From: Planctomycetota bacterium
Lineage (GTDB): Bacteria > Planctomycetota > Phycisphaerae > UBA1845 > Fen-1342
Direction of reading: 5' to 3'
DNA length: 40,664 nt
Assembly (NCBI GenBank): GCA_016235145.1
Contig: JACRLV010000253.1
Location: forward strand, 1 to 40,664
Part shown: in pieces, positions 1 through 40,664 of the stretch
Position numbering within the stretch: the first letter of the stretch is position 1
Layout: each line of letters begins with the position of its first letter
The notes under the pieces: model-generated
The model's input: the letters and a program-made list of their open reading frames with translations, nothing else
The model's database searches: none
Told to the model about the DNA's origin: nothing
Program-made: the position numbers and the translations under genes

Positions 1-39
1 ATCTTCTACGCGATGGCGTCACGGTTGCTGGGTCATTAG
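1..39 (+). CDS. 3' end of an upstream gene (partial)
   Basis: The first 12 codons of frame 1 read IFYAMASRLLGH and end at TAG. The codon use is plausible for the tail of a protein whose body lies left of the window. Nothing can be said about its function from so short a piece, and chance remains possible. Confidence 0.25.
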   Translation: MFYAMASRLLGH

Positions 40-350
40 GCGGCCGCTCACGTGTGAGAAATCAGTCGTAACGGGACCGCGTCCGCAATCGCCTCAGGCG
101 CGTGTGCCGGGGAGATGTTCTGATTCCCCGCGAATGAGTACGCGCACCGCTTTTGTGAATTTCCAAAACGTGTCATTCCGTTGTGAATAACGAATTCCTC
201 TAGATTCTTTTCGGCGATTTGCGCCCCGACGCGACGGCGCAAGAGGCAAACTCTGCAAGCGCTTAGCAACTTCGGCGAACGCGCAAGTGCTGTTGACAGA
301 TTGTGATTAGCGAGCGAAGCGCATTTTTTTCGGCCGGCGCCGAAAACCTG
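40..350. other. gene-free stretch upstream of the large RNA
   Basis: About 310 bases with no convincing gene. The base composition is less GC-rich than its neighbours, especially 120-220 and 290-330. A TTGACA hexamer lies at 293-298 but has no matching -10 box at normal spacing. A 73-codon open frame on the minus strand (48-269) has no ribosome binding site and no recognisable motif, so it is not called as a gene. Confidence 0.4.
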
Positions 351-359
351 TGCTAGACT
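351..359 (+). promoter_or_regulatory. extended -10 promoter of the large ncRNA
   Basis: The sequence TGCTAGACT is an extended -10 (TGn followed by TAGACT). The -10 form TAGA(A/G/C)T recurs before other genes of this window, for example 34635-34640 and 36992-36997. No good -35 hexamer is seen 17 bases upstream, which extended -10 promoters can tolerate. Transcription would start near 366. The assignment is inferred. Confidence 0.45.
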
Positions 360-365
360 TCAATC

Positions 366-1444
366 GCGACGTTTGAGGGTCGCTGAAGGCTCGGCACCCC
401 CGACGGTCCGCAGCAGCTCAGGCAGGCGGTTGGATCTCATCCAAACGCGTGGTCGAACCGGTGGCGACATCGGCGGCGGCGCGGGACGAACACATAGTCC
501 GGTGTGCCCAACCTGCTGAATGCTCCGGATCGCACAGGTGCGGAAACCCTAAGAAGGCAGCTGACGCCAACCGCTTCTCGAGTGCGGCAATGGCGTCGGT
601 CAGGCGACGATCGAGTGAGACTCTGCGGCGCGGCGTATTTCGGGCTCGACCCGGGGGCGCAAAGCGCGTGAGAGGACGCCGGGGACGCTCGGCGAAGTTC
701 GTTGCCGGCAAGCCTTGGAAGGGGCAAAGCCCAAGGGAGTAACCAGCGGCGTGAGGCGCTAATAACGCCTTGGCCGTCAGGGACTCGCGCACGGGTCAAA
801 GCCCAGAAGCCGCGCTCATCCGGGCCGGCCCCGTCGTCTTGTACGGCGGTGTGAACCGGATGGGCAAGCAGCATGTGGGTTCTTCCGGGCGGAAACGCGC
901 CGGATACCGATGCGGGAGGCGAAAACTCCGAAGGGCGAATCCCAGGAGCGCTCCCGGTATGAAACAAGACCGGGTGGGTATCGGCGGGATGAAACCGCCA
1001 AGAGGGTCGCAAAACCCTGAAGGCGGATGCGTCGCGGGCTTGGGATGCCTGCGGCAAATGCGATCGCCGGTGCCTGCATGTGCTGAAGGGAACGAAAGTC
1101 CAGGAGAGTCGTTCGTCCGCTGCGGCGGATGGGCCAGGATCGGCCGGGAAAAACTTCGAGGAGACGCGGAAGCTCGACGTGAGGTTGTCAGCCGGTTGCT
1201 TAACTGCTGCCGGTCAGGTTTGCGGGCGGAAGACCGCACAGCCGGGGCGAGGGCCAACGGCAAAGCGGGATCGCGGAACCCGATACGACGCGATACGCAC
1301 GCGGATTGTTGATCTCAGAACGGGCGGCGAAGTCTCGCGGGAGGACGATTCGCTCGCGGCAACGCGGGCCGATTCGAGCGGTTGATCCGGAAACTCTGAA
1401 GGGCACAACGAGCCCGAAGCGACGCCTCCGGCGTCGCTTTTTTT
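366..1444 (+). ncRNA. large structured non-coding RNA (about 1.08 kb), unidentified class
   Basis: The region lacks a credible coding frame but is dense in stem-loops, and it runs from a promoter-like box to an intrinsic terminator. Hairpins visible by eye include 430-444, 563-597 (nested with 571-587), 817-862 (7 bp, enclosing 831-846), 884-904 (8 bp, GAAA tetraloop, one bulged G), 915-929, 953-974, 983-999, 1003-1018, 1090-1114, 1116-1129, 1221-1238 and 1355-1366 (CGCG stem with a GCAA tetraloop). The motif AAACYCYGAAGG occurs at 923-934, 1012-1023 and 1391-1402, with a looser copy at 544-557. Bases 379-393 can pair with 1409-1423 as two 6-bp helices around an internal loop, joining the two ends. 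I do not recognise the class. RNase P, tmRNA and group II domain V signatures are missing. It could be a relative of the known giant bacterial RNAs such as GOLLD or ROOL, or a new class. Size and ends are inferred. Confidence 0.72.
1418..1444 (+). terminator. Rho-independent terminator of the large ncRNA
   Basis: A perfect 9-bp stem AGCGACGCC / GGCGTCGCT (1418-1426 with 1430-1438) with a TCC loop is followed by an uninterrupted T run to 1444. This is the cleanest intrinsic terminator in the window and fixes the 3' end of the transcript. Its left arm can alternatively pair with GTCGCT at 379-384 near the RNA 5' end. Confidence 0.9.
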
Positions 1445-1541
1445 ATGCGCGGCGGCTTTGAGTTTGCTTGTGGGGCAGGCCGCTGAGCTTGTGAATTTTT
1501 TGGCAAATTCCAAAGGCGACCGCCGTCTCTTGCCTGATTAC

Positions 1542-1558
1542 GCGGGCGAGACGCCCGC
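1542..1558. repeat. REP-like hairpin with GCGAGACGC core
   Basis: GCGGGCG and CGCCCGC flank the loop AGA. The same core, read on either strand, sits in the palindromes at 13099-13127, 13165-13193 and 19988-20042, so this is one member of a dispersed intergenic family. Confidence 0.55.
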
Positions 1559-1593
1559 ACTCCCCAAAGAGCTCACGAGTCGAACGCGGCTTT

Positions 1594-1821
1594 GTGTCGC
1601 TTCGGTGGACGGGCCTCGCCGTATTTGCATTCGGAACGCCATACCTGGTCATTTCGACGGTGCGAAAGTCCTCGGCGTCGTCGGCTGAGAGGGCACCAGC
1701 TGCTCCCGCAAAGGTTTCCGTCGATGTCATCCCGACCGAGATTGAGGTCGGCGCCGTTTCCTGGGGTACACGGATTCCGGTGCAATTCCAGATCGTGAAC
1801 ACGGGGACCGTGCGGATTTGA
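1594..1821 (+). CDS. short membrane-anchored protein, possible truncated DUF1573-like relic
   Basis: This is a 75-residue frame starting at GTG. Residues 6-21 form a hydrophobic segment that could be a membrane anchor or signal. From about residue 40 the protein reads VDVIPTEIEVGAVSWGTRIP then VQFQIVNTG, which resembles the first strands of DUF1573/Ig-like domains (pattern GxVxxGxxxxxxFxxxNTG). The frame stops at TGA right after NTGTVRI, where such domains normally continue, so a nonsense mutation or truncation is plausible. No ribosome binding site is obvious. The frame beyond the stop does not clearly continue the domain. It could also be a chance frame. Confidence 0.3.
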   Translation: MSLRWTGLAVFAFGTPYLVISTVRKSSASSAERAPAAPAKVSVDVIPTEIEVGAVSWGTRIPVQFQIVNTGTVRI

Positions 1822-1951
1822 GAATTTTCATCCGGGCCAATAGGATCGGCGGCGCGGCTTTCCGTGAATTTTGCGGACGAACCGGGCGATCCGGCCCGTT
1901 CCTGCAACGTACTGAGTTCGACGGTCGAGTCGATCGCCGACGGAATCTGGC

Positions 1952-3052
1952 ATGCTGCACCTGCTGGAAAAATATCAGCTCTTCGGCTGGCTGGCGCTGG
2001 CCGGGGCGGCTTTCGCCACGCCCGCCGCCGCTCGCCTGGCGCGGCGGCTCGGCGTCATGGACATGCCGGACACGTTTCTCAAGCCGCACGCGCGGCCGAC
2101 TCCCTACCTGGGAGGTCTGGCGATCTGCCTGGGATGGGTCGCGTCGGTCGCGGCGGCGATGGTGGCCGGCCGCGTGCCCGTCGAGGTCGTGCTGCCGATC
2201 CTGCTGGGCGGCGTCGCGATGTCGGTTCTCGGGCTGCTCGACGATTCGCGCGGGCTGTCCCCGAAAATCCGGCTGACGATCGGGGCGGTGATCATCGCGG
2301 CAGTACTCATCACAACCGGGACCGGTTTTCAGCTGATGGACTCGCTGTTTCTGCCGATCGGAATCAAGCTGCCGCCCGCGGTCGCGATTCCGCTGTCGAT
2401 CGCCGCGAGCATCTTCATCGTGCTGGGCGCATGCAACTCCACCAACCTGATCGACGGTCTCGACGGACTCTGCACGGGCGTGACCGCGATCATCTCGCTC
2501 AGCTTCTTCCTGCTGGCCGCTCATCTGGCGTCTTTCAAGGAAGAGGAAAATCACTCGGTTCGCCTGGTGTTGTCGATCGCGATGGCGGGGGCCGCGTTGG
2601 GATTTCTGCCGTGGAACTTCAATCCGGCCAGAATTTTCATGGGCGACGCGGGCAGCGTCCTGCTCGGGTTCAATTGCGGAATCCTGATCCTGCTCTTCGC
2701 GGAATGGGGCATTGTCCGCTGGGTGCTCGGCGCCTTGATGATCTTCGCCCTGCCGGTTTTCGACACCGCGCTGGCGATGTTTCGGCGCTTCGCGTCGGGC
2801 AAGCCGGTCTTTCAGGGCGACCGCAGCCATTTCTACGATCAGCTCGTGCAGCGCGGCCTGAGCGTCAAGCAGACCGTGCTCGTGTGCTACGCGCTGACGC
2901 TGTTCTTTGCGATCACCGGGCTGCTCGTTGTGCAGACTCGCACGCTCTACGCACTCGCGATCTGTGTGGTCATCGGCGTGGCGGTGGCGTTGGCCGCGTG
3001 GATCACCGGGCTGACTCACCCGGAAAAAGGCGCGGACAACGGCAACGGCTGA
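1952..3052 (+). CDS. WecA/MraY-type undecaprenyl-phosphate sugar-1-phosphate transferase
   Basis: A 366-residue polytopic membrane protein of the MraY/WecA/TagO phosphoglycosyltransferase family. These enzymes move a sugar-1-phosphate (often GlcNAc-1-P) from a UDP-sugar to undecaprenyl phosphate on the cytoplasmic face, the first step of O-antigen or related glycan synthesis. Diagnostic sites are visible: LLDD (95-98) with the paired aspartates that bind Mg, NLIDGLDGL (165-173), FNPARIFMGDAG (223-234) with the catalytic-region Asp232, and DRSHFYDQL near 290-298, the counterpart of the family's histidine loop. There are about ten hydrophobic segments. The length is normal for WecA. The GT4 gene 42 bases downstream supports a polysaccharide role. 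The exact sugar substrate cannot be read from sequence, and MraY itself is less likely because no murein-cluster genes are nearby. Confidence 0.9.
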   Translation: MLHLLEKYQLFGWLALAGAAFATPAAARLARRLGVMDMPDTFLKPHARPTPYLGGLAICLGWVASVAAAMVAGRVPVEVVLPILLGGVAMSVLGLLDDSRGLSPKIRLTIGAVIIAAVLITTGTGFQLMDSLFLPIGIKLPPAVAIPLSIAASIFIVLGACNSTNLIDGLDGLCTGVTAIISLSFFLLAAHLASFKEEENHSVRLVLSIAMAGAALGFLPWNFNPARIFMGDAGSVLLGFNCGILILLFAEWGIVRWVLGALMIFALPVFDTALAMFRRFASGKPVFQGDRSHFYDQLVQRGLSVKQTVLVCYALTLFFAITGLLVVQTRTLYALAICVVIGVAVALAAWITGLTHPEKGADNGNG

Positions 3053-3094
3053 AAGCCCGCTCCGGCCCGGACCGCGCCTCCGAGCAACCACGAA

Positions 3095-4201
3095 ATGACG
3101 ATGCGCGTGGCACTGGTCGTGACCGATCTTCAACGCGGCGGCGCCCCGCTGCGGCTATCACGCCTGGCGCGCCGTCTGCGCGACGCCGGCGTCAATGTGC
3201 ACGTCGGATGCCTGGCGGCGCCCGGACCGCTGAGCGCCGAATTGGAACGGGATGGAATCCCGACGTTCGCCGCCGGGGCGCGGACCGTCTGGGACATCGG
3301 GGCGATACGGCGTCTGTCACGCGCCGTGGCCAAAATCCGTCCGGATCTGATTCACTCCACGCTCACGCATGCCAATGTCGCCTGTCGCTGGATCGGCCGG
3401 CGACTTGGAATACCCGTGGTCTCCTCCACCGCGACGATTGAGGTCGAGCGCGCCTGGCACGCCTGGGCGGAACGATGGACCGCAACATGGGATCGTGGGC
3501 ACCTGGTCAACTGTGCGGCGCTTGCGGACCATGTGCGATCGCGTTTTCGCGTGCCGAATAGCCGCATTTTCACCATCCCACCCTGCGTCGATCCCTGGCC
3601 GACCGCGATTCCTCGCGATCAGGCGCGAAAGACGCTCGGTCTGCCGAACGACGCGTTCGTGACCTTTTGGGCAGGCCGGTTCGATCCGGTCAAGCGCGTC
3701 GATTGGCTGGTCGATTGCGCCGCACAAACAACATCTTCGCGCTGGGTCGTGCTGCTCGCCGGCGACGGCGCGCAGCGCGAGGCGATCCAGCGCCGAATTC
3801 AGCGAGAGAACCTCGCAACCCGCGTGCGGCTGACCGGCTGGCTCGAAGACCTTTCAGCCGCGTTGTCCGCGGCGGACGTTTTCGCCTTTCCCTCGCTGAC
3901 CGAGGGCATGCCCGGCGCGGTGCTGACCGCGATGGCCGCCGGCGTGCCGGTCGCGGCCAGCGACATCCCGGCACACCGCGAACTGGCGGGCGACGCCGGG
4001 CGAATCCACCTCGTGAGCGGCGATCAGCGCGCCTGGCTTTCCGCGTTGCAGCAGTTGGAAGTCGATGCCGGGCGGCGAGCAACCCTCGCCGACGCAGCTC
4101 GAGCTTGGGCGGCCGCGAACCTGGACCCGGCTCGAACGACCGCCGAGACAATCTCGGCGTATCGCAAGGCGCTGCGCCCGCCGGAACCGGCCGGCGCGTG
4201 A
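3095..4201 (+). CDS. GT4-family glycosyltransferase
   Basis: A 368-residue GT-B fold retaining glycosyltransferase of family GT4. The N-terminal domain begins RVALVVTDLQRGGAPL, the usual nucleotide-sugar enzyme opening with a glycine-rich acceptor loop. The C-terminal domain carries FWAGRFDPVKRVDWLV (about 190-205), LLAGDG, and the donor-binding EX7E region PSLTEGMPGAVLTAMAAGVP (about 269-288). It probably adds a sugar to a lipid-linked or LPS glycan in the cytoplasm. Its start may be ATG 3095 or ATG 3101; the second gives the more typical N-terminus MRVALVV. It follows the WecA-type gene closely on the same strand and is likely co-transcribed. Donor and acceptor are unknown. Confidence 0.88.
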   Translation: MTMRVALVVTDLQRGGAPLRLSRLARRLRDAGVNVHVGCLAAPGPLSAELERDGIPTFAAGARTVWDIGAIRRLSRAVAKIRPDLIHSTLTHANVACRWIGRRLGIPVVSSTATIEVERAWHAWAERWTATWDRGHLVNCAALADHVRSRFRVPNSRIFTIPPCVDPWPTAIPRDQARKTLGLPNDAFVTFWAGRFDPVKRVDWLVDCAAQTTSSRWVVLLAGDGAQREAIQRRIQRENLATRVRLTGWLEDLSAALSAADVFAFPSLTEGMPGAVLTAMAAGVPVAASDIPAHRELAGDAGRIHLVSGDQRAWLSALQQLEVDAGRRATLADAARAWAAANLDPARTTAETISAYRKALRPPEPAGA

Positions 4202-4261
4202 ACTGAACCGCACAACCGCGTTCGCTGCGCGCCGGCGAACACAATCACCATCTGGTGCGGT

Positions 4262-4267
4262 TACAGT
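4262..4267 (+). promoter_or_regulatory. -10 box of a probable leaderless transcript
   Basis: TACAGT lies six bases before the ATG of the phosphatase gene and no Shine-Dalgarno sequence intervenes. A start of transcription at or next to the ATG is inferred. The -35 region is not convincing. Confidence 0.35.
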
Positions 4268-4273
4268 GCGCGC

Positions 4274-5050
4274 ATGAAAACCGACCTGCCATCACCTCAG
4301 TCGCTCCTGGATTTCGCGGTCGAGGCCGCCCAGCTCGCGGGCGCCGTCACGCTCGGCTATTTCAACGCCCAGACGCCGGTCGAATGGAAGCAGGATCGGT
4401 CGCCTGTCACGGCGGCGGATCGATCCGCCGAAGAGAAGCTGCGCGAGCGGATCGAGCGGGCCTTTCCGGGTCACGGCATCGTCGGCGAAGAGCATGGCGA
4501 GAGACCGGGCGACGGACGGGTACGCTGGATTCTGGATCCAATCGATGGAACTTTTTCGTTCATCCACGGCGTGCCGCTGTACAGCGTGCTGGTCGGCCTT
4601 GAGATCGATGGCGAGGTTCAGGTCGGCGTGATTCACCTGCCCGCGCTGGGCGAGACCGTGTATGCCGCCCGCGGGTTGGGGTGCTGGTGGAACGGCCGCC
4701 GGGCGCGAGTGTCCGCGACGGCGGAGTTGCCCGGTGCGACGGTACTGACCGGCGGCGGCAAGATGTTCGAGAAAACAGGCCGCTGGCCGCACTTTGAGCG
4801 GCTGATCAAAACCTGCGGCGTACACCGGAGCTGGTGCGACGGTTATGGCTATTCGCTGGTCGCAACCGGCAGGGCAGATATCGCGGTCGATCCCATCATG
4901 AAAATCTGGGACGTTGCGGCGCTGGTGCCCGTGGTGCTCGAGGCCGGCGGCCGGATTACAGATTGGAAGGGCCGGTGTACGCATCAGGCCGGAGAGATCG
5001 TCGCGACGAACGGGCAGGTGCATGACGCGGTTCTGAAAACCCTCGCGTAA
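4274..5050 (+). CDS. inositol monophosphatase-family phosphatase (HisN-like)
   Basis: A 258-residue Mg-dependent phosphatase of the IMPase/FIG superfamily. Metal-binding motifs are intact: GEEHGE (71-76), WILDPIDGT (85-93) and WDVAAL (212-217). CDGYGY (188-193) is the kind of segment seen in histidinol-phosphatases of this superfamily (HisN), which carry out the penultimate step of histidine synthesis. Inositol-1-phosphatase or another sugar phosphatase remains possible. Length matches the family. The gene starts at ATG 4274 and may be transcribed without a leader. Its stop codon is separated by one base from the stop of the convergent rsmE gene. No other histidine gene is nearby, so the substrate call is tentative. 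Confidence 0.85.
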   Translation: MKTDLPSPQSLLDFAVEAAQLAGAVTLGYFNAQTPVEWKQDRSPVTAADRSAEEKLRERIERAFPGHGIVGEEHGERPGDGRVRWILDPIDGTFSFIHGVPLYSVLVGLEIDGEVQVGVIHLPALGETVYAARGLGCWWNGRRARVSATAELPGATVLTGGGKMFEKTGRWPHFERLIKTCGVHRSWCDGYGYSLVATGRADIAVDPIMKIWDVAALVPVVLEAGGRITDWKGRCTHQAGEIVATNGQVHDAVLKTLA

Positions 5051-5051
5051 G

Positions 5052-5831
5052 TCACGCACCGGGCAGAACAGCAGTTTCCCGTGGAGGGCTTGCGCACTCC
5101 GCCCAGATGCTCGCCGCGGCGACGGCCGCCGTCTCGACCCGCAGGATGTTCGCCGAAAGCCGCACAAGACCGCGACCCGACGCCCGCAGCCGCTCAATCT
5201 CGGCGAGCGAGAGTCCGCCTTCCGGACCGATGACGACCGCAACGGCGTGCACGCGGCTTCGATGGTCCTGCAACACTTCGCCGAAGCGCGGAATCCCGGT
5301 CTCCGGATGGGCCGTTACCAGCAGCGTGCTCGGTTCGCGGGCCAACGCTGCGAGGTTGGCGTCCAGCGCCGCACCGGAGCGGATGTCCGGCAGCCAGGCT
5401 CGGCGGCATTGCTTGCACGCCTGCCGCGCGAGCCGCGAAAGACGGTCAACCCGCCCGGCGCCCGGTTGCGCGACGGATCGCTCGAACTCCGTCAGCCAGA
5501 TCGCCGGGACGCCCAGCTCCGTGCACTTTTCGATCATCCAATCGAGCCGCTCGCCCTTGCACGCGGCGACCAGCAGCGTCAGACGCGGCTCTGGCTGCGT
5601 GACGGCTACCAGGCTCTCAACGCGGACACGCAGGTTCGCGCGCGAGCGCCGCGGTTCAACCGACCGGTCGTCCGCGAGCACGCCCCGACCGACTCCGCCT
5701 TTTCCATCCAGCAGCGTGACGGAGTCGCCGGCATTCAGCCGCAGGCTTTGGCGCGCATGGCGGCTCTCCTCGGCGTCGAGTTCGACCTCGCCGACCTTCA
5801 CCGCCTCACACCAGAAAATGCGTTCGCTCAT
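5052..5831 (-). CDS. rsmE: 16S rRNA (uracil-1498-N3)-methyltransferase
   Basis: A 259-residue SPOUT-class methyltransferase that methylates N3 of U1498 in 16S rRNA, using SAM, in assembled 30S subunits. Family signatures are present in order: an N-terminal PUA-like RNA-binding segment, EKCTELGV (101-108), the SAM-site loop IGPEGGLS (201-208), and LSANILRVETA (225-235), the counterpart of the family's LGxRILRxETA. In the last, LSAN replaces the usual LGxR, a modest deviation. ATG 5831 is chosen because it gives the expected short N-terminus MSERIFWCEA; the frame is open further upstream but with unrelated sequence. A TAGAAT box on the minus strand at 5849-5854 would give a leader of about 11 bases. 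Confidence 0.93.
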   Translation of the reverse strand: MSERIFWCEAVKVGEVELDAEESRHARQSLRLNAGDSVTLLDGKGGVGRGVLADDRSVEPRRSRANLRVRVESLVAVTQPEPRLTLLVAACKGERLDWMIEKCTELGVPAIWLTEFERSVAQPGAGRVDRLSRLARQACKQCRRAWLPDIRSGAALDANLAALAREPSTLLVTAHPETGIPRFGEVLQDHRSRVHAVAVVIGPEGGLSLAEIERLRASGRGLVRLSANILRVETAAVAAASIWAECASPPRETAVLPGA

Positions 5832-5848
5832 GGGTCTGCCGGGTCGGG

Positions 5849-5854
5849 ATTCTA
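5849..5854 (-). promoter_or_regulatory. -10 box upstream of rsmE
   Basis: TAGAAT on the minus strand lies 17 bases before the rsmE ATG, implying a very short leader. It is part of the 69-base divergent region shared with the heptosyltransferase gene. No strong -35 is visible. Confidence 0.35.
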
Positions 5855-5887
5855 CCGCGTCACGCGGCCGAGTTCGGCGCGCGAGGG

Positions 5888-5893
5888 TACAAT
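5888..5893 (+). promoter_or_regulatory. -10 box of the LPS-core operon, probably leaderless
   Basis: TACAAT ends seven bases before the GTG start at 5901. This spacing puts the transcription start at or beside the start codon, and no Shine-Dalgarno sequence is present. Confidence 0.45.
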
Positions 5894-5900
5894 CGGCTCC

Positions 5901-6989
5901 GTGAACTCTCCGCAAGGGCTGGCTCCCGACGCGCGGCTTCTGGTCGCGATTCCCAATTGGGTGGGCGACGTCGTGCTTGCGACGCCCGTGCTGGCCGCGC
6001 TGCGAACACACCTGGCCGGCGGGCAGATTACCTATCTCATGCGACGGTACGTTCGCGAGATCCTCGCCGGCGCGGGCTGGCACGATGAGGAACGCTATTG
6101 GCCCGACAAGAGCGGGGGCGTCTCGGCTCTGTGGCGGCTCGCGGGCGAGCTGGCCGCCGACCGCCACGACGCGGTCCTGCTGCTGACGAATTCATTCCGC
6201 TCGGGGCTGGTCTCGTTTCTGGCGCGGATTCCGCGGCGGATCGGCTATGCCCGCGACGGACGCTCGTGGCTGCTGACCGACCGGCTGCGGCCGAACAAGG
6301 AGAACGGACAATTCGTGCCCGGCTCGGTCCTGCCCTATTACTGTCGCCTCGCCGAGCACGTCGGCTGCCCGGTGCCCGATCGTGCGCTGCGGCTGGCGGT
6401 TACGGCGGAAGAGGAGGCCGCGGCGGCGGAGCTGAAGGCGCACCATCGGTTCGGCGAGTCGCCGTATGCTGTGATCAACCCGGGCGCCGCTTTCGGGGCG
6501 GCGAAGTGCTGGCCGGCGGACCGCTTTGCATTGCTCTGCGATCAGCTTCGCGAAAAGTACGGCTGCGCGTGCGTGATCGTCGGCGCCCCGGGCGAGGCGA
6601 AACTGATGGAGGCCATCGCCGCGGCGGCCAAGTCGGGCCCGGTTTGCTGCACGCAGCCGGGAACGACGCTCGGCTCGCTGAAGCCGGTCATCCGCGACGC
6701 GAGGTTGCTGGTCTGCAACGACACCGGTCCGCGGCACTACGGCAATGCGTTCGGCGTGCCGACGCTGACCATCTTCGGACCGACGCATCAGGCCTGGACG
6801 GATACGGCCTATGCCGGGGAAGCGCGGCTCCAGATCAAGGTCGATTGCGGCCCGTGCCAACTCCGCACGTGCCCGCTGGACCATCGCTGCATGACCGGCA
6901 TTTCGGTGGAGACGGCGACGGAAGCGATTCGCGCGTTGCTCGAATCGCGCGAATCGTCGAGGATTCAAGGACCGAAGCCGTCATCGTAG
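5901..6989 (+). CDS. GT9-family heptosyltransferase (WaaF-like)
   Basis: A 362-residue GT-B enzyme of glycosyltransferase family 9, which transfers L-glycero-D-manno-heptose from ADP-heptose to the inner core of lipopolysaccharide. Visible signatures are LLVAIPNWVGDVVLATPVLA (about 13-32), the C-domain start INPGAAFGAAKCWP, and VCNDTGPRHYGNAFGVPTL with IFGPT, which form the ADP-heptose site. A cysteine-rich segment CGPCQLRTCPLDHRCM near the end is common in WaaF-type proteins. GTG 5901 is chosen because upstream sequence overlaps the divergent gene and lacks similarity. It heads an operon with two LPS-kinase-like genes and a GT4. The stop codon falls inside a palindromic repeat starting at 6986. 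WaaF versus WaaC/WaaQ cannot be settled. Confidence 0.9.
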   Translation: MNSPQGLAPDARLLVAIPNWVGDVVLATPVLAALRTHLAGGQITYLMRRYVREILAGAGWHDEERYWPDKSGGVSALWRLAGELAADRHDAVLLLTNSFRSGLVSFLARIPRRIGYARDGRSWLLTDRLRPNKENGQFVPGSVLPYYCRLAEHVGCPVPDRALRLAVTAEEEAAAAELKAHHRFGESPYAVINPGAAFGAAKCWPADRFALLCDQLREKYGCACVIVGAPGEAKLMEAIAAAAKSGPVCCTQPGTTLGSLKPVIRDARLLVCNDTGPRHYGNAFGVPTLTIFGPTHQAWTDTAYAGEARLQIKVDCGPCQLRTCPLDHRCMTGISVETATEAIRALLESRESSRIQGPKPSS

Positions 6990-7014
6990 CGTCGGACCTC
7001 CGAGTCCGACGACG
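6986..7014. repeat. dispersed palindromic repeat, copy 1 (GTCGGAC family)
   Basis: The arms GTCGGAC (6991-6997) and GTCCGAC (7004-7010) flank CTCCGA. The full 29 bases are identical to 14594-14622. A degenerate relative follows at 7036-7053 and another lies at 13234-13251. This copy supplies the stop codon of the heptosyltransferase gene. Confidence 0.7.
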
Positions 7015-7035
7015 GCATTGCGGCGGAAACCAACA

Positions 7036-7053
7036 TCGGACGCGGGGGTCCGA
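7036..7053. repeat. GTCGGAC-family palindrome, divergent copy
   Basis: TCGGAC and GTCCGA (7036-7041, 7048-7053) flank GCGGGG. It lies 21 bases after the better conserved copy at 6986-7014, forming a short cluster between two operon genes. Confidence 0.5.
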
Positions 7054-7095
7054 CGCCGCGACGACTCTTGCGACAGCGGTTTCGGCGAGCGCGGC

Positions 7096-7989
7096 ATGCT
7101 CCAGATTGATCGAATCCGACTCGACCCCGCATATCACGAGCGGCTGTGCGCACACGGGCTTTCCACGGTCGAGGCGGCCCTGTCGCGCCTCGACGGGCAA
7201 GTCTTCGCCTGGAGCCGTTCGACCGACACGGTCTACATCCGCGGCCTCGACGGCCGGCCCGGTTTCTTCCTGAAGCGATACTACTATCCGAGCTGGTTGC
7301 GCCGAATCCGCGGCATGTTCCGCGGAACCTTTTTCGGCCTGCCACGCGCCCAGGCTGAGGCGCAGCTGCTGAACGAAATGCGCGCGCTCGGCGTGCCGGC
7401 CGTGCGGCCTGTCGCCTGCGGAACGCGCCGCGTCGGGCATTTCGTCACCGCCTGTTTTCTGGCCACCGAAGAAGTGCCGGGCGCGAGGAACCTCACGACC
7501 TTCGCCGCGGACGCCGCCTCCGGCGAGATTCGTCTGACACTCGCGCAGCGAAGAGCCCTGATCAAGGCCCTTGCCCAGCACATCGCGAACGCGCACTCCG
7601 CAGGATTCGCCCACGGCCAGCTTTTCTGGCGCAACATCCTCGTGCGGATCGGTCCGTCCGGCGACGGCGAGTTTTTCTTTCTCGACGCCCGGCCGCGCCG
7701 CGCGGGCCGGCGGCGCGGTCGTCGGTCGGAGTGGTGGATCGAAGAGATTGCACACCTGGCCGCATCCGCCCGGCCGTTCACGACTCGCGCGGAACGCATG
7801 CGCTTTCTGATCGCATACTACGGAGCCCGCAGCCTCACGCCGGACCGCCGGCGCCAGATACGGCACATCGACCGCCTCGCGCAGCGCTGGAGCCGCCACG
7901 AACGGCAGCGCATCCGCATGTCCGAGCGATTTGAAGAATGGAACCGTCGGCTGCAAAGCGAACTGGCGGCGAGCGGAGGATCGTTGTGA
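7096..7989 (+). CDS. LPS-kinase-like protein (Kdo/WaaP family), catalytic Asp replaced by Gln
   Basis: A 297-residue protein with the protein-kinase-like fold of bacterial LPS kinases, which phosphorylate Kdo or heptose in the inner core at the membrane. Lys60 in FFLKRYYYP fits the ATP-anchoring lysine. The catalytic loop reads AHGQLFWRNILV (172-183): Asn180 is kept but the position usually held by Asp in HGDL or HRD is Gln175. The metal-binding Asp of FLDARPRR (Asp197) is present. It may therefore be a weak kinase or a pseudokinase partner of the next gene, whose HRD is intact. ATG 7096 is chosen because the upstream in-frame sequence is repeat DNA. The start of the next gene overlaps its stop as GTGA, so the two are translationally coupled. 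Confidence 0.82.
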   Translation: MLQIDRIRLDPAYHERLCAHGLSTVEAALSRLDGQVFAWSRSTDTVYIRGLDGRPGFFLKRYYYPSWLRRIRGMFRGTFFGLPRAQAEAQLLNEMRALGVPAVRPVACGTRRVGHFVTACFLATEEVPGARNLTTFAADAASGEIRLTLAQRRALIKALAQHIANAHSAGFAHGQLFWRNILVRIGPSGDGEFFFLDARPRRAGRRRGRRSEWWIEEIAHLAASARPFTTRAERMRFLIAYYGARSLTPDRRRQIRHIDRLAQRWSRHERQRIRMSERFEEWNRRLQSELAASGGSL

Positions 7990-8867
7990 GACGATCTCAG
8001 GCGATCGCCCCCGACTGGGCCGATCGGCTCCAATCACTGACGCCGAGTTGGCTGGCGGCGCTGCTCATGCAGTCGCCGGCGCAGGCACCTCTGCCGGGCC
8101 GCTGGGAAGAGCTGAGCAAGCCGGGGCTCGGCACGCGGCAACGGTGGCGCTGGACGCCGCCGGGAACCAGCGACACCGATGACTCTGGCGTGGTCTACGT
8201 AAAGCGCTACGGCCCGCCCGGCCCGCGGACGCAGTGGGACCGCATTTATCGGCAGGCGGCCCGCCATAGCCGTGCGTACTGGGAATTCGAGCGCTCGCGC
8301 GAACTGAACGAGGCTGAAATCGCCGCGCCTCGGGCAGTCGCGTTCATCGAGGAAATGAACGGGGCGCTCGAACACCGCAGCGCCGTCTTGCTCGAAAGCG
8401 TGCCCGGCCGGCCGCTCGACCGGCTGCTGCCGGAATTGCTCGCGACACGCGATCCGCGCATGATCGGCATTGCGCGGCACGATCTGGCAGCGCGGCTGGG
8501 CCGTTTCGTCGCGGCCTTCCACGGCACGGGCCTGTGCCATCGCGATCTCTATCTCTGCCATATTTTCGCGCAGCTCGACGAGGCCGCCGCCCGCCCGCCG
8601 CGGCTGGCCGTGATCGATCTGGCCCGCACGCACCGGCCGCGGCTGTTTCGTCCGCGCTGGATCATCAAGGATCTCGCCCAGCTCGACTATTCCGCCCGCC
8701 AGGCCGGGCTCTCGCGCACCGACCGGTATCGCACGCTCTGCGCCTACCTGGGGCTGGCGCCGGGCACGCCGCGGTTGCGCTGGTATGCCCGTCGCGTCAC
8801 TCGAAAGGCCGACGCCATCGAGCGCCGCGACCGGCGCAAGGCGCTTCAGCGGAACATTTGCTCGTGA
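7986..8867 (+). CDS. LPS core heptose kinase, WaaP/RfaP-like
   Basis: A 293-residue homologue of WaaP (RfaP), the cytoplasmic-side kinase that phosphorylates the first heptose of the LPS inner core with ATP. YVKRYG carries the ATP-binding lysine (Lys73). The catalytic loop CHRDLYLCHIF (184-194) closely mirrors the WaaP pattern HRDxYxCH, and VIDLARTH followed by RWIIKDLAQLDYSA matches the family's metal-binding Asp and KDL segment. GTG 7986 is preferred over ATG 7938 because GGAGGA (7975-7980) sits six bases before it and because it gives a four-base GTGA overlap with the previous stop. The next gene overlaps in the same GTGA manner, so the cluster is one operon. Confidence 0.88.
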   Translation: MRRSQAIAPDWADRLQSLTPSWLAALLMQSPAQAPLPGRWEELSKPGLGTRQRWRWTPPGTSDTDDSGVVYVKRYGPPGPRTQWDRIYRQAARHSRAYWEFERSRELNEAEIAAPRAVAFIEEMNGALEHRSAVLLESVPGRPLDRLLPELLATRDPRMIGIARHDLAARLGRFVAAFHGTGLCHRDLYLCHIFAQLDEAAARPPRLAVIDLARTHRPRLFRPRWIIKDLAQLDYSARQAGLSRTDRYRTLCAYLGLAPGTPRLRWYARRVTRKADAIERRDRRKALQRNICS

Positions 8868-10030
8868 AGGTTGCGATCGTCAACGAGAGCGTCGATCCGG
8901 TCCGCGGCGGGGCCGAAACCTCCGCAAACGAGATGGCGGTCCGGCTCGCCGAATGGGGAGCGGAAGTCACGCTGGTCGCGGCCGATGCGCCGCCGGGTCC
9001 GGTTCAAGAAAAGGTGCGGAGCGTCGTCCTTTCGCGGCGCGGCGCCACGCGTGCGGGCCGCACATGCGCCTTCTTGCAATCCGTCGAGCAGCATTGCCGC
9101 GACGTCCGTTACGACATCGTCCACGCCGTGATGCCCTGCCTGTCGTGCGACCTGTACCAGCCGCGCGGCGGCACGTTCGCCGCCACGATCGCACACAACC
9201 TCGCCCGAGCGCCGAACGCGGCGGCCCGACTTGTGCGCCGAGTCGCCGGCCCGCTGAACTTCAAGCAGCAATACCTGCGACGTGTCGAACGCGACCTGCT
9301 CCTGCGTTCCAACCCGCCATTTGTGGCAGCCGTCAGCAATCTGGTCGCCCAACAGGTGCGCGACCACGTGCCGGATTTCCCGGCGGATCGGCTGCGGGTG
9401 ATCTTCAACGCCTGCGGCGCAGCGGAACAAGACCCGCCCACCGACTCGGAACGAATGGAAGCACGGAGAAAGCTGGCCGTGGCTCCGGATTGCGCGCTGT
9501 TGCTGTTCGTCGCGCACAATTTCCGCCTCAAAGGGCTACCCGAGCTGCTCGAATCGCTCCGTGGAATAGGCCTCGACAGCTGGACGCTGCTGATCGCCGG
9601 CCGCGGCGATTCGTCGCCATATCTCAAGGCCGCCGCGCGGCTAATTATCAGCGATCGCGTGCGTTTCCTGGGATCCGTACCCGCCGTTCGTCCGCTGCTG
9701 GCGGCGGCGGATCTGCTGGTTCATCCAACCTGGTACGACCCGTGCAGCCGCGTCGTCCTTGAGGCGTTATGCGCCGGCGTGCCCGTCGTCACCACGCGGC
9801 TGAACGGTGCGTGCGAAGCGATCCCGGCCGGCGCGGGAATCGTGATCGAATCGCCGGCGGACACCGCTGCTCTTTCCGCCGCGATTCAGTCCGCGTTGAA
9901 ACCCGCGGTCCGAGCTGCGTCCGCGGAGCACGTCCCTGCCCAGCGCGCAGCCCTTTCGATGCGCCGCCACGCCGAAGATTTGCTCCGTTTCTATCAGTTG
10001 GTCTGCTCGGCCCGCTCAACCAGCCGTTGA
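8864..10030 (+). CDS. GT4-family LPS core glycosyltransferase (WaaG-like)
   Basis: A 388-residue GT-B enzyme of family GT4. The N-terminus KVAIVNESVDPVRGGAETSA carries the glycine-rich acceptor loop. The C-terminal domain has LLFVAHNFRLKGLPELLESL, LLIAGRGD, FLGSVPAVRPLLAAADLLVH, and the donor-site PTWYDPCSRVVLEALCAGVP. This layout is typical of WaaG, which adds the first outer-core hexose. GTG 8864 overlaps the TGA of the preceding kinase gene as GTGA, so it is translationally coupled as the last gene of the LPS-core operon. WaaG is an inference from context; other core hexosyltransferases of GT4 look alike. Confidence 0.86.
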   Translation: MKVAIVNESVDPVRGGAETSANEMAVRLAEWGAEVTLVAADAPPGPVQEKVRSVVLSRRGATRAGRTCAFLQSVEQHCRDVRYDIVHAVMPCLSCDLYQPRGGTFAATIAHNLARAPNAAARLVRRVAGPLNFKQQYLRRVERDLLLRSNPPFVAAVSNLVAQQVRDHVPDFPADRLRVIFNACGAAEQDPPTDSERMEARRKLAVAPDCALLLFVAHNFRLKGLPELLESLRGIGLDSWTLLIAGRGDSSPYLKAAARLIISDRVRFLGSVPAVRPLLAAADLLVHPTWYDPCSRVVLEALCAGVPVVTTRLNGACEAIPAGAGIVIESPADTAALSAAIQSALKPAVRAASAEHVPAQRAALSMRRHAEDLLRFYQLVCSARSTSR

Positions 10031-10065
10031 GGTAAGTTTTCACAACTCCATGAGCAGCAGTTGGT

Positions 10066-10071
10066 TATAAT
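10066..10071 (+). promoter_or_regulatory. consensus -10 box TATAAT
   Basis: A perfect TATAAT lies about 120 bases before the exported dockerin protein at 10190. The 12 bases TTGGTTATAATT (10061-10072) recur at 21401-21412. No -35 hexamer at 17 bases is evident. The resulting leader would be roughly 110 bases. Confidence 0.5.
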
Positions 10072-10189
10072 TTACCGGCGGGCCTGTTTTCCGTTGCTTT
10101 TCACAGTTCGCGCGCCTAGGATTAGTGGGAGATGGCCTCACTGTCTTCTTGCGCCGAGACTGGTTGGGTCCGGCGGGAGCTGGGCGCGC

Positions 10190-11257
10190 ATGGTTTGGTT
10201 CCGACGAGTGCGCACATCCTTTCTTGCCATTCTGTTGGCCGGTGCGCCCGCTCTCGGAGATCAATTCGGTCCGGCCCCCGTCTTCGAAACGACACTGCGC
10301 GGGGATTTTGCAGTCGGTCAGAACGCCACCCGCATTTCGTCCGGCTCGCAGGTCGAACCATTTGCGATCTCGCTGAACTGGCCCGGAACCGTCGTGAAAG
10401 CCTACGCAAACTGGAGCTATCTCACCTGGTTCCCGGGCGATATCAGCGAGGCGACCGTTGTGATCGCCGGCCAAGCCGTGGTCGGCGCGATGACGGCGTC
10501 GACGCTTTACGACACGGAGTGGGGCTACGACCACGTCGCGTCGTATTCGGCGGACGTCACGGCGATTGTCGCGGCGGCCGGCCCTGGGGATTTTGTGATC
10601 GAGAGCGCGACGGACGACCCCAACACGCTCGCCTTCGGCGAAGGGTTCACGCTGCTGGTCGTATACGATGACAGCTCAACGCTGCGGCACGTGCGCGTCT
10701 ATCTGGGCGGAATCAACTCGAGCGCGTTCAGCCTGGGAACCGGCTGGGGTTACATGCAGATGCAACCCAGCTTTCAGGGCGGCCCGCTGCACTTTTTCGT
10801 CAACGCCCTCGACGGCCAGGACACGCTTTACGAATCGTTCTACGTGAACGGGGTCAGCCTTGGCGGCGTGATCACTGGAGGATCGGGCGACAACGCATTC
10901 GTGGGCAGCGAGGGTCCGCCGCCGGTGGCTGCCGGCGAAGTGCGCTATGACCGTGCTGAAGGCGACATCGCCGCACACACCGCTTTGGGCGCAACGCAGG
11001 TGATTTTCGAAACCATCGGCCCGTTCAACCAGCACGACGCCATCGGACACACGATCGGCGCCCTTGCGTACGCATCCGCCTGTCCCCAGGACGTCACAGG
11101 CGACAACCAGGTCAACCTCGACGACCTGACCCAGATCCTCTCGCACTTCGGATTGGAAGACACGGGCTTCGCTGACGGCGACATCGACGGCGACCGAGAC
11201 GTCGATATCTCCGATCTTGCCGGCGTGTTGTCGGATTACGGCATTTCCTGCCCCTGA
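10190..11257 (+). CDS. exported protein with C-terminal dockerin-type repeats (DUF3344-like body)
   Basis: A 355-residue exported protein. Residues 1-22 form a signal peptide (basic start, hydrophobic LAILLAGAPALG, likely cut before DQFG). The body has alternating beta-strand sequence and FTLLVVYDDSSTLRHVRVYL near the middle, which resembles DUF3344 surface proteins; that link is tentative. The C-terminus holds two calcium-loop repeats, DVTGDNQVNLDDLTQILSHF and GDIDGDRDVDISDLAGVLSD, the dockerin-like tail typical of planctomycete exported proteins. ATG 10190 is chosen for the signal peptide and an upstream GGGAG; the frame stays open further upstream without signal features. A TATAAT box lies at 10066. 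Its role may be attachment to a surface or extracellular scaffold, which is inferred. Confidence 0.78.
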   Translation: MVWFRRVRTSFLAILLAGAPALGDQFGPAPVFETTLRGDFAVGQNATRISSGSQVEPFAISLNWPGTVVKAYANWSYLTWFPGDISEATVVIAGQAVVGAMTASTLYDTEWGYDHVASYSADVTAIVAAAGPGDFVIESATDDPNTLAFGEGFTLLVVYDDSSTLRHVRVYLGGINSSAFSLGTGWGYMQMQPSFQGGPLHFFVNALDGQDTLYESFYVNGVSLGGVITGGSGDNAFVGSEGPPPVAAGEVRYDRAEGDIAAHTALGATQVIFETIGPFNQHDAIGHTIGALAYASACPQDVTGDNQVNLDDLTQILSHFGLEDTGFADGDIDGDRDVDISDLAGVLSDYGISCP

Positions 11258-11291
11258 AGGCGCTCGCAGCCCGGAATACTCGCTCGCCGGC

Positions 11292-13043
11292 TCAGCGCTT
11301 GCGTTGCGCGAGCTTGGACCGCTTGGCGGCGACGAACGCGCGAATGTCCTCCGCCGAGTGCGTGTTGAGCACGGCGCCGGCGCGCAATCCCGCCCGCCGG
11401 GCCGTCACCACGCCGAACCGCATCTGGTCGAATTGATCCGTCGAATGTGCATCGCAGTCGATGCAGATCCTGGCGCCGCGCTGGTGCGCAAGGCGGGCGT
11501 GCTGGTCTTTCAGGTCCAGCCGATAAGTCGATGCGTTGATCTCCAGCGCCGTTCCGGTCGCCGCCGCTTCCAGCGCGATCGTCTCGATGTCTAGCTGCAT
11601 CGCGTCGCGGCGATTGATCAATCGACCGGTCGGGTGGGCGATGACGTTAACGTAGGGATTCCGAATCGCGGCCAGCGTACGGGCCGTGTTCTTGTCGATA
11701 TCCTTGCCCTGGCCGGTGTGCACGGACGCGACGACCCAGTCGAGCTCAGCGAGCAGCTCGTCGCCGTAGTCGAGCTGACCGTCGCCGAGAATATCCACCT
11801 CCGCCCCGATCCAGATCGTGATGCCCGAGACTCGCTTTGCGACCCGGCGCACGTCCTCGATGTGCTGCTTCAGCCGATCCGGCTTCAGGCCGTTCGCGAT
11901 CGCGCTGCTCTGCGAATGGTCGGTAACGCAGATGTACTCATACCCCAGCGCCTTCGCCGCCAGCGCCATTTCCTCCGCGCTGTTGTGGCCGTCGCTGGCG
12001 GTCGTGTGCATGTGCAGATCGCCGCGAATGTGTTTCAGCGTCAGCAAATCCTTCGGAATCTTTTGAAGTTCGAACTCCCCGCGGTCCTCGCGCAGCTCCG
12101 GCGGAAAGCACGGCAGGCCCAGGGCGGCGTAAATGTCCGGTTCTGTTTCGGCGGCGATCACCTTGCCGCCCTCGACCTCGCTGAGCGCGTATTCGTTCAG
12201 TGTCCAGCCGCGTTGCTGGGCCATCTCCCGCAATCGCACGTTGTGCGCCTTGCTGCCGGTGAAATACTGCCAGGCGGCGCCGAAACTCGCCGACGGAACG
12301 ACGCGCAGATCGACCTGAATCTCCCGCCCCGACCGGTATTCCAGCAGCACCGATCCCTTCGTGTCGCCCTTCGCCAGCACGCGCGTCACGCCCGGTTGGG
12401 TCGTGAACGCGTCGATCACCGCCGCACCGTCCGTCCCCACGCACAGCAGATCGAGATCGCCGACCGTTTCCTGCCCCCGCCGGAGCGAACCGGCGTGCTC
12501 CACGCGCGAAACGCCGGGGATCTGTTTCACGTTTTCCCTGCAAAGCTCCGCGACCTGCCAGGCGACGCCGAGCCGCGTGCGGCCCGCGACGCGGGCGAGA
12601 AATTCGAGCCCGTCGCGGATGTATTGAATGCTCTTTTCGGCGAACCCCTTCAGGCCCGCCAGCTTCCCGTCGGCGATCGCCTGCTTCAAATCGTCGAGGC
12701 TGGTGATGCCGCGCTCTTTCCACAGCACGGCGATCTTCTTGGGACCGAGGCCGGGGATGTTCCGCAGCTCCAGCAGCGAGATCGGCACCTCGCGGGCCAG
12801 CTCCTCGCGCAACACGATGCGGCCGGTCGTCAACAGCTCCTGGATCTTCTCCGCGGAGGCCTTGCCCACGCCCGCGAGCGTCGCCAACTCGCCGCGCTGC
12901 GCGACCTGCGTGATTTCTCCCGCCAGGTCGGCCACGGACCGCGCGACCCGACGATACGAATTCACCCGAAAAGAGTCTTCGCCCTTGATTTCGAGCAGGT
13001 CGGCGATTTCGTCAAAGGCCCTCGCGACATCGGCGTTTGTCAT
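11292..13043 (-). CDS. polX: DNA polymerase X with PHP domain
   Basis: A 583-residue bacterial family X DNA polymerase fused to a C-terminal PHP phosphoesterase domain, involved in gap-filling repair with 3'-5' exonuclease/AP-site processing. Helix-hairpin-helix motifs read LAGVGKASAEKIQEL (56-70) and IPGLGPKKIAVLW (96-108). The polymerase active site is GDLDLL (195-200; Asp196, Asp198) with the third acid in EIQVDL (Asp245). The PHP domain supplies GDLHMHTTASDG (341-352), VTDHSQ, GAEVDIL, HPTGR and IDCDAHS, all metal ligands in place. The length is usual. ATG 13043 is chosen because the upstream in-frame sequence is palindromic repeat DNA. The gene is convergent with the exported dockerin gene to its left. 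Confidence 0.95.
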   Translation of the reverse strand: MTNADVARAFDEIADLLEIKGEDSFRVNSYRRVARSVADLAGEITQVAQRGELATLAGVGKASAEKIQELLTTGRIVLREELAREVPISLLELRNIPGLGPKKIAVLWKERGITSLDDLKQAIADGKLAGLKGFAEKSIQYIRDGLEFLARVAGRTRLGVAWQVAELCRENVKQIPGVSRVEHAGSLRRGQETVGDLDLLCVGTDGAAVIDAFTTQPGVTRVLAKGDTKGSVLLEYRSGREIQVDLRVVPSASFGAAWQYFTGSKAHNVRLREMAQQRGWTLNEYALSEVEGGKVIAAETEPDIYAALGLPCFPPELREDRGEFELQKIPKDLLTLKHIRGDLHMHTTASDGHNSAEEMALAAKALGYEYICVTDHSQSSAIANGLKPDRLKQHIEDVRRVAKRVSGITIWIGAEVDILGDGQLDYGDELLAELDWVVASVHTGQGKDIDKNTARTLAAIRNPYVNVIAHPTGRLINRRDAMQLDIETIALEAAATGTALEINASTYRLDLKDQHARLAHQRGARICIDCDAHSTDQFDQMRFGVVTARRAGLRAGAVLNTHSAEDIRAFVAAKRSKLAQRKR

Positions 13044-13098
13044 CGGTTGGTTCCGCTGAGTTCCTTTGGTTGATCGCGTCGGGCGTACGGCAAGCACC

Positions 13099-13193
13099 GT
13101 AGCGGCCGGCGTCTCGCCGGCCGTAGAGCATGGAACCAACCCGGTGTTCCGGATCCGTGCAGAGTCTACGGCCTGCGAGACGCAGGCCGCTAC
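13099..13193. repeat. paired inverted palindromes with GCGTCTCGC core
   Basis: Two 29-bp units, 13099-13127 and 13165-13193, are inverted copies of each other. Each is itself a hairpin: GGCCGGCGTCTCGCCGGCC in the first, and GGCCTGCGAGACGCAGGCC in the second. The two differences between units are compensatory within the hairpin stem. The gap between them (37 bases) shows no gene. Confidence 0.7.
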
Positions 13194-13233
13194 TTTGCCG
13201 CAAGCGCCGGCGGTGCGATTCGTGAAAGCAACG

Positions 13234-13251
13234 TCGGACTCGGAAGTCCGA
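13234..13251. repeat. GTCGGAC-family palindrome
   Basis: TCGGACT and AGTCCGA flank CGGA. It is related to the 29-bp repeats at 6986 and 14594 and lies between polX and the thiolase gene. Confidence 0.5.
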
Positions 13252-13310
13252 TGCTACCGGCCCCACGCATGGGCGCTTGGGCTCCAAAAACGCGGCCGCT
13301 GCGAATATCG

Positions 13311-13316
13311 TATACT
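13311..13316 (+). promoter_or_regulatory. -10 box of thiolase gene, probably leaderless
   Basis: TATACT ends eight bases before the ATG at 13325 with only CCTCCGCC between. The expected transcription start would coincide with the start codon. No clear -35 is seen. Confidence 0.45.
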
Positions 13317-13324
13317 CCTCCGCC

Positions 13325-14566
13325 ATGAGCACGACACGCAAGGCCGCCATCGTCGCCGCCGTCCGCACCCCCATCGGGCGCTACGCCGGCGCGCTGTCCA
13401 AGGTCAGGCCGGACGATCTCGCCGCCCTGGTGATCCAGACCGTGGTGCAGCGCAGCGGCATCGACCCCGCCTTGATTGACGACGTTTATTTCGGCGCCGC
13501 CAACCAGGCAGGCGAGGACAACCGCAACGTCGCCCGCATGGCGGCGCTGCTCGCCGGACTGCCCGAAACCGTGGCCGGCTGCACGGTCAACCGGCTGTGC
13601 GCGTCGGGCCTTGAAGCGGTGAATATGGCGGCGCGGATGATCGAAACGGGCTGCGGCGACGTGATGATCGCCGGCGGCTGCGAGAGCATGACCCGCGCCC
13701 CGTTCGTCACCGCCAAGGCCGAAGAGCCCTATCAGCGCTCCGCCGAGACATACGACACCACGATTGGCTGGCGCTTCACCAATCCGCGCCTGGCCAAGCG
13801 ATTCCACCCGTTCAGCATGGGTGAGACCGCCGAAAACGTGGCGGAAAAATGGAAGCTAACGCGCGAGGAGCAGGATCACTTCGCGCTCGCCAGCCAGCGG
13901 AAATACGCTCGCGCGCAGCAGAGCGGCCGCTTCGGCCGCGAGATCGTCCCCGTGCCGCTGCCGGCCAGGAAAGGCGCTGAGCCCGTCCTGTTTTCGTCGG
14001 ATGAGCATCCGCGCACGGACGCGACGATGGAGTCGCTCGCCAAGCTCAAGCCGGCGTTTCGCGAAGGCGGGACGGTCACCGCGGGGAATTCCAGCGGCGT
14101 GAACGACGGGGCCGCCGCGTTGCTGTTGGTCGAATTGTCGCGGGCGCGGCAACTGGGCCTGACGCCCATGGCGACGGTTGGATTGTCCGCGACGGCGGGC
14201 GTGGATCCCGGCTGCATGGGTGTGGGGCCGGTGCCGGCGGTCAGGCGACTGCTTGCCCGCAGCGGCCTGACGATGCGCGAGATCGACCTGATTGAGCTGA
14301 ATGAAGCGTTTGCGGCGCAGTCGCTCGCCTGCATTCGTGATTGGGAGCTGCCTGCCGAATCCTGGTCTGGAGATGCCGCCGCACAGCCGATCCTGAACCC
14401 CAACGGCGGCGCGATCGCTCTCGGCCATCCGCTCGGGATGAGCGGGGCGCGCCTGGCAACCACCATTGTGCATGAAATGGCGGGAAATCCGCGAATCAAG
14501 CGGGCCATCGCGACGCTGTGCGTGGGCGTGGGCAAAGGCGTCGCCACGCTGATCGAACGGGCGTAG
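13325..14566 (+). CDS. acetyl-CoA acyltransferase (thiolase)
   Basis: A 413-residue type II thiolase that condenses or cleaves acyl-CoAs (acetyl-CoA C-acetyltransferase, beta-ketoacyl-CoA or 3-oxoadipyl-CoA thiolase). The nucleophilic cysteine is in [12 protein letters not shown] (about 90-101). The second thiolase box reads [20 protein letters not shown] with the catalytic His, and [11 protein letters not shown] carries the second cysteine. [10 protein letters not shown] is frequent in 3-oxoadipyl-CoA thiolases (PcaF/PaaJ type), but no aromatic-degradation genes are near, so acyl specificity is open. ATG 13325 gives the standard start [20 protein letters not shown]. The gene stands alone between repeat-filled intergenic regions. 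Confidence 0.92.
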
Positions 14567-14593
14567 CGCGAAGGCCGCGCGGGCTCCGCATTT

Positions 14594-14622
14594 GTAGCGT
14601 CGGACCTCCGAGTCCGACGACG
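14594..14622. repeat. dispersed palindromic repeat, copy 2 (GTCGGAC family)
   Basis: This 29-bp unit is identical to 6986-7014. It sits directly between the thiolase stop and the 98-bp tandem repeat. Confidence 0.7.
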
Positions 14623-14818
14623 AGCCCGGTGCCACTGCTCCGTGAGCAGTGAGTTGTTGCGAGAGGTCACTGCTGGCACAGCAGCGGCACCTCGGGAAGT
14701 TTCGCAAGACGGCCGACTCGAGCCCGGTGCCACTGCTCTGTGAGCAGTGAGTTGTTGCGAGAGATCACTGCTGGCAGAGCATTGGCGCCTCGGAAAGTTC
14801 TTCAAGGCGGCTCGACTC
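14621..14818. repeat. 98-bp tandem duplication with internal palindromes
   Basis: Two copies start at 14621 and 14719, both opening CGAGCCCGGTGCCACTGCTC. Each contains CACTGCTC-TGAGCAGTG stem-loop arms, then GAGTTGTTGCGAGAG and CACTGCTGGCA. Copies differ at a dozen or so positions. The second copy runs over the 3' end of the minus-strand GTPase gene (stop at 14802), so the end of that protein is repeat-derived. Confidence 0.75.
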
Positions 14819-16511
14819 GCGCCGCAACCCGCTCCGGCCGCTTTCGCAACGCCCGCGAAACCGTCGGACCGACCGCGTCGCCGCTGGGGCGTTCGTACGC
14901 GGCGATGTCGTGCAGGATCGCATCGCCTTCCGCGCGCGCTTCGAGGGCCGCCGCCGCCGCCGACCGCGTCGCGTCGGCGAGCCGCTGCCCGATCGTTTCG
15001 AGCGCGCCGTCGAGCCCGCGCAGCAGCCCGGCCGCCGCTGTTTGCGTCAGCGAAGGCCGCAGCATCCGCTCGCCGGCCAGCGGCAACACCCACGCAAGCC
15101 CGACCAGCAACAGGCTGTGAATGGCGAAATTCGTATCCAGGTAGCTGCCGCTCGACGCGGCTTGTTGATACCCCATGACGACGCGCGACGCGACCCAGAT
15201 CATCGCCAACCCCGGCAGCATGACCGTCAGGAACGCCGCGATCCGTCGACCCAACCGCTGAATTCGCGTGCCCGGCTGGGCCAGCGCGGTGCGGAGGCCG
15301 GCTTCCAACCGCGCCGCCACGAGTTGCGGCGCATCGGCGAGAACCGCTTCAAACGTGGCGCGCCAATGAGCCGGATGCTCGCCCTCCTTGCGCAGCTCGA
15401 TCTCGATTTCGTCGATGAACTCGCTGAACACGCCGCTTGGCCAGGCGTCCCACACGCCGCGAACCCGCGCGGTCCAATCGTCGCAAGCGACTGTTTCGGC
15501 GGGCGCGACCGCGGTACTCGCGGCGGAATTGCCCTGGACCGCGGCGACAATTCGATCAAACGACCCGCGCTCGCGGCCAGCGATCCGCGCCGCGGCGTCG
15601 GAGATCGGCCAGGTGAGTCCCTCGCGGATGGTCCGGGCGGTTTGCTGCCATCGAGTCGGCCAGGCGGCGCGGCGGTTCTGCCACGTCGCCTCATCGCCCA
15701 GACTGCGCTTCGCTTCCTGCATCGCCTCGCGCAGGTCCGCGAGCCGCGCCGCGAATCCCAGCCGCTCGAGCTCGCGCAATCCGTGCTCGCGAAGCAGCGA
15801 GTCGATGCTCGCTTCGACCTGCGCGAACTGATCCGGCCCCGGCGGCAGCGACTCGCCGCGCTCGCAGTTGGTACAGAACAGCAGCGGGTTCTCGAAGCCT
15901 GCCGCACGCAGAATCGCTTTGAGATCCTCCGCCTGACGAGCATCGCCTTCGTCCCAGCGATTGATCACGAAAAGCCAACCGTGCCGATGGCCGCGCTGCT
16001 TCACGATCCGCCAGCCGACGTCGTCACGGTATCGCTCGGGGCTGACGACATAGACCACCAGATCGACGTGCGGAAGCCACGCGAGTGCCAGCTCCCGATT
16101 TTTCAACTCGGCGCTGTCGATGTCCGGGGCGTCCACCCAGCACACGCCGCGCCGCCGGTCGTCGCGATGCCGCTGCACGCGCACGCACTCCACCAGGCTG
16201 CCCGGCAGCGTCGCGAGCGCCGCCGATTCATGCACGTACAGCGTCACCTCGCGCGACGTGGGCCGTTGCACGCCGACCCGCGCCAGCGGCGCTCCCGCCA
16301 GCCGATTCAGCAGGCTGCTCTTGCCGACGCCGGTGCCGCCGAAAAACGCGACCACCAACGGACGGGCCTGTCCGGCGGAAAAGAGATCGCCCGGCGTGCG
16401 CTGCTCCACCTCGGCGAAACGCGCCTGGTGGGCGTCGGACAGCCAGCCGCCGGCGGCGAGGCGTTCAATCCACGCCCGCGACCGCTCGAGGAGGTCGGCG
16501 TATTCAAGCAT
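14802..16511 (-). CDS. dynamin-like GTPase, second of a coupled pair
   Basis: A 569-residue P-loop GTPase with membrane segments. G1 is GGTGVGKSSLLN (58-69), the G3 position reads WVDAPDIDS (125-133), and G4 is INRWDEGD (183-190). The Gly of the usual DxxG is an Asp in G3, a feature shared with the partner gene. Two hydrophobic stretches in the C-terminal third (FLTVMLPGLAMIWVASRVVM and IHSLLLVGLAWVLPLAG) suggest a membrane anchor, and the rest is helix-rich. Such tandem large GTPases in bacteria are usually linked to membrane remodelling or stress, which is inference here. The ATG overlaps the end of the upstream gene by eight bases. The last residues derive from a tandem repeat. Confidence 0.78.
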   Translation of the reverse strand: MLEYADLLERSRAWIERLAAGGWLSDAHQARFAEVEQRTPGDLFSAGQARPLVVAFFGGTGVGKSSLLNRLAGAPLARVGVQRPTSREVTLYVHESAALATLPGSLVECVRVQRHRDDRRRGVCWVDAPDIDSAELKNRELALAWLPHVDLVVYVVSPERYRDDVGWRIVKQRGHRHGWLFVINRWDEGDARQAEDLKAILRAAGFENPLLFCTNCERGESLPPGPDQFAQVEASIDSLLREHGLRELERLGFAARLADLREAMQEAKRSLGDEATWQNRRAAWPTRWQQTARTIREGLTWPISDAAARIAGRERGSFDRIVAAVQGNSAASTAVAPAETVACDDWTARVRGVWDAWPSGVFSEFIDEIEIELRKEGEHPAHWRATFEAVLADAPQLVAARLEAGLRTALAQPGTRIQRLGRRIAAFLTVMLPGLAMIWVASRVVMGYQQAASSGSYLDTNFAIHSLLLVGLAWVLPLAGERMLRPSLTQTAAAGLLRGLDGALETIGQRLADATRSAAAAALEARAEGDAILHDIAAYERPSGDAVGPTVSRALRKRPERVAARVEPP

Positions 16512-18327
16512 TTCCGCCCTCCCACTGCGCGAGGAGCTTCGTCGCCTCGTCCGCTTCGTCCGCCGAGATGCCGAACAGCCGCCGGTCGGACAACGATTCG
16601 CCCGCGTCCGCGAAGATGCGCGGCCAGTCCTGCTCAAAGAGCCGCGATTTCATGTGCTCATATTGGCGGCGTTTCAGGTCGCTGACGACATGCGTCATGT
16701 AACCGCCCAGAGCCCCTTCTGTCAGCAGGGAGGTGAGCGCGAACATCGCCGGCGCGAGCAGCAGATCGTTGACGTGCAAGCCCCCCGTCTTTACCGCCAG
16801 GACGATCCCGGCCAGATCGGTCGTGGCCCGTGCGGCGCGCAACGAGTTGAGCAGCGCCGGGCGTTCGCGCAGCAGCTCATAAAGCCGGCCGGCGGCGGCC
16901 GAGATTTCCGGTTGAAACGCGTCTCTGGCCCGCTCGCCGGCGGATTGGACTTCCGATCGCAGACGCGCCTGCTCCTGCACGATGCGATCGACCAGCGCTC
17001 GCCAGAACTCGCTGGAAACCTCCGGCGTCGCCGCCTGGCGCATCGCTTCGCGCAGCAGCGAAGTGGTGAGTCGTTCGCCGAGCGCGTCGAGCACGGCCTG
17101 TTCGCTGTTGCGGCGGGCGGCGGGCGCCCGGCCAGAGCTTTGGAGCAGGCCCTTTCCCGCCGACACGATCGCTCGCGCCGGCCAGGTCACCACGCGCCGC
17201 ACCGTTTCGAGCGCGCCGCCCACACCCGGCAATTCCAAGAGCGACAGCAGCTCGGCCGTGGCACGACGGAATGCGTCGTAGCGCTGCGGGTGCTCAAGAT
17301 ATTCATCTCGATACGCGGTCAGCGCGCTTTGCGTTTCGATTCGCACACATTGGGACCACGCCCGGCGAGCCGCCCGCTCCGCCTCGACCGGAGCAAGCCA
17401 CTCGGCCCAGTGCGCCCGCAGATACGAAACCAAGCCGGCCGGCGCGCGCGCCGCAGCACCAGCCGCCGCCGATTTCGCCACCGCCTCACGCAGCGGCCCG
17501 GCTTCCGCGGCGGCGTCCGTGGCCATGCCGAAGCCGCTCCGATAGGGCAGCGACACGACCGGGATGCCGGTTCGCTCTGTACGCAGTCCGGCCAAGCGCT
17601 CCAACAAAGACGCTCGAATCGCCGCCTCGGCGTCGGGCGTCATCTTGTTCAGACAGACGACCAATTGGATCGTCAGCGGATCCAGCAGATGCAGCATCCG
17701 CCAGACCGAGAGATCCGCGTACTTCTCTTTGCTTACGACGAGCACAAGTACATCGGCGAGGGCGGCACATTCGAGCACCGCTTTCCGATAGTGCGCGGAT
17801 TCGATCGAATCGAAGTCCGGCGTGTCCCAGACGACGCAGTCGCGTATTTCCGATGCGGAGGAGCGCGGCGTTGGGCCCGTCCGCTCAACTTGCGTCAACG
17901 CGAACACGCCCAACTCGCTCCGATCGAGCGCCCCGTTGAGGTTCCGCCGCCAATCCGGAAAAACGGCTTCCGTCCAGGCGCCTTGAATATCCGCGCCTAG
18001 CGAAAAGCCCTGTGCGTGGACGGTGAAGCCGGCGAGCGGACTGACCGCAGCGCAGGCGTCGCCCAGGAGCAGGTTCACAACCGTGCTTTTGCCCGTTTGC
18101 GTCGGTCCGATCACGGCGATCTGGACGGGCCGCGCGTCGCGCAGGCCGCGCAGCCGCAGAGCCGAGTCGGCAAGTTCGAGCGAAACCAGACACTCATCGG
18201 CGACGCCCGTAGCTGCCCCGCCACGCGCGCGGACCGCTCCGTAACCGGCCCGCAGGCGGGTGACGAAACGCGCCAACTCCGCCCGCGCGTGCGGCGGTTC
18301 ATGCGCGGCGGTTTCTGTGAATACCAT
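16504..18327 (-). CDS. dynamin-like GTPase, first of a coupled pair
   Basis: A 607-residue GTPase. G1 is GPTQTGKSTVVNLL (74-87), G3 is WDTPDFDS (167-174) and G4 is LNKMT (226-230). As in the partner, the DxxG glycine is Asp, giving the shared signature PD(F/I)DS. A long alpha-helical middle is followed by a hydrophobic region around 540-570 (LLLAPAMFALTSLLTEGALG). ATG 18327 is chosen to begin just before the helical N-terminal segment; the frame is open to 18420 but that part overlaps the divergent promoter. The stop overlaps the next gene's start, so the proteins are made together and probably form a heteromer, as in other bacterial dynamin pairs (inferred). It is divergent from the GH20-like gene. 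Confidence 0.78.
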   Translation of the reverse strand: MVFTETAAHEPPHARAELARFVTRLRAGYGAVRARGGAATGVADECLVSLELADSALRLRGLRDARPVQIAVIGPTQTGKSTVVNLLLGDACAAVSPLAGFTVHAQGFSLGADIQGAWTEAVFPDWRRNLNGALDRSELGVFALTQVERTGPTPRSSASEIRDCVVWDTPDFDSIESAHYRKAVLECAALADVLVLVVSKEKYADLSVWRMLHLLDPLTIQLVVCLNKMTPDAEAAIRASLLERLAGLRTERTGIPVVSLPYRSGFGMATDAAAEAGPLREAVAKSAAAGAAARAPAGLVSYLRAHWAEWLAPVEAERAARRAWSQCVRIETQSALTAYRDEYLEHPQRYDAFRRATAELLSLLELPGVGGALETVRRVVTWPARAIVSAGKGLLQSSGRAPAARRNSEQAVLDALGERLTTSLLREAMRQAATPEVSSEFWRALVDRIVQEQARLRSEVQSAGERARDAFQPEISAAAGRLYELLRERPALLNSLRAARATTDLAGIVLAVKTGGLHVNDLLLAPAMFALTSLLTEGALGGYMTHVVSDLKRRQYEHMKSRLFEQDWPRIFADAGESLSDRRLFGISADEADEATKLLAQWEGGNA

Positions 18328-18381
18328 CTGCGACACACAGGGTATTCTGCCCCAACGCCGGAAGATTCGACAGAGAGCCGA

Positions 18382-18411
18382 TTCGACGACCCGCGGCGGC
18401 GGATGTACCTT
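18382..18411 (+). promoter_or_regulatory. promoter of GH20-like gene, probably leaderless
   Basis: TTCGAC (18382-18387) and TACCTT (18406-18411) are 18 bases apart. The -10 ends seven bases before the ATG at 18419, and there is no Shine-Dalgarno sequence between them. Confidence 0.4.
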
Positions 18412-18418
18412 GGGCCGC

Positions 18419-19948
18419 ATGAGCTTTATCGGCTGGATGTTGGATGTCGCCCGGGACCAGTCGCCTTCGCCTGCCCGGCTGCATCAACTGTGTGAGCGGT
18501 CGCTGGCCGCGGGCTACAACGCGTTTGGTCTCTATTTCGAGCATCGCTACGCCTATCCGTCGGCTCCTTTTGCAGCCGGGCCCGGCGCGCTGACGCCGGC
18601 CTGCGTCCGAGAGTTGGTAAAGACGTTCACGCCCCGGGGGCTCCGCGTCATCCCGTTTCTGAACACGCTCGGCCACATGGAGGGCTTCATCCGCAGCGAA
18701 GGCGGGCAGCACCTCGCCGAATCGGACAACATCTGGTCGCTGCAACTCTGCCCATCCCGGCGCGAGTGCGTGGAGTTCGCCCGCGGCCTGATCGCCGACG
18801 TCCTGCCTGTCTTTGACGACGAGTGGGTGCACATCGGCGGCGACGAAACCTGGGAGCTGGGAAATTGCCCGCGCTGCGCGGCTCGCGCGGCGGAAATCGG
18901 CAAGCACGGGCTTTATGCCGAGCACTACGGCGAGTTGTGTCGCTGGGTGCTGAAGCAGGGCCGTCGGCCGGCGCTTTGGGGCGACATGCTGCTGCAACAT
19001 CCCGAGGCGATCGCGGGCATCCCGCGCGAGACGATCATCTTCGACTGGCAGTATTTCAATCGCCCGCGCGATTCGACCGGCAAGTTCCGGGCCGCCGGCT
19101 TTGACGTGGTGTGCTGCCCAAGCATCGAAAGCTACAACAGCGGCTGGTGCTTTCTTGGTGCGACGCAGCGCATCTGCGATGAGCATGCGGAGGACGCCCG
19201 CGCCGCCGGCGCGCTCGGCGTGCTGATGACCACCTGGGAGTTCATGTTCTTCTCTCCGTTCGCGGCGATCGAGCCGCTGGTTTTCGCCGCGGGACGTCGC
19301 CTGTCGCGCGGCGAGCCATGGACAGATGCCATTCGCACCGAGGCAGGCGAGGCGTTTGTGCGGGCGGCGGCGATCCTGGGGGAGCAGATTCCCGCCGCGT
19401 CCGCCGCGATCGCGCCCGGAACCTGGCGACTGCTGCGCGACCGGTTCGTGATTCGGCAGAATCCGTTTGAATTGTGGAAAGCCTGGCGGGCGGACGCCTG
19501 CGGAGCGCCGGGAGATCAGATCCTCGCGCTTTGCGATCAGCTCGACGGGATCATCGCTCGCGCGGACTCGCCTGCCGTGCGCGAACTTCGGCTGCCCGTG
19601 CAATTTCATCGCGTCGCGGTGTCGTGGGTGCGGGTTGCTGAGAAGGCCGCGGGTCACTATCGGCGGCGGGAATTCGGCGCTTGCGTCGATGCGCTCGAAC
19701 GCAGCGCGGACCTGATCGCGTCGCTGCGGCCGGAACTGAAACGCGTCGCGGCCGAGGGAGGCTCGGCTTCGGATCCGGCCCGCGTGGATCGGCTGATCGA
19801 AAAAGTCCACACCGCCGCGGCGCGAGTCTGCACCGTGCCGACCTCGACAACCTGGCTTCCATCCTTCGAAACGCTCACACACGACTACTACATGCCCGGC
19901 GACCAGGCCGCATGGCGCACGGGCGATAAGCAAACGCCGCTTGTCTGA
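18419..19948 (+). CDS. GH20-like beta-N-acetylhexosaminidase
   Basis: A 509-residue TIM-barrel protein with the GH20 catalytic signature WVHIGGDETWELG (136-148), where Asp142-Glu143 form the acid/base pair that acts with the substrate acetamido group to cleave terminal N-acetylhexosamines. The barrel strands before it (LRVIPFLNTLGHMEGFI) also fit GH20. There is no signal peptide, so it is probably cytoplasmic, perhaps trimming imported amino-sugar oligomers or recycling murein. A helical C-terminal part (from about 330) lacks a recognised domain. ATG 18419 directly follows a promoter; the frame is open further upstream through the divergent GTPase gene, but that part is not used. Substrate is inferred only from the family. 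Confidence 0.82.
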   Translation: MSFIGWMLDVARDQSPSPARLHQLCERSLAAGYNAFGLYFEHRYAYPSAPFAAGPGALTPACVRELVKTFTPRGLRVIPFLNTLGHMEGFIRSEGGQHLAESDNIWSLQLCPSRRECVEFARGLIADVLPVFDDEWVHIGGDETWELGNCPRCAARAAEIGKHGLYAEHYGELCRWVLKQGRRPALWGDMLLQHPEAIAGIPRETIIFDWQYFNRPRDSTGKFRAAGFDVVCCPSIESYNSGWCFLGATQRICDEHAEDARAAGALGVLMTTWEFMFFSPFAAIEPLVFAAGRRLSRGEPWTDAIRTEAGEAFVRAAAILGEQIPAASAAIAPGTWRLLRDRFVIRQNPFELWKAWRADACGAPGDQILALCDQLDGIIARADSPAVRELRLPVQFHRVAVSWVRVAEKAAGHYRRREFGACVDALERSADLIASLRPELKRVAAEGGSASDPARVDRLIEKVHTAAARVCTVPTSTTWLPSFETLTHDYYMPGDQAAWRTGDKQTPLV

Positions 19949-19987
19949 ACAGCGCTCCAGCACGTCGCTTCAGAATTCTCCCTGCTT

Positions 19988-20042
19988 GGGTGGTACGGGC
20001 GTCTCGCCCGTTCCGGCGACGGGCGGGACGCCCGTACCACCC
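19988..20042. repeat. long inverted repeat with GCGTCTCGC core, likely bidirectional terminator
   Basis: Two 23-base arms (19988-20010 and 20020-20042) pair with a single T/G wobble around the loop TTCCGGCGA. The left arm contains ACGGGCGTCTCGCCCG. It lies between the convergent GH20-like gene and the minus-strand small gene, where it may also block read-through. Confidence 0.7.
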
Positions 20043-20175
20043 TGCATGACCACGAGTTCCATGAGGCGCTGCATTGGCTGACTTGGAAATGCAAAGAAAG
20101 AACGCGACGGCCGGAAAACTCCAGCCGCCGCGCCGAGTTTGGAAAGTCGCTCTATCTGCCCGCCCGCCTTCGGGC

Positions 20176-20487
20176 TTACACGCTGGCGCTGCCCTGCGTG
20201 AAGATGTCGGCGAGGCGATCACGCATCGCGTAGGCCCGCATCACCACCAGCTTTTCGGCCTCGCGCGGCGAAGGCTTCTTGCCGCGGCCGGCTTCGGTGG
20301 TGTTTTCCGCGGCCCGCTCTTCGTCGGAGCTCCACGGGGCGCCGCAGTTGCGGTTGCCGAGATACGAGACGATGCGGTCGATTTCGTTCCCACCCCAGCA
20401 AGCATCGGGCGTGGCTGTCGGCTGGGCGAAGTTCCCGCCGAGGTAAATCTTCGCTGCGCTTCCCGGTCGGCTATCAGCATCGATCAT
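20176..20487 (-). CDS. small protein of unknown function, downstream of hcp
   Basis: A 103-residue soluble protein I do not recognise. A strong GGAGG lies eight bases before the ATG, supporting it as a real gene. The N-terminal half is glycine/asparagine-rich (KIYLGGNFAQP, WGGNEIDRIVSYLG), the middle is charged (SSDEERAAENTTEAGRGKK), and the end is helical (REAEKLVVMRAYAMRDRLAD). No signal peptide or membrane segment. It lies 257 bases downstream of the Hcp gene on the same strand, so it could be an Hcp-associated cargo, chaperone or adaptor, but that is inference from position only. Confidence 0.6.
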   Translation of the reverse strand: MIDADSRPGSAAKIYLGGNFAQPTATPDACWGGNEIDRIVSYLGNRNCGAPWSSDEERAAENTTEAGRGKKPSPREAEKLVVMRAYAMRDRLADIFTQGSASV

Positions 20488-20706
20488 GGCGAATCCTCCA
20501 ATCGGTAAGTCCTGTCATCCGCTTCGCGTCGAGGGGGGCGGCGGCCGACAGGCCCTCCCTGCCGCCGCACCGCCGCCCCTCAACCACCCCCCGCGGAGAG
20601 GGTCGCCCGCCGCGACCTTCCGACCCGCCGGACCCCTTGCCGGATGCGCCAGGCGGTTGGGTCGGGCGCATCGCGGTTCGGCGGGATTTGGCTCGTCCCT
20701 CCCCGA

Positions 20707-20739
20707 CCTTTCCCGCTCAGGCGGAAGCGGCCGGAAAGG
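20707..20739 (-). terminator. hairpin just after hcp, possible terminator or mRNA stabiliser
   Basis: CCTTTC/GAAAGG outer arms (20707-20712, 20734-20739) enclose CCGCT/AGCGG. It begins six bases after the hcp stop on the minus strand. There is no U-run, so it is not a standard Rho-independent terminator; it may attenuate expression of the small gene or protect the hcp message. Confidence 0.4.
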
Positions 20740-20744
20740 ACGCG

Positions 20745-21230
20745 TTACTTCGGCACGATCCAGCTGTCCTCGGACTCGATGCCGTCGATTTCCCAGGTCC
20801 AGCGGATCTTCTTGTACGTGAACATCACCTCTTCCATGTGCGTGTAGCTCTCGGTCTTGGGATCGAGGCAGTTCGGCATCCACGGGCGGATGGCGACGAT
20901 GATCGCATCCTCCAGCGTGTGGGTGAAGTAATGCTCTTCCTTGCCGGTCGGATCGATGCGGTACCACTTGATCGTCACGTTCTTCATGTGCTCGCCGGTG
21001 CAGAGCGCCTGGTACAGCTTCGGCGTGCTCTTGTCGTACACCTTGACGATCGAAAGCGCATTGTGGATGCGCTTGCCGGTCGACAATCCGCTCTGCGGAT
21101 CGCGCGGAATGCGCACTTCGTGGTTGAAGGCCTCAACCAGCACCGTTCCTTCGCGGCCCTGCATCTCGCAGGAACCCTCGATCTTGCCCTGATTCTCCCC
21201 TTGCAGCGTCAGATGGGCCGGCATTGCCAT
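20745..21230 (-). CDS. hcp: Hcp family type VI secretion tube protein
   Basis: A 161-residue Hcp homologue, the ring-forming protein that stacks into the inner tube of type VI secretion systems and is also exported. Family landmarks are in order: PAHLTLQGENQGKIEGSCEM, VEAFNHEVRIPRDPQSG, GKRIHNALSIVKVYDKSTPK LYQALCTGE, IKWYRIDPTGKEEHYFTHTL, and the C-terminal SYTHMEEVMFTYKKIRWTWE. ATG 21230 is chosen because AAGGAG (minus strand, 21244-21239) lies eight bases before it; an upstream in-frame ATG lacks such a site. No VgrG, TssB/C or ClpV gene is in the window, so it is an orphan here. AT-rich DNA at 21380-21420 probably holds its promoter. Confidence 0.93.
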   Translation of the reverse strand: MAMPAHLTLQGENQGKIEGSCEMQGREGTVLVEAFNHEVRIPRDPQSGLSTGKRIHNALSIVKVYDKSTPKLYQALCTGEHMKNVTIKWYRIDPTGKEEHYFTHTLEDAIIVAIRPWMPNCLDPKTESYTHMEEVMFTYKKIRWTWEIDGIESEDSWIVPK

Positions 21231-21659
21231 GACTTCGTCTCCTTGGCGTTTGCTATCCGAACGACGTTTCCTTTTCGGCGGCGGCTCCCGCGAGCCGTTT
21301 TTCTTTTCCGCAACGGTGGGTTTCTGAGCACCAGCCGTGCCAACTCGGAACCAAAACGGCCCGGTTCGCTGGCCGATCTTTGTAACCATATTGTTGATAA
21401 TTGGTTATAATTCTTGATTACCGGCCATAGAGCCAATCCCATCATCATCCGCGGGTCGCCATTGGGGAAAGTGGGGACAGCGGGATTACCCGATTTCGAC
21501 CCGGGTGTTCCCAATGCGCAGCTTTGTCACGGCGATCGAAAACGGCATCGGACGAGGCGCTTGTCCCGCCGTTTCAGCCTTCGCAACGCCGCAGAAACAG
21601 CACGGGCCGCCCAGTATGGACGGCCCGTGAAGACTGCCTCGTACTCCCACAACACCTAC
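21231..21659. other. gene-free region upstream of hcp
   Basis: About 430 bases without a supported gene. It contains an AT-rich patch (21380-21420) unusual for this GC-rich window, including TTGGTTATAATT at 21401-21412, the same 12 bases found at 10061-10072. On the minus strand this patch would be a natural site for the hcp promoter, although no clean -35/-10 pair for that direction is seen. A short stretch at 21600-21625 (GGCCGCCCAGTATGGACGGCC-like arms) can form a hairpin and may end the transcript of the small gene at 21660. Confidence 0.4.
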
Positions 21660-21977
21660 TCAGCCGCCGTCGCCGCAACTGCCGTCCCGCAGCCGGTCCT
21701 GAGTCTGATCTCCATCGCCGTCACCGCTCCCGCCGCCGCCCGAGCCGTTCGAACCGCCGTACTGATTGCCGTCGCCTGAGCCGTCCATCAGGTGCAGGCG
21801 AAGTTGAATCTGATCCTGGTCCTGCTGCACGATGGGTTTGGCAGTCGAGAGGTCACCGGCGTACTGCGCCACGGCGGCCGAGACCTCGCTCGGCAGTCCG
21901 TTCATCAGCGTCTCGTCACAACCGGTCCACGTTGCCAAACCCGCACAGGGAATCAGCGCGATCAACATGCGTTTCAT
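21660..21977 (-). CDS. small exported acidic Gly/Asp-rich protein, possible lipoprotein
   Basis: A 105-residue protein with an N-terminal export signal (MKRMLIALIPCAGLATWTGC). Cys20 sits where a lipoprotein cysteine would be, though Trp at -3 departs from the usual lipobox. The middle is helical (LPSEVSAAVAQYAGDLSTAK) and the tail is built from Gly, Ser, Asp and Asn (about 70-100). AGGAG lies a few bases before the ATG. The layout resembles the unrelated-looking small protein at 36371: short signal, helical part, then a low-complexity acidic tail. Its function is unknown. It is divergent from the sigma factor gene at 22134. Confidence 0.65.
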   Translation of the reverse strand: MKRMLIALIPCAGLATWTGCDETLMNGLPSEVSAAVAQYAGDLSTAKPIVQQDQDQIQLRLHLMDGSGDGNQYGGSNGSGGGGSGDGDGDQTQDRLRDGSCGDGG

Positions 21978-22133
21978 GAGAAGCTCCTGCGAACCAGATT
22001 CTCGATTTCAACCGGCCTGACCATCAGGCCCGTTGCTGCAAGGGACGCGTCGATCGACAATCACCGTCCTCGATAGTTCAACGGAGCCGGCGCGCTCCTC
22101 CTGCGGCGATCAGCAAGAAAAATCGGGGCGGCG

Positions 22134-22718
22134 GTGAAACTCGTCACTGGTCCACAAGATGACACCCCCGACCGCGACCGCGACGACGCCGACGATCATG
22201 AGTTGCTGCGCCGCATCGCCGGCGGTGACCGCGAAGTCTTTCGAACTCTCGTTCAGCGCCACCAGAATCGGATACTGGCTCTCGCGGTCCGCTTCCTCGG
22301 CTCAAAGGACGCAGCCGAAGACGTCTGCCAGGACGCCTTGATCCGCGTGTTTGAGCATGCGGGGCGCATCACGCCGACAGCGCGCTTCACGACCTGGCTT
22401 TATCGGGTCGTGGCCAATCTCTGCTGGGACGCGCGGCGACGAGCCAGCCGGTCACGCCCCGCTTTGCAGATCGATTCATTCGCCGTTGAGGATGCTTCCG
22501 GCGAAACGGAACGAGCCGAACTGCAATCCGCAGTTCGTGAGGCAGTCGCGACGCTGCCGGATCGCCAGCGAATGGTGCTCATCCTGCATCGATTCGAGGG
22601 GCTGGGACAGGCCGAGATTGCGGAGATTACCGGCTGGAGCGGTTCGGCCGTGGAATCGTGCCTTGTGCGGGCATATGCGAGTCTGAGAGAGAAACTGGCA
22701 AGCGACGACATCAGGTAA
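22134..22718 (+). CDS. ECF RNA polymerase sigma factor
   Basis: A 194-residue sigma-70 family ECF factor. Region 2 reads LVQRHQNRILALAVRFLGSK followed by DAAEDVCQDALIRVFEHA and FTTWLYRVVANLCWDARRR (-10 recognition and core binding). Region 4 reads AVATLPDRQRMVLILHRFEG then LGQAEIAEITGWSGSAVESC LVRA (the -35 helix-turn-helix). The start is GTG 22134; no in-frame ATG precedes region 2. The next gene encodes a zinc-finger anti-sigma factor and two exported proteins follow, so the unit probably senses an envelope signal. Which promoters it reads is unknown. Confidence 0.93.
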   Translation: MKLVTGPQDDTPDRDRDDADDHELLRRIAGGDREVFRTLVQRHQNRILALAVRFLGSKDAAEDVCQDALIRVFEHAGRITPTARFTTWLYRVVANLCWDARRRASRSRPALQIDSFAVEDASGETERAELQSAVREAVATLPDRQRMVLILHRFEGLGQAEIAEITGWSGSAVESCLVRAYASLREKLASDDIR

Positions 22719-22779
22719 AAACGAACGATTGCCGCAGGAAACGCGCGGCTGGACCGTTCAAACAAGTGAGGACGCATCG

Positions 22780-23235
22780 ATGAAACACGTGCGCGACATC
22801 GACCTGATCGAACTTTCGTCCGGCCGAGCGGTCGAGGACGGGGTTCGCGAGCACTTGGAGCGTTGCGACGACTGCCGGCTGCGCCTTGAGCAATTCCGGC
22901 GCGCCCACGACGGTCTGGGCGCCTGGAAAATCGAATCGGAAGACCTTTGGCCGATCGTCGCTCAGGCACTCGACCGCCGGCGGCCTCGTGGAAGACGCTG
23001 GTTTTATTTTGCCGGGCTCGCACCCATGCGCGCCGCGGCCGCCGTGCTCCTCGGGCTCGGAATGGGGCACGTTGCCGCCCGCGTTTGGCGGCCGGCCGCA
23101 CCGATCGCGAGCGCGAGCGAACAGGATTTGGATTCGATCCTGGCGCTCTATTCCGTTGAGAACCCATCTCCCGCCGGTCTTGCATCGCTCTTTGAGGAGA
23201 CGCCCGGATCGGATGCCGCGGAGGAATCGCCATGA
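22780..23235 (+). CDS. membrane anti-sigma factor with zinc-finger (ZAS) motif
   Basis: A 151-residue protein. The N-terminal cytoplasmic part has the H-x3-C-x2-C anti-sigma zinc motif in REHLERCDDCRLRLEQF (about residues 20-36), which typically binds and inhibits the cognate ECF sigma factor. A single hydrophobic segment, AAAAVLLGLGMGHVAARVW (about 85-103), follows a basic stretch and would place the C-terminal 45 residues outside the cytoplasm. ATG 22780 has GAGGA eight bases upstream; the frame also opens at 22729 without support. Its stop overlaps the next start as ATGA, indicating translational coupling. Confidence 0.82.
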   Translation: MKHVRDIDLIELSSGRAVEDGVREHLERCDDCRLRLEQFRRAHDGLGAWKIESEDLWPIVAQALDRRRPRGRRWFYFAGLAPMRAAAAVLLGLGMGHVAARVWRPAAPIASASEQDLDSILALYSVENPSPAGLASLFEETPGSDAAEESP

Positions 23236-23849
23236 ACTCGAACCGCCCCCGCAACTGGTTGGCTCTGGCGGCGTTCAGCGTCTTTGCCGGTTTCGGCGTG
23301 ACGTACGCATGGCAGGTCCGCCGCGTCGAAGCACCTCAGCAATCGTCCAATCCCGCGGACGTTCTCGGCGGCTGGCTCCGCCTCATGCCGCCGGAGATCG
23401 AGCAATTGCGGAAGGTCGACCGGAATTTCGCAACCGAACGAACGGAACTGGAGACGGCGTTGGCTGCTGAGCGCGAGCGACTCGCGGCGATGTTCGAATC
23501 CAGTTCCGCGGAAGACGCGCAGATTCTCGAACAGGTCGAGCGCACCATCAGTGCTCACGACGCGCTGGAGCGGCGTGTCGCCAAGTACTTGCTGGCGGTG
23601 CGTGATCAATTGAGCGAAGAGCAGAAGAGCCGCCTCTTTGCGCACTGCGCGGACACCGTGCGCGAAGCCGGGGGCTACCGCTGGAGACACGGACAATCTG
23701 ATACGGAAAACCAGCGCCGACGCGGCGGCGGCCCGCCACCGGACCGCGGCTTTGGCCGTGGCCGCGGTCGGGGCGCAGGAGCGCAGCCCGAGGCGCCGGT
23801 TCCAGACCACACGCAGCCGAGCACACGGCCAAAAGGAGACAAACCATGA
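23232..23849 (+). CDS. periplasmic heavy-metal-sensor-like protein (ZraP/Spy/CnrX type)
   Basis: A 205-residue exported or anchored protein: hydrophobic N-terminus (WLALAAFSVFAGFGVTYAW), then a long alpha-helical hairpin (LRKVDRNFATERTELETALA AERERLAAMF ... VERTISAHDALERRVAKYLL) with an LxxxQ/E heptad-like pattern resembling the LTxxQ-type metal-resist family, and ending in an Arg/Gly/Pro-rich low-complexity tail. Such proteins sense metals or misfolding and tune the sigma/anti-sigma pair before them. The start overlaps the anti-sigma stop (ATGA) and its own stop overlaps the next start likewise. Metal binding is not shown by any obvious His/Cys cluster, so the sensor role is inferred. Confidence 0.7.
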   Translation: MNSNRPRNWLALAAFSVFAGFGVTYAWQVRRVEAPQQSSNPADVLGGWLRLMPPEIEQLRKVDRNFATERTELETALAAERERLAAMFESSSAEDAQILEQVERTISAHDALERRVAKYLLAVRDQLSEEQKSRLFAHCADTVREAGGYRWRHGQSDTENQRRRGGGPPPDRGFGRGRGRGAGAQPEAPVPDHTQPSTRPKGDKP

Positions 23850-24229
23850 AACGGAATCTGGTAATCGCTTCCATTCTCACACTCTTGGCGGCGTCATCCG
23901 CCTTGGCGCAGGGACGGCAAGGCCCCCCGGCTGCGACCAATCAGCAGCAGGCGATGAGCGCACAATGCGACCGACAGGGCTTTGGCCCATCCGGGTCGGC
24001 GTATCGGGCGGGTTTGCGTGTGCAACTCCGCGATCCGGCGAACTGCCCCCGGGAAGATCGGCCCGGGTGCGGCGACCCGCAGGAAGTCCGCCAACACCAG
24101 TGGTGCGGCCGCGAACCCGGCTCGCCCGCGCCGGGGTGGTGCAATGGCGGACGCCGGGGAGGCTGCGGAATGGGCTGGGGCGCTGGACTGAATCGCGGGC
24201 GCGGACGCCTCGGACGATGCGTCCGGTGA
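23846..24229 (+). CDS. small exported Cys/Gly-rich protein of the sigma operon
   Basis: A 127-residue protein with a clear signal peptide (MKRNLVIASILTLLAASSALAQ, cut after ALA). The mature part is rich in Gly, Arg, Pro and has eight cysteines in patterns such as CPREDRPGCG, WCGREPG and WCNGGRRGGCGMGWG, which suggests disulfides or metal/redox binding. I do not recognise the family. It overlaps the ZraP-like gene by ATGA and is the last gene of the operon; a strong hairpin follows at 24239. It may be the effector or signal-responsive component of the envelope stress unit. Confidence 0.7.
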   Translation: MKRNLVIASILTLLAASSALAQGRQGPPAATNQQQAMSAQCDRQGFGPSGSAYRAGLRVQLRDPANCPREDRPGCGDPQEVRQHQWCGREPGSPAPGWCNGGRRGGCGMGWGAGLNRGRGRLGRCVR

Positions 24230-24238
24230 AGTAGAAAG

Positions 24239-24270
24239 CAGGCGGCCGGCGTTGCTGCGCCGGCCGCCTG
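24239..24270. terminator. bidirectional terminator-like hairpin
   Basis: A perfect 13-bp stem CAGGCGGCCGGCG / CGCCGGCCGCCTG with loop TTGCTG stands between two convergent genes. Only short T or A tracts flank it. Confidence 0.65.
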
Positions 24271-24304
24271 TTCAAATCAAAAGCAAAGTCGTTCGCAATT
24301 CAGA

Positions 24305-25228
24305 TTAGCCGCGACGACGCAGCGCCAGGCCGCCGATCAGCAGCAGGGCCAGGCTCGCCGGTTCCGGCACGAAGAAATACTGCTCGCCGGCGAAGTTGTT
24401 CATGTTGATCTGGCCGACGGTTCCGTTGTAACCGCCGAAGCCGTCGCCGCCCAGATTGCCCTGCGGCGGCGTCAGCCCGCCCAGGAACTGGTTCGACAAG
24501 TAGTCGTGGTTGCTGCCGTTGATCATCGCGGAAACGGTGAACGCACCGACCGGGTTGCCGATCGCCGCAAGCGGAATCGACAATTCGATGCCGGTCGTGA
24601 CGGCGGCCGCAGCGTTCTGGTCGGCGGCGTTCGTACCTCCGATGACGCCGCCCGTGTTCGAGCGGTCGTGCGCGACGCCGATGCCGTTTGCGAGGGCGGC
24701 GCCGTTCGAGCCGGTCAGCGAGCCGCCGAACACGTCACTGGCAGCCTGGTACGCGCCCGCACCGCCGCCGATGGTGGCGAAATCGATGTCGAAGCGATCC
24801 CCGCCGAAGTTGCCGTTGCGCAGGATCAGCATGTAGTCGGCCGCGAAGGCGGCGTCGAACGTGAAGCCGGCATGCTTGTTCGCCCAGCCGTCATTGGCGG
24901 GGTTGTTGCCGCCGCTGTTGCCGTCGGCTTGCAGGACGTTCTGGCCGCCGGCCTGCGTGTCGAAAAAGACGTTGAGCTTGTTGAAGTTGTTTTCGAGGTT
25001 GCCGGTCAGCATCAGGTACAGGGTGCCGCCCTGAATGCGGGCGTAGGCCGCGTCCAGCTCGCTGCCGCCGTTCGGGTTTGCGTCGCCGAACTGCGTCTCC
25101 ACCGTCTGCACCGAAACCGGAGCGCCGTACACGCCATCGCGGGTTCCATCGAGAACCTGTGCGGACGCGGTCGCGACGAGCGAACCGGCGCCGATGGCTT
25201 GAATCAGAAACAGACTTTTCTTGCTCAT
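24305..25228 (-). CDS. exported PEP-CTERM protein
   Basis: A 307-residue exported protein: signal peptide (SKKSLFLIQAIGAGSLVATA SAQ), a Gly/Asn/Ala-rich body with repeated DGxxG and GGxx turns, and a C-terminal PEP-CTERM sorting signal VPEPASLALLLIGGLALRRRG (the VPEP motif, a hydrophobic helix and a basic end). This tail is processed by exosortase during export of surface or EPS-associated proteins. ATG 25228 is chosen because GGAGGAAGG lies directly upstream. The body could be a beta-rich adhesin or a carbohydrate-associated protein; the family is not recognised. It is convergent with the sigma-factor operon. Confidence 0.82.
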   Translation of the reverse strand: MSKKSLFLIQAIGAGSLVATASAQVLDGTRDGVYGAPVSVQTVETQFGDANPNGGSELDAAYARIQGGTLYLMLTGNLENNFNKLNVFFDTQAGGQNVLQADGNSGGNNPANDGWANKHAGFTFDAAFAADYMLILRNGNFGGDRFDIDFATIGGGAGAYQAASDVFGGSLTGSNGAALANGIGVAHDRSNTGGVIGGTNAADQNAAAAVTTGIELSIPLAAIGNPVGAFTVSAMINGSNHDYLSNQFLGGLTPPQGNLGGDGFGGYNGTVGQINMNNFAGEQYFFVPEPASLALLLIGGLALRRRG

Positions 25229-25625
25229 TACCTTCCTCCTCGTAGACATGCGCGCGCTTCCGCCCAATACGGCAGAAACGTCAGTTTGAGAATCCCGAAG
25301 TGAGAGCCTCCTCCACCTCCAAGGATTGCACCATTTACAGCACTTATGTTACACGAAACACAAGCCAAAGACAGCCCGATTTGCCGAAAACGCGAACAAA
25401 AACCGCCTTGAAATATCGGAACCAAGAACTCGTAACTCGATAAACAGCAGCGGGTAGTCGATTGCCGGGCAAGTGTCTGTGACCGACGGAAGCGACGCTT
25501 GCACCCGGTTTCTCGGCGTGTCTCAACCGATTGCGACCCCGCCCGACCCTTGCTACCATCGCGCCGATCATCCGCCGCCCGATGAGTCTGCTTGCTCACC
25601 GCTGGCGCGTTCCGCCGAGGGTGCG
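25229..25625. other. divergent gene-free region with AT-rich centre
   Basis: This 397-base stretch separates the PEP-CTERM gene (minus) from the ABC ATPase (plus). Bases 25320-25450 are relatively AT-rich and probably hold the PEP-CTERM promoter. The plus-strand promoter at 25531-25559 serves the ABC gene. No further gene or structured element is apparent. Confidence 0.4.
25531..25559 (+). promoter_or_regulatory. sigma-70-type promoter with extended -10
   Basis: TTGCGA (25531-25536) and TACCAT (25554-25559) are separated by 17 bases, with TGC directly before the -10. It would give a leader of about 60 bases ahead of the ABC ATPase gene. Confidence 0.55.
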
Positions 25626-26798
25626 ATGGCTGAAGTCATCCTTGAAAACGTCTGCAAGGTCTTTGCCGGCAACGTCAAAGCCGTCGACGACGTCTCGCTC
25701 GCGATCGCCGATCGCGAGTTCATCGTCCTGGTCGGACCGTCGGGCTGCGGCAAGAGCACCACGCTGCGCATGGTCGCGGGGCTTGAGGACATCAGCGCCG
25801 GCACCATTCGCATCGGCGACCGCGTCGTCAACAACATCGCCCCGAAAGACCGCAACATCGCAATGGTCTTTCAGAACTACGCCCTCTATCCGCATATGAC
25901 GGTCTACAAGAACATGGCGTTCGGGCTGATGCTGCGGCGACAGCACGGCTTTTGGGACAACCTGCTCTGGGCGCTCTTCGCGCCCGGCAAATTCCGCGCA
26001 GCGCGCGCCGAACGCAGGCAAATCGACCAGAAAGTCCGCGACGCCGCCAAGATGCTCGGCATCGAAAACCTCCTCGAACGCCGGCCCAAAGCGCTCTCCG
26101 GCGGTCAGCGGCAGCGCGTGGCGGTCGGCCGGGCGATTGTGCGCGAACCCAAAGCGTACCTGTTCGACGAGCCGCTCTCGAATCTCGACGCGAAGCTGAG
26201 AATCGAGATGCGGGCGGAGATCAAGAAACTCCATCGCCGCGTGCAGACCACCACAATCTACGTCACGCACGACCAGGAAGAGGCGATGACGCTCGGCGAT
26301 CGGGTCGTCGTGATGAAGGACGGCCTGGTGCAGCAGGTGGCGACGCCGTTCGAAGTCTATGAGCGCCCGGTCAATCGCTTCGTCGCGGGCTTCGTCGGTA
26401 CGCCGCCGATGAATTTCCTGGAGGGCCGGCTGCTCCAGGAGAACGGCCGGTTGTATTTTGACGAAGGCGACAATCGCCTGCCGGTCGCGGACGTACACCG
26501 AGCGCGCCTTGAATCCAGGACGGACGGACCGATCGTCGTCGGCGTCCGCCCCGAGATGCTTTCGCCCGCCGGAAACAGCTCGTCCGGCGCCGTGCTGAAG
26601 GCCCGCGTCGCGGTCGTGGAGCCGCTTGGCGATCGGATGGATGTGCACGTCGGAACGTCGCGTCATCCGCACATCACCTGCCGCGTCGATGCACGACAGA
26701 CGATCCGCGAGGGCGAGTCGACCACATTCGCGGTGGAAATGGATCGCGTTCACTTCTTCGAGCCCGGCCCGATGGGGCGGAACATCACGCTCGGCTAG
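25626..26798 (+). CDS. sugar-type ABC transporter ATPase (UgpC/MsmK/MalK family)
   Basis: A 390-residue ATP-binding subunit of the CUT1-type importers. Motifs: Walker A GPSGCGKST (37-45), Q-loop VFQNYALYP (81-89), signature LSGGQRQR (157-164), Walker B YLFDEP (178-183), switch YVTHDQEEA, and a C-terminal OB/TOBE regulatory region from about 240 with GVRPEMLSP. Between the Q-loop and the signature an unusual segment, HGFWDNLLWALFAPGKFRAA, adds about 20 residues relative to MsmK/UgpC. No permease or binding-protein gene is adjacent, so it may serve several importers as MsmK does. Its stop shares the palindrome CTAG with the stop of the convergent gene. Confidence 0.92.
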   Translation: MAEVILENVCKVFAGNVKAVDDVSLAIADREFIVLVGPSGCGKSTTLRMVAGLEDISAGTIRIGDRVVNNIAPKDRNIAMVFQNYALYPHMTVYKNMAFGLMLRRQHGFWDNLLWALFAPGKFRAARAERRQIDQKVRDAAKMLGIENLLERRPKALSGGQRQRVAVGRAIVREPKAYLFDEPLSNLDAKLRIEMRAEIKKLHRRVQTTTIYVTHDQEEAMTLGDRVVVMKDGLVQQVATPFEVYERPVNRFVAGFVGTPPMNFLEGRLLQENGRLYFDEGDNRLPVADVHRARLESRTDGPIVVGVRPEMLSPAGNSSSGAVLKARVAVVEPLGDRMDVHVGTSRHPHITCRVDARQTIREGESTTFAVEMDRVHFFEPGPMGRNITLG

Positions 26799-28546
26799 GC
26801 GGAAACGCTCGTTGCTGCGACCCGGCGATCGACCGCATCGCGGTTCGGGTGGATGTTCATTTCGTCTCCCGGCGCCATGTGGGCGTATCGGAACATGGGC
26901 TTTTTCTTGTCGACGCGCCCATCCACCCAACCCTCGAGCAGCATCGTTTCCAGGGTAGCCATCGACTGCGCCACGAACATGTTCGGCGTCATGCCGTGCC
27001 TCGGACCCTCGGCAGCGGATACACGCGTCAATTCGCGCCCGATGTCGACGATGTGACTCAGGCGCTTGAGCACATCGGCGACGGCGCCGTACAGCCCGGC
27101 GATGGGCATCCAGTGCCCCTTGCGCACATGGCACGGCACGACCTGCACGCGCCCCTGGGCGTAGACCGGCATCGTCTCGCGACTCGCGCCAGCCAGGTTC
27201 AACGAGAAGCAGTTGTACTTGTTCAGCTCCCAACCGGCGTCGCTTCCGGCGGTGAACATCTTGTTGATCTGCTTCACGGCCATCAGGTCGAGCCCGCCCA
27301 AACCCGGAAAAAGGAAATCCTCGTGCCCGAATCCGCCCAGGCTCAGCCAGCGGAACGCCTGGTCCGGCGACAGATCCAGGCCGCAGGTTTGAGCGATTTC
27401 CTGCGTGCACGATTTCAGGTCGGTCATCTGCCCATTGAAGGCATACCAGTAATCCGCGAAACGAATGTACTGGCGGATGCGCCGCCGCTGCCGCTGGTCG
27501 TACGTGCGTTTCAGCCACGCGGCCTCATGCTCGCCGCGGCGCTCTGCCAGGATGTTGTAGGCGCATTCGCGGCCGCCGGTGTGCGTCAGCGTCAGGCCGC
27601 CGGCCAGAATCGGATCGGCGAAGCCGGCGCTTTCGCCGACCAGATACCAGTTTTCGCCGGCCATGCGGTCCGCGACAAACGACCAGTCGCGTGTGATGCG
27701 CACGTTGTTCTCGCGCGCGGCGTTGCGCGTCAGCTCGCGGACGCGCGGCTCGCGCGAGAGGGCCTCAAGATACAGCTCCTCCGCCGAGATCCCGCGCTCC
27801 TTGTAATAGTCCGCGGGGCAGATGAAGCCGATGCTGGTGCGCGTCTGGCTGAGCGGGATGAACCAGATCCAGCCGCTGCCGATGCTGAGAACCTGAACGC
27901 GGGTCGCGCCGCGGCCGACGGTCACCGCCCATTCGGCGTTCGTCCAATAGTCCCACATCGCGATGTTTTTGAGCGCGGTGGGCACGTCGATTCCCACGCC
28001 CATCGAGCGCCGCAGGATTGCGGCGTTGCCCGACGCGTCGATGTACGTGTCCGCCGTGATGCGCTCGCCGCCGGCCAGTCGCAGCCCGCCGACACGGTCG
28101 CCATTACGCTCGATTTCGGAGACGCCGGTCTCTTCACGCACCTCACAGCCCATTTCGCGTGCGTGGTCGAGCAGGATCTTGTCATAGACGCCGCGATCGA
28201 CTTGAAACGCGGTCATCTGGCGTTGTCCGACGAACTTGCCCGGCCGGCCGGCGTCGCGGTAGATGCTCAGGGGAACAAACTCGAAATCCCAGAGATCGGG
28301 GCTCTGTCCCCAACGGTACGTGGCGCCGATCTTGATCGGAAAATCGGCCGCCTCGACCTTTTCCCAGACGCCCATCTCGTTCAGCACGGCGCCGATCGCC
28401 GGAAGCTGGCTCTCGCCGACGTGCTCGCGCGGGAAGCGCTCCCGCTCCAGGATCAGCACCCGAATGCCCGGCTCGTACTTTTTCAACAGCGTGCCCACGG
28501 TCGAGCCGCCCGGGCCGCCTCCGATGATCGCCACGTCGTAGTGCAT
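26795..28546 (-). CDS. flavin-dependent halogenase-like oxidoreductase
   Basis: A 583-residue FAD enzyme of the tryptophan-halogenase/geranylgeranyl-reductase superfamily. The N-terminal Rossmann loop is IIGGGPGGS (7-15). HVGESQLP (42-49) and IKIGATYRWG with Lys72 correspond to the segment that holds the active lysine in CmlS- and PltA-type halogenases. GWIWFIP (225-231) matches the halogenase signature GWxWxIP, and DASGN and GESAGFADPILAGGLTLT bind FAD. Halogenases use FADH2, O2 and halide to chlorinate or brominate aromatics, often on carrier proteins. No biosynthetic genes adjoin it, so the substrate is open, and some relatives with these motifs are hydroxylases. AGGAGG precedes the ATG. 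The stop overlaps the convergent ABC gene by CTAG. Confidence 0.82.
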   Translation of the reverse strand: MHYDVAIIGGGPGGSTVGTLLKKYEPGIRVLILERERFPREHVGESQLPAIGAVLNEMGVWEKVEAADFPIKIGATYRWGQSPDLWDFEFVPLSIYRDAGRPGKFVGQRQMTAFQVDRGVYDKILLDHAREMGCEVREETGVSEIERNGDRVGGLRLAGGERITADTYIDASGNAAILRRSMGVGIDVPTALKNIAMWDYWTNAEWAVTVGRGATRVQVLSIGSGWIWFIPLSQTRTSIGFICPADYYKERGISAEELYLEALSREPRVRELTRNAARENNVRITRDWSFVADRMAGENWYLVGESAGFADPILAGGLTLTHTGGRECAYNILAERRGEHEAAWLKRTYDQRQRRRIRQYIRFADYWYAFNGQMTDLKSCTQEIAQTCGLDLSPDQAFRWLSLGGFGHEDFLFPGLGGLDLMAVKQINKMFTAGSDAGWELNKYNCFSLNLAGASRETMPVYAQGRVQVVPCHVRKGHWMPIAGLYGAVADVLKRLSHIVDIGRELTRVSAAEGPRHGMTPNMFVAQSMATLETMLLEGWVDGRVDKKKPMFRYAHMAPGDEMNIHPNRDAVDRRVAATSVSA

Positions 28547-28959
28547 CCGGCGCTACCTCCTGCCATTCGGGCGGGCCGAGCGAAAATCGCAGGCGCGCGG
28601 CAACGGCGCGGAAACCGTGCATGCCGCTGCGCGCAGGCCCGTATGGAACGCGCGCAGCAATCACGCACTCCACGCTGCGCGACCCGTATTCTTCAGAACC
28701 AAACCAGCCCACTCGGTACAGAGAAATTGCAGTCGCGATTTGCGCCGTCTGGAGTTCCAGCCGTACGGCCGGTACCTCGTTCACCAGACGGCGTGCGTCT
28801 ACCGAGCATCGGCATGTTACCGGTTTCTAGAACCGAACTCCATAGATTTTTGATGGTGGACTCTTGCTTGGGTGCGGCTGCGGATTCTGGCAACCCGCCG
28901 AGGTCGAACAGGTGATCCGAGCCCGAAGCGCCAGCGAGGCGCCCGGCGAGCACGGTGGT
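28547..28959. other. gene-free intergenic region
   Basis: About 410 bases without a supported gene between two minus-strand genes. Bases 28680-28870 are less GC-rich and may include the halogenase promoter. A repeat-like unit GAGCCCGAAGCG with a GCGCC/GGCGC stem lies at 28919-28942; its 12-mer is identical to 1410-1421 just before the terminator of the large RNA. Nothing else stands out. Confidence 0.4.
28919..28942. repeat. REP-like unit GAGCCCGAAGCG with short stem
   Basis: GAGCCCGAAGCG (28919-28930) is followed by a 5-bp stem GCGCC/GGCGC with loop AGCGA. The 12-mer recurs at 1410-1421. It may act as part of the end of the methyltransferase transcript on the other strand. Confidence 0.45.
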
Positions 28960-29898
28960 TCATTCGCAACCGGGCAGCCTGGACCGCTGCTTGAAACCTG
29001 CTCCACGGGCGGGAAGCTCGGGCTGGAAGCCCATACCACGCTCGGTTGTGGGAATAGGCTGTTCGCCAGACCGCTGAAGCGCCACGAGCGTCCGTCCCGC
29101 GGCATGGGCGGCGTCGATCGCGATCAGGTAGGGGTCGCGCGGTTCAAACAGGCCGCGGAAGGCCAACCCGGTCTGGTGGGTCGCGCACTGCACAAACGTG
29201 TCCGCCTCGAACGCACGCAACGGGAACCGCTCCACCCACGTTTTCGATTCGCCTTCCGTCTGGCGTTCGAAGAACCACTCGATATGAGTCGTGGGATCGT
29301 CCACCGACGGCCCGCGCCGCACGCGCCACTCGGTGAGCGCGATCACGCCCTCGGCCTGTCCGCCCCACCGCCAGATTTCGCCGGTCGGCTCCGCGACATA
29401 GCCGAGAACCAGATCAACGACGACCACGCCGGACGGCCGCAAGTGCGACCGGCAGCACCGCCAGACGGGCGGATAGTCGGACGGATCGAGCAGGTGGCGG
29501 ATGGTGTTGGGCGAAAAGTAGATCAGATCGAATTGCGCGCCGAGCCCGAAGCGCCTCATGTCGCCGACGTGTACGGCGCAGCGGCCCTGCAAGCCGGCGT
29601 CGCGAAGGCGCGCTTGCGCCCGCGAGACGCGGAGCGGGTCGATCTCGATGCCGACGACGCGCGGCACGAGATCCGCCATTGCCGGCATCAGCCTCCCGGT
29701 TCCGCAACCCAGCTCCAGCACCGACGCCGGTTCCACGCCTTGTTCGCGAGCCACGAACAACGCTCGCTTGCACTCCTGCGACAAATCACTGGTCATCGCC
29801 AGGTCGTACACTTCGGGCGGGACGGAATACGCCGAGAACTCCGCCGCCCCGCCATCAGGGTCGCCGCTGGAAACACTTCGTTCGGGCGTCTTGTCCAT
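28960..29898 (-). CDS. class I SAM-dependent methyltransferase
   Basis: A 312-residue methyltransferase. Motif I VLELGCGTGRLMPAM (about 60-74) binds SAM, VVGIEIDPLRVSRAQ is the acidic loop for the ribose, and FDLIYFSPNTIRHLLD fits motif IV. The substrate is not evident; relatives in this superfamily act on small molecules, lipids or proteins. The start at ATG 29898 (MDKTPERSVSSG) is chosen because upstream in-frame sequence is the palindromic repeat at 29960. The last 25 residues (GMGFQPELPARGAG and following) appear to derive from intergenic repeat DNA that was read into the frame, so the functional protein probably ends near residue 285. Confidence 0.83.
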   Translation of the reverse strand: MDKTPERSVSSGDPDGGAAEFSAYSVPPEVYDLAMTSDLSQECKRALFVAREQGVEPASVLELGCGTGRLMPAMADLVPRVVGIEIDPLRVSRAQARLRDAGLQGRCAVHVGDMRRFGLGAQFDLIYFSPNTIRHLLDPSDYPPVWRCCRSHLRPSGVVVVDLVLGYVAEPTGEIWRWGGQAEGVIALTEWRVRRGPSVDDPTTHIEWFFERQTEGESKTWVERFPLRAFEADTFVQCATHQTGLAFRGLFEPRDPYLIAIDAAHAAGRTLVALQRSGEQPIPTTERGMGFQPELPARGAGFKQRSRLPGCE

Positions 29899-29959
29899 GG
29901 AGTGAATCGTAGGCGAAAAGCAGCGCCCGGGCCGAGTGCGATCCGCATCGCGTCTATCC

Positions 29960-29985
29960 CCCTCTCCCGGTACGCCGGGAGAGGG
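29960..29985. repeat. extragenic palindrome with TACG loop
   Basis: CCCTCTCCCGG and CCGGGAGAGGG form a perfect 11-bp stem closed by TACG, which as RNA would be a stable UNCG-type tetraloop. GTCGGGGTGAGGG follows. It stands between the methyltransferase and the aldehyde dehydrogenase genes and may end the dehydrogenase transcript. Confidence 0.65.
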
Positions 29986-30018
29986 TCGGGGTGAGGGCGC
30001 ATTTCCCAAGGCCAACGC

Positions 30019-31587
30019 CTATCGAAGCTGCGCCGGCAGCCACGCCTCCGGCACATTCTGATAGCACACCGGCCGGCACCATCGACGAATCGCAAGCACG
30101 CCGACCGCTGAACTGTCCGGCCGGCTGCACGCCGGAAACGGCCCGCTATGCACCATCGCCGGCGACACTTCGACGCCGGTCGGAGCGCCGTTGAGAATCA
30201 CGCGGCCCGCGCGCTCGGCGAGCGCGTCGAGCAGCCCGCGTGCGTCGCGGTCTTCGGCGTCGGCCGCAAAGACGGAAGCAGCGAGGCTGCCGGGCATTCG
30301 ATCAACAACGGCGAGCAATTCGTCCATGTCCCGGCACCGCACGAGCACCGTCGCCGGCCCGAAACACTCATCGGACAGCGTGGATGCGGGCGAGAGCCGC
30401 TCAGCCGGCGCCTCAAACAGCACCGTCGGCGCAACCGGCCCCGTCTTGTTGGGCTGCGATGAGTCGAGCGGCGCCGCCGTTTCCCGAATGCCGGGGGCCG
30501 CGCGGATTTCCGCCAGACGCGCGAGGTAGTTGGCGCGAATTTGCGCAGTCAGCATGACATGCGTGCCCGCGGCGCGAATCGCGGCCCGCAACTCTCGTGC
30601 GAATTCTTCCGCTTGAACGGATTCAATGACACAGACCAAGCCGGGGCATGTGCACATCTGACCGGCGGAGTTGGTCACAGATGCTGCGATGCTCTGCGCC
30701 AATGCGGCTGGATTCTCGCGCAGCGCGCTCGGCAGCACGACGATCGGGTTGAGGCTGCCCATCTCCGCGAACACGGGAATTGGCTCGTCGCGCCGCGCGG
30801 CCTCCTCCATCAGCCGCCTGCCGCCGCGCGGCGACCCGGTAAAGCCGACGGCACGGATGTCAGGGCTGCGCACCAGCTCGATTCCGACCTCAATGTCGCG
30901 CGCCCCGCCGGCGTGCAGAAACGAGAAACAACCCGGGTCCACGCCCGCTTCGCAAACCGCCGCCGCGACGGCTTGCGCGACCAGCTCCCCCGTCATCGGA
31001 TGGGCGCTGTGCCCCTTGACGACGACCGAACAACCCGCGGCCAGGGCCGAGGCCGTATCGCCGCCGGCGACGGAAAACGCCAGCGGGAAGTTGCTCGCGC
31101 CGAAAACCGCCACGGGGCCGATCGGGCGCAGCATGCGCCTCAGGTCCGGGCGCGGCTGGGGCTTGCGCTGCGGGTCGCCGGGCGCGCGCACCGCCTCAAC
31201 CCAAGATTCATCGCGCGCCAACGACGCGAACATCCGCAATTGGTTGACGGTGCGGTCGCGTTCGCCGGCGATCCGAGCCGGCGGCAGCGCCGTTTCGGCG
31301 CGCACGACGGCGATCAGCTCATCGCCCAGGTCCGCGATTCGCTGGGCAGCGCCCTCGAGAATCGCGGCCCGCTGCTGCTCGGTGGGCCGAACACGGAATG
31401 CCTGCATCGCCCGGCGGGCTGCGTCGGCAACTTCCCCAGAAGAAGCGGCGTAGCCGGAAAAATCGTTGAATCCGCCTGTGAGCGGATTGGCGCTTCGGAT
31501 CGGAGTCGAGGTGTCCGCGCTGGGCTGGCCGGCGATCAGAGATCGACCGCGCAAGCTGGAGCGCCCCATTCCGGGCGAGGTCGCCAT
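30019..31587 (-). CDS. alpha-ketoglutaric semialdehyde (2,5-dioxovalerate) dehydrogenase
   Basis: A 522-residue aldehyde dehydrogenase of the KGSADH type, oxidising 2,5-dioxopentanoate to 2-oxoglutarate with NAD(P). Motifs: GASNFPLAF (163-171), the cofactor-contacting KGH (191-193), GFTGSPRGGR (248-257), the general-base segment AEMGSLNP (274-281, Glu275), and the nucleophile region GQMCTCPGL (309-317, Cys312, with a second Cys314). GGAGG precedes ATG 31587 by seven bases. It is divergent from a DHDPS-family gene 103 bases away; that enzyme class produces the semialdehyde in sugar-acid or hydroxyproline breakdown, so the two probably act in sequence. Pathway choice (pentonate/hexarate or hydroxyproline) cannot be made from this window. 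Confidence 0.88.
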   Translation of the reverse strand: MATSPGMGRSSLRGRSLIAGQPSADTSTPIRSANPLTGGFNDFSGYAASSGEVADAARRAMQAFRVRPTEQQRAAILEGAAQRIADLGDELIAVVRAETALPPARIAGERDRTVNQLRMFASLARDESWVEAVRAPGDPQRKPQPRPDLRRMLRPIGPVAVFGASNFPLAFSVAGGDTASALAAGCSVVVKGHSAHPMTGELVAQAVAAAVCEAGVDPGCFSFLHAGGARDIEVGIELVRSPDIRAVGFTGSPRGGRRLMEEAARRDEPIPVFAEMGSLNPIVVLPSALRENPAALAQSIAASVTNSAGQMCTCPGLVCVIESVQAEEFARELRAAIRAAGTHVMLTAQIRANYLARLAEIRAAPGIRETAAPLDSSQPNKTGPVAPTVLFEAPAERLSPASTLSDECFGPATVLVRCRDMDELLAVVDRMPGSLAASVFAADAEDRDARGLLDALAERAGRVILNGAPTGVEVSPAMVHSGPFPACSRPDSSAVGVLAIRRWCRPVCYQNVPEAWLPAQLR

Positions 31588-31642
31588 CGTCGTTCCTCCG
31601 TTTCGACACGAACCGACGTGCTCGTTCGCGCCGGCCGGTGGT

Positions 31643-31648
31643 TATAGT
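31643..31648 (+). promoter_or_regulatory. -10 box of DHDPS-family gene
   Basis: TATAGT lies in the divergent region between the dehydrogenase and the DHDPS-family gene, giving a leader of about 36 bases. The -35 is weak, as expected if an activator is required. Confidence 0.35.
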
Positions 31649-31690
31649 AGCACCCGGCCGGTGCGGCCATCAGAAAACAGCAGGTGCGTG

Positions 31691-32602
31691 ATGTCGGCAA
31701 CATGGCGTGGCGTCTTTCCCGCGGCGACGACGCAGTTTCACGAAGACGAGCGAATCGACCTGGACGCGACGATGCGACACATCGACGTGCTGGTCGATTC
31801 GGGCATACACGGACTCGTCATGCTCGGCACGGTCGGCGAAAACGGCTCGTTGAGCGGAGACGAGAAGCTCGCGGTGATGCGCGCGGCGGTCGCGCGGGTC
31901 GGAAAGCGAGTGCCGGTGCTGGCCGGCGTAGCGGAGAACACCACCGCCGCCGCATGCCGATTTGCACGCGAGGCCCGGTCCGCGGGAGTCGACGGGCTCA
32001 TGGTGTTGCCCGCGATGATCTATCACGCCGACACGCGCGAAACGATCCACCACATGCGGGTGATCTGCGATGCGGCGGAATTGCCGGTCATGGTTTACAA
32101 CAACCCGGTCAGCTACGGCGTCGATCTCAAACCGGCGGATTTTGAGTCGCTCGCGCGCGACCCGCGCATCATCGCAATCAAGGAATCCAGCGACGACCCC
32201 CGACGGATCGCTGAGCTGCGGCGGCTGTATGGCGATCGGTTCGCGCTGTTCTGCGGCGTGGACAATCTCGTTTTGGAGTCGTTCGCGGTCGGGGCGACGG
32301 GCTGGATATCGGGGCTGGTCAACGCGTTTCCGCGCGAGAACGCGGCGTTGTGGCGGCTGCTGGAGCGCGGCGCCTTCGAGCGGGCGCGCGAGCTGTACGC
32401 GTGGTATCTGCCGCTGCTGCGGCTCGACACGCTGCCGAAGCTGGTGCAGTACATCAAGCTCGCGATGCAGGAGGTCGGCCTGGGCCGCGAAACGTGCCGG
32501 GCACCGCGCCTCCGGCTGGACGGCACGGAGCGGGAAGAGGTCGTCGGCTTGATTCGCGCGGCGATCCGCACGCGTCCCGACCTGTCGGCAATCTTGCGAT
32601 AG
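31691..32602 (+). CDS. DHDPS/NAL-family aldolase or dehydratase
   Basis: A 303-residue TIM-barrel class I aldolase-type enzyme of the dihydrodipicolinate synthase family. Catalytic features are intact: GTVGENGSLS (46-55, the counterpart of GTTGE), the proton-relay Tyr136 in MVYNNP, and Schiff-base Lys164 in IAIKESS. Lysine-pathway DapA is unlikely given the neighbour. A keto-deoxy sugar-acid dehydratase or a pyrroline-4-hydroxy-2-carboxylate deaminase would yield ketoglutaric semialdehyde for the divergent dehydrogenase. ATG 31691 follows AGGTG; GTG 31688 is an alternative. It is probably expressed with the dehydrogenase from the shared region. Confidence 0.87.
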   Translation: MSATWRGVFPAATTQFHEDERIDLDATMRHIDVLVDSGIHGLVMLGTVGENGSLSGDEKLAVMRAAVARVGKRVPVLAGVAENTTAAACRFAREARSAGVDGLMVLPAMIYHADTRETIHHMRVICDAAELPVMVYNNPVSYGVDLKPADFESLARDPRIIAIKESSDDPRRIAELRRLYGDRFALFCGVDNLVLESFAVGATGWISGLVNAFPRENAALWRLLERGAFERARELYAWYLPLLRLDTLPKLVQYIKLAMQEVGLGRETCRAPRLRLDGTEREEVVGLIRAAIRTRPDLSAILR

Positions 32603-32695
32603 TGCTGTTCGTCCGACCGTCATCACCCGGCTGGCGCCCTCCGCGGCCTTGGGCGCAACAGCTTGAATTTTCGATCGAAAGCCCCGAATTTCCTG

Positions 32696-32724
32696 TTTCG
32701 ATTCGCCTCCGCGGGTCGTAAACT
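32696..32724 (+). promoter_or_regulatory. probable promoter of caspase-like lipoprotein gene
   Basis: TTTCGA (32696-32701) and TAAACT (32719-32724) are 17 bases apart. The match to sigma-70 consensus is moderate. The leader would be about 62 bases and includes GGAGGAA before the ATG. Confidence 0.4.
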
Positions 32725-32792
32725 GAACGAACCGGGCATTTCGAAAGCACGTGGACCGCGACTGCGGCGGACACCAAGCCGGAGGAACTGAG

Positions 32793-34442
32793 ATGAAATG
32801 GCGATTCTCACTTGCATTCGTGTTTGCGGTCGGAGCGTTGCTGATCGGCGGTTGCCCGGACACCTCGTCGACCGACCCGGGCGGCGACGAGATTCCCGCC
32901 ATGTCCACGATCCAACGGCAGATGCCCGTCTCGGATTTCGAGTCGCTCGCCGAGTCCGATGCCGATCTGAAGTCGATCATCTCCTTCGCCCAAGCCGCGT
33001 TCGGGGCAGGGGCTGCGATTGAGGCGGGGATCGTCGGCGAAACCTCCGGCGCGCAGATCACGTGGATCGCGTATGCGGCCAGCGGCGATCCCGTCGTGGT
33101 CGCGCGGCACTGTGAGGACGGGGACTGCGTTTCGGGCGTGGTGCTGCCGAATTCAGCGGACGGCGACGTCGGCTGGTATGGGCCGCGCGGCGCGATTCGA
33201 ATCCGCCAGGTTCCCGAGCCGTTTCTGCTGCGCGTCTACACCAACGAGGCCGATCCGGACGGCAGTTCGGACATCGCGCCTGACGACTTCTCATCGCTGG
33301 TCGCGCGGGTGCGCTCCGCGCCCGTAATGCCGCAAACCGCGAAACGCCGCCTGGCCGCCGCCGCGGATCGCGAGCGTGAATTCCATGTTGCGTCGGCGTT
33401 CGGCAGTTTCTTTTCGTTCGAGGGTTCTTCGTTTTCCGACCTGCTCGCGAGCATGGACGGTGTGGGTTTCACGACGACGGAACTGCACAAGCACGCCGGA
33501 CCGGTTGAGGCGGACGCGCTTCTGAAATCGCGCGGACCTGACGACGTGCTGGTCTTTTATGGACACGGAGACGTATCGGCATCCAAGGGCCGTGCGACCG
33601 GAATGTCGCTGAACCGTTTCTACATTGGGTCCAAACACTATCCGGCGGAGCATGCGGCGCAGATGCTCGACGCCAATCCGAACGGTGGCCCGGGAATGGT
33701 GTTTTTGGCGGGTTGTCAGACGGGCGACCTGGTGAACGATCTGGACGGCCCCAACCGAATCATCATTGGATTCTCGAAACCGCACTACGCCACGAACATC
33801 CGCAGCGCGACGAAAGCCTTTTTTGACACCTACACCGCCGGCGGCACTCTCGGCGAAGCCATTGAAAAGGTCAACCGGCTTGGAATCATGAGTTCGCACG
33901 ACGTCGCGCTGGTCGTCAACCGGCAGGCGAACCTGAACCGGAAATTCGCCGACGATCCGGCCTCGAGCCCAAGTGAGCCGGAGGATCCGCTTCCGCACGT
34001 CTATCGCGGCACGGGTTTCTTCGACGTCACCGCCACGAACAATTTCGGCAGTCGATCCACGAGAACGCTCAGCCAGACCGTGACCGTTGAGGTGCAGATC
34101 CGCGACAACAACCAAGCCACCGCGCGAATCTCCGGAACACGGGCGCTCTCGCCCGAATGTCCCTCGGGCGGCGACCCCGGCGGCGATGTCAACGAAATCA
34201 GCCTCAACTTCTCGACCGACTGGTCGGGCCAGTGGCAGGGATCGCCCACGAACGGCACGGTTGATCTCCATTTCACGGATCAATCGATCGATTTCGTAAT
34301 TTCGTGCACCTTCACCGATGCCAATATCTCGGGGCACGGCGAGTGGACCGGCACCTACGGCACGCCGACCTGCACGACCGTCACGACGACGCAACACAAC
34401 GTCTGGAGCTTCAGCAACTTGTCGCGCTCGGTTGGACCCTGA
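32793..34442 (+). CDS. lipoprotein with caspase-like (clan CD) peptidase domain
   Basis: A 549-residue predicted lipoprotein: signal peptide with lipobox LIGGC (lipid-modified Cys21). The central region resembles a caspase-haemoglobinase fold (CHAT/C14/C25-like): DVLVFYGHGD supplies the catalytic His258 at a strand end, and GMVFLAGCQTGDLV supplies Cys308 in the expected AxxC setting. These two form the clan CD dyad. Between them a loop reads GMSLNRFYIGS. The C-terminal part from about 400 is beta-rich (VTVEVQIRDNNQATARI and later strands) without a recognised domain. It would sit on a membrane facing the periplasm or outside and may cleave exported proteins. GGAGGAA precedes ATG 32793. Catalysis is inferred from motifs alone. 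Confidence 0.75.
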   Translation: MKWRFSLAFVFAVGALLIGGCPDTSSTDPGGDEIPAMSTIQRQMPVSDFESLAESDADLKSIISFAQAAFGAGAAIEAGIVGETSGAQITWIAYAASGDPVVVARHCEDGDCVSGVVLPNSADGDVGWYGPRGAIRIRQVPEPFLLRVYTNEADPDGSSDIAPDDFSSLVARVRSAPVMPQTAKRRLAAAADREREFHVASAFGSFFSFEGSSFSDLLASMDGVGFTTTELHKHAGPVEADALLKSRGPDDVLVFYGHGDVSASKGRATGMSLNRFYIGSKHYPAEHAAQMLDANPNGGPGMVFLAGCQTGDLVNDLDGPNRIIIGFSKPHYATNIRSATKAFFDTYTAGGTLGEAIEKVNRLGIMSSHDVALVVNRQANLNRKFADDPASSPSEPEDPLPHVYRGTGFFDVTATNNFGSRSTRTLSQTVTVEVQIRDNNQATARISGTRALSPECPSGGDPGGDVNEISLNFSTDWSGQWQGSPTNGTVDLHFTDQSIDFVISCTFTDANISGHGEWTGTYGTPTCTTVTTTQHNVWSFSNLSRSVGP

Positions 34443-34453
34443 TTGCGGTCAGC

Positions 34454-34549
34454 AGTCCGTTGAAAAATGTACCGCAGCCGCCCTCGGCTGCTGTGTTTCT
34501 CGATAAGTCCGACGATCGCGGAGGGTCGGAACGGATTTTTCAACGGACT
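34454..34549. repeat. 96-bp element with 15-bp perfect terminal inverted repeats
   Basis: AGTCCGTTGAAAAAT (34454-34468) is perfectly inverted at 34535-34549. Inside lie GCAGCCG/CGGCTGC stem arms (34473-34490). The poly-A/T ends and compact size resemble a non-autonomous mobile element or long hairpin terminator after the lipoprotein gene. No transposase is present. Confidence 0.7.
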
Positions 34550-34611
34550 CTCAGGCATCGCTTTCTTCCGGCGCGAAAGAACCGAAAACCCGCCGGTGCG
34601 CGGGAATTGTC

Positions 34612-34640
34612 TTGATCGCCGCGCCGCCGTGCCCTAGAGT
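34612..34640 (+). promoter_or_regulatory. sigma-70-type promoter
   Basis: TTGATC (34612-34617) and TAGAGT (34635-34640) are separated by exactly 17 bases, ahead of the exported dockerin protein at 34689. Confidence 0.55.
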
Positions 34641-34688
34641 CAGACTCGGCAAGAAGCCCCTTTTTTCGCGGTTTTTCGGAGGTTTCCC

Positions 34689-36107
34689 ATGTACGCGTTT
34701 CCGCGCCTCGCTTTCAGCGTCGCCGCCGGCGCCGTCGCAGCGTCCGCCGAGACGATCACCCTCTCCCCGCTGGTGCTCGACAACCAGGAAGTGCCGGAGA
34801 TCGGGTTCGTCACGTCGATCGACAATCTCGCGATCAACGATCATGGCCAGTGGATCGTGGAGGTGGACACGGACTTTCCCGACACCAACACGGACGGAGC
34901 CCTGATCCGCACAGGCTCGCCATATTTGCGCGAGGGCGACGCGCTCGCCGCCCCCGCAGGGACGAACATCGATTCTTTCGATTCCGTCACGCTCAACAAC
35001 TCCGGCCAGAGCGGCTGGAATTTCTTCCTGGGCAACGCCACCACGGGGACCGATTCCGGAATCTTCTGGGGCGATCAGTTGGTGATCCAGGAAGGCGATC
35101 TCTCCGCCGCGCCGCAGTTTTCGCCCGGCACGCCGTACATCGGCTTCTTCGAAGTGAAGATCAACAACGCCAACGACATGATGGTCCTGGCGTCGGTGGA
35201 CGATCCCGTGATCGCAACGACCGTGGATCGGGCTCTGGTTCATCTCACGCTCAACCCGGACGGTTCGCTGGCCGGCGAGGATGTGCTCTACAAAGAGGGC
35301 GATGTGCTGCCCGGCCAGGTCGAGGCGGTCGCGGATTTTCTGACCGGCCCGCACAACTTCGCATTCAACGACGCCGGCCAGACGATGTTCGTCGCCGATC
35401 TCACCGGCGACACGACGCATGATCTGGCGGTCTACATCGACTCCACGCGGATTGCGCAGGAAGGCGAGCCGTCGCCCGTGACGGGCCGCAACTGGTCGAG
35501 CCTCGGCACGGCCCGCGTCGGCCTGAACCGCTTCGGGCAATTCGTTCATACCGGCACGCTCGCCGGCGACACCGCAACGGACAACGTGATCGTGTCGAGC
35601 CGCGGCGTCGTGAAGCAGGAGGGCGATCCGATCGGCGCGTTCACTTTCACCGGCTTCGGCTCCGGGCCCGTGCTGATCAGCGACCAGGGCCGGGTTCTCT
35701 GGTACGGCGCATGGAACGACGTCTCGACCACGAACGAAGGGTTATTTCTGGATGACACGCTGCTGGTGCACGAAGGCGTGACCACCGTCGAGGGAGTGGT
35801 CGTGCAGACATTGCGCGGAATTCAGGACGGATATGCAATGAGCGCCAACGGGCGCTACGTCATCTTCGAAGCGACATTGGCGGACGGACGCGACGGGGCC
35901 TTCCAGATCGAGTTGAGCGCGTGTCCGGGCGAGATTGCCGGCGACTCGATGACCGACTTGAGCGACCTCGCCGCGCTGCTGGCCAGCTTCGGATCGTGCG
36001 CGGGACAGTCGAACTTCGTCGTGGCGGCGGACCTGGATTTTGACGGCTGCATCACGTTGAGCGACCTGGCGACGCTGCTCTCCGCCTTCGGCTTGCCGTG
36101 TCCGTGA
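34689..36107 (+). CDS. exported repeat protein with C-terminal dockerin-type tail
   Basis: A 472-residue exported protein. Residues 1-20 are a signal peptide (LAFSVAAGAVAASA). The body contains related beta units with recurring phrases such as IDNLAINDHGQWIV, ..EGDALAAPAG, VTLNNSGQSGW, VIQEGD, FAFNDAGQTMFVADLTG and LISDQGRVLWYG. The pattern (N-x-x-G-x plus a strand) suggests a beta-propeller or similar. The C-terminus has two loops, GDSMTDLSDLAALLASFG and ADLDFDGCITLSDLATLLSA, of the Cys-containing planctomycete dockerin type. GGAGG lies before the ATG. A role at the cell surface or in extracellular matrix is inferred. Confidence 0.8.
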   Translation: MYAFPRLAFSVAAGAVAASAETITLSPLVLDNQEVPEIGFVTSIDNLAINDHGQWIVEVDTDFPDTNTDGALIRTGSPYLREGDALAAPAGTNIDSFDSVTLNNSGQSGWNFFLGNATTGTDSGIFWGDQLVIQEGDLSAAPQFSPGTPYIGFFEVKINNANDMMVLASVDDPVIATTVDRALVHLTLNPDGSLAGEDVLYKEGDVLPGQVEAVADFLTGPHNFAFNDAGQTMFVADLTGDTTHDLAVYIDSTRIAQEGEPSPVTGRNWSSLGTARVGLNRFGQFVHTGTLAGDTATDNVIVSSRGVVKQEGDPIGAFTFTGFGSGPVLISDQGRVLWYGAWNDVSTTNEGLFLDDTLLVHEGVTTVEGVVVQTLRGIQDGYAMSANGRYVIFEATLADGRDGAFQIELSACPGEIAGDSMTDLSDLAALLASFGSCAGQSNFVVAADLDFDGCITLSDLATLLSAFGLPCP

Positions 36108-36127
36108 TCCGGCCGGTGCGGAATTCG

Positions 36128-36167
36128 TCGGCCTGCGCGGCGCTCCGGGGCGCCGCGCGCAGGCCGA
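36128..36167 (+). terminator. strong GC hairpin after the exported repeat protein gene
   Basis: TCGGCCTGCGCGGCGC (36128-36143) pairs with 36150-36167 over 16 bp with a two-base bulge and loop TCCGGG. No U-run follows, so it may stop transcription with Rho or simply stabilise the 3' end. Confidence 0.5.
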
Positions 36168-36370
36168 CCCTGAATCGCTCCGTTGCGGAGCATTCGACAA
36201 TCCCGCGATAGAGCGATTCGACCCGAAGAGTCGCTCGCGCCGCGCGCGGCGTCGCCGTGGCGGTTCGACAGGATGCGATGGACTGGATCAACGTGCGAAC
36301 CGGTGAAGCGGCAAGCACCGGCGCTACCTACGGCGGACCTCACACGGCCGGCCCGCCGGCGTCCGCCGGA

Positions 36371-36664
36371 CTATTTGGCGGTGTCGTCGGGACTGGCCCC
36401 GTCCGAGCCGCCGCTATCCGAGTCGGACTGATCTTCCTGATCGTCGCCGCCCTCCTGCTCGTCATCGCCATCCTCGTGCGAACCGCCGCCGGAATGTGAG
36501 CCGGCGTTCTGGTTGACGTGGATGTTGACGGAGCCCTGGAAGCTGCCCAAGGATGCGAGCAGCGAATCGAGGCTCGATTGATCGAGTGAGCAACTGGCGA
36601 CCTGGGCGCTGAACAATGCACTGCCGGCCAACGCGAGACGACGCATTCCGACTAACCGTTTCAT
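36371..36664 (-). CDS. small exported acidic low-complexity protein
   Basis: A 97-residue protein with a signal peptide (MRRLALAGSALFSAQVAS) and a cysteine near its end (CSLDQSS), which could be a lipoprotein site. A helical stretch SLDSLLASLGSFQGSVNIHV follows, then a strongly acidic Asp/Glu/Gly/Ser tail (about 55-97). GGGAGAA lies six bases before ATG 36664. The plan matches the small protein at 21660. Function is unknown; calcium or matrix binding by the acidic tail is speculative. It is divergent from the exported protein at 37025, with a parS site between. Confidence 0.62.
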   Translation of the reverse strand: MKRLVGMRRLALAGSALFSAQVASCSLDQSSLDSLLASLGSFQGSVNIHVNQNAGSHSGGGSHEDGDDEQEGGDDQEDQSDSDSGGSDGASPDDTAK

Positions 36665-36822
36665 AAGGATTCTCCCGCCCCTTCTCGTGCGAATATGCAA
36701 TTCACTCTTCGCGTTGCAAACCGACGATCACAGGCGTCCGAGAAATGCCCGTGCAGCAACGGCGCAGTGGGTTTGAGAACTGATAAGTCAGCGCAAATTC
36801 TGCTTCGCAAGCAGCGCGGCGG

Positions 36823-36838
36823 TGTTTCACGTGAAACG
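36823..36838. promoter_or_regulatory. parS: parS centromere site (ParB binding)
   Basis: TGTTTCACGTGAAACG matches the widely conserved parS consensus TGTTTCACGTGAAACA at 15 of 16 positions, and its inner 14 bases form a perfect palindrome. It lies in the 360-base divergent region between two exported-protein genes, away from parAB. ParB nucleates here to load condensin and segregate origins; such sites cluster near the replication origin. One site was seen in the window. Confidence 0.82.
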
Positions 36839-36968
36839 GATTTGCGGCGCGAAAACCTGCGCGAAAGTCAAGGTCCGCTTGGCGTTGCGCGGAACTGAGC
36901 TGCTGGCGCCGCGGACGCGCGCGTGGGCTTTGAGTCGCCGCCCGGCGCAACCAACGCGGCGTCTGATA

Positions 36969-36997
36969 TTGCTTTACGCATGGCAGACATGTAGAAT
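36969..36997 (+). promoter_or_regulatory. sigma-70-type promoter
   Basis: TTGCTT (36969-36974) and TAGAAT (36992-36997) are 17 bases apart. The transcript would begin near 37004, just before GGAGG (37013-37017). Confidence 0.6.
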
Positions 36998-37024
36998 TAG
37001 GACGCTCCCAACGGAGGCATGATC

Positions 37025-38272
37025 ATGCCTGCCAACGCGCGTTTTCCGGCGTTTGTGCTCTTGGCCGCCCTGGGCGCGCCGCCGGCGATCGCCCAGCCGG
37101 GCGAAGGACCGTTCTACCGCGTCGTGCGGATTCCTGAACCGCCAATCGGAGGCGCGTTCACCTCCTGGATGTCGCTCACGACGGACGGCGAGGTGGCTGG
37201 TCAGGATGCTCGCTGGCCGTATTTGTGGAATCCCGCGACAGGCGAGTTTCTGAATCTCTCGGATGTCGCGGACCAGCAGGGGCTGGACGGCGGCGGCATC
37301 GCGCTGGACATGTCCAATTCAGGAAGGCTGGTTGGCATTTCGCCGACGCAGCAAAACACGTGGACTTCGTGGGGCTGGACGCGCGACGACGGCATCTTCT
37401 GGATCGCCGATCTTCCGGACAGTCCCGGCACCGATTTCATCGCCGGCGCCATCAACGACCATGGAATGCTCGCGGGAATCCGACTCGGTTCGGGCGGCGG
37501 GCAAGTCTCGATTTGGGATGAAAGCCGCGGTGCGCGGGACATTCCCGCTGACAGTGCCTTTAGTGAGGTCGCCGATCTGAACAACGATAACTGGCTCGTT
37601 CTGAACGCAAACTACGGGGATGGAATGGCGACCGGGCTGTGGACGCCGGAATCCGGGTTCAATCCGCTCACCGGATTCCCCTACGAAGACTCCTTCAATT
37701 ACTCAAACGCGATCAACAACTCCGGGTGGATCGTCGGCGGGGCAAGGGACTATTGCGGCTATTGGTACGATTTCTGCACATGGCCGTTTGTGTGGACGCC
37801 GGCGGATGGTCTGCTGATTCTCTACGATGTCGCACCGAGGTATGACGATCCCGTTTACGCCGAAGCCGTCGACGTGAACGACGCCGGCGTTGTGATCGGG
37901 AACATCTATCGAGGGCTGCCGAGCTTTCAGAGTTTCGTGTGGGAAGCTGCTTCGGGCGTGCGGCTCGTGCGAGACCGGATCGATCCCTGTGAAACGCGAA
38001 ACGGCCCGATCGGCGTCGGCGTACTGCTGGCCATCAACAATGCCGGGCAGATTGTGAGCTGGCGGGGTCTCTACCAACGCGCGTTGCTGCTTTCGCCGTA
38101 CATCCGCGGCGATCTGGACGGCAGCGGGCAGGTCGAGCTCGCCGATTTGAGCGCACTGCTGCGCGGCTTCGGCAGCGACGGCGGAGCAACCTACGCCGCC
38201 GGCGACCTCGATTGCGACGCGGATGTCGATCTTCAGGACTTGGCGATCCTGCTTGCGAATTTCGGCGAGTGA
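37025..38272 (+). CDS. exported HAF-type repeat protein with C-terminal dockerin-type tail
   Basis: A 415-residue exported protein. GGAGG at 37013-37017 lies seven bases before ATG 37025 but only one base before ATG 37019, so 37025 is the start. The signal peptide ends at AIAQ. The body has repeats typical of HAF/beta-propeller-like exported proteins: AINDHGMLAGIRLGSGG, VADLNNDNWLVLNANYG, AINNSGWIVGGARD, DVNDAGVVIGNIYRG and AINNAGQIVSWRG. Two dockerin-like calcium loops close it: GDLDGSGQVELADLSALLRG and GDLDCDADVDLQDLAILLAN. It shares this tail plan with the genes at 10190 and 34689, which suggests a common export or anchoring route. The binding partner is unknown. Confidence 0.82.
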   Translation: MPANARFPAFVLLAALGAPPAIAQPGEGPFYRVVRIPEPPIGGAFTSWMSLTTDGEVAGQDARWPYLWNPATGEFLNLSDVADQQGLDGGGIALDMSNSGRLVGISPTQQNTWTSWGWTRDDGIFWIADLPDSPGTDFIAGAINDHGMLAGIRLGSGGGQVSIWDESRGARDIPADSAFSEVADLNNDNWLVLNANYGDGMATGLWTPESGFNPLTGFPYEDSFNYSNAINNSGWIVGGARDYCGYWYDFCTWPFVWTPADGLLILYDVAPRYDDPVYAEAVDVNDAGVVIGNIYRGLPSFQSFVWEAASGVRLVRDRIDPCETRNGPIGVGVLLAINNAGQIVSWRGLYQRALLLSPYIRGDLDGSGQVELADLSALLRGFGSDGGATYAAGDLDCDADVDLQDLAILLANFGE

Positions 38273-38459
38273 TCGCAGACCGGCTGCCTGACCGCGCCGA
38301 GCCGGCGGATCGTCCCGGACAAGCATCGCCTTCACTTCCGGAGACATTCAGCCCGGCAGAACACGGACGGTTTGGCGCGAGGAGCGACGCCGAAGATCGC
38401 CGGTTGGGAACCGGCGCCACAGATCAAAATCGGCACCATACGGAGTCGGCGAACAGCGG

Positions 38460-38576
38460 CTATTTCAAATTCTCCGGATTCAGCGGCGCCAGGTCCGGCA
38501 CGACGAATTGGCCGTGTTTGCGGACGAGCTGGCCGTCGAACCAGAGCTCGCCGCCGCCCACGTCGGGGGACTGCGT
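38460..38576 (-). repeat. gene-tail repeat copy A (aminopeptidase 3' end)
   Basis: This 117-bp unit reads, on the minus strand, codons for [20 protein letters not shown] then [18 protein letters not shown] and a TAG stop. It matches the last 39 codons of the M29 aminopeptidase gene (39928-40044), with about ten base changes. It is the most divergent and most distal copy. The toxin gene stop (38576-38578) abuts it. Confidence 0.88.
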
Positions 38577-38980
38577 CATCCGCGAAACGGGTTGATGATC
38601 TCCAGGCCGGGGATCGTGGTTCCCGGTGTATCCTCGGAGTACAGGCGGCTCACGCCGGCTTCCAGGCAGGCCGCGTAGAGCATCGCGTCCCAAAATGAGC
38701 ACCGCCGGTCCGCGTGCAGCGGCATGGCCCGCTCGAACACAGCGGCGGTTGGCAGAACGAGCGGCATCATTTTGAGAAGCGTCCCCAGGTGCTGCCACGC
38801 CTCGGTCGCCGTGAAGCCATCGGGTTCGAGCTTGCGCGATGCGGCGATGAACTCGCACGCGACCTGCCAGAGCAGAGCGCAATCGCCGTCTACACGAAGC
38901 AGCTCGATTGCCTGAGTTTGCCGATGCGGGTCGGTCTTGTCGCACGCGTACACGAGGACGTTCGTGTCAACGGCGTTCAT
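38576..38980 (-). CDS. PIN-domain toxin (VapC-like ribonuclease)
   Basis: A 134-residue PIN-domain endoribonuclease, the toxin of a type II pair. The four acidic active-site positions appear present: Asp in AVDTNVLVYA, Glu in ACEFIAASRK, Asp in FWDAMLYAACLEAG and Asp in YSEDTPG. It would cleave RNA (tRNA, rRNA or mRNA) when free of antitoxin. ATG 38980 (MNAVDTNVLVYAC) is preferred over GTG 38992. It overlaps the end of the antitoxin gene by 14 bases, so translation is coupled. Its stop lies at the edge of the gene-tail repeat copy A. Confidence 0.9.
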   Translation of the reverse strand: MNAVDTNVLVYACDKTDPHRQTQAIELLRVDGDCALLWQVACEFIAASRKLEPDGFTATEAWQHLGTLLKMMPLVLPTAAVFERAMPLHADRRCSFWDAMLYAACLEAGVSRLYSEDTPGTTIPGLEIINPFRG

Positions 38981-39218
38981 GCAGCTCGTCACGCGTGGGA
39001 TAGGGACGGGTCGAGCGGAAGTTCATGCGCTCAATCCCTGCGGCAAGCTCGGCCAACGCCGCCGTCCGCGCTTCGGCAGAGGGCCGCCGCATGGACTGCA
39101 CGACGACGCGCACGCGTTCGTGCTCCCGGAGATCGAGCCGATCGACAGGCTTCAGCACGCCGTCGGCGTAGACCGCCTCGGTGACCTGAATGCCGCTGGT
39201 GGAGCCGTTATGAGCCAT
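38967..39218 (-). CDS. AF2212-like (DUF104) antitoxin
   Basis: An 83-residue antitoxin. ITEAVYADGVLKPVDRLDLR-type sequence with EHERVRVVVQ forms the beta-hairpin seen in AF2212/DUF104 antitoxins (VYxxGVLKPLxxLDLxExxxV), here written as VTEAVYADGVLKPVDRLDLR. The C-terminal helical half (ARTAALAELAAGIERMNFRS) would wrap the PIN toxin. It comes first in the pair, as usual. TATAAT on the minus strand ends seven bases before the ATG with no Shine-Dalgarno, so the message may be leaderless. The unit is flanked by gene-tail repeats on both sides. Confidence 0.88.
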   Translation of the reverse strand: MAHNGSTSGIQVTEAVYADGVLKPVDRLDLREHERVRVVVQSMRRPSAEARTAALAELAAGIERMNFRSTRPYPTRDELHERR

Positions 39219-39225
39219 CTTTCAC

Positions 39226-39231
39226 ATTATA
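39226..39231 (-). promoter_or_regulatory. consensus -10 box of the toxin-antitoxin pair
   Basis: A perfect TATAAT on the minus strand ends seven bases before the antitoxin ATG, so the first transcribed base should be at or next to the start codon. Confidence 0.6.
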
Positions 39232-39271
39232 TCATCGGCGGGTGGGTGGCGCCGCGTTCCAGAGCAGCCCC

Positions 39272-39388
39272 CTACCTCAGATTCTCCGGATTCAGCGGCG
39301 CCAGGTCCGGCACGACGAACTGGCCGTCCTTGCGGACAAGCTGGCCGTCGAACCAGAGCTCGCCGCCGCCGGTGTTGGGCGACTGCAT
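39272..39388 (-). repeat. gene-tail repeat copy B (aminopeptidase 3' end)
   Basis: The 117 bp encode, on the minus strand, [20 protein letters not shown] then [18 protein letters not shown] and TAG. It differs from copy C at only a few positions (Asp/Ala to Asn/Thr, final Lys to Arg, plus silent changes). It lies between the retropepsin-like gene stop and the antitoxin promoter. Confidence 0.92.
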
Positions 39389-39402
39389 CGGCACCCTGAG
39401 CG

Positions 39403-39858
39403 CTAGAAAACTTCCGCCATCCACTGTCCGCCATGCTCGGGATTCCCGATTAGCTTCTGGCTGACCGGGTCGATCCACCAGTCCATCATTTCGAGCGGAA
39501 TCTGCCCCAGCAGCGGCTGGCGACCTTCCGGGAGACCCATCACCTCGGTGTTGCAGTCGCGGCCATCGACCACGACGTGAGCGGTGGCATGGATCGACAT
39601 GAGCAGCGAGCCGCTGACGGTGCGCGTCGGCTTGTGACGCTGAAATGTAAGGCCGAGCTGATCGATGACAGGCTGTGGGAGGCAGAGGAAAGTAGCACCC
39701 GTGTCAACGAGCGCTTCAACGGTCGTGCGGCGGACCTGATCCGGTTGGATTTGCCCGCGCGCGGCCTGCTCGACGTCGAACGCATTCTCAATCAAAACGC
39801 TGACGACGACGCGTCCCACGTTTGTCCCTCGCTTGGGCTCCACCGCCGTGATAGACAT
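39403..39858 (-). CDS. retropepsin-like aspartic protease (clan AA)
   Basis: A 151-residue single-domain protein of the retroviral-type aspartic protease clan. The active-site motif is VDTGATFLCLP (about 52-62, catalytic Asp53), and the strand pair LLGQIPLEMMDWWIDPVSQK supplies the family's hydrophobic-hydrophobic-Gly element. Such proteins work as dimers. Ends with GNPEHGGQWMAEVF, as in many bacterial homologues. GAGG lies before the ATG, and a TAGAAT box is at 39876-39881 on the same strand. There is no signal peptide. It lies between gene-tail repeat copies B and C as an independent module. Substrate is unknown. Confidence 0.86.
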   Translation of the reverse strand: MSITAVEPKRGTNVGRVVVSVLIENAFDVEQAARGQIQPDQVRRTTVEALVDTGATFLCLPQPVIDQLGLTFQRHKPTRTVSGSLLMSIHATAHVVVDGRDCNTEVMGLPEGRQPLLGQIPLEMMDWWIDPVSQKLIGNPEHGGQWMAEVF

Positions 39859-39875
39859 TTCAGCACCTCACATCG

Positions 39876-39881
39876 ATTCTA
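39876..39881 (-). promoter_or_regulatory. -10 box of the retropepsin-like gene
   Basis: TAGAAT on the minus strand lies about 18 bases before the ATG and just after gene-tail copy C, giving this module its own promoter. Confidence 0.4.
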
Positions 39882-39927
39882 TCACGGGCCGCCGCGATCT
39901 CGTCACGGATCTCCGCAAAACCAGGCG

Positions 39928-40044
39928 CTACTTCAGATTCTCCGGATTCAGCGGCGCCAGGTCCGGCACGACAAACTGGCCGTCCTTGCGGACAAGCTGG
40001 CCGTCGAACCAGAGCTCGCCGCCGCCGGCGTCGGGCGACTGCAT
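39928..40044 (-). repeat. gene-tail repeat copy C (in place at the end of the aminopeptidase gene)
   Basis: This is the resident copy: the last 38 codons plus stop of the aminopeptidase, beginning at [13 protein letters not shown]. Copies A and B start at the same codon and end at the same stop position, so the repeat boundaries coincide with this coding segment. Confidence 0.92.
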
Positions 40045-40664
40045 CAGCACCATGTCCCAGTGGATTTCGCTTTCGTTGCCGTTGCTGGCCTCGTCGTAGC
40101 AGCGGCCGGGGGTGAAATGGATGCTGCCGGCGATCTTTTCGTCGAAGAGGATGTCCTTCATCGGCTTGGTGATGAAGGGGTTGAAGCCGATGGCGAATTC
40201 GCCGACGTAGCGGGCGCCCTCGTCGCTGCTCAGCACCTCGTTGAGCGCCTTGGTGTTCGACGACGTGCCGCTGACGATCTTGCCGTCCCTGAACTCCAGG
40301 CGGATGCCGTCGTGCGTCACGCCGCGGTAGATGGTCGGGGCGTTGTAGCTGATGACGCCGTTGACGCTGGTCTTGACGGGCGCGGTGAAGACCTCGCCGT
40401 CGGGGATGTTGAGCTTTCCGTCGCAGCAGATGGGGGGGATGCCCTTGATGCGGACCTTGTCGGTGGCCTCCATGCGTTTCTTGAGGGCCTGCATGGCGCG
40501 GCCCATTTTTGCATAGTCCATCGTGCAGACGTCGAAGTAGAAATCCTCGAACGCCTCGGTGCTCATGTTGGCGAGCTGGGCCATGCTGGCGCTCGGCCAG
40601 CGCAGCACCACCCAGCGCGTCTTCTTGACGCGGATGTCGCCGTGCACCTGCTTCCAGACCGTCG
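39928..40664 (-). CDS. M29-family metalloaminopeptidase (5' end outside window)
   Basis: The C-terminal 245 or so residues of an M29 (AmpS/AmpT, thermophilic-type) aminopeptidase, which removes N-terminal residues from peptides in the cytoplasm using two metal ions. The frame continues past the right window edge. Visible features that fit the metal site are [11 protein letters not shown] (Glu), [11 protein letters not shown] (His) and EIHWDMV (His and Asp). Other family segments include [13 protein letters not shown] and [20 protein letters not shown]. The last 39 codons are the source-like copy of the 117-bp repeat found twice more at 38460 and 39272. The start cannot be given. Confidence 0.9.

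Follow-up and report, generated by a model that had tools for sequence, protein, structure and literature searches.

Does the open frame at positions 32,793–34,442 of the forward strand of contig JACRLV010000253.1, from a Planctomycetota bacterium, encode a protease of the caspase type that is held at a membrane by a lipid anchor, and how unusual would such a protein be? An earlier note, based on the letters of the 40,664-nucleotide stretch analysed here (the window), had proposed this from a lipobox, a His/Cys pair and a β-rich C-terminal part, and had regarded a surface lipoprotein of this kind as an exception among bacterial caspase-like proteins. We compared the predicted protein with family libraries, related genomes, structures and published systems.

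Architecture of the predicted lipoprotein

The gene is an open frame of 549 codons on the + strand with an ATG start, preceded by a Shine-Dalgarno-like GGAGGA (32,781–32,786, +), as read from the sequence, with the ATG 6 nt further on. Residues 1–21, MKWRFSLAFVFAVGALLIGGC, form a predicted lipoprotein signal peptide (32,793–32,855, +) that ends in the lipobox LIGGC, with Cys21 encoded at 32,853–32,855 (+). This segment agrees with the lipobox rule of PROSITE PS51257, and the N-terminal positive charge, the hydrophobic stretch and a lipobox cysteine within the first 35 residues are present both in this protein and in its one full-length relative, which is 51% identical. An N-terminal region of about residues 40–185 (32,910–33,347, +), in which no known domain was found, is followed by the caspase-like core, predicted to belong to clan CD and spanning about residues 190–389 (33,360–33,959, +). 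Within the core lie the predicted catalytic histidine, His258, in the motif YGHG (YGHGD; codon 33,564–33,566, +), and the predicted nucleophile, Cys308, in the motif LAGCQTG (codon 33,714–33,716, +). An antiparallel-β module of about residues 397–549 (33,981–34,439, +) completes the protein. The features cited by the earlier note are thus all in place: the lipobox with Cys21 is where it had been put and is kept in the relative, the motifs, residue numbers and coordinates of the His/Cys pair are correct, and the last ~150 residues are rich in strands in a low-confidence model.

A rare gene with a single full-length relative

Among 101 genomes, the window's own included, a single full-length relative was found, in genome G018 (L012/L002). 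It lies on contig JAGQOO010000159.1 of the Phycisphaerales bacterium isolate HKST-UBA16 (an order within Planctomycetota), which belongs to the same family as the window genome, and a search of the contigs of the genomes returned the same one relative, L012. The lipobox, His258, Cys308 and both cysteines of an HCEDGDC motif in the N-terminal region are kept in this copy, which reaches the end of its contig. When the five-member profile of the core (A4) was used at E ≤ 0.001, two of the 101 genomes matched, namely the window's own and G018. Of 397 genomes from the class, 10 matched in a search with the whole protein at E ≤ 0.01, most of them through weak, partial matches. The full-length gene is rare. 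No relative of the protein was seen in the viral contigs scanned, and tblastn searches gave no match for its core in the plasmid and phage collections, nor for the cores of L013 and L017 (see below) in the plasmid collection.

Several other matches were rejected as relatives. L005 matches the signal peptide region only, L014 is a short match inside an unrelated large ORF, L006, examined at the level of its ORFs, has no recognisable GH/GC pair, and L007, L008 and L009 appear to fall outside the principal reading frames of their loci. The matches L010 and L011 were left out of the relative set.

The core is probably related to the C14 and CHAT families

Family libraries do not recognise the protein. 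Pfam returned no family at E values up to 10, with PF00656, PF12770, PF03415 and PF01364 all unmatched; the NCBIfam and PADLOC models gave no match, the best PHROGs match had an E value of 0.31, and a sequence search of the PDB gave chance matches only. We then used profile–profile comparison, with comparison profiles built from related genomes for CHAT (13 of 16 loci), C14 (15 of 16), C25 (12 of 12) and C11 (1 of 1). HHalign gave the A4 profile a probability of 91.4% with C14, 26.1% with CHAT, 4.4% with C25 and 0.2% with C11, while for a smaller core profile (A2) the values were 71.6% with CHAT, 53.8% with C14, 10.2% with C25 and 0.3% with C11. In both the A4–C14 and the A4–CHAT alignment, the His motif (GHG) lines up with its counterpart, and so does the Cys motif. 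Positive controls yielded 95.6% for CHAT–C14, 49.9% for C14–C25 and only 0.6% for CHAT–C25, so that a low probability does not exclude kinship. After shuffling of columns the real score was reached in 0 of 60 shuffles in each of six comparisons, and reversed profiles remained at or below 0.3% probability.

The likeness to each of these families has its limits. C14 metacaspases (PF00656) give the best profile match and look exported in the same lineage, but the window protein stays below Pfam detection for them even at an E value of 10, and its LAGCQTG is closer to the motif of CHAT proteins (LSGCETG in L020). CHAT proteins (PF12770), such as SAVED-CHAT (PDB code 8tl0), provide the top fold match to the core model and a similar Cys motif; however, PF12770 is not matched, and none of the seven CHAT loci with a readable N-terminus looks exported. 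The gingipain family C25 (PF01364) comprises secreted clan CD peptidases and was present in 18 of the 26 genomes searched, whereas the window protein lacks a PF01364 match and reaches profile probabilities of 4.4–13.9%. The sequence comparisons and the model suggest that the core is a member of clan CD outside the four Pfam families tested, with C14 and CHAT nearest.

Predicted structure

The model of the core was built from two sequences and without templates, and its confidence is low (pLDDT 48.4, pTM 0.52). It places β-strands at residues 8–12, 42–46, 63–68, 113–117, 133–136 and 184–187 of the core, with helices between them; the histidine (His69 of the model) closes the third of these strands and the cysteine (Cys119) the next in the predicted fold. 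This strand order is the usual one of clan CD. A Foldseek search with this low-confidence model returned five chains of SAVED-CHAT 8tl0 at ranks 1–5, with a best E value of 4.9e-4. VIA likewise gave 8tl0_D as the best match (Z = 10.0, r.m.s.d. = 3.7, 166 residues aligned), followed by caspase-6 chains (Z = 6.9–7.3), with separase, MALT1 and asparaginyl endopeptidase also among the matches; by title, 48 of the 50 matches listed belong to clan CD. Since the tool warns that a Z-score below 8 can reflect a common arrangement, only the CHAT match stands out alone. The full-length model (pLDDT 43) is too poor for the core, and VIA matched only its residues 397–545, to OmpA-like and lipoprotein β-barrel chains with Z ≤ 8.6, which may be just a common arrangement.

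Taken with the profile matches to C14 and CHAT and their controls, and with the dyad kept in the relative, the strand order and the low-confidence fold matches back the caspase-like reading of the earlier note. Its proposed comparison with CHAT, gingipain and clostripain turned out unevenly: a profile likeness to CHAT, and to C14, was obtained, and the scores with gingipain (C25, 4.4–13.9%) and clostripain (C11, 0.2–0.3%) were weak.

Distant cores in Rhs-type and other proteins

Outside the orthologue, the closest core forms the C-terminal domain of L013, a protein with an Rhs core; a profile made from both full-length proteins detects it with an E value of 2.3e-7 (1.1e-6 by phmmer, for an assumed database of 100,000). 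The Rhs core of L013 matches TIGR03696 with an E value of 3.2e-7 and 30.8 bits, just under the cut-off of 32.5. At this locus, positions 2–1,457 encode the last part of an Rhs core protein, its caspase-like domain included, and an ORF of 169 amino acids, hydrophobic by eye, follows; together they form a candidate toxin–immunity pair, as judged from the sequence.

At E ≤ 0.01, a three-member profile, of which L013 is already a member, matched 5 of 392 genomes of the phylum: the window, L013, L017 (E = 2.1e-6), L018 (weak, E = 0.0025) and L019, the last of which sits in an enolase-like frame and was judged spurious. In L017 the core is preceded by a peptidoglycan-binding-like domain that scores slightly below the cut-off (PF01471, E = 1.4e-4), and the core of L018 comes, by eye, after Rhs-like sequence and is overlapped by an ORF of 210 amino acids that again appears hydrophobic by eye. 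At L066, the ORF at 3,147–4,736, with a peptidoglycan-binding-like domain and a caspase-like core, is overlapped by a 270-amino-acid ORF with weak HEAT-repeat similarity (2,357–3,169). L067 (G654:C23) has an Rhs-like ORF with a caspase-like C-terminal domain at 792–2,902, overlapped by a 210-amino-acid ORF, hydrophobic by eye, and an additional ORF at 3,685–4,719 that consists of a core with a different tail. This arrangement would fit a polymorphic toxin locus that carries orphan tails.

The His and the Cys are invariant in all five aligned cores, three of which are only 20–23% identical to that of the window. Leave-one-out profiles recovered each of the five members with E ≤ 1.1e-6 (assumed database of 100,000), and C14 domains came next, at E values of 0.7 to 2.4; as three of the five members had come from the profile, this result speaks for coherence and is not independent proof. 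With one full-length relative, the argument for selection on the dyad draws on a pair of full-length sequences, supplemented by three distant cores whose discovery depended on the profile.

A C-terminal module shared with other proteins

The C-terminal module recurs at the C-termini of two otherwise different proteins, L003 and L004, from other genomes of the order, both with N-termini that are signal-like by eye. A four-member profile of the module matched four of the 101 genomes, all of them its own members. Its presence on L003, L004 and the window protein points to a portable β domain on probably exported proteins. A WHHQTAH motif in L003 and L004 is reminiscent of zinc-dependent phospholipases, an assignment for which Pfam gave no confirmation.

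How unusual is an exported clan CD protein?

The view that lipid anchoring makes such a protein unusual found little support. In related genomes, signal-like N-termini were found at 13 of 16 C14 loci and, among loci whose N-terminus could be read, at 9 of 10 for C25 and at 0 of 7 for CHAT. The rule behind these counts was home-made and permissive, accepting a start anywhere within the first 80 codons, and these CHAT loci are its sole negative control. N-termini were readable at 7 of 16 CHAT loci, 16 of 16 C14 loci, 10 of 12 C25 loci and not at the one C11 locus. The lipobox pattern occurred at 3 of the 16 C14 loci (one convincing by eye) and at none of the 7 readable CHAT loci. When 26 genomes, including the window's own, were searched for each family, C25 was found in 18, CHAT in 11, C14 in 6 and C11 in 1. 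C25 is very abundant in some genomes of the same family, with 21 matches in G006; the window's own genome, 82% complete, gave no match to it.

The published record agrees. C11 proteases of Bacteroidales are described as surface lipoproteins (PMC11169675; PMC9308784), some prokaryotic metacaspases have N-terminal helices that could act as signal peptides (PMC3501461), and caspase-like domains are reported as C-terminal domains of polymorphic toxins or as releasing peptidases (PMC3482391), so that proteins of this kind are already known. The window protein shares its predicted lipid anchor with fragipain, DpnA and DpnB, which PMC9308784 describes as surface lipoproteins of the C11 (clostripain) family in Bacteroidales; it differs from them in its N-terminal region and C-terminal β module, has no PF03415 match and reached 0.2% against the single C11 domain compared. 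In the portions of the literature brought up by a limited search on lipoproteins with CHAT or clan CD, and on Planctomycetota with caspases, neither the protein, nor the subfamily, nor the combination was found. What appears somewhat new, as far as the sequences indicate, is a caspase-like subfamily that has no model in the libraries searched and occurs as a stand-alone lipoprotein, at an Rhs-type C-terminus and beside a peptidoglycan-binding-like domain.

Genomic neighbourhood

Upstream of the gene lie methyltransferase, aldehyde dehydrogenase and DHDPS-family genes, and downstream are proteins with no Pfam match; the next long ORF on the + strand starts at 34,689, and its 472-amino-acid product is not small and hydrophobic. 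In the relative, the place of the upstream DHDPS-family gene is taken by a different gene on the opposite strand. No conserved neighbourhood was seen between the two, so the search for partners in related genomes proposed earlier yielded no conserved partner gene, and the neighbours suggest neither partner nor substrate.

Just past the stop codon lies an element of 96 nt (34,454–34,549) whose two ends are perfect inverted repeats of 15 nt. A genome-wide count of the exact arm gave four occurrences; the three remaining copies share almost the same body, of roughly equal length, and are oriented opposite to the window copy. The element resembles miniature repeats of the mobile or palindromic type.

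Proposed function and alternatives

The reading that we favour, with a probability of about 0.7, is that of an exported, membrane-tethered cysteine peptidase of the caspase fold that cuts proteins in the area of the envelope. Its computed basis is the lipobox, the conserved dyad, the profile relationship to clan CD and the shared C-terminal module. Cleavage by signal peptidase II would leave Cys21 lipidated, and the lipid anchor would tether the protein to a membrane, outside the cytoplasm. In this position the His258/Cys308 dyad would cut proteins located at the cell envelope or close to it, the substrates presumably being envelope or environmental proteins, and the C-terminal β module may serve as a binding or positioning domain. 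The closest working model, by analogy, would be the tethered C11 proteases of Bacteroidales such as fragipain, although its sequence does not place the window protein in C11.

The dyad is often lost in this lineage: one survey of planctomycete metacaspases reports it as intact in 64% and absent in 36% (PMC3501461), so clan membership does not prove activity. A lipoprotein whose caspase-like fold only binds, as a pseudo-peptidase or scaffold, would accord with this loss; we nevertheless hold it to be improbable, given that the two residues are invariant in five of five cores, three of them highly diverged. That the GH and GC motifs are a coincidence in some other α/β protein would explain the silence of the family libraries, the low model confidence and the middling Z-scores, common according to the tool. 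Such a coincidence is very improbable indeed in view of the two motifs in register in the profile alignment, the shuffling and reversal controls, and the predominance of clan CD among the VIA matches listed.

The core might instead be of the toxin type, derived from or resembling the Rhs C-terminal caspase-like domains, and the lipoprotein would then display it as a contact-dependent antibacterial effector. The nearest cores outside the orthologue do lie C-terminal to Rhs-type sequence, as in the Tox-Caspase of polymorphic toxins, published as toxin or releasing-peptidase domains (PMC3482391), and the hydrophobic-looking ORFs next to L013 and L018 could be read in the same sense. However, the L018 match is weak; the window protein carries a lipobox at its N-terminus and gave no Rhs match; its gene is not followed directly by a small, hydrophobic ORF of the immunity type; and the neighbours of the relative differ. 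Moreover, a lipid anchor on the producer delivers nothing to a neighbouring cell by itself, and a delivery part is absent. We consider this reading unlikely, and equally doubtful is a wider one in which an unnamed Planctomycetota caspase-like family moves among Rhs-type toxins, a peptidoglycan-binding-like protein and a lipoprotein, the last being a toxin domain that has been domesticated or is displayed and that cleaves envelope proteins, either those of neighbours or the cell's own.

The protein adds an unmodelled branch to clan CD. The occurrence of one caspase-like core both in a predicted tethered lipoprotein and at an Rhs-type C-terminus connects two contexts of research on these domains. 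The premise that bacterial caspase-like proteins are rare outside the cytoplasm is corrected as well, since exported clan CD peptidases look common in this lineage. If active, the tethered protease could have a part in the processing of surface proteins, like fragipain in Bacteroides.
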